The notes beneath the pieces were generated by a model. It did no database searches. It was not told the DNA's origin and saw only the letters and a program-made list of their open reading frames with translations. The translations under genes were made by a program, and so were the position numbers. This document shows, piece after piece, positions 1-64,000 of a stretch of 64,000 bases of DNA. How positions within the stretch are numbered: position 1 is the stretch's first letter; each line of letters starts with the position of its first letter. Source of the stretch: a bacterium (lineage in GTDB: Bacteria; Verrucomicrobiota; Verrucomicrobiia; Limisphaerales; J093); assembly GCA_021823625.1 (NCBI GenBank), contig JAKANS010000004.1, positions 1-64,000 of the forward strand, written 5' to 3'.

Positions 1-126
1 CAGTTCGTCCAGCGCGGCGGTGCGGTGGCGGGCCGTCGTCACCACCTGCCAGCCCTCTGCGAGCAGCCGAGCGCAAATCGCCAGGCCCAGCCCCCGGGAC
101 CCGCCCGTGACGAGGGCCCGTTTCAT
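1..126 (-). CDS. SDR-family oxidoreductase (FabG-like), N-terminal part, truncated by window edge
   Basis: Reverse complement from ATG at 126 reads MKRALVTGGSRGLGLAICARLLAEGWQVVTTARHRTAALDEL: Rossmann TGGSRGLG motif. Confidence 0.85.
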   Translation of the reverse strand, partial: MKRALVTGGSRGLGLAICARLLAEGWQVVTTARHRTAALDEL

Positions 127-192
127 CTTACTTGTCTCATGTTCGCTCCGCTGCCATCCTCTGACGTCTGCCCCTCCTCCCTGCCGCGCCGA

Positions 193-606
193 CTAAGGCT
201 CGAGTTTCAAGGCCAGCGCCACCAGTTGACGGAAGTCCGGCAACCGCTCTCGCACGAGGTTTTCCACCAGTTCCAGGTCCAACTGCCGGTAATTGTGAAT
301 GGCGATGTTGCGAAAGCCCACCATCGCCGCCAGGGAATCCGCCAGCGTCGCGGGCAGGACTTGGTTCTGCCGCAGAATTTCAAACGCCTCCCGGCTTTCC
401 TGCGGCACTCCCAGACGGCGCATCCGAATCACCCGCAGCGCCAGGTCAATGCTCGCCTGACAAGCCCGTTCCAGGTTCAGCAGGATGGAATCCTGCTTCG
501 TCCAGTTCTCATGGAGGTTTTCCGACCGGCCGCCATATTCCTCGTCGATCCGACGCAGACAGCGCTCGATGATCTCGGCCTTGGCTAAAATGACGTCATC
601 GGCCAT
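193..606 (-). CDS. hepT: HepT-like HEPN-domain toxin (DUF86)
   Basis: RNIAIHNY matches the RX4HXY HEPN motif; start taken at MADDVILAKAEIIERCLRR; overlaps upstream MNT gene. Confidence 0.85.
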   Translation of the reverse strand: MADDVILAKAEIIERCLRRIDEEYGGRSENLHENWTKQDSILLNLERACQASIDLALRVIRMRRLGVPQESREAFEILRQNQVLPATLADSLAAMVGFRNIAIHNYRQLDLELVENLVRERLPDFRQLVALALKLEP

Positions 607-1087
607 ACACACTCCCCCGCTGCCGAATGTCCGCCAGCAACTCCCGGCGCTCCTCATTGAGCTGGCAATACTTGGCCAGTCCGGTCACCTCAAACCTGGC
701 CACCGCCACCGGATCCCGGGCAAATAACAGCCGCCCCGACCCAATCACCTGCGCCAGCAGCACCGTGTTGGCGGACGCCAAATCCACCAAATCCACCTCG
801 CGATGCAATCGCCGGGCGCACGCCGTCGCGAGGGCATACTGAGTTTGCGGCGGCAGCGATTCCCCCGCCAGCACCGCGAGGTCCACATCACTTCCCTCGT
901 ATTCCGTGCCTTGGGCGAACGAACCAAAGAGATAGACCGCTTGCAGGTCACGAATGCCCTGTTGCAGCAACTCCAGCACCGCCTGCCAGTCGGCGTCCCG
1001 AATCGAATCGTCGAAATACAATCTGGGTTCCTGGGCTCGCCCGCATCCCGACCTTCTCTCCCAGGAGAAGGAGGCGCCCTCCTCCAT
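596..1087 (-). CDS. mntA: MntA-like minimal nucleotidyltransferase antitoxin (start uncertain; N-terminus runs into a hairpin repeat)
   Basis: LFGSFAQGTEYEGSDVDLAVL = GSX10DXD motif; overlaps hepT. Confidence 0.8.
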   Translation of the reverse strand: MEEGASFSWERRSGCGRAQEPRLYFDDSIRDADWQAVLELLQQGIRDLQAVYLFGSFAQGTEYEGSDVDLAVLAGESLPPQTQYALATACARRLHREVDLVDLASANTVLLAQVIGSGRLLFARDPVAVARFEVTGLAKYCQLNEERRELLADIRQRGSVYGR

Positions 1088-1119
1088 TCTCTGTCTCTGC
1101 GCTTTCTCCTCCCCCCGGC

Positions 1120-2181
1120 TTACCGCACCCTCCGCTTGGCGTTCCGCGCGGGCGCCAGTTCGTCCACGACCCAGTCGCGGGGCCAGCCGGCCTTGGGGAG
1201 CCGCGGAAACAGGCAGGCCTCCAATCTCCGCCGCAACTCACCCGGATCCTCGCCCGGCACCGGCGCGTACCGCAAACAAACCACCTGCCCGGTCACCGGG
1301 CTGGACTCCGCCACCGCGACCGCCCGCGCCACACCCGGCACCTCCTCGGCCAGGCGACCGACCTCCGCCAGATTGACTTTGGTGCCCGCCACGTTCGCCA
1401 CCTGGTCGGCGCGGCCGATGACCCGCAGCAGTCCCGCCCGAACCTCCACCTGGTCGCCCGTGGAGCGCCAGCCTCGTTCGTCGCGGACCTCCAGCACCCC
1501 GTCCGGCACGCGCCATTCCAACCCGCGCCGGTTCAACGCGTCCACTTCATACCAGCCATCCCGTCGCTGGGTCTTCAGCAGCACGCCAAACTCCGCCGCC
1601 GCGTAGATCGCCGCAAAGCGCGCCCCGGGCCAGCGCGCGGACAACCGCTGACCGAGCGCCGGCCGCAGCGGCTCGCCTCCCAGGCTGACTTGCCGGGGCG
1701 TCCACGCGGCGCCTTCGCCGGGCTCGTTCTGCAGCAACAAGTCGAAAAATGTCGGCGTGGCCGACACGGCGTCAACCCGCTCCTCCTGGAGCGTCCGCCA
1801 AAGTCCCGGCCCAGCGCCACGCAGCGAGACCGCCCGGCCCGCGTTGGCCCAGGCCTGGACCGCCACCTGTACGCCGGCGAAACTCCACGGATCGAAAGGC
1901 GCGGCCCAGACCCAACCTCTGACTGAGGGCTGGCGACTTGCGGCCGCCTTGAAATCCGGCCAGCGCCGCCAGACCAGCTTGGGCGTCCCGGTGGAACCCG
2001 ACGATGTGACCCCCATCCACGGACCGCCCGCGACCGGCACTGCCGCCCGGCACACCGCCGCCGCCGCCGGAGGCAAGACCGCGACCGAGTGTCCGGCCTC
2101 GAGGGCTACAAACCCAGGCGAAAGCTCGTCGAGCCCCCGCGGACGCACCTCGCGGATTTCCACGCTTGGAGCTGATTTCAC
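1120..2181 (-). CDS. AMP-binding (ANL superfamily) acyl ligase, compact
   Basis: SSGSTGTPK P-loop-like motif, STGDQVEV and late K region (NAKRR); GTG start inferred at 2181. Confidence 0.7.
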   Translation of the reverse strand: MKSAPSVEIREVRPRGLDELSPGFVALEAGHSVAVLPPAAAAVCRAAVPVAGGPWMGVTSSGSTGTPKLVWRRWPDFKAAASRQPSVRGWVWAAPFDPWSFAGVQVAVQAWANAGRAVSLRGAGPGLWRTLQEERVDAVSATPTFFDLLLQNEPGEGAAWTPRQVSLGGEPLRPALGQRLSARWPGARFAAIYAAAEFGVLLKTQRRDGWYEVDALNRRGLEWRVPDGVLEVRDERGWRSTGDQVEVRAGLLRVIGRADQVANVAGTKVNLAEVGRLAEEVPGVARAVAVAESSPVTGQVVCLRYAPVPGEDPGELRRRLEACLFPRLPKAGWPRDWVVDELAPARNAKRRVR

Positions 2182-2206
2182 GGCACTGTGCCGGGTGCGG
2201 ATGGAC

Positions 2207-2551
2207 TCACGCTCTTCCCTGCGCCCCGCGGTTTGCCGCCGCCGCCACCTGCCCCCGGACATCGTTCCAAGTGCGTGGGACCTGCGGCGCGTCGAAGGGC
2301 GACACCCCGAACTCCCGCTCGATCGCCACCATCAACTCCGCAAGGTCGAGCGAGTCCAGCCGCAACTCCGGCGCCAGCAACCGCGCCTCGAAGTCAAGCC
2401 GCTGAGGCTGCCCCCCGTTCCGGCGGTGCACCGCCAGCACCAAGGCCTCCAGGGACGTTTGAGCCGAACGCATCAGCAGGGTTCGAAATCCTAAACGACT
2501 CGCGAGCACCGCTCGCGCCGTCGTTTCCATGAAGCCTGTCAGGTCGCCCAA
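2207..2551 (-). CDS. acyl carrier protein
   Basis: Small acidic protein with LDSLDLAELMVAIEREFG phosphopantetheine-site motif. Confidence 0.75.
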   Translation of the reverse strand: MGDLTGFMETTARAVLASRLGFRTLLMRSAQTSLEALVLAVHRRNGGQPQRLDFEARLLAPELRLDSLDLAELMVAIEREFGVSPFDAPQVPRTWNDVRGQVAAAANRGAQGRA

Positions 2552-2641
2552 GCAGGGTTCCCCGAGGCAGGGCCCGCTGTCCCAGCGGGCCGTTCCTTGT
2601 TGCGGGCGGCTCTCCGAGCCGCCCGCAAACCGACCTTTTCC

Positions 2642-3322
2642 TCAGCCAACCCGCTCCGCCTCCAAGGCCGTCGCGTTGGCCAATTCCATCGTGTCCTCCC
2701 CCATCCGCATCGCGTAAATCCGGCGCGCCGTCAACTGTTCCACCACCCGGTCGGGGACCGCCCAACTGCCCAGCACCGCAATCAGCCGCTTCCCCCGGTA
2801 CTCCGGGAAGAACTCGAAGAACGCGCCCACCTTGCCCGCAAAGGCTTCCACGTGTTCGATCCGCGGCGTGGACTTCGCCTCGCCCAGAATCACCGCCTCC
2901 GGCCCCACCACCAGCGTGTCGAACTCGTCCTCCACATCGGGCCGGAGCGCACTGCGCCGGCACCGCCGAATCATGAAATCCTCAATCCGCCCAAACTGGA
3001 AATGCTCGCGCGCCAGCCGGCGCAGGTTCGGCGCCAGAATGTCTTCCACGATCGTCCCCATCTTGTTGGCCAACTCGCCCCATTTCTTGTCCAACTCCCG
3101 CTTGGACTGACGCATTTCGTCTTGAAACCGCGCCAAGCGTGCCTCGGCCAAACGGTTTCGCTCTTCAGCCGCCTGGTGTCGTGCCTCGGCCAAACGGTTT
3201 CGCGCCTCGGCGGCCTGGTCGCGGTCCTTGGCCTGCTTGTTGAGCAACGCCATCCCGGCCATGAACTGGCCGAACATCGCTTCCAGCCACTCCACCCGGT
3301 CTTCAACAGTCGCATAAGCCAT
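2642..3322 (-). CDS. coiled-coil protein with C-terminal PD-(D/E)XK-like nuclease domain, paralog A
   Basis: Heptad-rich N-terminal half; FDTLVVGPEAVILGEAK (D-Xn-ExK); highly similar to 4128..4829. Confidence 0.65.
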   Translation of the reverse strand: MAYATVEDRVEWLEAMFGQFMAGMALLNKQAKDRDQAAEARNRLAEARHQAAEERNRLAEARLARFQDEMRQSKRELDKKWGELANKMGTIVEDILAPNLRRLAREHFQFGRIEDFMIRRCRRSALRPDVEDEFDTLVVGPEAVILGEAKSTPRIEHVEAFAGKVGAFFEFFPEYRGKRLIAVLGSWAVPDRVVEQLTARRIYAMRMGEDTMELANATALEAERVG

Positions 3323-3389
3323 AACGCCCTCACAATAACGCCAACCGGCATTCCCGGCAAGAACCCTCGCGCGCCCGGCCCGGCGCCTC

Positions 3390-3416
3390 GGACGCCTCGG
3401 AGAAACGTCCCCACCT
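3390..3416 (-). repeat. REP-like hairpin (degenerate copy)
   Basis: ggacgcctcggagaaacgtccccacc, GTGG foot on minus strand. Confidence 0.55.
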
Positions 3417-3609
3417 TCCGCCGTTGGAATTGCCACCGAGAGGCAAAAAGCTCAAAAGCAAAGGAAGCCGGCGCCAAGAAGCCTCGTTCACTCGCCAGGT
3501 AAAGCAGGATCATCCCTCGAAACCAGCGTCCCCGGCCCTGTTTCCGCGCTTTTTGTGTCTTTTCGTGGCTCTTCAACCTAAACCGGAACGGCCGTTAAAA
3601 TTCGGGTGG

Positions 3610-3745
3610 AACGGGCCAGTGGCCCGTTCTGGCGGGCTACCAGCCCGCCCGGCGGAGGCCAACCCGGGACACGATTCGGTAACTCCCCTCGGTGGGCAAA
3701 ACTCGGCGGCAAGTTGCCGCCGGGCACGGCCAGGTTGGCCGTGCC
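3610..3745. repeat. cluster of four short perfect hairpins (second REP-like family)
   Basis: aacgggcc-agt-ggcccgtt, ggcgggct-acc-agcccgcc, ggcggcaagttgccgcc, ggcacggcca-ggt-tggccgtgcc followed by CCAC. Confidence 0.7.
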
Positions 3746-4127
3746 ACCTAATCCAATGACATGGTTCCGGCTAAAAGCCGCCGTTGAGTTGCCATAAAAA
3801 AACACAAAAGGCGCATCACTGCTGGCGGCTTTCACGTTTTTGCGGTTGGCGATGACTCACCCACCAGGTGAAACAAAATCAAGCTGTCAAACTCTCGTCC
3901 CAAACCTTTTTCTCTGTGTTTTTAGCGCCTCTTCGCGACTATTTCTACTGCGGGATTTAGGTTCAATTGCGGTTTCCGGAATCCTGTGGAGAGCACACGC
4001 GCCCCGCGTGTCGCGTTCGGCGCCCTCGCCGCCCCCCCCCAGCGCGGGCTCTCAGATCCGCCCGCGATCCGGTCGGCGCCGCGCCAACCGCATCGGGGTG
4101 GTGCCCGCTCTCCGCGCCGACCGTTCC

Positions 4128-4829
4128 TCAGCCAACCCGATCCGCCTCCAAAGCCGCCGCGTTGGCCAGTTCCATCGTGTCCTCCCCCATTCGCATCGCG
4201 TAAATCCGGCGCGCCGTCAACTGTTCCACCACCGGGTCCGGCATCGCCCAACTGCCCAGCACCGCAATCAGCCGCTTCCCCCGGTATTCCGGGAAAAACT
4301 CGAAGAACGTGCCCACCTTCTCCGCAAATTCTCCCCCGTATTCGATCCGCGGCGTGGACTTCGCCTCGCCCAAAATCACCGCCTCCGGCCCCACCACCAG
4401 CGTGTCGAACTCGCTCTCCTCGGCGAGCCGGTCCGGCCGCCGGCGCGTGCAACGAATCATGAACGCCAGAATCGTCTCGAAGCCAAAATGCTCGCGCGCC
4501 AGCCGGCGCAGGTTCGGCGCCAGAATGTCCTCCACGATCGTGCCCATCTTGTTGGCCAACTCGCCCCATTTTTTGTCCAGCTCCCGCTTGGACTGGCGCA
4601 TCTCCGCCTTGAATTCGCTCATTTCGTCTTTGAACGCGCGCATCTCCTGTTCAAACCGGCTCATGCGTTCCTCGGCCGCCTGGTTGCGTTTCTCGGCCGC
4701 CTGGTTGCGTTTCTCGGCGGCCTGGTCGCGGTCCTTGGCCTGCTTGTTGAGCAACGCCATCTCGGCCATGAACTGGCCGAACATCGCTTCCAGCCACTCC
4801 ACCCGGTCTTCCACGGTCACAAAAGCCAT
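4128..4829 (-). CDS. coiled-coil protein with C-terminal PD-(D/E)XK-like nuclease domain, paralog B
   Basis: Near-duplicate of 2642..3322 including about 55 bp of upstream sequence; extra coiled-coil heptads (RNQAAEKRNQAAEK). Confidence 0.65.
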   Translation of the reverse strand: MAFVTVEDRVEWLEAMFGQFMAEMALLNKQAKDRDQAAEKRNQAAEKRNQAAEERMSRFEQEMRAFKDEMSEFKAEMRQSKRELDKKWGELANKMGTIVEDILAPNLRRLAREHFGFETILAFMIRCTRRRPDRLAEESEFDTLVVGPEAVILGEAKSTPRIEYGGEFAEKVGTFFEFFPEYRGKRLIAVLGSWAMPDPVVEQLTARRIYAMRMGEDTMELANAAALEADRVG

Positions 4830-4945
4830 AACGCCCTCACAATAACGCCAACCGGCATTCCCGGCAAGGACCCTTGCGCGCCCGGTCAATCACGAACTGC
4901 TGGTCCGGAGCCAGAGACCAGACGACAGACATCACACGTCAGCGA

Positions 4946-5215
4946 TCAGAAATCAAAAAGGCGGCGGGATTGTTGATCATCGAGCCCGGCATCCGGCCGA
5001 TTTCTTGGCATCGTGACGCAAGTTCTGCATGCTGCCGCTTCCGAGATGTAGCCGCAGTCTTTGGCGAAATCGAGGGAGGAATCACTCTCGCTGTTCTCGC
5101 TCACCGAGCCGTAGCCTCTATTAGCCGGAGGCCGTGCACAATCCGTGAGCTTGCTTACAAAATGTGCTTCGTGTCTCCGCTTTGCCCCCTCCGAGGGCGT
5201 AGCCTCATTTGCCAA
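4946..5215 (-). pseudogene. C-terminal fragment of four-helix-bundle (23S rRNA intervening sequence-type) protein
   Basis: AKRRHEAHFVSKLTD ... SLDFAKDCGYIS are landmarks of the C-terminal half of that family; interrupted by extra sequence. Confidence 0.6.
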
Positions 5216-5359
5216 GCCACCGGAGTCTGCGTCCCCGTGATCGCTTACCGAGGGAACCGTGAGCTAGACTACACTGTGGCGTGAATCCCCTCTCCCCGTC
5301 TGACGGGAAGAGGGAGCAGCGCGCGCAGTCGTGGCAACTTCTTCCCTTCGCCTTGTAGT

Positions 5360-5575
5360 CTATCCCGCCGTCTGGGGAGTAAGCTGGCGTTCAAACAATC
5401 GCGCTTCGCTTCTCGTGGTGAATTCCTCGAAACGCAGAAGCGCCCAAGGCCTGTCATACTTGGTGGATGGGACTCGACCTGCATTGTGTTCCTGCAATCG
5501 CCGCTCCACGCATTCGCTTTGCCCAATGTAAATCCTGTCACATGCCTTACTTTGGATCGCATAAACGAAGAACAT
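5360..5575 (-). CDS. GIY-YIG nuclease family protein (UPF0213-like)
   Basis: MFFVYAIQSKACDRIYIGQSECVERRLQEHNAGR... Confidence 0.75.
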   Translation of the reverse strand: MFFVYAIQSKACDRIYIGQSECVERRLQEHNAGRVPSTKYDRPWALLRFEEFTTRSEARLFERQLTPQTAG

Positions 5576-5633
5576 CAATTGACCTCTACGGGGCGGAGCC
5601 ACCTCCGGCGCGGAGCCCCCCAACTCTGTCAGC

Positions 5634-5819
5634 CTACGGGGCGGAGCCAGCTTCGCGCAAGTTCAAGCATACCGAACGCGACGAGCGTCGAATTTGTCCC
5701 GTAAGGGCGTGCTTCTCTTCCGCAAGAAACTTCTTGCTGGCCTCGAAAATCATCATAGCCAACTCGTACGCCCTCTTGTAAACCATCAAATCCTTCGCCG
5801 AGTTAATCCTTCCTGACAT
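5634..5819 (-). pseudogene. N-terminal fragment of four-helix-bundle protein
   Basis: LMVYKRAYELAMMIFEASKKFLAEEKHALTGQIRRSSRSVCLNLREA; lacks the second half, found at 4946..5215. Confidence 0.65.
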
Positions 5820-5892
5820 AACCTTCCCCCTTGCTTGCTTATCGCTGATGCCTGACATCCGGCGGCTATGCTCTGCCTTTTGCCTTCATGTG

Positions 5893-8478
5893 CTACTCGC
5901 GCCTTGCGCGAGTGTGCGCCTCGCGCACCCGGTCAATCACAAACTGCTGTTCCTCCTCCATAAGGCAACTCGAGCTCGGCAGACAGATGCCGCGTCGGTT
6001 CAGGTCCTCCGCCACCTCGCCGCCGACACATTCATAGCCACGATACAGCGGCTGCGTGTGCATGGGTTTCCAAACCGGACGCGCTTCCACGTTCGCCGCA
6101 TCCAGGTAGCGAATCAGGTCGGCCGCCGACATTCCGAACCGGGCCTCGTCGATCAAGAAGCAACTGAGCCAGCGAGTGTGCAGCGAGTTCCGATTTCCGA
6201 TTTCCGATTTTCGACTTCCAACTTCTGCCTTCTCCCTTCCATCTTCTAACTTCTGACTTCTGACTTCTGACTTCTGACTTCCCGCTTCTTGCTCCTGACT
6301 TCCCGCTTCCAACTCCTGGCTTCCGGCTCCCGACTTCTCGGCTCCAAACTTCGCTTCCGGTTGCGGTTCGACTCCGGGCAGATCCGTAAAGGCCAGCCGA
6401 TACCGTTCGAACACCGCGCGGCACTCCGCAATTCTCTCTTCCAGTACTTCCAGTTGCCCCAAGGCAATCCCGGCCAGTACGTTGCTGAGGCGGTAGTTAT
6501 AGCCCAGTTGAGAATGCACGTACTCGTGCGTCCCGGCCGGGTCGGGATCACACGCCTGCGTGCTCCAGTGACGGGCTCGTTGGATCCAGTCCGGGTGGCG
6601 CGCCGTGAGCAACCCTCCCCCGGTTGACGTAATCACCTTGTTGCCATTGAAGGAGAACGTCGCGACGTCGCCGAAGAGACCGACCGGGCGGCCTTTGTAG
6701 GTTGCGCCCAAGGCTTCGGCCGCGTCCTCAAGCAAGCCCACCTCATATCGCCGGCACAGCTCGAGAATCGAATCCATGTCTGCCGGCTGCCCAAAAAGGT
6801 GGACGGCGACTACCGCCCGAGGCAGGGTTCCCGCCTCCGCCTGTTTCTTTAAGAAATCCCCGAGCAACTGCGGATCGAGGTTCCAAGTGGCGCGTTCGCT
6901 GTCCAAAAGAACCGGTCGGGCGCCCAGATAGAGCACCGGGTTGACGCTGGCCACGAAGGTGAGACTGGGCACCACCACTTCATCACCGGCCCGCACTCCC
7001 AATAAGCGAAGCCCTAGGTGGATGGCAGAAGTTCCGCAGCTCACGGCCAACGATGGCCGTGTGAGCCGTTCGCTGAACTGCGCTTCCAATGCATCAATAT
7101 TCGGGCCCACGGTGGAAAGCCAATTCGATTCGAAGGCGGCCTGGATGTACGCCATCTCGCGACCGCTGGCATGGGGCACGGACAACCTCACCCGCGTTTC
7201 CCGTCGCTGCCCAGGGTGACCGAATGGGCGAACGGTCTCGACCGGTTCGCTGACCGACACATCACACCGATTGGTGACCAGCGGACCGGCCTTCCCAGCC
7301 TCGCCGGAAAGCACCTCTCGTATCGCCTCTGCGACGTAGGCGGTCTCATCCGGGGTAAGCGAGGGATATATCGGCAGCGAGACACAACCCCGCCACAGGC
7401 GTTCAGCATTGGGATATTCTTCTGGTCGGAGGCGGTAATGCTCCGCGTAGTAGCGCAACCGGTGCACCGGTTTGTAATGGACGCTGGTTCCCACCCCCCG
7501 TCGGGCCAGTTCCTCGATGAACTGGTTGCGGGTCAACGGCGCCGAGTCGCGGAGCACGACGGGGAACAAGTGCCAAGCATGATCTGCGAAAGGCACTTCC
7601 AGCACAGGTAAGTCCAGATGCGGACAATCCGCCAAGGCGCCGTAATAAGTGTGTGCGCAGCGTTCCCGGCTCTGACGGAGTGTCTCCGCGCGTTGGAGTT
7701 GGGCCAACCCGATCGCGGCGTTAACATCCGGCATGTTGTATTTGTAACCGGGGGCGATGACGTCGTACTCCCACGAAGGCTTGTCGGAAGTAAACCGGTT
7801 CCACACGTCACGGTCGATGCCGTGCAACCGCATCACCTTGCACCGCCGGTACAGGGCTTCGTCGGCCGTCGTGAGCATCCCCCCTTCCCCGGTCGTGATT
7901 GTCTTGTTGGCGTAGAAGCTGAAGCAGGTGACGTCTCCAAAGTTGCCCACCATCCGTCCGGCTCGCCGCGCAGGAAAGGCGTGGGCGGCATCCTCCACCA
8001 CCCGAATGCCATGCTGTCGGCAGAGGTCCGTGATCCCTCCTCCGCCCGACCGCACCATCGCAGCGGATTGGCCACCAAAATGGACCACCACTAATACCTT
8101 CACGTTTGGGTGCCGCCTAATGGCGTCTGCGACGATTTCCGGTGTTAGCAGTGCCGTCCCGTAATCCACATCCAGAAAAACCGGATCGCCTCCGAGGTAA
8201 CGCACCACCTCCGCGGTGGCGGTGAAGGTCCAGGTGGGCACAAACACCTTCGATCCCGGACCCACTCCGAGACACTCCAGGGCCAGATGCAAGGCCGAAG
8301 TGCAAGAGTTGACAGCGCATGCATAGGGTGCACCGACGGCTTCTGCGAAGCGCTGCTCGAACTCCATAGCCTTCCCGGCCGTCGTCAGCCAACCGCTTTC
8401 GAGTACCTGGCGAACGTATTCGAGTTCGTGGCCATCGCAAACCACACGGGCATAAGGAATTTTCCGGTTTACAGGCAT
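5893..8478 (-). CDS. tandem fusion of two DegT/DnrJ/EryC1/StrS-family PLP aminotransferases
   Basis: Two complete copies; catalytic-Lys contexts SFYANKTITTGEGGM and SFNGNKVITSTGGGLL; single open frame. Confidence 0.85.
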   Translation of the reverse strand: MPVNRKIPYARVVCDGHELEYVRQVLESGWLTTAGKAMEFEQRFAEAVGAPYACAVNSCTSALHLALECLGVGPGSKVFVPTWTFTATAEVVRYLGGDPVFLDVDYGTALLTPEIVADAIRRHPNVKVLVVVHFGGQSAAMVRSGGGGITDLCRQHGIRVVEDAAHAFPARRAGRMVGNFGDVTCFSFYANKTITTGEGGMLTTADEALYRRCKVMRLHGIDRDVWNRFTSDKPSWEYDVIAPGYKYNMPDVNAAIGLAQLQRAETLRQSRERCAHTYYGALADCPHLDLPVLEVPFADHAWHLFPVVLRDSAPLTRNQFIEELARRGVGTSVHYKPVHRLRYYAEHYRLRPEEYPNAERLWRGCVSLPIYPSLTPDETAYVAEAIREVLSGEAGKAGPLVTNRCDVSVSEPVETVRPFGHPGQRRETRVRLSVPHASGREMAYIQAAFESNWLSTVGPNIDALEAQFSERLTRPSLAVSCGTSAIHLGLRLLGVRAGDEVVVPSLTFVASVNPVLYLGARPVLLDSERATWNLDPQLLGDFLKKQAEAGTLPRAVVAVHLFGQPADMDSILELCRRYEVGLLEDAAEALGATYKGRPVGLFGDVATFSFNGNKVITSTGGGLLTARHPDWIQRARHWSTQACDPDPAGTHEYVHSQLGYNYRLSNVLAGIALGQLEVLEERIAECRAVFERYRLAFTDLPGVEPQPEAKFGAEKSGAGSQELEAGSQEQEAGSQKSEVRSQKLEDGREKAEVGSRKSEIGNRNSLHTRWLSCFLIDEARFGMSAADLIRYLDAANVEARPVWKPMHTQPLYRGYECVGGEVAEDLNRRGICLPSSSCLMEEEQQFVIDRVREAHTRARRE
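6184..6353. repeat. degenerate 7-bp tandem repeat array (about 23 units) inside CDS
   Basis: ttccgat ttccgat ttccgat tttcgac ttccaac ttctgcc ttctccc ttccatc ttctaac (ttctgac)x4 ttcccgc ... Confidence 0.95.
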
Positions 8479-8523
8479 GATCGTAAATCCATCGTTGGGT
8501 CGCCAAGGTCCCAAAGTCACCAG

Positions 8524-9141
8524 CTACCGCCGAGGCGGAAACAGGACCACCCAGGCCGTTTTGCCTAGAATCGCCAGATCACCGAGGAACGATTGCTGAC
8601 GCACATACGCCTCGTAGAGGTCCAGTTTTTGGGGCAGCACCACGTCGCGATAGGTTCGTTCCGGATTCGCCGACCGGGCGAGGAATTCCTCCTCGTGACG
8701 AAACTGGATGCTGGCTGGATCCGTGATTCCCGGGCGCACCTCCAGGACTTTCGCCCAACGTTCCGGATAAACCTCCACCCACTTGCGCACTTCAGGGCGA
8801 GGGCCCACGAGCGACATGTCGCCGCGAAGAACGTTCCAAAGTTGGGGCAGCTCATCGAACTTGGTCCGACGGAGAAAGCGACCTAAGGGTGTCACGCGCT
8901 GGATATTCCCCGGGGCGAATGCACCCCTTTCTGCGTCAGCGAGCACGGTCATAGTGCGAAATTTGCAGAGTGTAAAGTCGCGGCCGTTCCAGCCCACGCG
9001 TTGCTGCCGAAACAATACGGGCGGGCCACCTGTCAGTTCCACCGCAAGAGCCAACACCAGGAGCACCGGGCTAAGGACTACCAGCCCCACTGCGGCACAG
9101 CAGAAATCAAACGTCCGTTTGGCCCAGTGAACATCACGCAT
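8524..9141 (-). CDS. undecaprenyl-phosphate sugar phosphotransferase (WcaJ/initiating sugar transferase)
   Basis: KRTFDFCCAAVGLVVLSP, FRQQRVGWNGRDFTLCKFRTM, RRTKFDELPQLWNVLRGDMSLVGPRPE. Confidence 0.9.
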   Translation of the reverse strand: MRDVHWAKRTFDFCCAAVGLVVLSPVLLVLALAVELTGGPPVLFRQQRVGWNGRDFTLCKFRTMTVLADAERGAFAPGNIQRVTPLGRFLRRTKFDELPQLWNVLRGDMSLVGPRPEVRKWVEVYPERWAKVLEVRPGITDPASIQFRHEEEFLARSANPERTYRDVVLPQKLDLYEAYVRQQSFLGDLAILGKTAWVVLFPPRR

Positions 9142-9187
9142 GCTGTGAAACCTGCCATTTGCATTCTCCAGCGTACTGAATATCCGT

Positions 9188-10465
9188 TCAGCCGGATGCC
9201 CGCGATGCGCGCGCGATGATGAGCTGGAGGTGCGCCTCAAGCTCGGCATACACCTTCTCCGCCACGAAGCAGGCGTTGTACGCCTTCGCCGCCTGGTCGG
9301 CCATCTTCCTCAACCGTTCGGGATGCCCCCGCAGCGCCTGGACCAGCCGTGCCAGACCTTGGACATCTCCATAGGCATAACTCTCGCCACATCCTTCCTT
9401 CTGTAAAAAACGATGCAAGGCTCCTTCCCGGGGGCAGGAGATCACCGGCAGTCCCGCGCTCAAGTACTCAATCGCCTTATTGTTGATGCTCGCCAGAAAG
9501 TCGTAGCGGGACGGCATCGGGTCCAAACCGGCTTGGGATCGTCGCAGCAGCACATGAAGCTGCGAAGCTCCGACCCACCCTGGCAGCAGCACCGATTTGA
9601 GTTCCTGAGCGCGGAGCTGATAATGCGCCAGCCGCTCTCCGGTACCGCAAATGACCATCTGATGATCAACACCGATGGCTTCCAGTGCCCGGGACGCCTC
9701 AATAACCGTGTCGAGGTCGAGCTGCCGGCCCAAGGTTCCCGCGAAACAAAGCTGGAAGATGCCATCCCCGGCCCGCACCCCCTGAGCGTCCCAGAACCGG
9801 CCGGCCGCCTCGATCTCCAGGTCGCCGGGCACCCGCGCAGGATACGCCAGCGGAAAAGTCCGATCCCAATCCGTTCTGGAGCGGCCCGTCCGGGCGATTC
9901 CCCAGTCAACAAACTCATCGGTGATTCCGATAATGGCTGTCGCCCGGCGACACGCGCGGCGGGCCTGTCGGTACAGCGGCCAGGTCGCTGCCCTGATCCC
10001 GGGACGCAACAGGGGGTGAAAATGGTCCGCAAAGATGTCGGGCCACATATCCCTCATGTCGAGCACCACCGGAATGCCTCGCTCGGCTCCAAATGCGGTC
10101 GCGGCGTCGCACAACTCGATCGTCGGCAAAGAACACACGATAATATCCGGAGGCGGCAGATTGGCGACCTGCATCAGAAAGCGGCGCGCCAACTCACGGT
10201 GATTCCGGATCCGGGCGAGCGAAATGTTCCGGTTGTAAGCCCGCCCGTGCAGCAGGTGGACGGCGAGTCCGGGTTGCAGCTCGATCACCGTATCCCGTTC
10301 GAACATCTGTTCCTTTCGGGAATGGCTGAAAGTGGACGACCACCAGCGAACCGCATGTCCCTTTTCCACCAGGGTCTGGGCAATCAAGCCCGTTCGCATC
10401 AAACGATCGTCCGTGTGAATGCCAACTGGCACGGGTTCACCGGTCTGGATGAGCCAGCAATTCAT
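9188..10465 (-). CDS. glycosyltransferase family 4 protein
   Basis: GT-B architecture, MNCWLIQTGEPVP start, C-terminal NNKAIEYLSAGLPVISCP motif. Confidence 0.8.
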   Translation of the reverse strand: MNCWLIQTGEPVPVGIHTDDRLMRTGLIAQTLVEKGHAVRWWSSTFSHSRKEQMFERDTVIELQPGLAVHLLHGRAYNRNISLARIRNHRELARRFLMQVANLPPPDIIVCSLPTIELCDAATAFGAERGIPVVLDMRDMWPDIFADHFHPLLRPGIRAATWPLYRQARRACRRATAIIGITDEFVDWGIARTGRSRTDWDRTFPLAYPARVPGDLEIEAAGRFWDAQGVRAGDGIFQLCFAGTLGRQLDLDTVIEASRALEAIGVDHQMVICGTGERLAHYQLRAQELKSVLLPGWVGASQLHVLLRRSQAGLDPMPSRYDFLASINNKAIEYLSAGLPVISCPREGALHRFLQKEGCGESYAYGDVQGLARLVQALRGHPERLRKMADQAAKAYNACFVAEKVYAELEAHLQLIIARASRASG

Positions 10466-10491
10466 GTAGAAAACGCGGGAATCATGGAGAG

Positions 10492-10880
10492 TTATGTTTC
10501 TTCCCTTTTCCCGGTATCGTACGCACATGCCTTCATTTGTTCCACCCAACCATTTAAGTCTGCTCCCAATTCTTTGGCCAGCAGAACGCTCTCCCGGAAA
10601 ATGGCCACGGCCTGTGGCGACGCGGCGAGGGGTTCCGGATGGAAGTTCAGAGAGACACATCCACGCACCTCCCGAACCTTGACCAGCACATCGCGGACGA
10701 TTGCCAGTGCCTCTGCGACACTCTTACCCTCCACGGCGGTATCCATGAAGGCCATGGGCGCGATCCCCACCGAACTTGGCCGGCCCGCCACTCGATCAAA
10801 GCCATGATAGGGCGGAGCTGGATACCGGATATACTCGATTCCGTTCATCCGTTCCGTGGTCCGGCTTACAATGGGAGCCC
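10492..10880 (-). pseudogene. C-terminal fragment resembling polysaccharide deacetylase-type protein
   Basis: VGIAPMAFMDTAVEGKSVAEALAIVRDVLVKVREVRGCVSLNFHPE; no N-terminal catalytic half upstream. Confidence 0.4.
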
Positions 10881-11038
10881 CATCGGGCGTGTGTTGTTGC
10901 CCTCGCGCGCGAGTACCCAACTGTCATAATCTGGATATTGTGACCCTTCCTCATCCACTCCCGTGCAAGACAGGACGGTCGGCACTCCCTCCAAATCGCG
11001 GCGAGCTGGCGTAGTGATTGATAAAACAGGATGTTCAT
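10877..11038 (-). pseudogene. N-terminal fragment of GT4 glycosyltransferase
   Basis: MNILFYQSLRQLAAIWRECRPSCLAREWMRKGHNIQIMTVGYS resembles GT4 N-termini (..YRPSYLAREWVRLGHNV..); ends abruptly. Confidence 0.55.
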
Positions 11039-11072
11039 GAAACGTACAAGCAGCGATTCGCCGAAGTCTCGC

Positions 11073-12314
11073 CTACATGCGTTGATCAAGCGATTTTCCC
11101 GTCTCCACGTGCCGAAACTGCGGCACCACGGCGGCCAAGAGAGCCGCAATATCGGACTTGCTGATCGGTGTTGCGGCATCGACGATCAGCCGCTCCAACT
11201 CGGCAAGCAGCGCCGCGACGGCGCCCTTCGGAGCCGGCACGTAGGAAACCGCCAGCAATTCCCGCATCTGAATTTCCAAGGCCGTTTCGCCATCGCCGAC
11301 GAACTCCTCGTAGGCTTTTTCGCCGCTGGTGTCCAAGGGCGACACCATGAGCGGATAACGGCCGAGTTTCCTATCGGTTTGGACGCTGGTCCTCGCTTTC
11401 GTCTCGTCGCAATAGCGTTCCGGCTCGAAGCCAACGTAGCGCAAAACCGCTTCCGCCACGGATTCGAGATCGTGCAAATCGGCGGCCGGATCGAGCCGCG
11501 GCACCAGAATGTGGCGGGGCGGGGCGCAAAACGCCGCCAGCAGACAGATTTGTCCAGCCTCGGCGAGAGAGACGAAGAAACGCCGTGTCTGGCTAGGAAC
11601 GGAGAACGGCTGTCCCTTCTGCAATCGTTTCAGAAATCCGTCCAATAAACTGCCGTCGGAAAAAGCGACGTTGGCGAACCGCGCGGAGACGACCTCGGCC
11701 TCCAGCGAGGGAGCGGCCTCGCGGGAAAACACCGCGTGTTCCATGACGCGTTTGCTCGCGCCCATCATGTTCACCGGATTGGCCGCCTTGTCGGTTGACA
11801 CGCAGAAATATCGCTTCAGTCCGCCGATTTCGGCGAGCCAGCGAAGCAATCGCGCCTGTTTCACAAGATTCGTGTCCATCATCTGGAGCAGTGAACAGAC
11901 GTCTTTTTCCGAGCGGACGTGTTTCAAGGCGGCGAAATTCAGAACGTAGTCGTAAGGCGGCGTTTCTCGCAGCATACGCCGCATGATGGTCGAACCAAAA
12001 TCGATCGGCAGGCAACGAAACTCCGGGACCGAAAGTGCACGGGGACTCCCGCGCAAGGTGCGAACAAGTTCCGCCAGCGTGTTTTCGTTGAAATCAACCA
12101 CGTGGAGCGCTTGCGGACGAAACGCGGCGATCGCAGCCACGGTGGAAGAGCCGATGCTGCCGGCTCCCCCCACGACCAAGATACGGCTTCCGGCGATGCG
12201 CGATGACAACTCGTCGCGGCGCAATTCCACGTCCGCGTCAAAGAGGCTTTCCGCGCGGCCGGTCGCCAGCGGTGTTAGGGATTCAACAGTCATTCGGGTC
12301 ACGTCAGGTGCCAT
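11073..12314 (-). CDS. CapD/FlaA1-like polysaccharide biosynthesis NAD-dependent dehydratase
   Basis: ILVVGGAGSIGSSTV, AALKHVRSEKD, VSTDKAANPVNMMGASKR. Confidence 0.8.
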   Translation of the reverse strand: MAPDVTRMTVESLTPLATGRAESLFDADVELRRDELSSRIAGSRILVVGGAGSIGSSTVAAIAAFRPQALHVVDFNENTLAELVRTLRGSPRALSVPEFRCLPIDFGSTIMRRMLRETPPYDYVLNFAALKHVRSEKDVCSLLQMMDTNLVKQARLLRWLAEIGGLKRYFCVSTDKAANPVNMMGASKRVMEHAVFSREAAPSLEAEVVSARFANVAFSDGSLLDGFLKRLQKGQPFSVPSQTRRFFVSLAEAGQICLLAAFCAPPRHILVPRLDPAADLHDLESVAEAVLRYVGFEPERYCDETKARTSVQTDRKLGRYPLMVSPLDTSGEKAYEEFVGDGETALEIQMRELLAVSYVPAPKGAVAALLAELERLIVDAATPISKSDIAALLAAVVPQFRHVETGKSLDQRM

Positions 12315-13422
12315 GTGTTTGCACCACTTCTTCGAGTATTGCGGAGAGCGTTTGCATGTTCCGCGAGGCGTCGGCCCGCTCCAGCACCAATCGGCGATTG
12401 ATCTCCGCGGCCCGCGCGCGCCCGGCCGGATCCGCCATGGCCCTCGCCAGCGCCGTGGCCAACTCCTCCGGCCGGTCGAGAGGGACCAGGATTCCGTTTC
12501 CCAAAGCCGGGTCGACCCATTCACGGTTCGGCGGAATGTCGGAAAGCACCGGGAACAGTCCGCATGCGAGAGCTTCCAAAGTTGAAATCGACGTCCCGTC
12601 CGACCGCGACAGCGAAACGTACACGTGCGAAGATCTCAGAATCGATAGAAGCCGGCCCTCGGTTACGCCGCCCAAGAATTCCACTCGCCCGCGCCTGTCG
12701 GCTGTTAGAAGCTTATCAGCCAGCGATCGCACGGACGCCAGCAGCGGACCGCTGGACAGGAAACTGACGCGAAAATCGGGCACCGGCTCGGGGAGCAAGG
12801 CCAGCGCGCGAATCAAATACTCGTTGTTGTAAATCGGCAGGAATCCCCGTGTGCATGCGATATGAACCGGCGACGCCGGCGGCTCGCCGGGCGAATATCG
12901 TTCGCGGTCCACACCCAAATACAGCGGCGTGATGTTCGCTCGCGGCGCAAGACTGCGCGTGCGCTCGGCCAAATACAGGCCGTTAACAAACACCTTGTCG
13001 GCGCTGACGAGCATCTTTCGGCCCAACCATTTTCTAAAGCCGCCTATTCTCAAAACGTCGCTTCCCACGACATACGTCGCATACGGTCGGCAACCGCTCA
13101 CGTACGCCATAAGCAGGAGTCCCCCGCTGTAAAGCGACAGGACCACGTCCGCCCGGCAGTCGCGGACAATCTTCCGCAAGGGGATCGCCCCCATGCTATA
13201 GCGCAAGCTGGAGCGGGTCGGCACGTCGATCAGGTGTACACCGGCTACCGATCGTTGGAAGGAGTCGATGTCCTGCGCGTGGGATTGTGGACTTGCTCCG
13301 AGATAGCCGATGTCCGATCGCCGGAAATCGACGATATGCACGGCATGGTTCAGACGAGTCAACCATAAGGCCGTGTTCCTCGACCACGGCGACTCGAGCG
13401 GTAGCAGCGCAACGATTCGCAT
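12304..13422 (-). CDS. glycosyltransferase family 4 protein
   Basis: MRIVALLPLESPW start; DGTSISTLEALACGLFPVLSDIP. Confidence 0.8.
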   Translation of the reverse strand: MRIVALLPLESPWSRNTALWLTRLNHAVHIVDFRRSDIGYLGASPQSHAQDIDSFQRSVAGVHLIDVPTRSSLRYSMGAIPLRKIVRDCRADVVLSLYSGGLLLMAYVSGCRPYATYVVGSDVLRIGGFRKWLGRKMLVSADKVFVNGLYLAERTRSLAPRANITPLYLGVDRERYSPGEPPASPVHIACTRGFLPIYNNEYLIRALALLPEPVPDFRVSFLSSGPLLASVRSLADKLLTADRRGRVEFLGGVTEGRLLSILRSSHVYVSLSRSDGTSISTLEALACGLFPVLSDIPPNREWVDPALGNGILVPLDRPEELATALARAMADPAGRARAAEINRRLVLERADASRNMQTLSAILEEVVQTHGT

Positions 13423-14354
13423 CACTTCCCCTCGCTCATAACATATCGCCAGGCGTTCCCGAGCGACTCCTCGATGGAAATGGTCGGCGTGAATCCGCAG
13501 GCGCGACGGGCTCTTTCCCAACTGCCAAAAATTACGGCCGTGTCGGTCGGATTCACCAACCGCGGGTTCACGCGATATTCGATCGGGCGATCGGAATGTG
13601 ACAAGAGCGTTTGCACGACGTCTCGAATCGCGACCGGCACTCCGGAACAAAGGTTGAACACCTCTCCCCAGTGTTCTCCGCGTATCAGCCGCACATAGCC
13701 GTCGACGACGTCCTCGACGGCGACGAAATCACGTTGCGAGTCGAGATTTCCGATGGAAACGACCGGCGGGCCGTCAGAGGCCAGCACCTGCTTCGCGCGA
13801 TCCAAAATCGCTCCCACCACCAGCGACGCCGGCACGCCGGCGCCAACGATGTTGAAGGGCCTTGCGACAACCACTTTCACGCCCCGATGTAGGGCAAAAT
13901 CCTGCGCGGCCAAACACAGGGCGTGTTTGCTCACAGCGTAAGCTCCGCTCGGTCGGCACGGATGATCTTCCGTCAGCGGCATGTCGGTTGCGGGAGCGTG
14001 GCCGTATTCGGCGGCGGACCCCACAACCAGCACGCGAGCTTGCGGCACCGTCTCACGCACGCACTCCAACAGATGGACTCCCCCCAGAAGATTCACTCGA
14101 TAGAGATCGTCGGTGTCGCCTCGGACAAGTCCTGCCAAGTGGAAGACCAAATCCGGTCGAACTTGTCGGATGATCGCCGCCGTGTCCACCGCCCGCGCGA
14201 GGTCTGCCGTCACATAGTCGTCGAACGGAATGGCGTCCGGCGGGTTGGCTCGCAGATCGGCGCCGACGACCCGAACGCCACCTTCGGCGGCCAAAGCCCG
14301 GGCCAAGTGGCTCGCGCAAAATCCGCAGGCGCCGGTGATCAGAGCTGTTTGCAT
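13422..14354 (-). CDS. NAD-dependent epimerase/dehydratase (GDP-6-deoxymannose reductase-like)
   Basis: ALITGACGFCASHLARAL, SAAEYG, YAVSKHA. Confidence 0.75.
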   Translation of the reverse strand: MQTALITGACGFCASHLARALAAEGGVRVVGADLRANPPDAIPFDDYVTADLARAVDTAAIIRQVRPDLVFHLAGLVRGDTDDLYRVNLLGGVHLLECVRETVPQARVLVVGSAAEYGHAPATDMPLTEDHPCRPSGAYAVSKHALCLAAQDFALHRGVKVVVARPFNIVGAGVPASLVVGAILDRAKQVLASDGPPVVSIGNLDSQRDFVAVEDVVDGYVRLIRGEHWGEVFNLCSGVPVAIRDVVQTLLSHSDRPIEYRVNPRLVNPTDTAVIFGSWERARRACGFTPTISIEESLGNAWRYVMSEGK

Positions 14355-15073
14355 GGCACGGAATCGGGGGAAGGAAGGAACCGCGACGGAGCATCCACGA
14401 AATCGGCGCTGGCCTGTTGGTAATCGTCAAAACGGCCGATATCCTGCCAATAACAGTCGGTTTTGTAACAATACACGGGTTTTCCCGCACAGCGCATCGC
14501 CGACATCAACTCGGGCATCTGAAACGGACCGGAAGGAGGAATGAATTCTAGGCATCGCCGCGACAACACGTTGATTCCCATGCTGACGTCGTAGGGGATC
14601 GTCGGTTTCTCGACGTAGTCGCCCAACTGTCCATCCGGCGTCGTTTGGACGACGCCATAGTCAATTTTGACTTCGCGATGATGGATCGCGATGGTTCCCC
14701 AGGCGCCATGGCGCCGGTGCGATTCCAGGAGTTCACGGTAGTTCAGCGTCGTCAACAAGTCACCGTTCATCACGAGGAAGTCGTCCTCCACATTCTGAAG
14801 AAGACGGATAGGCCCGGCAGTGCCCAGGGGCTCTTCCTCCGTAAAGTAGTCGATGATCAGCCCGAAGCGCGAGCCGTCGCCGATGGTGGCGGCGAAAAAA
14901 TGCCCCATATGCCCCAACGTAACAACCACGCGGCGCATTCCAGCGGCAGCCAACTGGCAGAGAACAATTTCAAGAATCGGCACGTCGCCCAAAGGAAGCA
15001 GCGGTTTGGGGATCGTCATGGTGAATGGTTTCAACCGCGTGCCTTTTCCACCCGCGAGAATGACCGCCATCAT
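14339..15073 (-). CDS. sugar-1-phosphate nucleotidyltransferase
   Basis: MMAVILAGGKGTRLKPFTMTIPKPLLPLGDVPILE. Confidence 0.9.
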   Translation of the reverse strand: MMAVILAGGKGTRLKPFTMTIPKPLLPLGDVPILEIVLCQLAAAGMRRVVVTLGHMGHFFAATIGDGSRFGLIIDYFTEEEPLGTAGPIRLLQNVEDDFLVMNGDLLTTLNYRELLESHRRHGAWGTIAIHHREVKIDYGVVQTTPDGQLGDYVEKPTIPYDVSMGINVLSRRCLEFIPPSGPFQMPELMSAMRCAGKPVYCYKTDCYWQDIGRFDDYQQASADFVDAPSRFLPSPDSVPCKQL

Positions 15074-15158
15074 GATATTCGCTCCTTCCGCCGCGAGGAC
15101 TCAATCGTCTTATCGAGGGGTTGTGATTCCCGGATGTCTCGCATAAACGAAATGTCCC

Positions 15159-16271
15159 TTATGAACACAGGCTTGCATAGGCATCGCCGGCCACTTGATG
15201 CGTGAACGGCAGCAAATCAGCGTCGCTAACACGACCGGAACGTTTGTCCGACAAACCGGCGAGAATGGCCTCCGCAAGGGCGTTCTCGTCCCGCGGGGGC
15301 ACCAGCCGGCCGAGGCGGCCGTCTTGCAGAATCTCCCGCGGGCCGCTCATGCAGTCCGTGGATACCACCGGGCAACCACAGGCCATGGCTTCGATGAGCA
15401 CCGTGGGCAGGGCTTCCCAAGCCGATGACAAGGCGAACAGGGACGCTCGCTTCATGTAAACGTATGGATTGCGAACCACGCCGGGCAAGGCCACTTGATC
15501 GGCAATGCCCAGCGACCGGGCAAGCTGTTCCAGGGTGGAGCGCTCCTCGCCTTCCCCCAGAATTATTAGGCGGACTTCCCGTGCCTTCCGAACCCGAGCG
15601 AAGGCGCGGAGCAAGTTGGGAAAATCCTTTTGGGCAGTCAATCGCCCCACGCCCAACACGACCGCCGGCTGCCCCGGCTGAAACCACGGATGGTCGAGAA
15701 GCTCCTCCGCGGCCCGAAGCATCGTCGGGCCGATGACCGGGTTGTAAATGACCGTGATCCGCTCACGCGAAATCTTCGCTAACCGGGCAAAATCGTCGGC
15801 GGTTCCGCGCGAAACGGAAACGATTTCGTCGGCGAGCGGCACACCCATCAGCACCGCGCGGATCACCAGTCGCTTCCGAAACGAATGCGTACCAAGCAGG
15901 GATTGCGAGATCGTTTGATGTAATGTCGCTATCGTGCGAACGCCCACCCTCGCCACCTTCGCCGCTAAAACCGCGGCCAGGTTGCAATGGTCGAGCGCCG
16001 AAATCAAAACCTGGGGACGTTCGCGACGCAGATAACGAATCAGGCCCGGAACGGCGAATCGCATGTGCAAACATCCCAATTCGCAAATGCGAACCGAGCG
16101 GGGGATCGTCTCCAAGTAAGCCGCATCCTTGAGCACGCCCACAAGCAATACGACCTCGAATCCTCGTTCCGCCAGCGCGCCCGCCAAGTTCGCGAAAACC
16201 CGTTCCGCGCCCCCTGACCCCAAATCAGGGATAAACAGAACGACTGTTTTCTTTTTGGCGGACAACATCAT
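15159..16271 (-). CDS. glycosyltransferase family 4 protein
   Basis: GSGGAERVFANLAGAL; EALPTVLIEAMACGCPVVSTDCMSGPREI. Confidence 0.85.
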   Translation of the reverse strand: MMLSAKKKTVVLFIPDLGSGGAERVFANLAGALAERGFEVVLLVGVLKDAAYLETIPRSVRICELGCLHMRFAVPGLIRYLRRERPQVLISALDHCNLAAVLAAKVARVGVRTIATLHQTISQSLLGTHSFRKRLVIRAVLMGVPLADEIVSVSRGTADDFARLAKISRERITVIYNPVIGPTMLRAAEELLDHPWFQPGQPAVVLGVGRLTAQKDFPNLLRAFARVRKAREVRLIILGEGEERSTLEQLARSLGIADQVALPGVVRNPYVYMKRASLFALSSAWEALPTVLIEAMACGCPVVSTDCMSGPREILQDGRLGRLVPPRDENALAEAILAGLSDKRSGRVSDADLLPFTHQVAGDAYASLCS

Positions 16272-17469
16272 AGCGTGATCGTTCGGGGAATTGCCTGGGG
16301 ATTGCACTTGCCTGACGCGATCGCCGGGCCAAGATTGCCGCATAATGGGCCATAAGAAGGCCGTAAATCAGCCATGTATCTTTGTGGTACTCCCAAGTCA
16401 ATGCCATCGAGCAGGTGGCCCACACTGCAAAGACGCCAAGCCATAACGCGCGTTCCAGTCGCGGCAGCCGCCGGATCATTTTGAACAAAAGAAACCAAAA
16501 TACAGCGGCCAGGACAAAGCCGACAACCCCGGTCTCGACCAGAATCGTAACGAAAGTATTGTGCGAGACGTTAGGTTTTTCCAACTCCGATTCGGTAAGC
16601 AAACGAAAGCATCCGGCGCCGGCCCCTTGAATAGGATGTGAAGTCCAATATTTCAGTCCCACTCTCCAATACTCCACGCGCTCTTGAAACGTGTGGGCCT
16701 GCGTTCCCTCGGCAAAGCGATCGAATACCTGCACGCTAACGATACGGGGAACATAGTAAGCCGTAGCGCACGCCACGATAAGTAAAGCGATAATGGTTTT
16801 GATGCCTTTTACCTTCGCCATCAGGGCTATGACAACAATGTCAACCGCAAGCCCAATGATTCCCATTCGCGAGGCGGTCAGAAGCACTCCGATGGCTGCA
16901 CATGGCACGAAAGCCCAAAGCAGCTTGCGCAAAAGAACAATTTTTGCCGCGGGTCGAATTGCCAAATAAGCGGCCATGACAATTGCGATACAGAGGGTCG
17001 CGGCGAGGTCATTCTGATTCATATCGCCGCCGGTGAGGCGTTCAAGCCCGTTGCTTGGGGCATTTACAGCCTGAAGCTCCGCGAACAACGTCACCAAAGA
17101 GACGCTCGCGCCGCCGATGTAGCTAAGCATGACCCAAACAATTCGGTCTTGCGTATCGGCAAACTGATAAATCAACCCAACGAAAAAAAAGACCTGAAGA
17201 AAGGTAATGCCGCGCGCTACTGAGTGTTCAAAACTGATGCTCCAGAACATAGAAGCGAGCGTCCACACCACATAAAAGGCCAGAACCACCAAAGCCGGCG
17301 GCCACTTGCGCACTCGAACCCGTATTAGTACTGCAAGGCCAGCCACGAAAAGTGTCGCGCCCCCCAACAACACGGACGCGGTGGTCATTCCGGGGATGAC
17401 GGCCATTTCCTGCCAGGGAATGCAAAATACTAAGAGGCAGAGCAGGATGAAAGTTAAACGCGACATCAA
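16225..17469 (-). CDS. O-antigen ligase/polymerase (Wzy/WaaL-like) membrane protein
   Basis: Multiple TM segments; periplasmic-loop motif SHPIQGAGAGCFR ... SHNTFVTILVETGVVG. Confidence 0.8.
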   Translation of the reverse strand: MMSRLTFILLCLLVFCIPWQEMAVIPGMTTASVLLGGATLFVAGLAVLIRVRVRKWPPALVVLAFYVVWTLASMFWSISFEHSVARGITFLQVFFFVGLIYQFADTQDRIVWVMLSYIGGASVSLVTLFAELQAVNAPSNGLERLTGGDMNQNDLAATLCIAIVMAAYLAIRPAAKIVLLRKLLWAFVPCAAIGVLLTASRMGIIGLAVDIVVIALMAKVKGIKTIIALLIVACATAYYVPRIVSVQVFDRFAEGTQAHTFQERVEYWRVGLKYWTSHPIQGAGAGCFRLLTESELEKPNVSHNTFVTILVETGVVGFVLAAVFWFLLFKMIRRLPRLERALWLGVFAVWATCSMALTWEYHKDTWLIYGLLMAHYAAILARRSRQASAIPRQFPERSRYDVVRQKENSRSVYP

Positions 17470-17589
17470 GCGCTCGGATTTCTTGCGTGTGTATTCTTCT
17501 TACCGTCTCTGCGCCGGTTGCCCTGTGATAAGATGTCAAGCCACTGGCAGCCGATGCAGCCGCATCGTATCAATCCGTAGAGCTACGCG

Positions 17590-17734
17590 GAATGTGTACC
17601 GGCGGCGAACTGCGGTAATCGATGGGAATCCACCAAGGCCATGCGGCGCACGAATTCGTGGATCGCGTAGTCTCTTCCAAAAGCAGCTCCGCCAGACAGG
17701 AGCCCGTAATGCCAGTAATGCAAGCGTGCTTCAT
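17590..17734 (-). pseudogene. degraded N-terminal remnant of GDP-mannose 4,6-dehydratase
   Basis: MKHACITGITG-SCLAELLLE then, in a shifted frame, GRDYAIHEFVRRM; compare family start MKxALITGITGQDGSYLAELLLExGYxVHGxxRR. Confidence 0.5.
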
Positions 17735-17842
17735 GGACCCTTTTCCTTACCGATCCATTTGCACAACTCGGCGACCACTATCGCAGGTTGAAGCTGCTTC
17801 GCGGTTTCCATGGCGTTTTCCCACCAGGCAACGTCGCATCGC

Positions 17843-18114
17843 CTAGTCCTTTCGCAGGCGCAGCAAGGCCTCACGCAACGCGCCGCCGTCGGTTTTTAGA
17901 CGATTAAACCACATTGGGTTTTCTGCAAGAATCGCGTCAGAAAACAATCGGGCGGCGAATGCCCCAGAATGTGACGGCCATAGATGAGATACTCGATCGT
18001 CTTCGTCGGGAAAATCGTTCGATACTCTTCCGGCGACCTGCAACCGGCAAAGTCGTGAGGGAGGATTCGAGAATCGGCCCTGCCGCCCGCTAGCTTTGGC
18101 ATAAACATAGTCAC
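17843..18114 (-). pseudogene. C-terminal remnant of glycosyltransferase, paralogous to 18145..19281
   Basis: IFPTKTIEYLIYGRHILGHSPPDCFLT vs intact NFPTKTMEYLCSGRPILVHSPPDSYLT; continues in another frame. Confidence 0.65.
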
Positions 18115-18144
18115 TTTGGTCTTCTTCTCGTTCTCGGTGTCAAA

Positions 18145-19281
18145 TTATCCGTGCAAGGATTCCCAAAACTTCAACGCCCAAGGCTTGCTGTCGCGCGTTC
18201 GCACAAAAGCCAGTGCTTTGGCAACCAACTCCTCTTGCAGACTTCGGTCCTCGACGAGGCGATCAATGGCCGCCGCCAATTCCCCGACATCGGGTTGGTC
18301 GACGACCAACGCAAAACCCTCTCGCTTGGCAAGCCACGTCAGGTAGCTATCAGGCGGGGAATGCACCAAGATCGGCCTTCCCGAGCAGAGATACTCCATC
18401 GTCTTGGTAGGGAAATTATGACGGATCATCACCGGCCGATCCGATTGGAACGCCTGGGGGAGGTAGAGGATCGTGCTGCGGCGCTGCGCTGCTCTCAACT
18501 CGTCGCGCCTCAGATACCGACAGGTCAAACCCTGGTCTCGCAGTTCCGCCGGGATCCCCGCTGTACAGAGGTCCAAGGCGGGCCGAACCTTGGCTCGCTT
18601 GGCCGCCGCCGCCAGGCGAACCACCGAATCCTGATTCATCTTGGGATAGATCCCGCCGCAAAAGTGGATCGCGGCGGCGGAGCCGTTCGACAGGGGTTGG
18701 AATTCGCAAGGCATTTCGGCGACATCGATCACATGCGGCAGCAAATCGACCTTGAGCCCATGCTTTTTCTCGAGGTATCCGACTGCGAACTCTGTAATGG
18801 CAAAGCGACGATCAGCCCGCTGGAGGATTCTCTTCTCGTATTTGCGGGCCAGCGACGCTTCAAGGGGATAAGACTCCTCCCACAGAATATCGAAGTAGAC
18901 CGTCAAAGGAAGGTCGAGCCTTTCCGCCGCCTGCCACGCCGCAATCAAGAAAGGGGCGTTGGGAAAATGGGCATAGATTCGCCGCACGTGATGCCGGCGC
19001 GCCAGCGCAATGATACGGCGGCGGGCCAAATGGGCGAACAGCCGTGGCAAACGCCGCATGCAGCGCAATGTCCACGTATAACTGCCGCCACATAAGACCC
19101 GGCTCTGCTCGATCCCAAGGGAAGGAGCCTCAAACAAGGGTGGATCACAGATGGCGCACACGGCGATCATCTCTTTCGGCGGCAGATGGCGCAGCAACGA
19201 GTACAGGATCAGCGAACTTCCGGTGCTCATCGGCGGGAATGTCTGCGTCGAGATCAAGACGTGCTTTGCGCTGTCGGTCAT
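18145..19281 (-). CDS. glycosyltransferase (GT4-like)
   Basis: KTMEYLCSGRPILVHSP C-terminal motif; GT-B size and order. Confidence 0.75.
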   Translation of the reverse strand: MTDSAKHVLISTQTFPPMSTGSSLILYSLLRHLPPKEMIAVCAICDPPLFEAPSLGIEQSRVLCGGSYTWTLRCMRRLPRLFAHLARRRIIALARRHHVRRIYAHFPNAPFLIAAWQAAERLDLPLTVYFDILWEESYPLEASLARKYEKRILQRADRRFAITEFAVGYLEKKHGLKVDLLPHVIDVAEMPCEFQPLSNGSAAAIHFCGGIYPKMNQDSVVRLAAAAKRAKVRPALDLCTAGIPAELRDQGLTCRYLRRDELRAAQRRSTILYLPQAFQSDRPVMIRHNFPTKTMEYLCSGRPILVHSPPDSYLTWLAKREGFALVVDQPDVGELAAAIDRLVEDRSLQEELVAKALAFVRTRDSKPWALKFWESLHG

Positions 19282-19311
19282 GATGCCTGCGCTCCTACTT
19301 TCCCAATGGCT

Positions 19312-20334
19312 CTACTTCGTTAGCGCGGCCTTCCATGAGGCGGGGAGGTTCTTCAAGACTTCGATGCCCGTAAACGGCGCCGTGCTCCGCGGCCCTTTTC
19401 CCCTCGCCCAGGCCGCCATGCGGGCGACACCGTCGGCCAGCGGAACATATCCTTGCCGCCCGAAAACCGATGCCAGCTTGTCGCTGCTGGAAAAAGCATG
19501 GAGCACTTCCTTGCGAGCCTCCAGATACTGGATCTGCGGCTCCACGCCGAACGCTGCCGCGACGACGCGGGCAAGCTCCCGCACGCTCGTCGGGGTTTCG
19601 GCACCGATGTTGAAGAGTTCATTACGCGACTCCGGCACATCGACGCAGCGAGCGATTACGGGGGCCACGTCGTCGATGTAAGTGAAGGCCCGCGTTTGCA
19701 GTCCGTCGCCGAAGAGGGTCAACGGCTGGCCCTGCATGATCTGGTTCATGAAGATGCCGATCACGTTGCGATAGCGGTCGCCGATATTTTGGTGCTCGCC
19801 GTACACGTTGTGAGGTCGGAAAATGGTGAAATCCAGCCCGAACAGCTCATGGGCCGCCCGAAGATCCATCTCGCAGACGTACTTGGCGATGCCGTACGGG
19901 TCTTCGGGCATCGGCACGGTTTCTTCGGTCATCGGGTTCTGTGCGGTACCGTACACCGCGATGGAACTGGTGAACACAAACCGCTTGACAGAGCAACTGT
20001 TGACCGATGCGTTCAGAAGGTTCACCGTTCCAATTACGTTGTTCTCGTAGTTGTAACGGCGGATAAAGTGCGAAAGCCCTTCGGCAGCGTAGGCGGCCAG
20101 ATGGTAGACGTAATCGAAGCGGTGCTCCGCAAACAGCTTGCCGATCAACGGGACGTCGGTGACCGAGCCTTTGCAGAAAATGGCCCCCGCAGGCACGTTG
20201 TCTTGATAGCCCCCGCTCAGGTCATCGATCACGAGCACTTCATGTCCAAGCGCCAGGCACTCGCGTGCCACGTGGGAACCAATAAAACCCGCACCACCAG
20301 TAATTAGACTCTTTCGCTTCATATCTCGAACCAT
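19312..20334 (-). CDS. NAD-dependent epimerase (UDP-glucose 4-epimerase-like)
   Basis: SLITGGAGFIGSHVARECLALGHEVLVIDDLSGG; YGIAKYVCE. Confidence 0.85.
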   Translation of the reverse strand: MVRDMKRKSLITGGAGFIGSHVARECLALGHEVLVIDDLSGGYQDNVPAGAIFCKGSVTDVPLIGKLFAEHRFDYVYHLAAYAAEGLSHFIRRYNYENNVIGTVNLLNASVNSCSVKRFVFTSSIAVYGTAQNPMTEETVPMPEDPYGIAKYVCEMDLRAAHELFGLDFTIFRPHNVYGEHQNIGDRYRNVIGIFMNQIMQGQPLTLFGDGLQTRAFTYIDDVAPVIARCVDVPESRNELFNIGAETPTSVRELARVVAAAFGVEPQIQYLEARKEVLHAFSSSDKLASVFGRQGYVPLADGVARMAAWARGKGPRSTAPFTGIEVLKNLPASWKAALTK

Positions 20335-20531
20335 CTCTAGAATTCCCTTGCAGTGGTTATCATCCCGATTTCCTTGTTGAGCGCACTGTTATGCACACAA
20401 ATGCCGTAATTTGTTTTCAATTACAATGCCAGTTTTATACTCATCCGCAAGCTTCTGTTGAAGCCTCGCGATGCGGGTTCACCGCGCGATTAGAGTATTT
20501 CCGAGTCGAGCCGCCCAGAACCTCGGTTCCC

Positions 20532-21551
20532 TCACATCGCCGGTTTCGTTGCTTCCAGGAAGATGCAATCGCCTCGCCCCCGCAATAAAATTGATGGAAT
20601 ATACGTGAACCAGGCACTCATCCATCCTAGTGCCGCCTCCACCCGATTCTGCGAACCAAAACCTCCGTCTGTCGGTCGCCCCAGCCGTCGTCTCCACAAC
20701 AAAGCGCTAGACTTCATTTGGTTGGTCAGACAATAGGTTCTAGTAGTCACGCGTATCTGAGTAAACCCCACCGCTGCGCCTACGCGGCGAATCGAGCTAG
20801 GTGAGAAAAGATGCGTATGCACCGGCAGACACAGGTAGAAATAGTACGCGCCGTGTCGTTTCGCTGCTAAGGAATCGCCATTGGGGACTTCGATTGTAAT
20901 TCGGCCTCCCGGTTTCAGCGCCGCATAAAACGCGCGGAACAAACGCCAAAAGTCAGGCACATGCTCAATGCAGTGCCAACTGACGATCCAATCATATGCG
21001 TCTATTCGCCGTTCAAGCAGATCGATGGAACCTCGTTCGACCGGAATGTTTGCTTCTTTCGCTCGCTGCACCGCGCGGTCGTCAATCTCTATCCCTTCAG
21101 CTTGCCAGCCGAGGAAACGGTAGAAAGCTACCGATTGTCCCGAGCCACACCCGTAGTCCAAAAGAGCGCCCCCACTCTTGAAAGGAGGAGATACATGCCA
21201 GCGTGGCCCGCCCCGATACCAGCCAAGCATTGCCAGCACTGGGTTCCTCCGAACGTTCAAGTGCTTGTAACCACGAAAGCACTTTAGGTAACTCATTATT
21301 GTCCATACGCTGGGGTGTTTCCAACCGACGGGTTCAAAACAGTTACCGGGTTGTTGAAACGCGTAGTATGAGTCCGAGTAGTATCTTCCAAGCTCTGCTT
21401 CGTTAGGCATCGGATTCTGGAAACCGTGCCGACAGACGTCACATTTAAGTGCCGTCCATCGCCCTTTGATGCCGTATTGGAGGTCGTTGGCTGACAACCA
21501 AGTATGGGTAGTGCCTGAACACACCGGACAAGTCGTTGATACTTGCTTCAT
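20532..21551 (-). CDS. class I SAM-dependent methyltransferase with N-terminal Cys-rich zinc-binding motif
   Basis: CPVC...CDVC and LLDYGCGSGQSVAFYRFLGWQAEGIEID. Confidence 0.85.
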   Translation of the reverse strand: MKQVSTTCPVCSGTTHTWLSANDLQYGIKGRWTALKCDVCRHGFQNPMPNEAELGRYYSDSYYAFQQPGNCFEPVGWKHPSVWTIMSYLKCFRGYKHLNVRRNPVLAMLGWYRGGPRWHVSPPFKSGGALLDYGCGSGQSVAFYRFLGWQAEGIEIDDRAVQRAKEANIPVERGSIDLLERRIDAYDWIVSWHCIEHVPDFWRLFRAFYAALKPGGRITIEVPNGDSLAAKRHGAYYFYLCLPVHTHLFSPSSIRRVGAAVGFTQIRVTTRTYCLTNQMKSSALLWRRRLGRPTDGGFGSQNRVEAALGWMSAWFTYIPSILLRGRGDCIFLEATKPAM

Positions 21552-21807
21552 TATGCTTAATATTTGCGCAACCTTATCGGAATGGGTGCGTGGTCCGCCG
21601 CTTCCCCAGGTCACAGAACCTCTGCGACGGCTTGGAGTCCTTCCGATCGAAGCGGGGGGGAGAGACATGGAGGCGTCTTTGGCTTGCTGATCGATACGAT
21701 TTCTGACTTACTACCGGTTGGAAACGTAGGAGAGAAGACTTCGGCCGATGACCTGCGAATGGGCTCGGTCCAATTGTAGACCCACATCGTTTCGTAGTAC
21801 ATTCATC

Positions 21808-23304
21808 TCAAACAACGGCCTTTTCCAGTGTTGCGGTCGCCGCGTAAGACGGTTTCGGCAGGATCCGCGGTTTCGCCCGCCGCGTCACCTCCTGCGCGAC
21901 GTTACGGGCAGCATCCCGCCCAAACGCCGCGCAGAACCATTTCACATACTCCTCTGCCCGGCGATGCAACTCCTCTCGGTACTCAGCGTCCCCGACAATT
22001 CGCTCCAGGCACTGCCGCAGTTCGTCCGCTGAGCGGGCCACCGGGCTTCCCGCCCGGTCCGCCAGGGTTTGGCCATTGCTGAGGGGGTTTTCAGGGAGAA
22101 CGTCGAGCAAAATCACCAGCCGGCCATAGATCAAGGCATCGTTGCCCAACCCGCTGTTGTGGCTCACCACGACGTCCGAAACCGCCATGGTTTCCTCGAC
22201 GGTCCAAAGCTGATTTTCCAGAAAGCGGATCCCGGGGTACCGGGCAATCTCGTCGCGATAGGTCTCCGACTTTTCCGACGCGTGGAGCCGGACCACGGCG
22301 GTCAGGTCCTGACGGTCCTGAAACGCCTCGCCGAACGTGAAGACGAGTTTCCGCCACTCCTCCCGCGGCATCGGATTTGTTGCCAGCACGACAACCGGTC
22401 CGGCCGCGGGCAATCCCAGACGCCGGCGCACGGCCTGCGGATCAGAGACGATCGTCCGCGTAAGCCGCTGGCAGCCCGTCACCACCAAACGCTCAGGTTC
22501 GGTCCCCAACTCGATCATCTGTTCACGGTGCTGCCCGCCCCAACAGAGGACCACGTCCGACAACAGCGGTGTGTAACCGTAAGGTGGGTAGATCACCCCA
22601 TGCATCATTTGCAGCGTGGGGATGCCCCGTTGCCGCGCCGCAAGGACGAGACACGACCAGGGCGTGTTATGCTCCGAATCGGTCAGAACGGCCCGCGGTC
22701 GGGTGCGCTCCAGAAACTGGAAGAAGGCCGCAACATAGAAGGAACGGACGGCCAGGCCGTAGCCCAGGTGCGGAAAGAGCTGCCCCGGTAATCCATGCCG
22801 TCTCAGCCAGCCCCGTATGCGTCGATGCCACTCCGGCCGGCCACGCGCGTACTCCCGCCGCCAGGACCGCAGGTCCACCTCCGTCACCTGAACCTTCGTG
22901 CAGAAGCCGATCTCCGCCGGCAGCCTTTGCCGGATGGAGGCGACGCCACCGATAACATTGCATTCTCCCGGCTCTAATTCGGCAAGGACCGGCAGCACGA
23001 GGTCGTTTAATCGTGAGGTGTCGTCCAGCCAGGTTACCAAAATCCGCCCGGGCTCCAAGTCAGAAAGCGGTTGCTTTCGTCGGGGTCCGCGCCAACAGAA
23101 CCGCCACCAGCCCAGCCGTGCCCGCAGTGCCGCGGCGAGACTCAGCGACAATGCGCCGGCCTGGAAGTTGATGGCGAAGAAATCCGTCAGCGTCGCCCCG
23201 ATGGGCACGCCCAAAAACCGCGGCTCGTAGAGCGCGTTCTCCAACTCGAAGAGTGCCGCTGCGGGGAGTCGCGTGACTCGTTTTCGCTCAGTTTGGCCAT
23301 TCAT
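21808..23304 (-). CDS. surface-carbohydrate glycosyltransferase-like protein; candidate transferase for the locus
   Basis: GT-B-like; VVSHNSGLGNDALIYGRLVILLDVLP. Confidence 0.5.
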   Translation of the reverse strand: MNGQTERKRVTRLPAAALFELENALYEPRFLGVPIGATLTDFFAINFQAGALSLSLAAALRARLGWWRFCWRGPRRKQPLSDLEPGRILVTWLDDTSRLNDLVLPVLAELEPGECNVIGGVASIRQRLPAEIGFCTKVQVTEVDLRSWRREYARGRPEWHRRIRGWLRRHGLPGQLFPHLGYGLAVRSFYVAAFFQFLERTRPRAVLTDSEHNTPWSCLVLAARQRGIPTLQMMHGVIYPPYGYTPLLSDVVLCWGGQHREQMIELGTEPERLVVTGCQRLTRTIVSDPQAVRRRLGLPAAGPVVVLATNPMPREEWRKLVFTFGEAFQDRQDLTAVVRLHASEKSETYRDEIARYPGIRFLENQLWTVEETMAVSDVVVSHNSGLGNDALIYGRLVILLDVLPENPLSNGQTLADRAGSPVARSADELRQCLERIVGDAEYREELHRRAEEYVKWFCAAFGRDAARNVAQEVTRRAKPRILPKPSYAATATLEKAVV

Positions 23305-23338
23305 GGGGATTTTACCCACCCTACGAAACATCCACCTC

Positions 23339-24793
23339 TTACGGCTGCGGCTTTGCCTGCCGGAGGACGATTGCCAGCCCAGTGTAGGAAGCCATCAGGA
23401 ATATCACCCGTCCCACAAGCATGGCTTGGGAAAACGCCACCAACTCGGATCCGCCGCGCAACAGCCAGCGCAAACATCCGTAATAGGAGGCCATGCCAAG
23501 CACAGTGGCTACGGCATACAGGTCCTGCCGCCGGACGACGTTATACACATTGTTGACCGGCGCCAGACATGCCACCGCCGGTGTCAACAGCGCCCATTGG
23601 GCAGCGGGGATGGCTTCAGCGTATTTCGGGAGGAGCAAGTTCACCACGCGTGGCAGGAGCCACCAGCCGACCGCCACCAGCGGCGCCATGGCGAGCAGCG
23701 AGAAAGCCATGGGCCGGACGGCCGATTTGACCATCGCCCGCACATCGCCCGTCCGCCCGAACTGCTCGGCCATCTGGGGATAAAGCACCTGCCCCAGCGC
23801 GTCCGGCAACAACTGGAGGGTGGCGCCGGACATCAGGACCAAGGCGTACAAACCCAGACCGCGAGTCCCCAAGTAGTGCAATACCAGCGTGGCGTCCAGT
23901 GTTGTCCAATACGCGTAAGTCATCCCGACCGCGAAGATGGGTGCGCCGATCTTGAGCAGATGCCGGAGGTGGCCCAGATTCCACGCCGGCAAAACCTTCA
24001 CCGGACGCCAATACCAAAGCAAGGACACCTGAATGATTCCGCCCAGCAGTGCCCGCAGACATAGCCCGTAGAAGGCCAGCCACCACACCAGCGCCACGCC
24101 GGCCAGCAACACCGTGTTCTGCACCACGTTCACGAACGCCAGCCGGGCGAAATCCCCACGCGTGCGGTACGTGACCTGCAGGTAGTTTGTTCCGTAGAAG
24201 AGGAAGAACACGGTGATCGCGTTCGTGGCCCAACCTGCCGCCAACGCCCATTGCCGCAGCATCAGTTGCCAGACCGCCACCCCGAGCAAAGCGACTGCGG
24301 CCAGGCCACCCAACAACACCGCCCACGCCTGGGCCGCGGCGGCCAGTTCCCGCACTCGCGCGTGATCGCCCTTGCCCACATAATAGGGCAATTCCCGGTT
24401 GAGACCGTTGGTGATGCCCAAAAGCAGAAACGGGGCATACCCTTGCACCAAGCCAAGGCCGTTGAACAGCCCGAGCACGGCCGGCTGCGTGGCCCGAGCG
24501 GTCAGGAATCCGCCGACCATTCGCAGCCCGGAGGCAACGACATTGCCGCCGGCCAGCGCCGTTACCTGCATCCACAGGGAACGCCCTCGCGACCGGGACG
24601 GGGTGGCTTTCGGGACGTCCACGGGTGGAATAACCTGGCACGACTCCGTTCGGCCGACGGATCCTGCCTGGACGGTTTCGCTCAATGGTCGCAAGGATTT
24701 GATGCCACTCTCTCCCACAGAAATCCGGCCGCGCCGGAGGTCAGCCTGGCAGGAGATGATCCCAAGCGAGCGGGGTTCCGCTTGCCAGGTCAC
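23339..24793 (-). CDS. polysaccharide flippase (Wzx/MATE-like); start may be nearer 24571
   Basis: 12-14 TM hydrophobic pattern; GGFLTARATQPAVLGLFNGLGLVQGYAPFLLLGITNGLNRELPYYVGKG. Confidence 0.75.
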   Translation of the reverse strand: MTWQAEPRSLGIISCQADLRRGRISVGESGIKSLRPLSETVQAGSVGRTESCQVIPPVDVPKATPSRSRGRSLWMQVTALAGGNVVASGLRMVGGFLTARATQPAVLGLFNGLGLVQGYAPFLLLGITNGLNRELPYYVGKGDHARVRELAAAAQAWAVLLGGLAAVALLGVAVWQLMLRQWALAAGWATNAITVFFLFYGTNYLQVTYRTRGDFARLAFVNVVQNTVLLAGVALVWWLAFYGLCLRALLGGIIQVSLLWYWRPVKVLPAWNLGHLRHLLKIGAPIFAVGMTYAYWTTLDATLVLHYLGTRGLGLYALVLMSGATLQLLPDALGQVLYPQMAEQFGRTGDVRAMVKSAVRPMAFSLLAMAPLVAVGWWLLPRVVNLLLPKYAEAIPAAQWALLTPAVACLAPVNNVYNVVRRQDLYAVATVLGMASYYGCLRWLLRGGSELVAFSQAMLVGRVIFLMASYTGLAIVLRQAKPQP

Positions 24794-25799
24794 GAGCCGC
24801 TTGGCGGCCGATCACAAGCTCCAAATGCTTCGGGGCCAATCCGTAGCCTGGTCGGATGGACCGGACGTTTTCACCGGTGAAAATCTCGCCGACTTTTACG
24901 TCTTTCACCACGAAGAGCGAACGGCGGAAGACGCGGCTGGCCGCTTCTTTCTCCGTCACTTCATAGTTCACACGACCGAGTGCCTTTTCGGCCACGCGGA
25001 CGGCATCCACCATCGCTTTGAACTCGGCCGGTTCGAGCGAAAACGCCGCGTCCGGCCCGCCATCGCTGCGGCACAGGGTCAGGTGCTTTTCGATAATGCA
25101 GGCGCCCAACGCCACCGCGGCCACCGGCACCGCGATGCCCAGCGTGTGGTCCGACAGCCCGGCCGGCACGCCGAAGGCCTCTGCCAAATGCGGAATTGTG
25201 CGCAGGTTCATCTCCTCGGGCGGCGAGGGATAGGCGCTCGTACACTTCAGCAGGGCCAGTTGCGTGCAACCCGCCCCGCGCAGCGTGCGCACCGCCTCGT
25301 CAATCTCGCCCAGTGTCGCCATGCCAGTGGACATGATAATGGGCTTGCCTGTGCTGGCGACCTTGTGAAGCAGGCCCGTGTCCACCAGTTCGAACGACGC
25401 GATCTTGTGCGCCGGCACGTCCATGCGCTCCAGGAAATCCACCGCCGTGTCGTCAAAGGGCGTAGAGAAGCAATGCAGCCCCAGTTCCTCCGCCACGGCC
25501 TTGAGTTTGGGCTGCCACTCCCAGGGCGTAAACGCTTCGCCGTAGAGTTCGTAGAGGTTTCGCCCTTCCCAGAGAGTGCCCTTGCCGATCCGGAACTCGG
25601 GTTGCTTCGAGTCGATCGTCATCGTATCCGCCGTGTAGGTCTGGAGCTTGACTGCCTCCGCCCCAGCCTCTTTAGCCGCCCGGACCAATTCCACCGCCCG
25701 ATCATAGCTCTGTCCGTGATTCGCCGACATCTCGGCAATGACGTAACAGGGTGCGCCAGGACCGATCCGGCGGCCGGCGATGGGGATCGAATCAATCAT
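24741..25799 (-). CDS. pseI: pseudaminic acid synthase (NeuB family)
   Basis: YVIAEMSANHGQSYDRAVELVRAAKEAGAEAVKLQTYTADTMT; C-terminal SAF domain. Confidence 0.9.
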   Translation of the reverse strand: MIDSIPIAGRRIGPGAPCYVIAEMSANHGQSYDRAVELVRAAKEAGAEAVKLQTYTADTMTIDSKQPEFRIGKGTLWEGRNLYELYGEAFTPWEWQPKLKAVAEELGLHCFSTPFDDTAVDFLERMDVPAHKIASFELVDTGLLHKVASTGKPIIMSTGMATLGEIDEAVRTLRGAGCTQLALLKCTSAYPSPPEEMNLRTIPHLAEAFGVPAGLSDHTLGIAVPVAAVALGACIIEKHLTLCRSDGGPDAAFSLEPAEFKAMVDAVRVAEKALGRVNYEVTEKEAASRVFRRSLFVVKDVKVGEIFTGENVRSIRPGYGLAPKHLELVIGRQAARDLASGTPLAWDHLLPG

Positions 25800-27280
25800 G
25801 GCAGTCTCTGAATCAGTTCAATGGCCGGGTGTGCGCCGACTTGGGTGCTCCCGACCTTGCGGTAGCCCGCCCGCTCAAACGCGCGAATCGAGGCTGCGTT
25901 TTCCGGCTTCGTGAACGCGTGGATCACGCACACCTGCCGTTCTTCGTGAAGACGCTGCGAAGCACGGCGGATCAGTTCACTGCCGAAGCCGCGGCCGCGG
26001 GCACGCCGATCCACGCTGACCGAGATCACCGCCTCAGCATTGTTGAGGTCGAACCTTACCTGGCCAATCGGCGCACCGGAACTGTTGTCGGCGATCAGGA
26101 ACACACAGTCTGGATCGCTCCGTCGCGCCTCGAACCAGCGCGTGTGTGACTCCCAAGGGATCGGCTCGGTGTTGAACGAAACGGCTCGAACTTCGGGATC
26201 GTTCGCCCACTCCCACACCTGGCGGCAATCCTTCGGTTCTGCGGGCCGTAAAGTCATCGCCGCTCCGGTCAATTCGCCCACGACGCGTTCGCCACCTTTT
26301 CCGTCAACCATCGTCCGCCCCAACCGACTCATCCTCGCTCGCCCCAGACGGTCATTTAGAAGTTCGTGTAAGTCTGCGCTCAAATCGCCTGGCGCTGCAG
26401 CGCCGGTTCCAGCCCGCCGTGCCACATTGCTGGCCGCGAGCGCTTCGGCTACCTTCAGTTGATTTTCCGCCAACACCAGCACGAGGCTGGGCAGGCCCAT
26501 GAACGCCAGTTCCCAAGCGGTAGAACCGCCAGCCGCGATGGCCATGTCGGCCCAAGCCATCAGCTCCGACATGTTCGCCGCGTTCACCACCAATTCCATT
26601 GCCGATCGCCGATTGCCGATCGCCGATTTCAATTCTTCCAAGTTCGGATTGCTTCCGCCCACCACGACTTTGCATTCGACATCCAGCCCTTGCAGCGCCT
26701 GAACGACCTTGCCGGTGACATTATCCGGGTCGCCGCCGCCGAGGGTGACCAGCACCTTGCGGGCGACGGGCGGAATCTCCCGTGTCCAGTCCCGCCAAGC
26801 TTGGAACTCGCGGCGCAGGAGCGCGTAGCGCGGTCCCAACAGGAGGCGGGTGTGGGGCTTGCGCCGGACGTAGAGCGCGGCGTCCGCGCCGAGGTTCTGG
26901 TTCAGGACCAGGTCGGCCTCGTACTCACCCGCGTGGCCGTAATCGTCGAGGAACAGGATCCGGAAGCCGGCAGCCATGAGCAGCCGTTGATAGTCCGCGC
27001 CAAACTGGTAACCGTCAACGACCACCCACGCGGCACCGTGTTCGCGCGCACAGGCGATGGTGACCTCCGCGTCGTCCACGCTTCCGGGTGTGGCGGCCAG
27101 AGAACGGGAAACGAATCCTTCTGCCGTCAGTCGTGCTTCCAGGGCGGAGGTGATTTCGGCCGAGAGGAAGTGGACCTGCTCGCGAGGCTGCCAGGCCTGC
27201 GCCAGTGCGAGGCAGCGCATGACGTGGCCCGTACCCATGCGCGGGCTGGCGTCCGCGCGAACGAGAAGCGTTTCATGCAT
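25796..27280 (-). CDS. pseG: fusion of UDP-2,4-diacetamido-2,4,6-trideoxy-L-altropyranose hydrolase (PseG) and GNAT acetyltransferase (PseH-like)
   Basis: N-term LVRADASPRMGTGHVMRCLALAQAW; C-term GNAT RRARGRGFGSELIRRASQRL. Confidence 0.9.
   Translation of the reverse strand: MHETLLVRADASPRMGTGHVMRCLALAQAWQPREQVHFLSAEITSALEARLTAEGFVSRSLAATPGSVDDAEVTIACAREHGAAWVVVDGYQFGADYQRLLMAAGFRILFLDDYGHAGEYEADLVLNQNLGADAALYVRRKPHTRLLLGPRYALLRREFQAWRDWTREIPPVARKVLVTLGGGDPDNVTGKVVQALQGLDVECKVVVGGSNPNLEELKSAIGNRRSAMELVVNAANMSELMAWADMAIAAGGSTAWELAFMGLPSLVLVLAENQLKVAEALAASNVARRAGTGAAAPGDLSADLHELLNDRLGRARMSRLGRTMVDGKGGERVVGELTGAAMTLRPAEPKDCRQVWEWANDPEVRAVSFNTEPIPWESHTRWFEARRSDPDCVFLIADNSSGAPIGQVRFDLNNAEAVISVSVDRRARGRGFGSELIRRASQRLHEERQVCVIHAFTKPENAASIRAFERAGYRKVGSTQVGAHPAIELIQRLP
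26601..26629. repeat. 7-bp tandem repeat (4 units) inside pseG
   Basis: gccgatc gccgatt gccgatc gccgatt; encodes SAIGNRRSAM. Confidence 0.85.
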
Positions 27281-27983
27281 GGATAGATGCGCCCCTCTCA
27301 ATGGCTAGAAACATCCTCTCGGCGCGCTCCCAATCCTCCAGCGTGTCAATGTCTTGCACAAGGAACCGTGGTAAAATGATTGTATACGAGCGGGCGGAGA
27401 AAACCCCGGTTCGGGTCAGGGTGGACTCTTTGCGTCCCCAGTAAAACTGACCGGCGTCGTGCCATGCCTCGGAAAGGTCTTGCGAACGTTTCAACTCGTT
27501 CTCCGGCCAGAACATCTCCACCCGGCCGTCCTGCGCGCGCCGGAGCGCTCGAAAGATGGGGAAGGCGTAAGAGGTGACACTGAACGCGAACTCGGCGTCC
27601 GGATGGGCACGGAGCAAATTAAGTCCTTCGCGGACATAGTGCGGCTGCAGGAATGGCGCGGTGGCGTAGATGCAACAGGCGAACTCCACCGGAGCACGGT
27701 GCTCGTCCCACCAGCGGATGGCGTGGGCGATGACCGGCAGCGTGGGTGCGTGGTCATTCGCCAACTCGGCAGGACGGCGGAACGGAGCCGTCGCGCCGCA
27801 CGATTCCGACACCGCCGCAATTTCCTCATCGTCAGTGGACACCACGATGGCATCGAACACTCCCGCCGCCTTCGCGGCCTCGATTGACCACGCGATCATC
27901 GGCTTTCCGCAGAACAGTTTGACGTTCTTTCGGGGGATCCGCTTGCTCCCGCCGCGGGCTGGAATAACCGCGATGATACTCAT
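27273..27983 (-). CDS. pseF: pseudaminic acid cytidylyltransferase
   Basis: MSIIAVIPARGGSKRIPRKNVKLFCGKPMIAWSI. Confidence 0.92.
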   Translation of the reverse strand: MSIIAVIPARGGSKRIPRKNVKLFCGKPMIAWSIEAAKAAGVFDAIVVSTDDEEIAAVSESCGATAPFRRPAELANDHAPTLPVIAHAIRWWDEHRAPVEFACCIYATAPFLQPHYVREGLNLLRAHPDAEFAFSVTSYAFPIFRALRRAQDGRVEMFWPENELKRSQDLSEAWHDAGQFYWGRKESTLTRTGVFSARSYTIILPRFLVQDIDTLEDWERAERMFLAIERGASIHA

Positions 27984-29182
27984 TGGTCCGCCAAACCTCG
28001 CACGGCCTGGATGACCTGCTCGACGTCGGCATCCGTCATTGCCGAATACAGCGGCAGGCTCAGGGCGCGCTGGTAATAGGCCTCCGCCACCGGGCATTTG
28101 CCCGGTCCATAGCCGTACTGGCGCCGGTACCACGGCTGGAGATGCACCGGGATGTAAAGCACCTGGGTGCCGATGCCGTGATGGCGCAGGTCTGTCATGA
28201 TCCGGGTGCGGGACCGGCCGAGTTGGACGAAATCCATCTGGACGGTGTAAAGGTGCCAGGAAACCAGCGGTTGCGAGTTGGCAGCTGAGAGTTGAGGGCG
28301 GATTAGGAACGGCAGGCCGGCAAAGGCTTCGTTGTAGCGCGCAACAATCTCGCGCCGGCGCGCCATCAACGCCGGCAGGCGGTGCAGTTGCGACAAGCCC
28401 AGCGCGCACTGGATATCCGTGAGGCGGTAGTTGAATCCCAGTTCCTGCATTTCGTAGGCCCAAGGGCCGGCTTCCGCAAGCGAGTCGCCCACGCGACCGA
28501 ACGACTCGAAACGCGACGCTTCGCGCTCCATCCCGTGGCTCCGGAACAAACGAGCGCGCTGCGCGTATTCGTCATTATCCGTGACCAGCATCCCGCCTTC
28601 GCCCGTGGTCATAGTTTTCACCGGATGAAAACTGAAGACCGTCATGTCCGCCCACCGATGTCCCCCCAACTTCCACGTTCGGCCTTCATGGACAAACCCT
28701 CCGCCCACCCCGTGACAGGCGTCTTCGACGACAATCGCCCCCCGCTCGCGGGCTATCCGGGCGATGGCAGGCATATCACAGGGTTGCCCGGCGTAATCCA
28801 CCGCCACCACTGCGCGGGTGTCGGGTTGCCACCGCTCCTCGAGGGCCGCCGGATCCAAGTTGTACGACACCGTGTCAATGTCGGCGAAGTCCGGAGTCGC
28901 GCCCACGAAGGCGGCGCAGTTGGCCGAGGCGAGGAAGGTGTTCGGGCTGGTGATGACGCGGTCACCGGGGCCCACGCCAGCGACCAGCATCGCCACGTGG
29001 AGGGCGGCCGTCGCGCTGTTCATGGCCACAGCGTGCCGCGCACCCACGGCTTCGGCAAACGCCTGTTCGAACTCGGCCACCTTCGGGCCACAGGTCAGGA
29101 AGTCCGAACGCAGGACCTCGCCGACGGCTTCAATGTCCGCCTCGCTGATATTCTGCCGGCCATAAGGAAGCAACTCAGCCAT
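27980..29182 (-). CDS. pseC: UDP-4-amino-4,6-dideoxy-N-acetyl-beta-L-altrosamine transaminase
   Basis: MAELLPYGRQNISEADIEAVGEVLRSDFLTCGPKVAEFE; SFHPVKTMTTGEGGM. Confidence 0.92.
   Translation of the reverse strand: MAELLPYGRQNISEADIEAVGEVLRSDFLTCGPKVAEFEQAFAEAVGARHAVAMNSATAALHVAMLVAGVGPGDRVITSPNTFLASANCAAFVGATPDFADIDTVSYNLDPAALEERWQPDTRAVVAVDYAGQPCDMPAIARIARERGAIVVEDACHGVGGGFVHEGRTWKLGGHRWADMTVFSFHPVKTMTTGEGGMLVTDNDEYAQRARLFRSHGMEREASRFESFGRVGDSLAEAGPWAYEMQELGFNYRLTDIQCALGLSQLHRLPALMARRREIVARYNEAFAGLPFLIRPQLSAANSQPLVSWHLYTVQMDFVQLGRSRTRIMTDLRHHGIGTQVLYIPVHLQPWYRRQYGYGPGKCPVAEAYYQRALSLPLYSAMTDADVEQVIQAVRGLADQ
28270..28304. repeat. 7-bp periodic repeat inside pseC
   Basis: gttgcga gttggca gctgaga gttgagg gcggatt; encodes PQLSAANSQP. 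Confidence 0.6.
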
Positions 29183-29213
29183 AAGGCTTGAACCTGAAAC
29201 CCGAAGTTGGGGA

Positions 29214-29351
29214 GCACACCCGCCTCGGGTATTGCTGGACGCGCCTCGCGTCCAGCCGTTTCGCATCTGACGTCTTCCTGAACGTTTGGAACGTGTCGGT
29301 GCGCCCGATGTTTTCCGCGAGGGCGCGGAAAATCGCACGCGAGGGGCGTGC
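29214..29351. repeat. cluster of GC-rich hairpins between pseC and pseB (third REP-like family)
   Basis: gctggacgcg-cct-cgcgtccagc (29234-29256), ttttccgcg-aggg-cgcggaaaa (29311-29332), gcacgc-gaggg-gcgtgc (29335-29351). Confidence 0.7.
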
Positions 29352-29389
29352 ACTCCCCGTCTTAATTTCGGTTTTCGGGTTAAAAAGCG

Positions 29390-30439
29390 TCACGGCGTGA
29401 AGTTTGGGTCCACATGCTGGCGGATAAGTTCGCGGATTTGGTCCACGGTGAGCCACTCGGTGTTGCTGCCGCTGCTGTAGTGAAAGCCGTATTCGCAACG
29501 GCGGCCCTTGAAGGCCCTGGCATATTCGTCCGGATTCCAGAGCGGCATGGCGGGAAGGATGACGAAGTGGCGGTCAAACTCGATGGTATTCATCCCGTCG
29601 GTCTCGGTGATCATCTCCTCGTGGAGCTTCTCGCCGGGGCGGATGCCGGTGATGACGCGTCGGCACTCGGGGCCGATGGCCTCCGCGACATCGGTGATGT
29701 GATAGCTCGGAATCTTGGGCACGAACAGTTCACCGCCCCACATGTGTTGCAGGACGTAAAGCACCAAATCCACGCCCTCCTCCAAGGAGATGTTGAAGCG
29801 CGTCATGCGTTCGTCGGTGATGGGCAGCACCCCGGTCCTGCGCTGTTGCAGAAAGAACGGGATGACACTGCCGCGGCTGCCCATGACATTGCCGTAGCGC
29901 ACCACGGCAAGTTTGAGGTCGCGGTGGCCTTTGTAGTTGTTCGCCGCCACGAATAACTTGTCGGAGCACAATTTGGTGGCGCCATAGAGGTTGATCGGGG
30001 CCGTCGCCTTGTCCGTGCTCAAGGCCACCACTTGCTTCACCCCGTTCTCCATGCAGGCGTCAATGACGTTCTGCGCGCCCAGCACATTGGTTTTGATCGC
30101 CTCAAATGGATTGTATTCAGCGGCGGGAACCTGCTTCAACGCTGCCGCGTGGACCACCGTGTCAATATCTTCCATGGCGCGCTTGAGCCGATCCTTGTCA
30201 CGCACGTCGCCAATGAAAAACCGCAGGGAAGGGTATTGTTTGGCCGGATACAGTTGGGCCATTTCAAACTGCTTGAGTTCGTCGCGGGAGAAAACCACCA
30301 CGCGGGCGATCTGCGGATGCTCCCGGTAGATGGTTTCGACAAATTTCTTACCGAACGAACCGGTCCCGCCGGTAACGAGAACTCGTGCGCCGTCGTGCAT
30401 AGGCAATTGCGTCGTTTCCAATCGAATTGAGTCTTTCAA
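29390..30439 (-). CDS. pseB: UDP-N-acetylglucosamine 4,6-dehydratase (inverting)
   Basis: VLVTGGTGSFGKKFVETIYREHPQIARVVVFSRDELKQFEM; AALKQVPAAEYNPFEAIKTNV. Confidence 0.95.
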   Translation of the reverse strand: MKDSIRLETTQLPMHDGARVLVTGGTGSFGKKFVETIYREHPQIARVVVFSRDELKQFEMAQLYPAKQYPSLRFFIGDVRDKDRLKRAMEDIDTVVHAAALKQVPAAEYNPFEAIKTNVLGAQNVIDACMENGVKQVVALSTDKATAPINLYGATKLCSDKLFVAANNYKGHRDLKLAVVRYGNVMGSRGSVIPFFLQQRRTGVLPITDERMTRFNISLEEGVDLVLYVLQHMWGGELFVPKIPSYHITDVAEAIGPECRRVITGIRPGEKLHEEMITETDGMNTIEFDRHFVILPAMPLWNPDEYARAFKGRRCEYGFHYSSGSNTEWLTVDQIRELIRQHVDPNFTP

Positions 30440-30470
30440 TAGAATCCCACTCTCCGCACCGCTGGCCGGA

Positions 30471-32348
30471 TCACTGCCGACCAGGCAGGCTCTGTCCAGC
30501 CGTCCAGTTGAACGGTACCGTTCGTTGCAAATGGCCGTGGTTGGTTTTAAGGTCGGAACGGGTCCACAGGGACACGTCTGGGAAGAAATTACTGGCGAAA
30601 ATCGGCTCCGCCGTTGCGATCGCTGCGGTCGTGGCCACCCATGTCTGATACGCGTTCACGGCCTTGATGACCTGTGTCCGGTTGCTGGCCGTCGGAGCAA
30701 GCATGAAGATTCGGTAGGCCAAAAAGGCCTGAGTAATCAACGCATATTGCTGGTACGAAATCTCCGCGCGACGAATCCAGCCCAAGACACGCACATCCCC
30801 TGCCGCCTCCTGTTTCGCGGCGTCCAGCGCCTGGCGTAGCTCCTGGAGCGTCGCTGCCGGATAGGTGCTCGTGAATGTCACGTCGGGATGACCTACCCCG
30901 GCTACGACCCAGTCATCCTTGGAATGGCGGCAGACCTTGAGCCGCCCGTAAAGGGTGTCGTAGTATTGCTTCATCGCCGGCGCGGCGTTGCCAAAGGTCA
31001 GATTCAAGTACTCCTGATAGACTGCCTGCCAGTCCAGGCTTGGGTCCGTCGCCAGCCGGCCGATCACGTAGTAGGTCGGCCCTTCCGCCCCCCAGTTCTC
31101 CCCTCCCCCGCACCAGTAGATCCCTTGCACGTCGTGGGCGATCCAGTCCCGGATCTTCGCGGCTGCGAGTTCCGGGTAAAAACGCGGTGCAAGGCCGTTA
31201 TCGTAATAAAGGCCCATGTAATAGGTATAGACGGTGATTCCACCGGGAATAGCGCCACGCCAATAGTCCATGGCCTGGTCGTGACTCCCAAAGGCGGTTT
31301 GCAGCAACTCCGTCAAACAGACTTGACCGATCGTGTTCGACGGGTAGGTCGCAAACTGTGTCGGTGGCCGATAGTTCGGATTGTAAATCAGAACGTGCAG
31401 CTTCCGGTCTGGGTACTTACGACCTACGATTTCGGCGACATTCCGCAATGCATTGTGAACCTGGTCGCTGGCGGATAAACCGGAACAAAGCGGGCACTGA
31501 CAGGGCACAAAACCATCCGACTGGCCCAGGGCCACAACTTCATACCCCTCTTTGAACAGTCTCATGGCCCACTTGGCGACCAGTCGCTGCGCATCCGGAT
31601 TGGACAGGCAATACTGCGGGTTTTTGGGATTTGTCGGTTTGATGCGTTTGCCATCGCGCATGACAAAATACTCCGGATGCTCTTGGAAGAGTGAAGCGGG
31701 AACACCATGCACCCAAGTTTCTCCGCCGACGAACATCCGGGTCGCGGTGCGGAAGCTGTTGGCAAGCGACCAGTCCCCCCAGTTCGTAAACCGGCCATGG
31801 ACAAACATGAAAGGCGGGTTGTAGGTAACATCCAAGTCGTCTGGGATCGTAATTGTTTTAAGCTGCGGAATGTGGATACCCATTGGCGTCGGCTGCAGCC
31901 AGTGGAACCCAAGCCGGTCCAGCAAACCAAAGACGGCCCGCACGGTGCCTTGCGCCCTGGTGCCACTAATCATGGGCGTGTCCCGGCCCCAGAGATAAAG
32001 CACGTTCCCCCTGACCGACAGGTGGTAGCCATCCCATTTCAGGTCCGAGGTCGTCGGTCCCGACTTCTGCGCCAAGCGCGTTTCCCCGATCGAGATCAGG
32101 GTGCCCTTGGGTTTTCCGGATTCTTTGAGTACGCGCAACTCCGCGCCGGTGGCCATTTTCAAATACCGCGTGAGTGTGGCGGCGGCCGTTCGTTCTTGCC
32201 TGCTGGCTGCCTGTGGGATGACGATGGTGCACGCTGGCCTGCCTTTTCTAACCAAATCCAAAGCATACACTTTCGCACCGAGGAGCACTCCGAGCACCGC
32301 CCCGGACAACACCAGAATCCGCTTCCTGGTTAATTCGTGGATCATCAT
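30471..32348 (-). CDS. DUF4838 (alpha-glucuronidase-like) secreted protein
   Basis: N-terminal hydrophobic segment; GRFTNWGDWSLANSF, EHPEYFVMRDGKR, ALGQSDGFVPCQCPLC. Confidence 0.7.
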   Translation of the reverse strand: MMIHELTRKRILVLSGAVLGVLLGAKVYALDLVRKGRPACTIVIPQAASRQERTAAATLTRYLKMATGAELRVLKESGKPKGTLISIGETRLAQKSGPTTSDLKWDGYHLSVRGNVLYLWGRDTPMISGTRAQGTVRAVFGLLDRLGFHWLQPTPMGIHIPQLKTITIPDDLDVTYNPPFMFVHGRFTNWGDWSLANSFRTATRMFVGGETWVHGVPASLFQEHPEYFVMRDGKRIKPTNPKNPQYCLSNPDAQRLVAKWAMRLFKEGYEVVALGQSDGFVPCQCPLCSGLSASDQVHNALRNVAEIVGRKYPDRKLHVLIYNPNYRPPTQFATYPSNTIGQVCLTELLQTAFGSHDQAMDYWRGAIPGGITVYTYYMGLYYDNGLAPRFYPELAAAKIRDWIAHDVQGIYWCGGGENWGAEGPTYYVIGRLATDPSLDWQAVYQEYLNLTFGNAAPAMKQYYDTLYGRLKVCRHSKDDWVVAGVGHPDVTFTSTYPAATLQELRQALDAAKQEAAGDVRVLGWIRRAEISYQQYALITQAFLAYRIFMLAPTASNRTQVIKAVNAYQTWVATTAAIATAEPIFASNFFPDVSLWTRSDLKTNHGHLQRTVPFNWTAGQSLPGRQ

Positions 32349-32507
32349 GGAACTACCGTCCGCTGCCCCTGCCCATTGGGCGCTCCGGAGCGGGCAACGA
32401 CCAAGGCTGGGGCAAAGGACCAGGCGGTCCTCTAGCGGGACTGTGAAGCCAGAAGCAAAGCGCACTGGACTACGGCACTGCGGTTGGTTACCGCGGCGGT
32501 TGATGAG

Positions 32508-33389
32508 TCAATGGGCGGGGGTACCGGCGTCACGTATCACGTCGGCCAGAAAGGCTCGGAACTCGACACTGAGATCCTCGCGTCTCAAGCCGTAAAGGAC
32601 ATTGGTTTTCAGGAAATCAAGCTTGTTGCCGATGTCGTGGCGCCGGCCATCGAGGGTCACGCCATAGATGGCCACGTCCCGCACCATCAGCCGCATGGCA
32701 TCGGTGAGCTGGATTTCATTCCCCTTGCCCCGCGGTGTTCGTTCGAGATAGTCGAAGATCCGCGGGCTGAGGACGTAACGTGAGGCGATCGCCAAGTTTG
32801 AAGGGGCCTCGCCGGGGGGTGGCTTTTCCACCAGGTCCTCAACGAGGTGCAGCCCATCCCCGATCGACCGTCCCTGGATCACGCCGTAAAGCCCGACTTT
32901 GGCAGGGTCCACCGCCTCCAGCGCCACCACGCTTTCGCCGTAACGCTCATAGACCTCCATGAGCCGACGGCAGAGGGACGTAGGCGATTGGATCAGTGTG
33001 TCGCCCAAGAGCAGCAGGAACGGTTCGTTGTTGACGTGGTGGCGGGCGTGCCGGACGGCATCGCCGAGGCCGTTCAGTTCTTTCTGCCAGATGAAATGGA
33101 TGTCGGCCAGGTTCGAGACGCGACGGATGGCCTCCAACTCTTCCGTGCGGCCTTTGGCCTCCAGGCCGGCCTCGAGTTCGAAGTTACGGTCGAAGTGCTC
33201 CTCGATGGCCCGCTTTCCCCTGCCAATGATGATGAGAATGTCGGTGATGCCCGCCTCCACCGCCTCTTCCACGACATACTGGATCACCGGCTGATCCACG
33301 ATCGGCAGCATCTCTTTGGGCTGCGCTTTCGCAAAGGGCAGAAACCGGGTGCCCATGCCGGCGGCGGGAATGACGGCTTTGCGGATCAT
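32508..33389 (-). CDS. galU: UTP-glucose-1-phosphate uridylyltransferase family
   Basis: KAVIPAAGMGTRFLPFAKAQPKEMLPIVDQPVIQYVVEEAVEAGI. Confidence 0.93.
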   Translation of the reverse strand: MIRKAVIPAAGMGTRFLPFAKAQPKEMLPIVDQPVIQYVVEEAVEAGITDILIIIGRGKRAIEEHFDRNFELEAGLEAKGRTEELEAIRRVSNLADIHFIWQKELNGLGDAVRHARHHVNNEPFLLLLGDTLIQSPTSLCRRLMEVYERYGESVVALEAVDPAKVGLYGVIQGRSIGDGLHLVEDLVEKPPPGEAPSNLAIASRYVLSPRIFDYLERTPRGKGNEIQLTDAMRLMVRDVAIYGVTLDGRRHDIGNKLDFLKTNVLYGLRREDLSVEFRAFLADVIRDAGTPAH

Positions 33390-34384
33390 GGTGTGATCAC
33401 CGGCTTGAAGACCCGGACACCCATGAGCTGGAGCCTGGCCACCAGCGCTTCGTACATGGCTTCGTCGGTGTAAGTACCGATGATGGCGCCTCCAGAGCCG
33501 GTGAACTTGGCACTGGCGCCCACCGAGCGCGCCGCCTCGACCAGGCGCAGGTTACCGTCACTGATCCGGCAGATTTCGCGTCGTTTGTCGAAGTTGCGGT
33601 TGAGCAAATCCGGGACGGGTCTCAGATCGCGCCGCAGCAGGCAGTCCCGCACCTGGTCCGCCAGGCCGGCCCAGTACTGCATCGCCGCCAACACGGCTGG
33701 CTCGCCGTGATTGAACCGGCTGCGGAGATCGTTGTGCAGCACTTCGGTGCCTTCGGCCAGGTCCGACCGATAGGCAACGTACAGTGGCGGCAGCAGGGCG
33801 GGATCCAACTCTTCGTACCGCCCGTGCCCCTGCTCCTGCATAAACTGCCGGTCGAAATCCATGTACACTACGCCTTCATAGACTTGAATCACTCGATCCT
33901 GCAGTCCAGCCGGGATGCCTAGCTCCTCGGTTTCAACCGACAAGATCAAGCCGGGTTGGATTGGTTTGGGAATATCAACCTGGTAAAAGTGCATCAGCGC
34001 GCGCAGACAGGCCGTGATGATGGCACTGGAACCGGCTAGCCCCACCTGGCTGGGAATGTCCGAGCCATACCGCAAGGTGAAGTTCCGATCGTGCAGACGG
34101 AAGCTGTGCTGGTGGCAATAATCAAAGAAGCGTTTGACCGTCGCCTTGAGCAGGCGGATGCCGCCATAGTAACCGTACCGGCGCACGTCCATGGCGAGCT
34201 CGCCGATATTCTTGAAGGCCGAGTGGTCCCGTGTGTTGGGCAGGATCTCCAGCTCGGGACTTTCCCACAATAGCACCTCCGCCCGGAGGTTTCGGATGAT
34301 GAACGAGATGGTCTTGCCGTGGTAACCGTCGGATGGGTTGCCGACCAGCCCGGCACGTGGATGGGCCTGGGTGCGGATGATCAT
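33386..34384 (-). CDS. GHMP kinase, glucuronokinase-like
   Basis: HPRAGLVGNPSDGYHGKTIS; SQVGLAGSSAIITA GHMP P-loop; 4-bp overlap with galU. Confidence 0.75.
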   Translation of the reverse strand: MIIRTQAHPRAGLVGNPSDGYHGKTISFIIRNLRAEVLLWESPELEILPNTRDHSAFKNIGELAMDVRRYGYYGGIRLLKATVKRFFDYCHQHSFRLHDRNFTLRYGSDIPSQVGLAGSSAIITACLRALMHFYQVDIPKPIQPGLILSVETEELGIPAGLQDRVIQVYEGVVYMDFDRQFMQEQGHGRYEELDPALLPPLYVAYRSDLAEGTEVLHNDLRSRFNHGEPAVLAAMQYWAGLADQVRDCLLRRDLRPVPDLLNRNFDKRREICRISDGNLRLVEAARSVGASAKFTGSGGAIIGTYTDEAMYEALVARLQLMGVRVFKPVITP

Positions 34385-34418
34385 GGGAGCCCCCTAAATC
34401 CCGGCACACAAACCAATA

Positions 34419-34446
34419 CGTTGGTCACCTGGATGACCAACGCTAC
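34419..34446 (-). repeat. hairpin with GTAG foot
   Basis: Minus strand GTAG-CGTTGGTCA-TCCAGG-TGACCAACG. Confidence 0.6.
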
Positions 34447-34806
34447 CCTTTCGCGCGGACTTGGAGCGCGGTGTGGATGAGACACGGCACCGGCAGATCC
34501 ACGATACCGATCAGGTCGTAGTCCCATGACATTCCGCCAGAACCCAAGCAAACTGAATCGAGCCAGAGCACACTGCTTTCCGGCAGTGGTCTGCACATGC
34601 CTTGGCCTCAGTGCCTGGCCGTGAAGGGAAGTCAGAGTCCGGTCCTGACTGCAGAATCGGTCCGATGCGACCGACGAGCTGTCGCGGCCAGGGCAGAGAC
34701 GCCGACGCCGCCATGATCGTCGATCGTTCGATCAGCACGGCGAAAGCTTAGCAGGATTCCTGCTGAAAACTGTGAGGATGGCTTGCCGCCTGGATCGTCC
34801 CGCGCA

Positions 34807-34896
34807 GGTAGGGTCGGTTCTCCGGAGCGGGCCGCGTTTTGTGCGGACATCTTGGAAAGATGTCCCACCAGGTGGGGCCGATTCTCCGAACGGGCC
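34807..34896. repeat. three REP hairpins (plus, minus, plus)
   Basis: GTAGGGTCGGTTCTCCGGAGCGGGCC; ggacatctt-gga-aagatgtcccac; GTGGGGCCGATTCTCCGAACGGGCC. Confidence 0.75.
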
Positions 34897-34960
34897 GGTC
34901 CCCGCCGCCTAGCAGAGGCCCCCCCACTTGTCTCCGCCTCCGGGCGTACCCTTATGGCTC

Positions 34961-35410
34961 CTAAACCAGTCTGCGGGCATGGCCAATCGCCCGATCGCAG
35001 ATCGCGTCGAGCACGGGTTTCTGTTCCCGACAATAAACGAAGATCTCGGCGGCGCGGGCGCCGGCGTAATCGTGTGCAATGATATTCCGCACGTCCTTCA
35101 TTTCGCGCAAGTCCGCCGCGCGCTCCACAAAGCCACGTTTCTCGGCCCGGTTGATGACGTCCAGCAACGTGCCTTCAGGGCGCAACTCCAGCCGGTCCAG
35201 GCTCCTCAGCACCTTGTTGACCAGCAAATCCACGGTTCGCGCAAAGCGGCTGCAAAACGCCTCCACACTCTCCAATTGCGCTGGCGTCGTCCCCGCCAGG
35301 AAATCCGACAGCCCGCCCACCTGCCGGTAGGAGTAGTCGAGGTGTTGGCGAGCTTGCTGCAGTTCGGCCAGATGTTGTCGAAGGAATTCCTGAGCGACTT
35401 CCGGCTTCAT
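34961..35410 (-). CDS. HEPN-domain protein (HepT-like)
   Basis: RNIIAHDY (RX4HXY); paired with NTase upstream. Confidence 0.8.
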   Translation of the reverse strand: MKPEVAQEFLRQHLAELQQARQHLDYSYRQVGGLSDFLAGTTPAQLESVEAFCSRFARTVDLLVNKVLRSLDRLELRPEGTLLDVINRAEKRGFVERAADLREMKDVRNIIAHDYAGARAAEIFVYCREQKPVLDAICDRAIGHARRLV

Positions 35411-35694
35411 AGACGCGCACCGGTTTCGCGGGCGACTCGCGCCAAGGGATCTTCCAATTGATCGCGCCGCCGCAGGGTCAGGTCCAGTTGCTGCCAGCCG
35501 ATGCGGTCCAGGATCCCACGGCGCAACCGCAACAGCCCGCGGAAACCCAGCCGGTCGCTAATCACCAGCAGATCAATGTCGCCCCCCCGGCCGGTGTCCG
35601 CGGCGCGCGACCCGTAGAGGAACACTTCCGCCTCCGAATCCAAGGCCCGCACCTCCTCCCGGATGGCCTGGACTTCCTGGGCGCTCAACCTCAT
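35407..35694 (-). CDS. nucleotidyltransferase-domain protein (MNT-like)
   Basis: EVFLYGSRAADTGRGGDIDLLV; 4-bp overlap with HEPN gene. Confidence 0.8.
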   Translation of the reverse strand: MRLSAQEVQAIREEVRALDSEAEVFLYGSRAADTGRGGDIDLLVISDRLGFRGLLRLRRGILDRIGWQQLDLTLRRRDQLEDPLARVARETGARL

Positions 35695-35725
35695 GCCGGA
35701 AGCATTCCACGAACCCCTGATGCCG

Positions 35726-35893
35726 TCAAATTGCAGTCCACGCGCCGGTGGGAACACTGCGCCGGTGGCGGGAGGCGGGCGAACCCTCTCCGCAGTCTTC
35801 GTTCACGACTTCGAGCAGCCCCGGCCCACCCAGCGTCCGATGCACCTCCACCGCACCGTCAACCGTAATCCGGCCGATCTCGTTTTCGTTCAT
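35726..35893 (-). pseudogene. truncated GxxExxY-family protein
   Basis: MNENEIGRITVDGAVEVHRTLGGPGLLEVVNEDCGEG, then unrelated sequence to a stop at residue 55. Confidence 0.65.
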
Positions 35894-36097
35894 GAGAACC
35901 CGTTTTTTTTAACGCAAGGTCGCCAAGATCATAAGCCGCCAGGATTTCCCCTCTTTTACTGGTGCGCCTTTGCGCCTCCGCGTCTCCGCGCCTCTGCGTT
36001 AATCTCTCTCGTGCCGCCTGTCATCCCGCTTCCTTCTCCTGGGGGAGAAGGTCAGGATGAGGGCGGGCGAAAGAACCGATATGGGCTTTTGCCGTTC

Positions 36098-36140
36098 GGC
36101 CCGTGCCGCCGGTGATGAGCAGGGTTTTTTGTTTAAACAT
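36098..36140 (-). pseudogene. tiny N-terminal remnant of CapD/PseB-type dehydratase
   Basis: MFKQKTLLITGGTG then runs directly into a hairpin repeat. Confidence 0.45.
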
Positions 36141-36192
36141 AGGGTTTTAGCAAGATGACGAGACGACAAAATACCCCGATGTTGGCAGCGAC

Positions 36193-36561
36193 TTAATCTT
36201 CCAGGGGCAAAATCCGCAGGCGCGATTTATGGCCTATGACGGTAATCAACGCGCCACGCCGGAGCGCCGCGCCATGCTGTTTGAGGATGAGAATAACGTC
36301 TTCACCGATGCTGGCCGGACGCACGTCATCGAGCCGCAATTGGATGACACTGGGCAAACCGGCGCGGGTTTGGAAAAGCAGTTTGGTAAAATCGAGATCC
36401 TGGGTCAGCACCACGGCTGCGTTCTCATTCGCCCAAAGCACGATGTCCGAATCCGGGGCGTTGACCGGACCGAGTTCGCGCCAGTGGCGGGCAGTGTGGC
36501 CGTGCGACTGAAGATACGCGACCCATGAGACGGGAAGGCAGTTGTCAATGACAATGGTCAA
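36193..36561 (-). CDS. DUF5615 PIN-like protein (putative toxin)
   Basis: IVIDNCLPVSWVAYLQSHGHTARHW; NAAVVLTQDLDF. Confidence 0.75.
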   Translation of the reverse strand: MTIVIDNCLPVSWVAYLQSHGHTARHWRELGPVNAPDSDIVLWANENAAVVLTQDLDFTKLLFQTRAGLPSVIQLRLDDVRPASIGEDVILILKQHGAALRRGALITVIGHKSRLRILPLED

Positions 36562-36791
36562 GCGGGCTGAAGCTCAATTTCACGTTCGCGGGTGAGCCAG
36601 GTGGCGTAAGCCAAACAGGCTTTGATGTCGTCCGCTTCAAGGTCGGGATAATCGGCGAGAATTTGCTGTTCGGTCGCGCCGGAAGCCAGGAGACCAAGAA
36701 TGGTGGTGGCCGGAATTCTCATGCCGCGAATGCAAGGCAATCCCGTCATGACGGCCGGATTCACCGTGAGGCGTTTCAAAATTTCTTTCAT
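36558..36791 (-). CDS. DUF433 protein (putative antitoxin)
   Basis: VMTGLPCIRGMRIPATTILGLLASGATEQQILADYPDLEADDIKACLAYA. Confidence 0.85.
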   Translation of the reverse strand: MKEILKRLTVNPAVMTGLPCIRGMRIPATTILGLLASGATEQQILADYPDLEADDIKACLAYATWLTREREIELQPA

Positions 36792-36867
36792 GGTGTTACT
36801 TTAGCAGTCGTTTTTGGTTTTCGCACGAACAGATTGATGCTCACGCCTGCCCCCGGCCCGGTGGCAG

Positions 36868-36984
36868 CGGTCAGTCCTCACTTTTGACATGGCGGGGCCC
36901 GGGTGGGGCCGAAGGCGGGCGCATCAAAACGGAAAGCGGAAACAGCCAAGCGCCAACACTGAACATTCAACATTCAACTCGGAA
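36868..36984. repeat. dispersed CTCACTTTTGACA repeat (copy A) followed by 7-bp periodic array
   Basis: cggtcagtcctcacttttgacatggcggggcccgggtggggccgaaggcgg, then acggaaa gcggaaa cagccaa gcgccaa cactgaa cattcaa cattcaa ctcggaa. Confidence 0.8.
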
Positions 36985-37131
36985 CAGAAAGGGGGCGGCC
37001 TATACCAGAGGTCGGATGACGGATTTTTTAACCACGAAACACACCCAATACACGAACCATTCGGCAAAAGGCTAAAGGGTTGACATTCTTCCCGGTGAAG
37101 TAGCTCTGTACTTCACGGGGCAGGGAAAAAA

Positions 37132-37296
37132 CTAGGAGGAGGAGGTCGGCGCTCGCTGGCTGCGGATTTGGGCACGGCAACGTTCACCGACGCCATGCAA
37201 ATAAGCCAGCCGCTGTTCCGGGGTCATGGCATCAAGTCGGCGGCTGGTCGCCTCCCGCCATTTGCGGGACTCGGCCACGGCATCAAACTTTTTCAT
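37132..37296 (-). CDS. small 54-aa protein downstream of and overlapping the PIN gene
   Basis: MKKFDAVAESRKWREATSRRLDAMTPEQRLAYLHGVGERCRAQIRSQRAPTSSS; absent from ORF track because short. Confidence 0.5.
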   Translation of the reverse strand: MKKFDAVAESRKWREATSRRLDAMTPEQRLAYLHGVGERCRAQIRSQRAPTSSS

Positions 37297-37757
37297 CTTG
37301 TTCTCCATAAATCAATTCCAACGGATTAACGATACGCAAGGTGGGATAGCCCTGCAAGAGGTTTACCACATTAAAGCCCCTTTCCCGTTCCACGTTAACC
37401 AGGTGGCGAAAGTTCCAACTGACCAGATAATCAATTCTGGCGACCGTGCAAACCGCCACATGGCGGGCGTCATCGCTGTATTTCGGGGTGAGGATGGCCT
37501 GGCTCATGTAAGCGGCGGCGAGCTGTTCCATCTCTCCGGTAACTTCAAGGATGTTCCCGGGGGCAAAGGCGGTGGCGAGGAGTTCGCGAACCCGTTCAGG
37601 CGCTTCGGTCAGTTCGTCCACCGTGACGAGCCGAGGTAAGAAATCGAAACCGGCCTTGCTCCATCTGCCGCCAAAGCTCCTGCGTGGCCTCCTTAAACTC
37701 GTCGTCGAAATAGCCGCCCAGGACGGAAGTATCCAGGTATAGCGTCGGTGTTCTCAC
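37283..37757 (-). pseudogene. PIN-domain toxin gene with apparent +1/-1 frameshift
   Basis: GTG start TLYLDTSVLGGYFDDEFKEATQELWRQMEQGRFRFL, then frame change to PRLVTVDELTEAPERVRELL...DDARHVAVCTVARIDYLVSWNFRHL. Confidence 0.65.
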
Positions 37758-37825
37758 AGTTGCAGGATGACCCGGTTCATGTCAGCCGGTTCCGCAGTTC
37801 ACGTTTGGCGGTTTCCCAATCCAGA

Positions 37826-37881
37826 AAGGGGTCGGTCCTCACTTTTGACACGGCGGGGCCCGGGTGGAGCCGAAGGCGGAG
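37826..37881. repeat. dispersed CTCACTTTTGACA repeat, copy B
   Basis: ggggtcggtcctcacttttgacacggcggggcccgggtggagccgaaggcgg. Confidence 0.85.
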
Positions 37882-38080
37882 ATTCATTAACCACAAAGAA
37901 CACCAAGGGCACAAAGTCATCATTCGAAAATAGAAATTGGGAAAACAGGCCCCGTGGAGTAAAGGCATGCCCGTTGAATACGAACAAGGTTCCACGGACC
38001 CAGCGCACTCCACAGGCCAGGCGCACTTCACGGGGCAAGGAACATCAATACTGGCAACTGACTACGGACATTTCTAAAAA

Positions 38081-38140
38081 GCTGAAGGCTGAAAGCTGAA
38101 ATCACAGACCAGACGACGGAGGACGGAGGGCTGGCCACTG
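38081..38140. repeat. 7-bp periodic array, intergenic
   Basis: gctgaag gctgaaa gctgaaa tcacaga ccagacg acggagg acggagg gctggcc. Confidence 0.75.
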
Positions 38141-38199
38141 GACAACGCGGCCTTGACCGGGTCGTAGCGAGGGGCACCGCATGAGGAGAGCTTTTCAAG

Positions 38200-38391
38200 C
38201 TATGCGCTTTGGGGAATCGGACAGCCCAGTTTTCGGCAAATGGATTTGGCCGTGAAGCGATTGATTTCCTTATGTCGGGGGACCGCTTGAAGTTCGCCTG
38301 TTGGGTTGATCCAGATCGAATGAGAAGAACCTTCCCGTTCCAGCTTGCACCCGTGTTTGACCAGGTGAGAAAGGAGGGCCTCGCGTTTCAA
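38200..38391 (-). CDS. hicA: HicA-type mRNA interferase toxin
   Basis: KREALLSHLVKHGCKLEREGSSHSIWINP...PRHKEINRFTAKSICRKLG. Confidence 0.9.
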   Translation of the reverse strand: MKREALLSHLVKHGCKLEREGSSHSIWINPTGELQAVPRHKEINRFTAKSICRKLGCPIPQSA

Positions 38392-38606
38392 GCGAATACC
38401 ACCTCTAAACGCTCCCCAGCAAGCAGGGCTTTTGCGGCCTGTTCTTTGCGATACGCCAGCACATCCCGAATGGACCCGCGCAGGTTCTCCAAGCAGGCCT
38501 CAACGGTTTCACCTTGCCCGTTGGCTTCGGGAAACTCAACACAGGTTGCCGCGAAGCCGGTTTCAGACTCGGCCGAGCAATCGTGAATTAAAGCGGTGAT
38601 TTCCAT
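38388..38606 (-). CDS. hicB: HicB-type antitoxin
   Basis: ATCVEFPEANGQGETVEACLENLRGSIRDVL; adjacent to hicA. Confidence 0.9.
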   Translation of the reverse strand: MEITALIHDCSAESETGFAATCVEFPEANGQGETVEACLENLRGSIRDVLAYRKEQAAKALLAGERLEVVFA

Positions 38607-38668
38607 GGTGCGATACTAGCCCATGCGGGCAAAAAAACGAGCCGGTTTTTAAAGAAAAGGGGGCAGAA

Positions 38669-38774
38669 AGGGGTCAGTCCCCACTTTTGACATGGCGGGC
38701 GGAATGCCCGCGGGGCCAGGGTAGAGCCGAAGGCGGTCGAATCAAAGCGGAAAGCACGAAACGAAAAGCAGAAG
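38669..38774. repeat. dispersed CTCACTTTTGACA repeat (copy C) plus 7-bp array
   Basis: ggggtcagtccccacttttgacatggcgggc...agccgaaggcgg, then aaagcgg aaagcac gaaacga aaagcag. Confidence 0.75.
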
Positions 38775-38796
38775 TTTATTGTCCCGAGGGGGCGGG

Positions 38797-39066
38797 TCAG
38801 GGAAAGAAGCGGTAAATCTCCTTCCGATGCAATACCCGGGCCAAGGTCAGTTTCTCCCCATCCCAGTAAAAACCCAGGCGATAATCTCCGATCCGGAGGC
38901 GATAGGCCCCGGTTTGTCCCGCGAGCTTCTTCACCTGCGGCAGTTCCTGAAGCTCCTGCCAGGCCGGAGCTTCCTCGAAAGCCAAACGCCGGATTCGCCC
39001 ATAATCCCGGGTTCCTTTGAGCCGCTTCAGATCCCGGACAAAGGCCGGCAGGTAGGCAACGATCAT
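38797..39066 (-). CDS. RelE/ParE-family toxin
   Basis: YLPAFVRDLKRLKG...KKLAGQTGAYRLRIGDYRLGFYWDGEKLTLARVLHRKEIYR. Confidence 0.85.
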   Translation of the reverse strand: MIVAYLPAFVRDLKRLKGTRDYGRIRRLAFEEAPAWQELQELPQVKKLAGQTGAYRLRIGDYRLGFYWDGEKLTLARVLHRKEIYRFFP

Positions 39067-39284
39067 GGCTCATCCAGCGCCTGCAAAGCCTGCCTACGGG
39101 TCAGCGGCTTCTCTTGCGCCACCGTTCTCATGGCGCGATCCAGGCCGGCGTCCTCCACCAATTCCAGCAACTGCCGGTAGTGGCGATAGCCGAGGATGAC
39201 CTTGCTGACCTGCCCCCGGGTGTTGGTGATCAACTCTTTGGCAAAAGGATAGTCGCTCCTGGCAGTGCTGGCACTCGCGTTCAT
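39063..39284 (-). CDS. antitoxin partner of RelE-type toxin
   Basis: Small ORF overlapping relE start by 4 bp; NTRGQVSKVILGYRHYRQLLELVEDAGLDRAM. Confidence 0.65.
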   Translation of the reverse strand: MNASASTARSDYPFAKELITNTRGQVSKVILGYRHYRQLLELVEDAGLDRAMRTVAQEKPLTRRQALQALDEP

Positions 39285-39344
39285 GGCAAGACACTAACGG
39301 GACGAAGTGACACCGTCAACCGCGCGCGCGGCGCGTGAAGGTCT

Positions 39345-39413
39345 GCTCAACGGGTAGTAGATCATCGGCTTGTCATAGCCCGGCAGCAGTTGCTTGCTCA
39401 CGGCCTGGGTGTG
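39345..39413 (-). pseudogene. internal fragment of glucose-1-phosphate thymidylyltransferase (rfbA/rmlA)
   Basis: QAVSKQLLPGYDKPMIYYPLS is a family-diagnostic string; nothing else of the gene present. Confidence 0.7.
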
Positions 39414-39439
39414 CAGGGGTCGGTCCTCACTTTTGACAC
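39414..39439. repeat. dispersed CTCACTTTTGACA repeat, copy D (short)
   Basis: aggggtcggtcctcacttttgacacc. Confidence 0.8.
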
Positions 39440-39622
39440 CAGAAGGCATGCGGCAGAGGGCAGCCCGTGGAATGGGCGGCCCCGCGAACTCAAACCCCAG
39501 AGCCGCCGCCCTTTCACAGGCCAGTTCAATGACAATGAATTCCTTCACTCCCCTCAGCGGCATCAAAGCAGAACGTTGGGAGCTGAAAGCAGACAGCGGA
39601 GGCCGGAGGTTCAAAAATGGCC

Positions 39623-39834
39623 TTAGCCGGAAGCGGCGCTACGGGCGCGGGCGAGGAGGGCGCCAAGGTCCAGTTCCTTGGCCCAGCGTGTCAAATAGGT
39701 CCCATCGAGCAGCCCGGCCTGAACACGGAGTATGCCAAGGACATCAGCCGTCGCGCCGGGGTGGCCTGACGCAGCAGATGAATCTGCATGGCGGCGGCAG
39801 CGGGACTTGTGTCGTTTATAAGTGCGGTGCTCAT
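39623..39834 (-). pseudogene. scar joining the N-terminus of a small NTase-partner protein to the C-terminus of a nucleotidyltransferase
   Basis: MSTALINDTSPAAAAMQIHLLRQATPARRLMSLA... and, in an alternative frame, GLLDGTYLTRWAKELDLGALLARA. Confidence 0.4.
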
Positions 39835-39871
39835 GCGTGAGAAGATGAAGTCGTCATAACATCCGCGGCGG

Positions 39872-40945
39872 CTATGGGTGTTCAAGCAGGGCGCGGCCCA
39901 TGCGCTCGGCCGCCCGGCCGTCGCCGTAAGGCTCTGCCTGTCGTCCAGAAGTTCCCCGCGCTCCCAGCACGGCGTGAGTGATCCTGGCGGCATCATTGGG
40001 TGGGCAGAGCCGGTTCCACCCCAGTTCCACGGATTCCACCCACTCCGTTTCCTCCCGCAGGGTGACGCAAGGCACGCGGTGAAAGAACGCCTCTTTCTGC
40101 ACCCCGCCAGAATCGGTGGCGATGACGGCAGCGCCCATCTCCAGCCGCAGCATGTCCAAAAAACCGAGCGGTTCAGTCAGGCGGATTCCGGCGGTGTCGA
40201 GTCCGCCTTGTTCGATCATCTTGCGCGCGCGCGGATGCACCGGCAGCACCACCGGCAATTCCTTCGCAACCGCCTGCAAACCGGAAAGAATGGCCCGCAG
40301 ACGGCCGGGATCGTCCGTGTTCTCGGCGCGATGCACGGTGGCCAGCACGTAATTTCGCTCCGCCAATCCCAGCCTTTCCAGCACCGTTGACCGGCCCAGG
40401 GCCTGGTCTCGGAACATCAAGGCCACATCGAACATGACATCGCCGGTCCAGACGATGCGATCTTCGGGCACGCCCTCGCGCTGGAGGTTCTTCCGCGCGG
40501 CTTCCGTCGGCACTAAAAGCAGGCTGGACAACGTGTCCGCCACCAGCCGGTTGATTTCCTCCGGCATCCGGCGGTTGAACGAACGCAGGCCCGCTTCGAC
40601 GTGCGCCACCGGCACGTTCACCTTCGCCGCCGCCACGGCCCCGGCCAGCGTGGAGTTGGTGTCGCCATAGACCAGTAGCCAGTCCGGCTTCTGCTCCACC
40701 AAGGCCCGCTCGATGCCCACGAGCATGGTCGCGGTCTGCTCGGCATGCGACGCCGACCCGACGTTGAGGTTCAGGTTCGGCGCGCGTAGGCCAAGTTCCT
40801 CGAAGAAGACATCCGACATCTCGCGATCATAGTGCTGGCCGGTGTGAAGCAGGAACTCGTCGATCCCAGCCTTTGCCAGTGCGCGGCTAACCGGCGCTGC
40901 CTTGATGAATTGCGGCCGGGCACCAACGATGGTGACGATTTTCAC
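39872..40945 (-). CDS. wbpI: UDP-N-acetylglucosamine 2-epimerase family (WecB/WbpI-like), GTG start
   Basis: VKIVTIVGARPQFIKAAPVSRAL; GDTNSTLAGAVAAAKVNVPVAHVEAGLRS. Confidence 0.9.
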   Translation of the reverse strand: MKIVTIVGARPQFIKAAPVSRALAKAGIDEFLLHTGQHYDREMSDVFFEELGLRAPNLNLNVGSASHAEQTATMLVGIERALVEQKPDWLLVYGDTNSTLAGAVAAAKVNVPVAHVEAGLRSFNRRMPEEINRLVADTLSSLLLVPTEAARKNLQREGVPEDRIVWTGDVMFDVALMFRDQALGRSTVLERLGLAERNYVLATVHRAENTDDPGRLRAILSGLQAVAKELPVVLPVHPRARKMIEQGGLDTAGIRLTEPLGFLDMLRLEMGAAVIATDSGGVQKEAFFHRVPCVTLREETEWVESVELGWNRLCPPNDAARITHAVLGARGTSGRQAEPYGDGRAAERMGRALLEHP

Positions 40946-40955
40946 GAGGGCTGGG

Positions 40956-41147
40956 GTAGGGCCCGCTGTCCCACGGGCCGCACGGGGCTTTCTGGCAGGG
41001 TTGGCTCTCCGAGCCGACCTCCGTATTCTGCGCGGACATCTCGGAGAGATGTCCCACCGTAATTTCGGACACCTGAGGTAGGGCCCGCTCTCCGAGCAGG
41101 CCGCATCGGGCGTTTCGGAACGGACGCCTCGGAGAGGCGTCCCTACC
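40956..41147. repeat. array of five REP hairpins downstream of the RAYT gene
   Basis: GTAGGGCCCGCTGTCCCACGGGCC; gttggctctccgagccgac; ggacatctcggagagatgtcccac; GTAGGGCCCGCTCTCCGAGCAGGCC; ggacgcctcggagaggcgtccctac. Confidence 0.9.
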
Positions 41148-41610
41148 TTCCCAAAATGCTGGCATACTGGCTGCCGAAACGCACAAAGGGCCAGTCTTCC
41201 GTTCGAGCCACCAACCCCGCCCGCACCGGATTCTCCAAGATATACGCCGCCTTGTCCCGCAAGCTCTCGTCCTGGCGCAAACGATGCCCAAAAAAATCGC
41301 GCTGCCAGCGAATCCCGAGATGACGCGCTGTCCAACGTTTCCAATCGCTCACGACACTGCGTATCGGGCGCGGCCAACCCCCGAACCGGAAAAGCCCGTG
41401 CAAATGATCCGGCATGAGCATCAGCAGGTGGCAATACCAGGCACCGGCGTGCTCCACCGAGGCGACGCTCTCGAACAAGCGCCGGGCAACATCGTCCACC
41501 GCCAGGGTGTTCTGACCGCGTGGCTGGCAGTTGAGGGTCAGGAAATAGATTTCCTGCGTCGGATCCACCCATAGCGGGATGTCATGGGGCAGGCGCTGGT
41601 GAACCGGCAA
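41143..41610 (-). CDS. REP-associated tyrosine transposase (RAYT, Y1_Tnp/IS200-like)
   Basis: IYFLTLNCQPRG, HUH motif PDHLHGL, WQRDFFGHRLRQDESLRDKAAYILENPVRAGL, EDWPFVRFGS. Confidence 0.9.
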   Translation of the reverse strand: MPVHQRLPHDIPLWVDPTQEIYFLTLNCQPRGQNTLAVDDVARRLFESVASVEHAGAWYCHLLMLMPDHLHGLFRFGGWPRPIRSVVSDWKRWTARHLGIRWQRDFFGHRLRQDESLRDKAAYILENPVRAGLVARTEDWPFVRFGSQYASILGR

Positions 41611-41620
41611 CCTGTTTCAG

Positions 41621-41636
41621 GTAGCGTCCTGGGACG
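41621..41636 (+). repeat. GTAG-footed short hairpin upstream of RAYT
   Basis: GTAG-CGTCC-TG-GGACG. Confidence 0.5.
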
Positions 41637-41843
41637 GCCGCCTGAGGCAGGGGCGGCTCTCCGGGCTGACCGGCCGGGGGTGGAATCGGCCATTTTCCGC
41701 CGCATTTACAGCCCAGACAGGCCTGATTTTTTTTGGCTGCTCAACTATAATCTGCCACTACCCAGCCATACCCGTTTGTCGGTGTTATCGAGTGTCATGG
41801 CACTGTTGAACACAGAACAACCCAGCCGTTTCTGAAACCGGGG

Positions 41844-42245
41844 CTATCTTGGCTCGATAACCGCCAGCCCCTTCACTTGGGCAAAATGCCGTTGGTTGAA
41901 CGTGGCTACTTCACTGCCGCGCTCCAAGGCTGTCGCCGCCACGATGAGGTCATAATAACCGATCGTCTTGCCGGACGATTCCAATTCTGCCCAAATGCGC
42001 GCGTGCTCGTAAGCTGTCTGCTCCGTGTAGGGAATGATGGGCAATGAAACCAGAATGGTCTGGAGATATTGGAGGCGTCTGGTTTTGTGCACTCCGGCAG
42101 CCCGTTCCACGCCATGCCAAAGCTCAGCTACAGTGACGGCGGCAACTTCAAATTGATCGTCCAGGCGGGAGGCCACCCAGCTTTTGAGATCAAATGTGCC
42201 TTTCTCGCCGCGAATGATGACATCGGCATCCAGAATTATCGCCAT
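41844..42245 (-). CDS. vapC: VapC-type PIN-domain toxin
   Basis: IILDADVIIRGEKG, VTVAELWHGVERA, YYDLIVAATALERGSEVATFNQRHF. Confidence 0.85.
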   Translation of the reverse strand: MAIILDADVIIRGEKGTFDLKSWVASRLDDQFEVAAVTVAELWHGVERAAGVHKTRRLQYLQTILVSLPIIPYTEQTAYEHARIWAELESSGKTIGYYDLIVAATALERGSEVATFNQRHFAQVKGLAVIEPR

Positions 42246-42508
42246 TTGTCAGCCGGGGCTTTGAGGGTTTTGCGGGCGGTTTGCAGGTCACGATGCCAGG
42301 CTGTGGCTTCATCTTCCGACAATTCGGTTTTGGCCAGGGCTTCGGCCAGGTCGCGGCCCGCGCAAACTTTCTCGTTGTCTGGCACCAACTGGGCGACGGG
42401 CGAGCCGTTCTTGAGCAGCACGAAGGTGACGTTTTGGTAATGGGCGCGGTTGACGCAATCGGCAAAATTGCGCGCGGCGTCGGTGACGCTGATGGTCGTC
42501 TTTCGCAT
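42236..42508 (-). CDS. Phd/YefM-type antitoxin
   Basis: ISVTDAARNFADCVNRAHYQNVTFVLLKNGSPVAQLVP. Confidence 0.8.
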   Translation of the reverse strand: MRKTTISVTDAARNFADCVNRAHYQNVTFVLLKNGSPVAQLVPDNEKVCAGRDLAEALAKTELSEDEATAWHRDLQTARKTLKAPADKWR

Positions 42509-42631
42509 GAAATCAGATTATCAGATTTTAACCCTGTGTCAACCCACAGCTACGTCCATCTGGACATGGCGCGGGCGGCCTTCACGAAATTGGGCCATGC
42601 GCCGACAACATGGAGGGTGGTCATTGGGAGG

Positions 42632-42686
42632 CGGACGTCTCGGAGAGGCGTCTCCACCTGGGGAGGGCCCGCTCTCCGAGCGGGCC
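42632..42686. repeat. two convergent REP hairpins
   Basis: ggacgtctcggagaggcgtctccac and GGAGGGCCCGCTCTCCGAGCGGGCC. Confidence 0.85.
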
Positions 42687-42729
42687 GTGGGCTTTTTTCG
42701 CGGAGTCGTGGGAAATCAGCCAGACCGTC

Positions 42730-43500
42730 TCACCGACCCGCTTCGTGGCGCAACGATTCCAATTCCCGACGCAAGGGCTGCCAGTATTCGGCATCGCGCC
42801 GGCGCTCTTCAGCTTCCTCCTGAGCCAGGAACGCCGCCACCTGGTCGAGATCGCCCGACCGGGCGGCCGCTACAGCCTGGCGGCTGGCGGCCATCCGCGC
42901 CGCCTCATCCGCATACCGCTGGCAGAGCCGGCCAAGGATTTCCGGAGTTCGACTCTCCCTGAGCCAGAAAAGGATCGTTTCGCGGCTCGGGCGGGCGTGC
43001 GAAACGTAGTCCGCCTCGAGCAGCCGTCGAATCATGGGCCAATCCTTGTCGCGCTGGGTTTTCTTCGCCTGAACGAGGTCGGGCAGACTCAACACCGGAA
43101 CCTGCTCGGCGCCGGTCTCCAGGCGGATGGTTTGGCGTCGGTTCCACAAGGCCGCGAACGGATCGGCTCCGCGCAAAACCGACATCAGGTCAATGCGCAG
43201 ACCGGCCACGTCCGGATGTCGGCATCGGAAGTGCACGGCATGGCCCTTCTCGAGATACGCCAATTCGAATGGCGGAACCGCGATGACATCCGCCTCCAAC
43301 TCCCGCAATGCGACCTGCAGCAGATCCAGGTTGCGCTTGTCGGCCAGCACGACGAAATCGCTGTCCCGGCTGAATTCCGCCGCCCCGTAGAGGATACAAG
43401 CCTGCCCTCCCATGAGAAGGGCTTTCACGCTATGCCGGGAGAACGTAGAAAGGACTTTGAGTATCGGGTTCCGGATCAAGGCTGCCTCCCATCGCGACAT
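42730..43500 (-). CDS. nucleotidyltransferase (AbiEii-like/DUF6036-type)
   Basis: ALLMGGQACILYGAAEFSRDSDFVVLAD. Confidence 0.65.
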   Translation of the reverse strand: MSRWEAALIRNPILKVLSTFSRHSVKALLMGGQACILYGAAEFSRDSDFVVLADKRNLDLLQVALRELEADVIAVPPFELAYLEKGHAVHFRCRHPDVAGLRIDLMSVLRGADPFAALWNRRQTIRLETGAEQVPVLSLPDLVQAKKTQRDKDWPMIRRLLEADYVSHARPSRETILFWLRESRTPEILGRLCQRYADEAARMAASRQAVAAARSGDLDQVAAFLAQEEAEERRRDAEYWQPLRRELESLRHEAGR

Positions 43501-43630
43501 ACGCCTCCCACAACGGCCCCGCCGCCTGCCACCTTTCCGCCGGCGTCATGCGGTACCATTCCATCCACTCGTCGCCCACCGCGTCGGCGAGTTGTCCGAT
43601 GACCGCCGTTTCCTGGGGGTCGGATTGCAT
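43430..43630 (-). CDS. small partner protein of the nucleotidyltransferase
   Basis: 66-aa ORF overlapping the NTase start: EWMEWYRMTPAERWQAAGPLWEAYVAMGGSLDPEPDTQSPFY. Confidence 0.55.
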   Translation of the reverse strand: MQSDPQETAVIGQLADAVGDEWMEWYRMTPAERWQAAGPLWEAYVAMGGSLDPEPDTQSPFYVLPA

Positions 43631-43650
43631 GCTTCGCTTCCGGGATGACT

Positions 43651-43742
43651 GCGGACGCCTCGGAGAGGCATCCCCACCAAGGTAGGGCCCGTTCTCCGAG
43701 CGGGCCGGCCGCCTGCGGACGCCTCAGAGAGGCGTCCCTACC
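43651..43742. repeat. three REP hairpins (minus, plus, minus)
   Basis: gcggacgcctcggagaggcatccccac; GTAGGGCCCGTTCTCCGAGCGGGCC; gcggacgcctcagagaggcgtccctac. Confidence 0.9.
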
Positions 43743-43800
43743 TCCGCTTGAACTCGTCGTAAGGCCTGGAACCACGCGTCAGTTCAGCGGGCAGCGGCAA
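43738..43800 (-). pseudogene. duplicated 3' end of the WbpD-like gene
   Basis: Minus strand LPAELTRGSRPYDEFKRR-stop vs intact [18 protein letters not shown]-stop at 44824. Confidence 0.75.
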
Positions 43801-43828
43801 TGAAACAGTAGCGTCCAAGAGTCGTGGC

Positions 43829-44311
43829 TTAGAGCCTGTCCCCCAATGGGTAGTGCAGGCGATTCGCCCGCCCCGGAAGATCATTTTTCTGACCCGTACT
43901 AAGCGCGATGTTCAGGTTGAGAGCCGCGCAGAAGTTCTGCAGATCCTTCCCTCCCTCTTGCATGATGTAATGAATGACCTGGGCATCGAGATCCCGATAC
44001 GGGTGGATGGCGATATTGCGAAAGCCGGTCATGCCCGCCAGACGTGCCGCCAGCGCTGGGTCCAGCTTGCCGGCCTGATGCAGCAGGGTGAATGACTCCG
44101 CACTGCTTTGGGGAACACCCAGGTGCTCCGTGGCTACGATGTGCATGGCGAGATCAATGGCCGCCTGGCAGGCCCGCTCGAGGTTGAGCGTCAGGGCCTC
44201 CAGGTGCGTCGGGCTGGCCAGCGTGGAATCGCTTTCGTATTCCTCGCGCAGCCGGCGAAGGCACCGTTCGATAATGGCCGCCTTGTTCAGACTGATGGCG
44301 TCCGGCGGCAT
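43829..44311 (-). CDS. hepT: HepT-like HEPN toxin
   Basis: RNIAIHPY (RX4HXY); KAAIIERCLRRLREEY. Confidence 0.85.
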   Translation of the reverse strand: MPPDAISLNKAAIIERCLRRLREEYESDSTLASPTHLEALTLNLERACQAAIDLAMHIVATEHLGVPQSSAESFTLLHQAGKLDPALAARLAGMTGFRNIAIHPYRDLDAQVIHYIMQEGGKDLQNFCAALNLNIALSTGQKNDLPGRANRLHYPLGDRL

Positions 44312-44711
44312 GGTAGGCGGTCTCCACTTCGTGACGGTCCTCTCTGAGCTGAAAATAACCGCCGAGAAGCCGACTCTCCGTCTCGGCAACGGCGTCGCGG
44401 TCAACCGTGAAGAGGCGTTGTCCCTTCAGAATGGCTTCGTAAGCATAGACCAGGTTTTTCGATGTCATCACGCCAAGGTCAACCGGTCGCCCGACCTGCT
44501 GCTGCAGAGCGGCGGCCAGCGTCAGGCGTTCGTGGATCGCGATCGATTGGCCAGCGAAGGGCAGCAATGCAATATCGATATCGCTGTCGTCACGGAGACG
44601 TCCGGAGACGGCGGATCCCAGCAAATAGGCGGCGGCGATTGGTGGGCACTGCCGCAGGACCGGAACCACGAGATGACCAATTTCCGCCGGGGTGGTCACG
44701 GGGCTTTTCAT
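44154..44711 (-). CDS. mntA: MntA-like nucleotidyltransferase (3' end overlaps hepT; true stop may differ by frameshift)
   Basis: AAYLLGSAVSGRLRDDSDIDIALL. Confidence 0.75.
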   Translation of the reverse strand: MKSPVTTPAEIGHLVVPVLRQCPPIAAAYLLGSAVSGRLRDDSDIDIALLPFAGQSIAIHERLTLAAALQQQVGRPVDLGVMTSKNLVYAYEAILKGQRLFTVDRDAVAETESRLLGGYFQLREDRHEVETAYHAAGRHQSEQGGHYRTVPSPAARGIRKRFHAGQPDAPGGPDAQPRAGLPGGH

Positions 44712-44772
44712 CTGGAACTGAGGAAATCGGGAAGGGTTCCGGTCGGTCGGGCAGTCATTTCGGACGCCCCAG

Positions 44773-44828
44773 GTAGGGCCCGCTCTCCAACCGGGCCGCA
44801 TCGGACGATTCGGAGAAACGTCCCTACC
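44773..44828. repeat. two convergent REP hairpins
   Basis: GTAGGGCCCGCTCTCCAACCGGGCC and ggacgattcggagaaacgtccctac. Confidence 0.85.
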
Positions 44829-46590
44829 GCTGCTTGAATTCGTCGTATGACCTGGAGCCGCACGACAGTTCCACCGGCAGCGGCGTGTCTTCGGGAAGAT
44901 CCAGGCACTTCAGGATCCCTGGCCGCACCTCCCGAAACCGGTAACCGGACTCCGGACAAACGAGCTGGCCATCCGCGCCACCGAGCTTCAGCATGTGCCC
45001 GTGCCGGCTCATCCAGCCCTTTTGCCGGGCCGGATTCCCCACCATCAGCGCGTAGTCGGGCACGTCTTTCGTCACTACCGCGCCGGCGGCGATGAAGCAA
45101 TACCGGCCCAGCGTGGTGCCGCACACGATGGTCGCGTTGGCCCCGACGGTCGCGCCGCGCTTGATCACGGTCTTTTCGTAAAGGCTGTGTCGGTTGACCT
45201 GCGACCGCGGATTGGTGACGTTCGTCAGCACACAGGAAGGGCCGAGGAACGCGTCATCCTCGATCTCGGCGCCGGTATAGACCGACACGTTGTTCTGAAT
45301 CTTGACGTTGTTGCCGAGTTTCGCGCCGCTGGCCACGTTCACGTTCTGCCCGAGCACGCATTTCTCCCCGATCTGGGCGCCTTTCTGCACGTGGCTGAAA
45401 TGCCAGATCTTCGTCCCTTTGCCGATGATCGCACCGTCGTCCACCACGGCGGTGGGGTGAACGAAGTAATCGAGTTGGAGAGGCTGAGGGTTGAGAGTTG
45501 AGGGGTGAGCGCCAGTGACCGGCGGCTCGGAAGCCGGCGCTGGCTGCCTGCGGGCTTCTGACTTCTCACTTCTGACTTCCAGCTCCTGTCCTACCCCATC
45601 GCCGTCATGCTCCAGGCTGCGTTGGGCCATCTGGAGCACCTGCAGGACGCGCAACCCTTCGCGACCGTCAGTGCGCGGGGCAACGCGCTCGCGACAGCAG
45701 TCCAGGAAGTGCTGGCACTCGTTGCGGAGCGGCTCGGATTCGGGCACCTCGACCGGTTCCCCCTTTGCCTTGTTCGGGGTGGGAGTCCGCCCGTCGGTCC
45801 AGGTGAGGTAGTGCCGATAAAACACAAGTTTCTCCGCCCACGGCTTCGTGTCGTCGAACACCGCCATACCGTGCGAGCCGACGACCGTGAGCTTCTGTTC
45901 CTTGAAGGGGTTGAGCCAGGTCACATAGACATGCGCCCGCACCCCGCCGGCGAAGCGCAGCGCGGTGAGCGTGGTGTCCGCCACCCCGCGCGTCAGGTAA
46001 GACTCACCCACGCAGCGCACCTGCTCGGGAACCTGGTTGCCAGCCAGCGAAAGGATGACCGAGAGGTCGTGTGGCGCGAAGCTCCACAGCGCGTTCTCTT
46101 CACGGCGAATCTTGCCGAGGTTCAGCCGGTTGGAGGCGATGTAGTGGAGTTGGCCAAGGTCGCCTTGGGCGACCAACGCCTGCAGCCGCTGAACACAGGG
46201 GTGATATTGGAGCAGGTGGCCGACCATCAGGACGCGCCCGGCGCGCTCCGCCAAGGCCACCAACTCCTGGGCCTGAGTTTCCTCCAGGCACAGTGGCTTC
46301 TCGACGAAAACGTCTTTGCCGGCCAGCATCGCTGCCTTCGCCAGGTCGTAGTGCAGGACCGCCGGAGCGGCGATCGCCACCTTCGTGATCGCGGGATCGC
46401 GCCACACTGCCTCCACGTCCGCGGTCTTTCGGACTTCTCCGTATTCCGCGCCGTATCCGGCAAGGGTCTGCGGGCTGGCATCGCACAGCGTACGGAGCGT
46501 GCCGAGCGTGTTAAAGTTGCGCGCAAGGTTCTTGCCCCAATAGCCGGCGCCGATCAGGGCGAGATCGCGAGGAACGGGAGTGGTAATCAC
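44824..46590 (-). CDS. fusion: Gfo/Idh/MocA dehydrogenase (WbpB/WlbA-like) + hexapeptide acetyltransferase (WbpD/WlbB-like)
   Basis: [23 protein letters not shown] ... FVEKPLCLE; then [42 protein letters not shown]. Confidence 0.9.
45479..45590. repeat. two 7-bp periodic blocks in the inter-domain linker
   Basis: gaggctg agggttg agagttg aggggtg ; gcttctg acttctc acttctg acttcca gctcctg. Confidence 0.8.
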
Positions 46591-46611
46591 GGCGAATAAT
46601 CTCTTGCGGGG

Positions 46612-47880
46612 TTAGCCCACAGCCGATGCCAACGCAGAGGTAATCTGCTGTTGCTCGGTTTCGCTTAAGAACGGATGCATCGGCAGGCTCAGCACCTCGC
46701 GTGAAGCTTTCTCCGACTCCGGCAAGTCGCCCCAGCGACACCCAGTGTTCGCGAACACCGGCTGCTCGTGCAGGCACTTGGGGTAGTACACCGCCGTCGG
46801 AATGCCGGCGGCTTTCAGTTTCTCGCCCACTGGATCGCGGTGGGGCACCCGGACGGTGTACTGGGCATAGACGTGCGTGTTGCCCGCCGCCACTTCGGGA
46901 ACTCCACATTTATCCCGCAACAACTCGGTGTACCGCGCCCCGATCCGGCCGCGCTGTTCCACCTCCCATTCGAAATGCGGGAGTTTGGCCAGTAACACCG
47001 CCGCTTGGATGGTGTCAAACCGGCCATTCATCCCCAGGAGAGGATGATGGTGCCGCTTCAAACCGCCATGCGTGCGGATGGCCTTCATCTTCTCCGCGAG
47101 CGCATCGTCATTGGTGAACAACGCGCCGCCGTCGCCGTAACACCCCAGCGGCTTCGCCGGGAAGAAGCTGGTGCTGCCGATCAGAGTCACTCCGCAACTG
47201 CGCCGTGCACCCCCCGCACCCGCACCCGCTCTTCGAGCAACGTCTCCCATCGGATGGGAGAGACTCCCTGAGCCGCCAAGGCTCACGAATTGTTCCCCTG
47301 AACCCTGAGGAATCCCTCTCAACCGCCCTGCGGGCACCTTCTCCCCCGCTGGGGGAGAAGGCTGGGATGAGGGGGTGAGGGGAAAGCATTGCGTGGCGCC
47401 GAAGCTCTGCGCGCCGTCTTCGATCACCGGCAGGCCATGCTTCGCGGCGGTCGCGTTGATGCGATCGTAGTCCGGCATCTGGCCGAAGAGGCTGACCGGC
47501 AGGATGGCCTTGGTCCGGGGGGTGATCGCGGCTTCGATCAGGTCAACGTTGAGGTTGTAGGTGGCCGCCTCGATGTCCACGAAGACCGGTTTGGCGCCCA
47601 CCAAACCGATCACCTCGGCGGTGCTGATCCAGGTGAAGGCGACCGTGATGACCTCGTCGCCCGGCCCCACGCCCAAGGCCCGCAGAGCGATCTCGAGGCT
47701 GTGCGTACCGCTGGCGACGGTAATCGCGTGTTTGACGCCGACGTACTTCGCCAGGGCGGTTTCCAGTTCGGCGATCTCCGGCCCCATGATGAAATGGGCG
47801 TGTTCGAGCACCTTGTGGACGCGGGCGTCGATATCCGCTTGATACCGGCGGTACTGTTGCTTGAGGTCGATAAACTCCAT
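46612..47880 (-). CDS. DegT/DnrJ aminotransferase (WbpE-like) with about 60-aa in-frame insertion
   Basis: MEFIDLKQQYRRYQADIDARVHKVLEHAHFIMGPEI; TSFFPAKPLGCYGDGGALFTND. Confidence 0.88.
   Translation of the reverse strand: MEFIDLKQQYRRYQADIDARVHKVLEHAHFIMGPEIAELETALAKYVGVKHAITVASGTHSLEIALRALGVGPGDEVITVAFTWISTAEVIGLVGAKPVFVDIEAATYNLNVDLIEAAITPRTKAILPVSLFGQMPDYDRINATAAKHGLPVIEDGAQSFGATQCFPLTPSSQPSPPAGEKVPAGRLRGIPQGSGEQFVSLGGSGSLSHPMGDVARRAGAGAGGARRSCGVTLIGSTSFFPAKPLGCYGDGGALFTNDDALAEKMKAIRTHGGLKRHHHPLLGMNGRFDTIQAAVLLAKLPHFEWEVEQRGRIGARYTELLRDKCGVPEVAAGNTHVYAQYTVRVPHRDPVGEKLKAAGIPTAVYYPKCLHEQPVFANTGCRWGDLPESEKASREVLSLPMHPFLSETEQQQITSALASAVG
47206..47392. repeat. palindromic repeat inserted in wbpE-like CDS
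   Basis: ccttctccccc-gct-gggggagaagg (47337-47361); related hairpins at 1052-1071 and 36032-36051. Confidence 0.75.
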
Positions 47881-47971
47881 AAACGAATTTCGACTATGGT
47901 ATTGCCGCGACGCTTCAACCGCCCGGTTTCTGAAAGCAAGGCGACCGCGCGCGCGCCGACTGAATCTCCGC

Positions 47972-48355
47972 CTACGGCAGCCGGTTCAACATTGTGTAAA
48001 GGCGACGGAGTTGTGCGGCAAAGGCCGGCAGCAAATCATATACCTGCAACGACCGATCGGCAGCGTAAGTGTGGGCCATGCGGTTGCGCGCCTCCAGCAT
48101 GGCCAGCCACGGCTCTTCGTCCTCAATCCATCCCTGCCGGAATGCCTGCCGAAGGCTGGCCCGGGGCGATCCCACGTCGGTCAGACCTGCTGTTTCGACG
48201 ACGGCTTTCACGGTCTTCCATGCCAGCTCGAAAGCGAACTCGAAGTACTGGATGCACCCGGCGCGGATCAGATCGCTGGCTGGCGGCTGGCGCAAGGCAT
48301 CTTCCAACCGGTCCAGCGCGGCACCAAAGTCCGCGAGCAGGGTGCGTTCATTCAT
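47972..48355 (-). CDS. nucleotidyltransferase substrate-binding protein (HI0074-like)
   Basis: IQYFEFAFELAWKTVKAVVE; ARNRMAHTY. Confidence 0.88.
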   Translation of the reverse strand: MNERTLLADFGAALDRLEDALRQPPASDLIRAGCIQYFEFAFELAWKTVKAVVETAGLTDVGSPRASLRQAFRQGWIEDEEPWLAMLEARNRMAHTYAADRSLQVYDLLPAFAAQLRRLYTMLNRLP

Positions 48356-48650
48356 GCAATACCCGGCCCTCGGCTAGTGCGTGGGCGCGGAACTCCGGCG
48401 ATACGCGGCTTAAATCCACCCAGTCAATCGTGTAAAGCGTGGGCAGGTTCTCCAGTTGGTCTGCGATCCGGTAAAACACGGATAAAGGCAACGGCGCTGC
48501 GCCGATGACACCGAGATCGAAATCGGAACGCGCCTTCGCGCGACCGGTGGCGCGTGAGCCAAACAAGAGGACGCGATACCCGGCCAGTTCGTCCGCCGCC
48601 TGGCGCAGGCAGTCGTGGATCATTTGCAGGATGGCCGCTTCCCGGGGCAT
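48348..48650 (-). CDS. nucleotidyltransferase-domain protein (HI0073-like)
   Basis: VLLFGSRATGRAKARSDFDLGV. Confidence 0.88.
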   Translation of the reverse strand: MPREAAILQMIHDCLRQAADELAGYRVLLFGSRATGRAKARSDFDLGVIGAAPLPLSVFYRIADQLENLPTLYTIDWVDLSRVSPEFRAHALAEGRVLHE

Positions 48651-48662
48651 GGCGATCGGCCC

Positions 48663-49094
48663 TCAACTGTGAGGCGGTTCCTGGCTCGGTGCGGCACAGA
48701 GTTCCCGGGCAAAAGCTTCAAAGTCCTCCAAGCGCCGATGCACGAGGTTAAAGACGATCTGCCAGTCAATCCGTTGATAGTCATGCACCGCGATGTTGCG
48801 GAAACCAACGGCCTTGCGCATGCGATCCGCCGTGCCGGCCGAGAGCACGCCACGCTCACGCAGCGCCTCGAACACGGCGCCCATCGTTTCAGGGGCTGGC
48901 ACGGACAGGTCGGCGATCCGCATGGCGGCCAGGTCCACGCTGAGTTGGACGGCGCGCTCAAGGTTCAGAGCCAGGATGTCCTGCAGGTCCGGGTTCGCCA
49001 GCAACGCCTCCGGCGTGAGCGGACGTTTCTCACGCAGTCTGGCCAGGCAACGCCGCAGGGCGTCCAGCTTGCGGTCGGTTACGTCCCGATCCAT
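48663..49094 (-). CDS. hepT: HepT-like HEPN toxin
   Basis: RNIAVHDY (RX4HXY). Confidence 0.88.
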   Translation of the reverse strand: MDRDVTDRKLDALRRCLARLREKRPLTPEALLANPDLQDILALNLERAVQLSVDLAAMRIADLSVPAPETMGAVFEALRERGVLSAGTADRMRKAVGFRNIAVHDYQRIDWQIVFNLVHRRLEDFEAFARELCAAPSQEPPHS

Positions 49095-49537
49095 TGCTGC
49101 AATCGCCGCGCATGCAGGGCGCGAATCAGGGGCTGGAAATCGGCATCGTCAAAAAGCATCCGGCGCAAAAGATCGGCATACAAGCCAACGTCTCGACAGA
49201 GAAGCTTGCGTCCGTGCGTGAGAACTTCCCGCCGCAACGGCCCATGCGCCGTGCGCAGATCCACCAGATCAACGGGGCGATTGGCCACGAGGGCGAAGCG
49301 TTCGATGAGTTCCATTTTCCGGTCAGCACTTAACGGTTGTGACTCCATTACCGCCAAGTCCACGTCGCTGAGACGATTTGCCCGGCCGGAAACCACGCTC
49401 CCAAACAGCACGACCAGGCGCAATCGTTCGTCCGTTTGACCACACTCGGTCAACTGTTCAACCAGATTTTCCCACTCCGCAGTGGTGGCCACTGCCTCAG
49501 GGGATCGCGATGGGAACTCGTCCGTGGCAATGGTCAT
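49079..49537 (-). CDS. mntA: MntA-like nucleotidyltransferase antitoxin
   Basis: VVLFGSVVSGRANRLSDVDLAVM. Confidence 0.88.
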   Translation of the reverse strand: MTIATDEFPSRSPEAVATTAEWENLVEQLTECGQTDERLRLVVLFGSVVSGRANRLSDVDLAVMESQPLSADRKMELIERFALVANRPVDLVDLRTAHGPLRREVLTHGRKLLCRDVGLYADLLRRMLFDDADFQPLIRALHARRLQQWIGT

Positions 49538-49540
49538 GGA

Positions 49541-50554
49541 TCAAACCTGATAATACTCCCGATACCACGCGACGAACTTACTGACGCCTTCCTCAATGGG
49601 CGTCGCTGGTCTGAAACCCACGTCGCGCGCCAGGTCGTCAATGTCGGCAAAGGTGGCCGGCACGTCCCCCGGCTGCATGGGCAGGAAGCGCCTTTCTGCC
49701 TTGCGCCCCAATTCCGCTTCCAACACCGCGATCAGCCGCAGCAACTCGACCGGATTATTGTTCCCGATGTTGTAAAGGCGGTAAGGCGCGGCGCTGGTGC
49801 CGGGGTCGGGCTGGTCGCCCGACCAGCTCGGATTGGGTTCTGCCACCCGGTCGGCCACGCGCACCACGCCTTCGGCGATATCATCGATGTAGGTAAAGTC
49901 CCGCCGCATGCGACCTTCGTTGAACACGTCGATGGGGCGGCCTTCGAGAATCGCTTTCGTAAACAGGAACAAGGCCATGTCCGGCCGGCCCCAAGGGCCG
50001 TAAACGGTAAAGAAGCGCAGCCCGGTTGTCGGCAGCCTATAGAGATGGCTGTAAGTGTGGGCCATCAACTCATTGGCCTTCTTGCTCGCGGCGTAGAGGC
50101 TCAGCGGATGGTCCACATTGTGATGGACCGAGAACGGCATGCGCGTGTTCGCGCCGTAAACAGAACTCGACGAAGCATAGACCAAGTGCTCGACCTCGTG
50201 GTGACGACAGGCTTCAAGGAGATTGGCAAAACCGAGCAGGTTACTCTCAATGTAAGCATGGGGATTGATGAGCGAGTAACGGACGCCGGCCTGGGCAGCC
50301 AAGTTAATGACGCGTTGAGGCTTGGCGTCGGTGAAGAGTTGTTCCAAGCCGACGCGGTCGGCCAGGTCGAGCTTGACGAAACGAAAGCCGGGTTTGCCTT
50401 CCAGTTGGCGCAGGCGGGCCAGCTTGAGGTTCACGTCATAATAGTCATTGACGTTATCGAGACCAACGACCTCCTCGCCCCGGGCCAGCAGCGCCTGGGC
50501 AACGTGAAATCCGATGAAGCCGGCGACGCCGGTAACGAGGAACCTCATGTGCAA
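49541..50554 (-). CDS. UDP-glucuronate 4-epimerase-like NAD-dependent epimerase
   Basis: [45 protein letters not shown]. Confidence 0.88.
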
Positions 50555-50925
50555 TGTCCTTCCAGCGAAGTTAAGAGTTGCCGGAAGGCGGGCACCAGCG
50601 CCGGCAGACGATCAAACAAGGCTTGCGCGAGCGTCTCGTGATAGACATGCACGGCTGTGTTGCGGAGCCGGAGGATTTCGTCCCAGAGCGTCTCGTCCGT
50701 AATCCAACCCAAGCGAAAGGCCGCTGACAACGCTTGTTTGGGGCTGTTGGCCAGCAAGCCCTGCTCGCGCGTCAAGGTCTGGCAGCATTTCCACGCAGTC
50801 TCGAAAGCTAATTCAAACCGCAAGATTGCCGAATCGCGAACGATAGGATCGGGCGGCCGGCCCAACGCCTCGGCAAGACGCTCCACTGCGCGGCGAAACG
50901 CGGCAAGCTGCTCCGGCGCTTTCAT
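50545..50925 (-). CDS. nucleotidyltransferase substrate-binding protein (HI0074-like)
   Basis: [32 protein letters not shown]. Confidence 0.85.
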
Positions 50926-51242
50926 CCGGCGACGGAAACACTGGCGAGAGGAACAGCTTCTTGTTCCGCGGCGTGGACGAAGGTCGGCGCGGCGAAACGC
51001 AGGTCCACCAAGTCCACCGGCCGGATGGTGGGCAGTTCCTCCACGGCTTCCTCCAACGCGCGCCAACGGCGGGCGTCGGGCGGCGTCCGCCATTGAATCG
51101 CAATGTCGAGGTCGGAGTTGGGCCGGGCATCACCGCGCGCAAACGAGCCGAAGAGGAACAGAGTGGTTCCTTCGCTCTCAAAGCGCCGGCCCATCTTTGC
51201 CAGAGCGACTCTCACCGAGAAGGGTAAATCGGACAAATGCAC
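50922..51242 (-). CDS. nucleotidyltransferase-domain protein, GTG start inferred
   Basis: LFLFGSFARGDARPNSDLDIAI. Confidence 0.83.
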   Translation of the reverse strand: MHLSDLPFSVRVALAKMGRRFESEGTTLFLFGSFARGDARPNSDLDIAIQWRTPPDARRWRALEEAVEELPTIRPVDLVDLRFAAPTFVHAAEQEAVPLASVSVAG

Positions 51243-51298
51243 GCAGTGAAATATGTGTTCGTGGAAGTGGAAGGTTACGCGTTTACCTCGGCACCGAC

Positions 51299-52600
51299 TT
51301 AGGCCTTCCACACCTGCCCAAGCTTTATGGGCACTGCCGCCATGGCGTTGCGGGTGTCCACGATGCAGTGTACCCATTGGGCAAGCTGCTGGTAATCCAC
51401 CGCCCGATGGTTGGTGGCGATGAGAACAGCGTCAAACCCGCCGATGGTCTCCGCGGTCCACGGAACCGACCGGGTTCCCGCCCAGTGCGAATGCTCGCGG
51501 CTGGGCCGGATCACTGGCACGTGCGGGTCGTAGTAGCCCACATCGGCCCCGCGTTGTTTCAGCAGGTCCAATAGCGTGTAGCTCGGCGATTCGCGGTCAT
51601 CGTCCACGTCGGGTTTGTAGGCGAGCCCCAGCACCAGCACCTTGCTGCCGTTGACCGGTTTCTTCTGCGCGTTCAGCGCCTCGGCCACGCGGTTGACCAC
51701 GTACTCCGGCATGGCCGTGTTGACTTCACCCGCCAGTTCAATGAAGCGGGTATGTTGACCGTACTCGCGCGCCTTCCAGGTGAGATAGAAAGGATCGATC
51801 GGTATGCAGTGCCCTCCCAAGCCTGGCCCGGGGTAGAACGCCATGAAACCAAAGGGCTTGGTCTTGGCGGCATTGATGACCTCCCACACGTCGATGTCCA
51901 TCGCGCTGTAAACCACCTTCAGCTCGTTCACAAGGGCGATGTTCACCCCGCGGAAAATGTTCTCCAGCAGCTTGGTCGCCTCTGCCGCGCGACAGGACGA
52001 GACCGGCACCACCGTTTGGATGGCGCGGCTGTACAGAGCGACCGCACGCTCCCGGCAGGCCGGGGTGAGGCCGCCGACCACCTTCGGAATCCTGGCCACC
52101 ACACTCTGCGGATTGCCGGGATCTTCGCGTTCGGGGCTGAACGCCAGGTGGAAGTCCACCCCCGCCCTGAGCCCGGAACCGGCCTCGAGCACCGCGCGCA
52201 GGTCTTCATCCGTCGTGCCGGGATAGGTGGTCGATTCGAGGACCACGAGGGTGCCTTTCGCGAGGTGGGGCGCGATCGCCTGCCCCGTGTTCAGAATATA
52301 GGAAATGTCCGGCTCACGGTTCTTGTTCAGCGGCGTGGGTACGCAAATGATCACCGCCGAGGCCTCGCGCACCCGGGCGAACTCCGTCGAAACTTTCAGC
52401 CGGCCGGAATCGACCTGTTCCGCGACCGCTTCGTCAGTGATGTGCTTGATGTAGCTCTTGCGGCCCTTCAGGGCTTCCACCTTTGTGGAATCGATATCCA
52501 ACCCCAGCACCGGCACGCCGGACCGGGCGAACTGGAGCGACAACGGCAGGCCGACATAACCCAGACCCACGATCGCAATACGTTCAGCGGTAGTGTCCAT
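51299..52600 (-). CDS. wbpA: nucleotide sugar dehydrogenase (UDP-GlcNAc 6-dehydrogenase, WbpA-like)
   Basis: IAIVGLGYVGLPLSLQFARSGVPVLGLDID; GPGLGGHCIPIDPFYL. Confidence 0.92.
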   Translation of the reverse strand: MDTTAERIAIVGLGYVGLPLSLQFARSGVPVLGLDIDSTKVEALKGRKSYIKHITDEAVAEQVDSGRLKVSTEFARVREASAVIICVPTPLNKNREPDISYILNTGQAIAPHLAKGTLVVLESTTYPGTTDEDLRAVLEAGSGLRAGVDFHLAFSPEREDPGNPQSVVARIPKVVGGLTPACRERAVALYSRAIQTVVPVSSCRAAEATKLLENIFRGVNIALVNELKVVYSAMDIDVWEVINAAKTKPFGFMAFYPGPGLGGHCIPIDPFYLTWKAREYGQHTRFIELAGEVNTAMPEYVVNRVAEALNAQKKPVNGSKVLVLGLAYKPDVDDDRESPSYTLLDLLKQRGADVGYYDPHVPVIRPSREHSHWAGTRSVPWTAETIGGFDAVLIATNHRAVDYQQLAQWVHCIVDTRNAMAAVPIKLGQVWKA

Positions 52601-52623
52601 TTGGAATCAGAGAACCGTGCGAA

Positions 52624-53163
52624 TTAGAGAAAGCGGTCCACCCACGGGGCGAACGACAGCAGGGACTTTTGGAACCGGGCGAGAATCTGGAGACGCGACC
52701 GGCAGAACTCGAACTCCTCAGCCTCGATCACCCCTTTCTCGCGTTCTTCGGTCAACAAGGTCCGCAGGTGCTCCACCCGCCCTTGCACCGCTTCGAGCCG
52801 GGGCTTGACTATATCGCGGTAGGCTTTCCGCAGGAGGGCCGCCACTTCGGGAATGGCTTCGAAGTAGTCCCGGCGGCTGCCGGGCACCCACACTTGGCGC
52901 ACCGCTCCCCAAGACGCCAGTTGGCGCGTCCCCACGCTGGCGCTGGCCTTGCTGATGTCCAAGCCGGCCGCGATGTCCTCCAAAGTCAGCGGCTTGTTCG
53001 AAAGAAACAGCAAGCCATAGATCTGCCCGAGACTGCGCGGCAAACCCACTCGCCGACAGAGGTTTCCTCCGGTTTCGATCAATTCCTGCCGGGTTTTGGA
53101 GGCAACAGACAAGGAAAGGCTGACGGCAAGGGCGGGATAGACTTCGTCCCCGTCAGTTCGCAC
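52624..53163 (-). CDS. GbsR/MarR-type transcriptional regulator
   Basis: VGLPRSLGQIYGLLFLSNKPLTLEDIAAGLDISKASASVGTRQLASWGAVRQVWVPGSRRDYFEA. Confidence 0.85.
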   Translation of the reverse strand: MRTDGDEVYPALAVSLSLSVASKTRQELIETGGNLCRRVGLPRSLGQIYGLLFLSNKPLTLEDIAAGLDISKASASVGTRQLASWGAVRQVWVPGSRRDYFEAIPEVAALLRKAYRDIVKPRLEAVQGRVEHLRTLLTEEREKGVIEAEEFEFCRSRLQILARFQKSLLSFAPWVDRFL

Positions 53164-53410
53164 TCACGAACCGTTGCGACGAAAATGACGGCACCCAAAA
53201 CCACACCGTTCAATACGAATTGAACGAAGTAGTCGAACTGCCGCCGGGAAGCAACTGTAAAATTCACCGGACAAGTGACGAATTCGTGACGAGTTGCAAA
53301 CCCGCCTGGCAAGCGCCGCGGCAAGCCGGATCGCCCCGCGCCGAGCCTTGGCATGGAGCCAGGGCGGCGCTAAAGTCCGGCCGAAGGAAGGGAGAACCAG
53401 GCCGGCAGTC

Positions 53411-53562
53411 CTGAAATCCGAAACCCGAAACCCGAGCTCCGAGAATGCTTGATCCGCGGGGCGGCGGCGCCGCTGGGGGAGCTGTGGATTCGGGACTGCG
53501 GACTGCGGACTGCGGACTGCGGATTGCTTTCGGCATTCGGTCTTCGGGTTTCGGATTGGGAA
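53411..53562. repeat. two 7-bp periodic arrays in the divergent intergenic region
   Basis: tgaaatc cgaaacc cgaaacc cgagctc cgagaat ; gattcgg (gactgcg)x4 gattgct ttcggca ttcggtc ttcgggt ttcggat. Confidence 0.9.
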
Positions 53563-53660
53563 TAGACCGAACCGACTTTAGAGCGGCCCTGGCACGGGGC
53601 CGCCCCGCACCACCTCCGCTTTACGGCGGTCAATCAATCTGGCATGGAAGACAGCGCAAC

Positions 53661-54467
53661 GTGAGCAAGTACTGGCACGTCTTTAACGTCGGCATCCAGA
53701 ACACCTTGGTGTACCGGATGAACTTCCTGTTTCGCGCCACGTTCGCGCTCATCCCGCTGATGGGCACGCTTTACCTTTGGCGGACGATCTTCGCCAGCAA
53801 CCCGGAACGGGGCCAGATCGCCGGGTACAGCCTGGCTTCCATGACGTCCTATTACCTCCTCGTGACGGTGGTGGACGCCCTGACGGCGGTCACGGAGGAC
53901 GACTGGCAGATCGCCGCCGACATCCGGGACGGGCGGATCAGCCAGTTTCTGCTCAAGCCGCTCGATTATCTCGCCTACCGGCTGTGCCTGTTCGCGGCCG
54001 GGCGGTTCGTTTACACGCTGACGGCGCTGCTGCCTGCGGGGGTGTTTCTGGCGATCCAGCACGAATACCTCGTGCCGGCGGCGGACTGGCTGGCGGTGGG
54101 GGCGTTCTTGCTCGCGACCGTGCTGACGGCGCTGCTCCAGTTTCTGATGTCCTACACGATGGCGCTGCTGGCCTTCTGGGTGCTCGAAATCTCCACGTTT
54201 ATCTTCATCGTCTATGCATTGGAATACCTCGCGGGCGGTCATTTGTTCCCGCTCGACATCCTGCCGGCACCGCTGGCCCAGGCGCTGAATTTCACCCCGT
54301 TCCCCTACCAGATGTACTTCCCGGTGAGCATTTACCTGGGGCGGGTGAGCGGGCGCGAAATGTGGCAAGGGCTGGCGATCCAGGCAGTCTGGGTGGCCCT
54401 TGCGTTCTTCCTGGCGCGGTTCGTCTGGCGCCGGGGGATCCGCCGGTATTCCGCTTACGGGGGGTGA
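53661..54467 (+). CDS. ABC-2 family transporter permease, GTG start
   Basis: Six-TM-like hydrophobic profile; YRMNFLFRATFALIPLMGTLYLW; paired with the next gene. Confidence 0.8.
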   Translation: MSKYWHVFNVGIQNTLVYRMNFLFRATFALIPLMGTLYLWRTIFASNPERGQIAGYSLASMTSYYLLVTVVDALTAVTEDDWQIAADIRDGRISQFLLKPLDYLAYRLCLFAAGRFVYTLTALLPAGVFLAIQHEYLVPAADWLAVGAFLLATVLTALLQFLMSYTMALLAFWVLEISTFIFIVYALEYLAGGHLFPLDILPAPLAQALNFTPFPYQMYFPVSIYLGRVSGREMWQGLAIQAVWVALAFFLARFVWRRGIRRYSAYGG

Positions 54468-54471
54468 CCTG

Positions 54472-55341
54472 ATGCGCCAAACCGACCACCCCGCCAAGTC
54501 GCCGCCTTCCGAGCCTGCCCGCGAGGCCGCCGGCCAGCCGGCCGGGCTGCGCCGATACGCCGGGGTTTACGCCGCGCTTTGCCGCAACTCGGTGGTGCGC
54601 GAGATGAGTTTCAAGACGAACTTCCTGCTCTGGATCGTGGTGGAACTGCTGTGGTTCGCGCTGCAACTGACGTTCGTCGCCGTGATCTACCAGCACACCG
54701 AGCGCATCGGCACCTGGACCAAATGGCAGGTGGTTTTGCTCGTGGGCGCCAGCAACCTCATCCAGCAACTCTTCACCGCGTTGTTCCTGAGCAACTGCGT
54801 TCAGCTCTCCGAGCACGTCCGCACCGGCCGGCTCGACTTCCTGCTGCTGCTCCCGGTCAACGCGCGATTCCTGATCTCGCTGCGCCAGGTGGATCTCGGC
54901 GCCTTCGTCAACGCCGCCTCGGCGCTGACGGTGATGAGTTACGCCGCCTGGCAACTACACCTGACGCCCCGCCCGCTCCAAATCCTGGGCTTTGCCGCCC
55001 TCGCAGCCGTGGGGGTGTCGATTCACTACTCGCTCATGTTCCTGCTCGCGAGCGTCAGCTTCTGGACCGTCCGTGCCGAGGGCATCGTCTGGGGCTATTA
55101 CAACCTTTTCAACCTGGCCCGCCTCCCGGACGCAGCGTTTCGTCCGGGCGCGTTCAAAGTCGTCTTCACCTTCGTCCTGCCCATGCTCCTGGTCGCGAAC
55201 GTGCCGGTGAAGCTGTTGATCGACCGGTTGTCGTCGCCGCTGGAAATGCTCCTGTTGCTGGGCCTGGCGGGCGCGTGCTTTGCGGCGTCGGAGTGGGTCT
55301 GGCGTTTCTCGGTCAAACACTACACCAGCGCCAGCTCCTGA
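54472..55341 (+). CDS. ABC-2 family transporter permease
   Basis: NSVVREMSFKTNFLLWIVVELLWFALQLTFVAVIYQHTERIGTW. Confidence 0.82.
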   Translation: MRQTDHPAKSPPSEPAREAAGQPAGLRRYAGVYAALCRNSVVREMSFKTNFLLWIVVELLWFALQLTFVAVIYQHTERIGTWTKWQVVLLVGASNLIQQLFTALFLSNCVQLSEHVRTGRLDFLLLLPVNARFLISLRQVDLGAFVNAASALTVMSYAAWQLHLTPRPLQILGFAALAAVGVSIHYSLMFLLASVSFWTVRAEGIVWGYYNLFNLARLPDAAFRPGAFKVVFTFVLPMLLVANVPVKLLIDRLSSPLEMLLLLGLAGACFAASEWVWRFSVKHYTSASS

Positions 55342-55399
55342 CGCGGGCCGCGCCCAGTTTGTGTTTGCCTCGCTTCCGCGCCCGCGATTTGATCGCCGC

Positions 55400-56650
55400 A
55401 TGAACCACACATCGTGCTCCGTGCCTCGGACTTCTTCGCAGCCCGCCGTGACCCGCCGTCAATTCCTGGCGGGCGCCAGCGCGGCAGCGGTTGGCTTCAC
55501 CATCCTCGACCCCGCACTGGTGCGGGGCGCGGACGCGAACGCCAAACTCAATCTGGGCCTCATCGGCTGCGGCGGACGCGGCAAATGGATCACCGGCCTG
55601 TTCGCAAAACACGGCGGCTACAACATCGCCGGCGTGTTCGACTACTTCGCTGACCGCGCGAACGAGGCTGGCGACCAGTTCAAAGTGCCGGCGGCGAACC
55701 GCTACACCGGCCTCCACGGCTACGAGCGGCTGCTCGCTCAACCGGGCCTCGACGCCGTGGCCATTATCAGCCCACCCTACTTTCACCCCATCCAGGCCGC
55801 GGCGGCGGTCGCGGCGGGCAAGCACGTTTATCTCGCCAAACCCATCGCCGTCGATGTCCCCGGCTGCCAGACCGTCGCCGACAGCGGCCGGCAGGCGACC
55901 GCGAAGAACCTTTGTTTTCTCGTGGATTTCCAGACTCGCGCGCATCCGGCTTACCAGGAAGTCGTGAAGCGCGTGCACGCCGGGCAAATCGGCCGGCTGA
56001 TCAGCCTCGACGCGGGTTATCAATGCGACCTGTACTTCGAAGGCATGGACGCTGAGTTCCGGAAGAGCAAGCGTGACGCTGAAGCCCGCCTGCGCGCCTG
56101 GGCCATCGACCGCGTCCTGTCCGGCGACGTCATCACCGAGCAGAACATCCATTCGCTGGACGTGGCCGCGTGGTTCGCCGACGCGGCCCCGCTCAAGGCT
56201 TACGGCACCGGCGGGCGGGCGCGCCCCTTCCTTGGTGACTGCTGGGACCATTACGCCGTCATCTTCTATTTCCCGAGCGACGTGACCGTGAGCTTCAGCT
56301 CCAAGCAGGTCGGTTTCGGCTACGACGACATCATGTGCCGGGCCTACGGCATGAATGGAACCGTCGAGACGCATTACTCGGGCAAGGTCTCGCTGCGGAC
56401 CAAGGACGACGCCTTCAACGGCGACACGCGGAACCTGTACGAGGACGGTGCAGTGCGAAACATCGCCGCCTTCCACGAGGCCATCGCCAAAGGTGATTTC
56501 GCGAACGCCACAGTTCCGCCCAGCGTGCGCAGCAACCTGACGACCATCCTTGGCCGCACTGCCGCTTACGCGAACCGGGAGGTCACCTGGACCGAGATGA
56601 TGCAGAAGAACGAGAAGTTGGAATTCGCTACCTCCAGCTTGAAAGGCTAA
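55400..56650 (+). CDS. Gfo/Idh/MocA family oxidoreductase with Tat signal
   Basis: TRRQFLAGASAAAVGFTILDPALV (twin Arg); LNLGLIGCGGRGKWI. Confidence 0.9.
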   Translation: MNHTSCSVPRTSSQPAVTRRQFLAGASAAAVGFTILDPALVRGADANAKLNLGLIGCGGRGKWITGLFAKHGGYNIAGVFDYFADRANEAGDQFKVPAANRYTGLHGYERLLAQPGLDAVAIISPPYFHPIQAAAAVAAGKHVYLAKPIAVDVPGCQTVADSGRQATAKNLCFLVDFQTRAHPAYQEVVKRVHAGQIGRLISLDAGYQCDLYFEGMDAEFRKSKRDAEARLRAWAIDRVLSGDVITEQNIHSLDVAAWFADAAPLKAYGTGGRARPFLGDCWDHYAVIFYFPSDVTVSFSSKQVGFGYDDIMCRAYGMNGTVETHYSGKVSLRTKDDAFNGDTRNLYEDGAVRNIAAFHEAIAKGDFANATVPPSVRSNLTTILGRTAAYANREVTWTEMMQKNEKLEFATSSLKG

Positions 56651-56817
56651 CCCAGGTTCGTCAATTGGCGGGGCGAAAAGGCGGCGTCCCGATTGTGGCG
56701 GCGGTGCGGCAGCGGCGCAGCCACCCATTCGAAATCGGGACATACCGGCGAAAGCGGAGTTTCGCCGGGGTTGGGCAAGGCCACCGGGCCTTGTCCTCCA
56801 ATCCCCCGGCCGTCGGA

Positions 56818-58218
56818 TCACCAGCCGGGGTTGGGTTTCACGATTGCCTTCAAGCCTTCCGGGGCGGTGATGTAGATCGGGCTTTCGCTCAACGGCACGG
56901 TGAGACTGCCGGTGCGGATCGGGTCCAGTTCCACGAACCGCCGCGTGCCCAGCACATCGTGGAAGGTCAGGCCGCGCTCGGTGTTGTTGATGCGAAGGTG
57001 CGCGAACGGCCGCGTGGTCCAGGCAACCATGACGTCTTCCTTCTTCGCCGCGTCGTTGAACACCACCGCGAACACGTCGGGGCCGAAGGCGTCGTTGCGC
57101 ACCCAGCGCTTGCCTTCCAAAAGGCGGGTCATCCAGCCAAAGGCGGCGAAAGCGTACTTGGGCGACAAATCCGCGCGGGCCAGGCCCACCATGTCGGCCT
57201 GGTCAAACTGGCGGTCGCCCTGGTCGGCGAGCGTCCACCAAAACACCTTCTGAATCGCCGGCGACGCCATCGCCAGTGTGTAAAATCGCACCGCCAGGTC
57301 GGCCTGACGCAGTTCGCTGGTGCCGTACGGGTGGAGGTGGGAATTCCAGCAAATCTCGGTGATCCAGATCGGCTTGGGCCGGCCGAACTGCCGCATCAGC
57401 TTCACCAGTTCGTCGGTCTGCTCCAGGAACGTCATGTTCACCATCGCGTAGTCGGTGGGGAGTTCGCCGCTGTGCCAGACCTTCACGTATTGGTCGAGCG
57501 TCCACCGATCGAACTTGTCCTCCGGCGCGTTCGGCGGCCGGTACGGGTGAAACGCCACGATGTCGAACGCCCCGTAAGGCACCTGCTTCAACACGCGACC
57601 CGCCCAGAGCACGTCGCAAAACGCCATGTTCAGGCCCACCACCTTGGCCTCCGCGTTCGCGCCGTGAATGGCGGGTCCCGCCGCGGCGAGCAGACGCGCG
57701 TAATCGTCCGGCGTGCCGTCCCAAAAACCGCCGTTCGGTTCGTTCCAAATCTGCCAGGTGTCCACGAGGCCGGCGTAATGCTTGGCCGCGGCCTGGACGA
57801 ACTTCACGAACGCGTCCACGCCTTCGGTCGTGCGCGGGTCGTGGAAGGTGGGCGCGTACGCGAGGCAACCCAGGATTTGAATGCCGTGCGCACGGAGCTT
57901 GCGCACCAATTCGTCGTGCGCTTCCCAGCGATACTCGCCCGGCATCCGCTCGATCCGGCGCCAGGCGAAATCCTGCCGCGCCCATTTGACCCCCAGCTCC
58001 TGCATCGCCAGCAGGCGCGCCTCGAGGTCCGGCGTGTCCGGGCGCAAGGCGGTGTTGAGGCCGAACGGCGAGTCCGCGATCAGGTTGGTGGCGAACGGCG
58101 CCGGCGGCAACGTGAAGCGAAAACTCGACTCCGCCTTCGGCGGTTCGGCGGCGGCCAATGAGGCGGCCAGCGCACCCACCGCCCAAGCCAGAGCCAGCGT
58201 CTTCTGCGACGATTTCAT
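56818..58218 (-). CDS. secreted glycoside hydrolase, clan GH-A (GH39/GH5-like)
   Basis: Signal peptide; VDTWQIWNEPNGGFW acid/base motif; PIWITEICWNS nucleophile region. Confidence 0.75.
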   Translation of the reverse strand: MKSSQKTLALAWAVGALAASLAAAEPPKAESSFRFTLPPAPFATNLIADSPFGLNTALRPDTPDLEARLLAMQELGVKWARQDFAWRRIERMPGEYRWEAHDELVRKLRAHGIQILGCLAYAPTFHDPRTTEGVDAFVKFVQAAAKHYAGLVDTWQIWNEPNGGFWDGTPDDYARLLAAAGPAIHGANAEAKVVGLNMAFCDVLWAGRVLKQVPYGAFDIVAFHPYRPPNAPEDKFDRWTLDQYVKVWHSGELPTDYAMVNMTFLEQTDELVKLMRQFGRPKPIWITEICWNSHLHPYGTSELRQADLAVRFYTLAMASPAIQKVFWWTLADQGDRQFDQADMVGLARADLSPKYAFAAFGWMTRLLEGKRWVRNDAFGPDVFAVVFNDAAKKEDVMVAWTTRPFAHLRINNTERGLTFHDVLGTRRFVELDPIRTGSLTVPLSESPIYITAPEGLKAIVKPNPGW

Positions 58219-58273
58219 GGCGGTAGGGTCGAAGAACCAGCCGCGCGAGAAAAGCCTGTTCTGGCGGCCTCCT

Positions 58274-59701
58274 TTATCGGCGTCGCACGCGCAAGGCGAT
58301 GTCTTCCTCGAACGCCGGGCTCGCCAGAGGCGTGGGACCGCCGGCCGTTGTCAGTTCCGCCCGCTTGTCCACCGCGCCGGTTTTCGGATTCACCCACTCC
58401 ACGCCGTAACTGCCCGCCGGCAGCGCGAGGTTCAAGGTCGCCGTCTGCGGACCCGTGGGCGCATTCTTGTCCTTCGTGTCGCGCGCCAGATAAATCGCCC
58501 ACGCCTGCCCCGGCTCGACCAGCGCGTAGGCGCGATGCCCGCGCGGCACCCCGCCGGCGATGGCTCCGGCGTCCGGCTTCAGGCGCACGAAGTCGAAGCT
58601 GCGGATGAAGTCGCCGAGAATCTTCATCTGCCGGCGAAAGACCGGGTTTCCGCCGCCGGGTTCGTTGGCCGGATAGCCAAACGTCCCGTCCTCGTGCCCG
58701 GCCACGAACGAGTAATCGAGGTTGTTGAACAGCCCGCCCCCCGCCAGCAGGAAGCTCCACGCCTCGACGCGGTACGGCAGGTCGTTCGTGCCGCGAAAAC
58801 CTGTCTCGTTGTCGCCGATCACCTTGTTCAGGCCATAGTTCATGGCCACCGTCTCCGGCGGGTAGGCGTAGTGAAAGTTGAAGATCGAGACGCCAGGATG
58901 TGGGTTCCCCACCTTCGCCTTGTCGTTGGCGATGTTTTGCGAAATCAGGTGCCGCACGCCCAATGGCTTCTCCGCAGCGGTGATCGTGTCGGCGATCCGG
59001 TGCTGCCACGCCATCGTCACGCCGCCGAAATACGGCTCGTTGCAGATTTCGTAGTACAGGTTGTCGAAGTCCTTCAACTCGGTGACGAGCTTCCGCACCA
59101 ACGCCTCCTGGGCGGCCAGCAAGCCGCCGTCCTTGTCCAGGGTATAGACGTTCGTGCGGGCGATGGCGCCAAGACCATTGACGTTGTTCGCCGCATTCAT
59201 GGGACTGAGCCGCCACATCGTGTCCTCGTACATCGGGCAAAACAGGTTCAACTCCACCACCACGCCACGCTTCGCCGCGTAACCAACGAACTCGCGCAGG
59301 CGCTGGAAATACGCGTCGTCCCAGCGCGTGAGGTCGAATTTGTTGCCGCCGTTCGCGTAGCCGGCCTGGTCGCTGCGCGCCCACGGGCAGAGCAGGCGGC
59401 CCGGCTCCGGCGCGAGCGTGTTGCGCGCGATGCTGAACGCGCCCGGCGGCTCGCAATACGCGCCGCTGAACGTCCGGGTGAGGTTCAGCCCGTCCTGCGC
59501 CAGCGTGTCCAGGTACTTGCGGAAATCGAAATCGCGGTTCAGGACCGCGCCGTAATGCTCGCCGGAAGTGATCAGCACGGTCGGCTGGCCGCGCCAGACG
59601 AAGTAATGCGGGTTGTCCGGGTGCAAAGCCAGCGGGGCCGCGGCGAAGGCGCTGCTGGCGGTCACGCCAAGCGAGAGCAGGAAGGCGAAAGTGGAACGCA
59701 T
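58274..59701 (-). CDS. secreted glycoside hydrolase-like protein (TIM-barrel)
   Basis: Signal peptide; NLYYEICNEPYFGG; IGDNETGF. Confidence 0.7.
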   Translation of the reverse strand: MRSTFAFLLSLGVTASSAFAAAPLALHPDNPHYFVWRGQPTVLITSGEHYGAVLNRDFDFRKYLDTLAQDGLNLTRTFSGAYCEPPGAFSIARNTLAPEPGRLLCPWARSDQAGYANGGNKFDLTRWDDAYFQRLREFVGYAAKRGVVVELNLFCPMYEDTMWRLSPMNAANNVNGLGAIARTNVYTLDKDGGLLAAQEALVRKLVTELKDFDNLYYEICNEPYFGGVTMAWQHRIADTITAAEKPLGVRHLISQNIANDKAKVGNPHPGVSIFNFHYAYPPETVAMNYGLNKVIGDNETGFRGTNDLPYRVEAWSFLLAGGGLFNNLDYSFVAGHEDGTFGYPANEPGGGNPVFRRQMKILGDFIRSFDFVRLKPDAGAIAGGVPRGHRAYALVEPGQAWAIYLARDTKDKNAPTGPQTATLNLALPAGSYGVEWVNPKTGAVDKRAELTTAGGPTPLASPAFEEDIALRVRRR

Positions 59702-59979
59702 GGCGGCAGCTTAGGCCGACTCGAACTTGCCTGGCAAGCCGCGCCAAGGCCGGGTCGTGTCCGGCAGTGCCTCCCAAAGTTGTCGCTGGAGCGCCGGCTT
59801 GCAGCCGGGTTTGCCGCAATTGCCTGTCCGCTTCCTTGCCCAAGCGCCAGGGGGCTGGCGCACTCCCGGACGCTACCGCGCCGTCGAGTGCGCTCAATTC
59901 GGCGCCCGCGTCCTGGACTGCGGCAGTCCTCTGCCGCTTTCGAACGCACACATGGGACACCCAACTCTGAGACACCACC

Positions 59980-60474
59980 CTAGAACACGTACGGGATCAT
60001 CCGCCAGGTCCGCGCCGCGTACGCGCGGTACTCCGGATACCGCGCCGACACCAACTGCTCTTCGCAGCCGATTCGCGCCAGCGCACTGGCCAGAACCAGG
60101 CCGCCCAGCAACGCGGTCGTTCCTGAAAGGTGCGCCGCGGCTCCCGCCCCGGCGAACAGGCACACCGCCGTGTAGATCGGATGCCGGATGAACCGATACG
60201 GTCCGGTGGTCACCAGACCGCCTTCGGTGGGGTTCGCAGCCAGATGAAAGCTGCGCCGACCAAAGGCCAGCCGCGCCCAGATCAGGAGCCAAACCGCCGC
60301 CGCTTGCGGGACGATGACGAGTGGGGACCGGAAAAGGAGGCTCCCGGTGGCCAACAGACCGAGGAGGCCGCCGATCATTCCCAGGTAGCCGATGACCGAG
60401 AGCGTCTTCATCCGGTGTGAATCCGAATCGGTTGACCACGCCCGCGGCTCCACTGGCCGCGATCCCCGTTTCAA
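59980..60474 (-). CDS. isoprenylcysteine carboxyl methyltransferase-family membrane protein
   Basis: TTGPYRFIRHPIYTAVCLF; YPEYRAYAARTWRMIPYVF. Confidence 0.8.
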   Translation of the reverse strand: MKRGSRPVEPRAWSTDSDSHRMKTLSVIGYLGMIGGLLGLLATGSLLFRSPLVIVPQAAAVWLLIWARLAFGRRSFHLAANPTEGGLVTTGPYRFIRHPIYTAVCLFAGAGAAAHLSGTTALLGGLVLASALARIGCEEQLVSARYPEYRAYAARTWRMIPYVF

Positions 60475-62475
60475 TCAAGGCTGGAGCGGGCCGAGCCAGC
60501 GCTTGATCAGGCCCGCCTGGGGATGGTCGGGCTGGAGGGCGAGGACTTTCTCGTAATGTTCCTGCGCCTTCGCGCGATCACCCAGCTTGGTGGCGTACAG
60601 GTTGGCCAGCGCGAGGTGGGCCGGGACGTTGGCCGGCTCGCGGGCGAGGACTTGATCGAGTTGCTGGGCCGCGTCCAGCGGATAGCCGGCGCGCTCCAGC
60701 GCGAGCGCGAAGCCGTACCGGGCGCGGGTGTCGGCGGGCGCGATGGCGAGCGCCCGCTCGTACGCGGCGAGCGAGCGCGGCCAGTCGGCGAGGTCGAACG
60801 CGGCCACGGCCAGGTTGTACTGGGCGTTGAAGCTGGCGGGGTCGGCCTGCACCGCCTGCGAGTAGTCCGCGAGCGCCTCGCCCACTCGCCCGGCCTTGTG
60901 GGCCGCCACGCCTTGGGCCACGAGACGGGAGGCTTCGGCGGTGTTCCCGGCCGCGGGCACGGCGGGCGACTGGTAAACGTACCGCGGAAAAGTCGGTCGT
61001 GCGGGCGCGGGCGGCGGCGGCGCGGGAGCTGCGGAATCCTTCGTTGGAATCGGTGTGGGGCGTTTGCCATCGGCCTTCTTTTTAGCCGTGTTTTCGGTTT
61101 CCGCGTCAACCTTCTTGTCCTTGGAGCCAAACAATTTCAGCGGATTGAGCTTGGCGATGAACGAACGCTTCTTGGGCTCCGCGCCGGCGTACTCGGGCTC
61201 GGTCGCGGTTTCGGCAGCCGACGGCGTTCGCGCAACGTCGGCGGTCTCAGTGGCCAGGGCTTCCAACTCGCGTCCGGGGACGATGGTCGGACCTTCCCGC
61301 ACGGTGACTGTTTCGAGCGGTGGTTCGGAGACGGTTGGTTTCTCCGGCACTTTCGCAACCGCCACCCCGGTGGTGGGAGCGCTGGTGGTCGGGGGCGGCT
61401 TGGCGGCGGCGACTGACTCGGTCGCGTTCGTCTTGGGGGTAAGCGGTGGCGCCGCGGCAACATGGGTCGGGACTTCAGGTTTGCCGACGACAACCGGCGG
61501 GGGCGAAGTGCGGACTGCCGCGGGCGGCGGCGAAGTCTTAACTACCACCGGCGGTGCGGAGGTTTTGACCAGCGCTGGGGGGCGTGAGGTGTGGACCGCA
61601 ACCGGCGGCGCCGAAGTGCGCGCCAGCCCGACCACGTTGCTGCGGGCAGGTGGCGGGTTCGTCACAATGGCCACGACGGGCGGCGGGTGGGTTGGCACAA
61701 CCACCGGCTTCAACGCCAGTGCGAGTTGGTTGGTGACGGCCCGCAGCGCAGCGGCATTGGGCGAATCGCCGGCCACGGCCAGGTAGGCGCTGTATTTCTG
61801 CAACGCGAAGGACCGGTCGTTGAGCTGCTGGGAAAGAATCGCTTCGTTCAATAACGCGGGCGGGTAGTTGGTGATGCGATTCAGCGCGGCTTCAAAGTAC
61901 TGGAACGCCTCGCGTGCCTGGCGGCGTTGGGCATGACTCAAACCCAGCGCATTGAGCGCCTCGGCTTGCAGCACGACGGGGGGGTTCAGGCGCAGAACCT
62001 GTTGGAGATTGCGTTCGGCGGCGGCGTAGAGCCGGGCGCGGAGTTGGGCCTTGCCGAGCATGAGCCAGCCGGCCGGATCCTCCGGAACGTGCGCGGTGTA
62101 AGTGGTCAGTTCGTTGGCGGCGGGCGGCAGGTTCGTTTGATCCAGAAACAGCACGCCGCGATTGAACCGGGCGGCAAAGAGGTTGAAATCCTTGTCCAGC
62201 GCGGTCTGGTAGGCCTGGGCCGCCTCGCTGAACCGGCCGGATCGGTGGTACGCCAAACCCAGGAAGTTCCACGCCTGCGCGCAGGCGGGCGCGTTGGTGG
62301 CGAAGGCTTGCACCGCGGCGCGCAGCGGTTCGATGGCCTCCGCCGGCCGGCCGGCGTTGATGAGGCGTTCGCCGGTGAGCAGTTCGTTGCGACCCGGCGG
62401 GCTGCAGGCGGTCAACACCACCGCCGCCAGCAGGACCGCCGCCGCGGACCGACGGCGGGCAAGGCGCGTTAACAC
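60475..62475 (-). CDS. TPR-repeat lipoprotein, GTG start inferred
   Basis: AAVVLTACSPPGRNE lipobox; multiple TPR motifs at both ends. Confidence 0.8.
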   Translation of the reverse strand: MLTRLARRRSAAAVLLAAVVLTACSPPGRNELLTGERLINAGRPAEAIEPLRAAVQAFATNAPACAQAWNFLGLAYHRSGRFSEAAQAYQTALDKDFNLFAARFNRGVLFLDQTNLPPAANELTTYTAHVPEDPAGWLMLGKAQLRARLYAAAERNLQQVLRLNPPVVLQAEALNALGLSHAQRRQAREAFQYFEAALNRITNYPPALLNEAILSQQLNDRSFALQKYSAYLAVAGDSPNAAALRAVTNQLALALKPVVVPTHPPPVVAIVTNPPPARSNVVGLARTSAPPVAVHTSRPPALVKTSAPPVVVKTSPPPAAVRTSPPPVVVGKPEVPTHVAAAPPLTPKTNATESVAAAKPPPTTSAPTTGVAVAKVPEKPTVSEPPLETVTVREGPTIVPGRELEALATETADVARTPSAAETATEPEYAGAEPKKRSFIAKLNPLKLFGSKDKKVDAETENTAKKKADGKRPTPIPTKDSAAPAPPPPAPARPTFPRYVYQSPAVPAAGNTAEASRLVAQGVAAHKAGRVGEALADYSQAVQADPASFNAQYNLAVAAFDLADWPRSLAAYERALAIAPADTRARYGFALALERAGYPLDAAQQLDQVLAREPANVPAHLALANLYATKLGDRAKAQEHYEKVLALQPDHPQAGLIKRWLGPLQP
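61496..61627. repeat. 27-bp/9-aa tandem repeats in TPR protein
   Basis: TSAPPVAVH TSRPPALVK TSAPPVVVK TSPPPAAVR TSPPPVVVG. Confidence 0.8.
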
Positions 62476-62568
62476 CGGGGCGCGGTCAGGCTTGCCAACC
62501 GGATGGTCGAAGCCTGATAACACCCTCCGTTCTGGGGCGGCCAACATGTCGCCCGGTGGTAACACCCC

Positions 62569-63651
62569 ATGTTAGGCGCGTCAAGAAACCCACAGGCGGC
62601 GGCAAGCGCATTCGTGCTGGCGGTTGCGGTGTGCTTGGGAAGCGGGCTGCGCGCTCGCGCTGCAGAGTCGCAGACAAACGCGCCCACCGCCTTCCCGATT
62701 CGCGGCCCGGCCAAGGCCCGGGTGCTGATCGTCGAGGACGACCAGGCCACCAGCGCGTACGCCGCGCGCCTGGACGTCATCCGGCGCATGGTGGATCGCG
62801 GCCTGACCAACTTCACCGGCAGGACCTCACTGACCGACGCCTGGCGCAGTCTCGTGGCCACGCAGGACATCGTCGGCATCAAGGTGTACTCCGCTCCGGG
62901 CGCGCTGAGCGGCACCCGGCCGGCGGTGGCGGAGGCGCTGGTGTCGAGCTTGCTGGCCTCCGGGCACCCGGCCGCGGGGGTCATCATTTGGGACAAGCAA
63001 ATGGCCCCGTTGCGCCAGGCCGGATTCCTGGACCTGGGCGAACGGCTCGGCGTGCGCGTGGCGGCCAGCACCGAAGGCGGTTACGACACCAACCACTTTT
63101 ACGACAACGCCATCCTGGGCCAACTGGTGCACGGCGACCACGACTTCGACGTGCGCGGGGAAACGATGGGCCGCAAGTCGTACGTGTCAAAACTGGTGAG
63201 CCAGCAGATGACCAAGATCATCAGCCTGGCCCCGCTGTTGAACCACAACTTGACCGGCGTCTCCGGCCACTTGCTGAGTCTCTCGCTGGGCAGCGTGGAC
63301 AACACGATCCGCTTCGTCAGCGACCCCACCCGCCTGGCGGTGGCCGTGCCGGAAATCTATGCCCTGCCTGTGCTCGGCGATCGCGTGGTGCTCAACATCA
63401 CCGACGCTTTGCTGGCCCAGTATTACGGCGAGGAGCGGACATTGTTGCATTATTCGGCCGTGCTCAACCAACTTTGGTTCAGCACCGACCCGGTGGCGCT
63501 GGACGTGCTCGCCGCGCGCGAACTGGCCCGGCAACGCCAGCTCGCCGACATGCCCGCCGAGTCCTCCCATCTCGCGTTGTATCAGAACGCGAGCCTGGTG
63601 GAAATCGGCGTGAGCGACCCCAACGCCATCATCATCGAGACGGCGAAGTAG
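62569..63651 (+). CDS. DUF362 domain-containing protein
   Basis: VGIKVYSAPGALSGTRPAVAEALVSSLLASGHPAAGVIIWDK; NHNLTGVSGHLLSLSLGSVDN. Confidence 0.8.
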   Translation: MLGASRNPQAAASAFVLAVAVCLGSGLRARAAESQTNAPTAFPIRGPAKARVLIVEDDQATSAYAARLDVIRRMVDRGLTNFTGRTSLTDAWRSLVATQDIVGIKVYSAPGALSGTRPAVAEALVSSLLASGHPAAGVIIWDKQMAPLRQAGFLDLGERLGVRVAASTEGGYDTNHFYDNAILGQLVHGDHDFDVRGETMGRKSYVSKLVSQQMTKIISLAPLLNHNLTGVSGHLLSLSLGSVDNTIRFVSDPTRLAVAVPEIYALPVLGDRVVLNITDALLAQYYGEERTLLHYSAVLNQLWFSTDPVALDVLAARELARQRQLADMPAESSHLALYQNASLVEIGVSDPNAIIIETAK

Positions 63652-63746
63652 CCCGAAAGCTGGGGGATCGCGTCTGCCCGGTTAGGCGTGGAAACCGGCA
63701 TTTCAAGGCGAAGCCCATCCGGTCTCACAGCGCAGCCCCCCCGGGC

Positions 63747-64000
63747 TTACAGCGCCTCGGGCGTGAGGTGGTCGGTGTGCGAAGTGCCCAGGTCACCCTC
63801 GCGGCGCGTGGTCAGGTAGCGGTGAATCGCTTGCGCGGCGCGGCGTCCGTCGCGGACGGCATACACGACGGGGCTGGGCCCGCGCACCAAACCGCCGCCG
63901 GCAAACACGCCCGGAAGGCTGGTCATCTGGTTTTCGTCCACGCGCAGGCCGCCGGTCTCCGTTTGGGCGAGTTGCGAGTAATCCGCCCAGGTGCGATGCG
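63747..64000 (-). CDS. C-terminal part of glutamate-synthase small-subunit-like FAD oxidoreductase, truncated by window end
   Basis: MTSLPGVFAGGGLVRGPSPVVYAVRDGRRAAQAIHRYL. Confidence 0.85.
   Translation of the reverse strand, partial: HRTWADYSQLAQTETGGLRVDENQMTSLPGVFAGGGLVRGPSPVVYAVRDGRRAAQAIHRYLTTRREGDLGTSHTDHLTPEAL

Follow-up and report, generated by a model that had tools for sequence, protein, structure and literature searches.

A loop in the second domain of a fused sugar aminotransferase is filled with 7-bp repeats read in frame, and the same loop holds period-7 sequence, mostly of other heptamers, in six related genomes. We consider it probable that dispersed heptanucleotide repeats colonise genes and that those arrays survive which have a stop-poor coding strand, a flexible site and a length divisible by three. 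The window (the whole 64,000-nucleotide stretch of DNA analysed) belongs to a 6.1-Mb draft genome of 326 contigs, called G000 here, and statistics on repeat runs were taken from sampled stretches of this genome totalling 926 kb.

A heptamer array within a sugar aminotransferase

Followed on the minus strand from 6343 to 6183, the array keeps a single register over 23 heptamers, along which the AAGTCAG class drifts to AAATCGG and AAGCGGG. Its period-7 self-match was the maximum of the window (0.70 over 6184-6353, compared with a window mean of 0.257 and s.d. of 0.047), and TRF called it at 6184-6352 with periods of 7, 14, 15 and 21. At 174 bp it was also the longest period-7 run in the 926-kb sample, where the runner-up measured 101 bp. 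The longest perfect stretch consists of four GTCAGAA-type units near 6253-6280, and the remaining units are degenerate. The array does not lie at the 5' end of the gene but sets in near residue 726 of the 875-residue protein, and the tryptic peptides bordering it are LAFTDLPGVEPQPEAK and NSLHTR. The initial annotation had described about 23 consecutive heptamers in the second aminotransferase domain; this was borne out, with 23 units in register and in frame, and the encoded peptide that it gave agrees with the translation of ORF 5893-8520 on the minus strand.

The same annotation took all three minus frames to be open through the array, which proved correct for two of the three: the frame of ORF 6032..6424 reads through the whole array and meets a stop only at 6034, whereas the frame of ORF 6246..6551 closes at an internal TAG (Table 1). 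If every unit were AAGTCAG, none of the three frames would contain a stop, and each would encode the cyclic peptide VRSQKSE with the same seven codons, because a 7-base unit cycles through all frames. The agreement between frames is thus a matter of arithmetic and no special adaptation. The opposite strand of the AAGTCAG unit contains TGA. A slip within a perfect array on the favourable strand would create no stop, yet the change of frame would be harmful downstream of the array.

The family profile, the lysine motif and the fold all place the host enzyme among the DegT/DnrJ/EryC1/StrS aminotransferases. The SFNGNK lysine motif and EDAAE were invariant in the alignment of the second domain, the tandem fusion was also present in two related genomes (G005, 856 aa; G006, 848 aa), and by Pfam the adjoining genes encode a bacterial sugar transferase and a glycosyltransferase. 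An AlphaFold2 model of the second domain, built with orthologues in the input, had a mean pLDDT of 81.9 and a pTM of 0.81; the array residues (286-338) had pLDDT values of about 26-30, and the rest were mostly near or above 90, except at about 216-233. The top Foldseek matches were solved sugar aminotransferases (7b0m, PglE 4ztc and perosamine synthase 3bn1). The simplest picture offered by the model is an intact enzyme fold carrying a floppy, hydrophilic, disordered loop. We infer that the enzyme is expressed and active and that the linker is nearly neutral.

Table 1. Positions of the array, its host gene and two further coding heptamer runs in the window
Feature	Position	Strand	Evidence or remark
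Fused tandem DegT/DnrJ/EryC1/StrS sugar aminotransferase, 875 aa, carrying the array	5893..8520	(-)	Pfam PF01041, E 1.9e-199
Second aminotransferase domain, 435 aa	5896..7200	(-)	Query for ortholog searches and AlphaFold2 model
Loop expanded to 183 nt, flanked by ...PGVEP and HTRWLSCFL	6181..6363	(-)	21-27 nt in 80 named homologues
Heptamer array, 23 in-register units of AAGTCAG class, coding, in frame	6183..6343	(-)	TRF and period-7 self-match
Predicted disordered loop, domain residues 286-338, pLDDT below 50	6187..6345	(-)	AlphaFold2
TAG in one alternative minus frame, within the array	6246..6248	(-)	First base 6248, AAGTTAG unit
Short period-7 run of GCCGATC type; the 501-aa gene around it matches glycosyltransferase-28-C and GNAT	26584..26645	(-)	TRF, Pfam
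Coding heptamer region, aa 332-370 of a GFO/IDH/MocA - hexapeptide fusion (44827-46590)	45481..45594	(-)	Pfam, period-7 runs

The same loop in related genomes

Orthologues in related genomes were located by six-frame search, and the loop was delimited by the conserved PG-EPQPEA region and HTRWLSCFL. All 80 named homologues, drawn from many phyla, had the short loop; the two closest, from MAGs called Verrucomicrobia subdivision 3 and Opitutia, were 52-53% identical. That scan of named genomes did not recover the family of G000 itself, which, judging by these two homologues, looks related to Verrucomicrobia. A loop of 24-30 nt, depending on the cut, was also found in G006, G007, G011, G013, G017, G047 and G057. 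The expanded loops, by contrast, measured 183 nt in G000, 213 nt in G012, 132 nt in G001, 99 nt in G005, 69 nt in G003, 357 nt in G004 and 207 nt in G142, with a period-7 self-match of 0.45-0.72, and all seven lengths were divisible by three and in frame. Loop length is therefore rigid elsewhere (21-27 nt) and is expanded here (69-357 nt) mainly by heptamers. Five further genomes (G041, G145, G308, G309 and G310) had mildly longer loops of 36-66 nt without a clear period of 7.

The loop arrays of the six relatives consist mostly of heptamers other than that of G000. The units in the expanded loops were GTCAGAA; GGAGATG, GGGAGCG and CAACCAT; GGACCAA; degenerate heptamers beginning with TC; and GAGAGTC. 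The heptad peptides differ between genomes (VRSQKSE, TKDQGPR, NHQPSTI and QNSALEI) and are mostly hydrophilic. In G004, G012 and G142, two different arrays flank other sequence. A single clade of array carriers was not rejected (p-AU 0.267), a value that does not decide between one old insertion and several. The initial annotation had proposed a frame-agnostic, stop-free linker. The part concerning frame tolerance is supported by the in-frame insertion into a predicted disordered loop and by orthologous lengths that are all divisible by three; the stop-free part fails in the one frame that stops inside the array.

Period-7 arrays across the genome and in other genes

Allowing up to one mismatch, we found RRARYYR-class arrays on 16 contigs, a few of which may be due to chance; reversed-pattern controls were not clean, as heptamer arrays are also matched by the degenerate pattern in reverse. 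The 926-kb sample contained 45 period-7 runs, compared with a mean of 18.6 for periods 5, 8, 10, 11 and 13, so that background among the 45 is of the order of 19. With genes called by a simple codon model, 20 of the 45 runs lay in genes and 25 outside, against a coding fraction of 0.77 (P value = 1.9e-6, with background in both classes). Arrays therefore appear to be under-represented in genes, yet are not excluded from them. The initial annotation had suggested such a scan over the whole genome, with the fraction inside coding sequence, and the figures above supply both for the sampled 926 kb; the in-gene pattern goes beyond its guess, recurring in many genes and several genomes. As in STRR-like repeats, the 7-bp unit is tandem and the arrays are dispersed. 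Most of the arrays examined lay in long ORFs on the strand with GAAGTCA-like units and others lay just upstream of a start codon; the rule of a stop-poor coding strand follows in part from having searched for open frames.

According to Pfam, the array-bearing genes include those for PheRS beta (PheT), RibD, MutL, a UvrA-like protein, a carbamoyltransferase, a U32 peptidase and a Cas3-like helicase, and the ValRS gene contains in-frame runs of other heptamers. The arrays thus occur in frame in unrelated genes, as do the Rickettsia palindromic elements, which are regarded as selfish DNA. Within genes they seem to sit mostly in linkers or loops, to judge by Pfam borders in a few genes; some of the arrays are short. 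The carbamoyltransferase array (aa ~359-400) separates a domain that ends at 347 from one that starts at 439, the MutL array of G000 starts at aa ~402, just after a domain whose last residue is 398, and the RibD array is an insertion relative to the solved RibD 2b3z. In PheT, the array takes the place of a variable linker, leaving the length unchanged with respect to G005, whose PheT is 79% identical.

We compared the interdomain linker of MutL across eleven genomes. Period-7 arrays were present in four, with GTCAGAA-like and CCGGCAT-like units in G000, AAGTTCG-like units in G001, GTCAGAA-like units in G002 and CAATCCG-like units in G005; six of the eleven had no array, and G006 had a G-rich low-complexity run only. 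In G000, G001 and G002, which belong to one genus, the array begins directly after a common ALL--HA motif, and all eleven linkers had lengths that were multiples of three.

The unit found in the aminotransferase tended to be the one common in its host genome. Counting occurrences of three tandem units with up to one mismatch in ten genomes (overlapping matches and those in the aminotransferase included), we found GTCAGAA 10 times in G000, 4 times in G001, twice each in G003 and G004 and not in the others. GGACCAA was counted 11 times in G001 and 14 times in G003 and was absent from the other eight, including G000 of the same genus as G001; TCAACCA was counted 22 times in G012, twice in G004, twice in G006, once in G007 and not in the others. 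For the three units tested, the enzyme's unit was thus a common unit of its genome (GTCAGAA in G000, GGACCAA in G001 and G003, TCAACCA in G012), which suggests that arrays exchange or spread sequence between sites. A shared mutational bias is a possible alternative cause of the match.

Further observations concern single arrays and elements. The arrays at 45481-45594 lie exactly at the junction of the GFO/IDH/MocA oxidoreductase and the hexapeptide repeat, as if marking or bridging a gene fusion. The ValRS gene (L118:13358-16744) combines two period-7 runs, both in frame, with a Pfam match to LPD3 at aa 431-542; the LPD3 segment falls in a stretch missing from the alignment with solved ValRS and is an unusual insertion for a synthetase. 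In a relative, a higher-order array with a regular 14-bp period (TCAACCATCGACCA) runs to about 14 copies at G012:C207:7831-8033, which suggests recent expansion of heptamer pairs. A YYRR step, as in TCAGAAG, TCAACCA and CCGAAAT, occurs in 32 of the 45 period-7 consensus units of the 926-kb sample (pattern YYRRNNN, raw count), and the Beggiatoa unit TCAGTTA and the NeuO unit TCAAGAC also fit it. Period-7 runs of other units lie outside called genes at 4907-4962, 36924-36988, 38070-38147 and 39568-39609 of the window. Two similar neighbouring minus-strand genes (2642-3436 and 4128-4889), without a Pfam match, contain 21-bp coding tandem repeats (RNRLAEA/RNQAAEK heptads) and look like recent paralogues. 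At 53380-53590, a stretch with no called gene, lies an element of ~200 bp with facing heptamer arrays (CCGAAAC ... TTTCGGG) and 28-nt inverted arms; it has about 14 genome copies at 75% identity or more and an RNA fold z-score of only -2.0, and looks MITE-like.

Origin of the arrays and comparison with known systems

In the reading that we prefer, heptanucleotide arrays would arise, spread and turn over chromosome-wide, in and between the genes of the lineage, and we infer that slippage, together with spread or conversion between arrays, supplies the units. An array in a gene would persist only if it occupies a flexible loop or a linker between domains, if its net length is divisible by three, and if the coding strand is the one where the heptamer contains stops rarely or never. 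Gain or loss of units would then alter the length of a linker and not its character, because each frame of a perfect array reads one cyclic seven-residue peptide. The aminotransferase loop would be one such tolerated site, filled by different heptamers in several relatives. Repetitive DNA seems able in this way to rewrite protein linkers without breaking genes. More tentatively, linkers may evolve in concert with non-coding repeats, a spreading heptamer being copied or converted into the same tolerated loops and linkers of unrelated genes and ousting the previous heptamer with the frame kept, so that genome-wide repeat dynamics, not gene history, would set the linker sequence; we see this as conceivable but on the doubtful side.

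The array might instead be a phase-variable contingency locus as in NeuO, where a slipped-strand change of one heptamer would switch a probable surface-polysaccharide enzyme on and off. Such switching is conceivable, since the enzyme would be cut short by a single slip: a one-unit change puts the last ~95 residues out of frame, and the alternative frames stop in the array or at 6034. The sugar transferase and glycosyltransferase neighbours would suit such a role, and NeuO shows that a 7-bp coding unit can work in this way (PMC3046976). As a main role, however, phase variation is set back by the degeneracy of the units, at most four of which are perfect in a row, which should reduce slippage, by the orthologous loops being in frame in all seven genomes, and by like arrays in PheT, ValRS and RibD, genes whose switching off should kill the cell or come at a cost. 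The NeuO array, moreover, lies at the 5' end and this one deep in the gene, and we regard the switch as unlikely. We think it rather improbable, too, that a mobile element with heptamer ends entered the loop, by one ancestral or by repeated insertions followed by local slippage and decay, the match of units reflecting the element family active in each genome. The dispersed ~200-bp element with its 14 or so good copies, the two different arrays around other sequence in the loops of G004, G012 and G142, and the p-AU value for a single carrier clade all fit this origin. Against it, the aminotransferase array showed no sign of a transposase, terminal repeats or a target duplication, the dispersed element has another unit (CCGAAAC / TTTCGGG) and lies mostly outside genes, and the PheT linker was replaced by an array without added length.

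Selection for a functional linker, whose basic and acidic heptad peptide would bind a partner, a membrane or a nucleotide sugar chain, could account for one position being kept expanded in seven genomes and for the mostly hydrophilic peptides. The peptide sequence is not kept, however, and the lengths range from 69 to 357 nt, with only the frame and the hydrophilic character persisting, which makes this explanation very doubtful. An assembly artefact is worth weighing in a 326-contig draft, in which repeats are prone to misassembly, but it is the least credible of these explanations and extremely improbable, because seven separately assembled genomes have period-7 sequence at the same protein position, always in frame; the fused ORF is likewise common to G005 and G006.

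If the colonisation of genes by dispersed heptamers is the right explanation, a non-triplet microsatellite would be a working route by which the disordered linkers of conserved enzymes are lengthened and rewritten with the frame kept. Ohno reportedly proposed that repeats of oligomers whose length is not a multiple of three could serve as frame-proof coding matter; a paper of his from 1987 on oligomeric repeats is listed in PMC2759123. Here that idea could be watched across a family, with one loop in seven genomes with different units as the test system. For annotators, SEVRSQK-like peptides common to unrelated proteins would mean repeat DNA and not homology. In the open-access literature, we found no account in which units that follow the host genome repeatedly fill one loop and the same linkers in conserved enzymes across a bacterial family, and nothing relevant on heptamer arrays in Verrucomicrobia; recurrence at the same site with units following the host genome appears to be new.

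Coding heptamer arrays as such are not new, and two systems speak against the lack of a known coding role on which the initial annotation had remarked. For the heptanucleotide array that is translated in frame in NeuO of E. coli K1, an effect on activity has been measured, and a binding role has been suggested for the RLKTQDS heptads of this enzyme (PMC3046976). Its poly-psi VNTR (AAGACTC) resembles the present array in being a 7-bp coding repeat of in-frame length, three units of which make one seven-residue heptad, in belonging to an enzyme of surface sugar metabolism, and in that the NeuO peptide was disordered and not resolved in the crystal (PMC3046976). In contrast, the NeuO array stands two bases behind the start codon, consists of 2-93 identical units and serves phase switching (PMC3046976), whereas the aminotransferase array is internal and degenerate, lacks a long series of identical units and varies in unit between relatives. 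A 2015 paper described TAACTGA heptamers that lie within ORFs and can be translated on one of the two strands (PMC4679880). These repeats of Beggiatoaceae, cyanobacteria and Bacteroidetes are likewise dispersed, with one strand filled with stops and the other translatable with a seven-residue period (LSVISYQ), and a few of them lie within ORFs; they differ in having one fixed unit and in being mostly intergenic, just upstream of start codons, those within ORFs falling mostly in hypothetical proteins or at the ends of proteins (PMC4679880). The arrays described here have many units and occupy internal loops and linkers of conserved enzymes.

The G-rich heptamers of Xanthomonas and Nostoc are also dispersed 7-bp arrays that vary in length between relatives and are, as the arrays here seem to be, under-represented in genes, and polymerase slippage has been proposed for their period of 7 (PMC4692102). 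Their G-tract units were studied for G-quadruplexes, however, and 7-11% are intragenic in xanthomonads, with no coding role discussed (PMC4692102). The Rickettsia palindromic elements, which are regarded as selfish, resemble the present arrays in being dispersed DNA found in frame within unrelated genes, but they are conserved palindromic elements of ~150 bp (PMC10969869), whereas here the repeats are direct heptamers whose units vary between relatives. The enzyme itself shares sequence family, lysine motif and fold with the DegT/DnrJ/EryC1/StrS aminotransferases PglE and perosamine synthase, from which it differs in its tandem two-domain fusion and in the expanded, predicted-disordered loop of its second domain.
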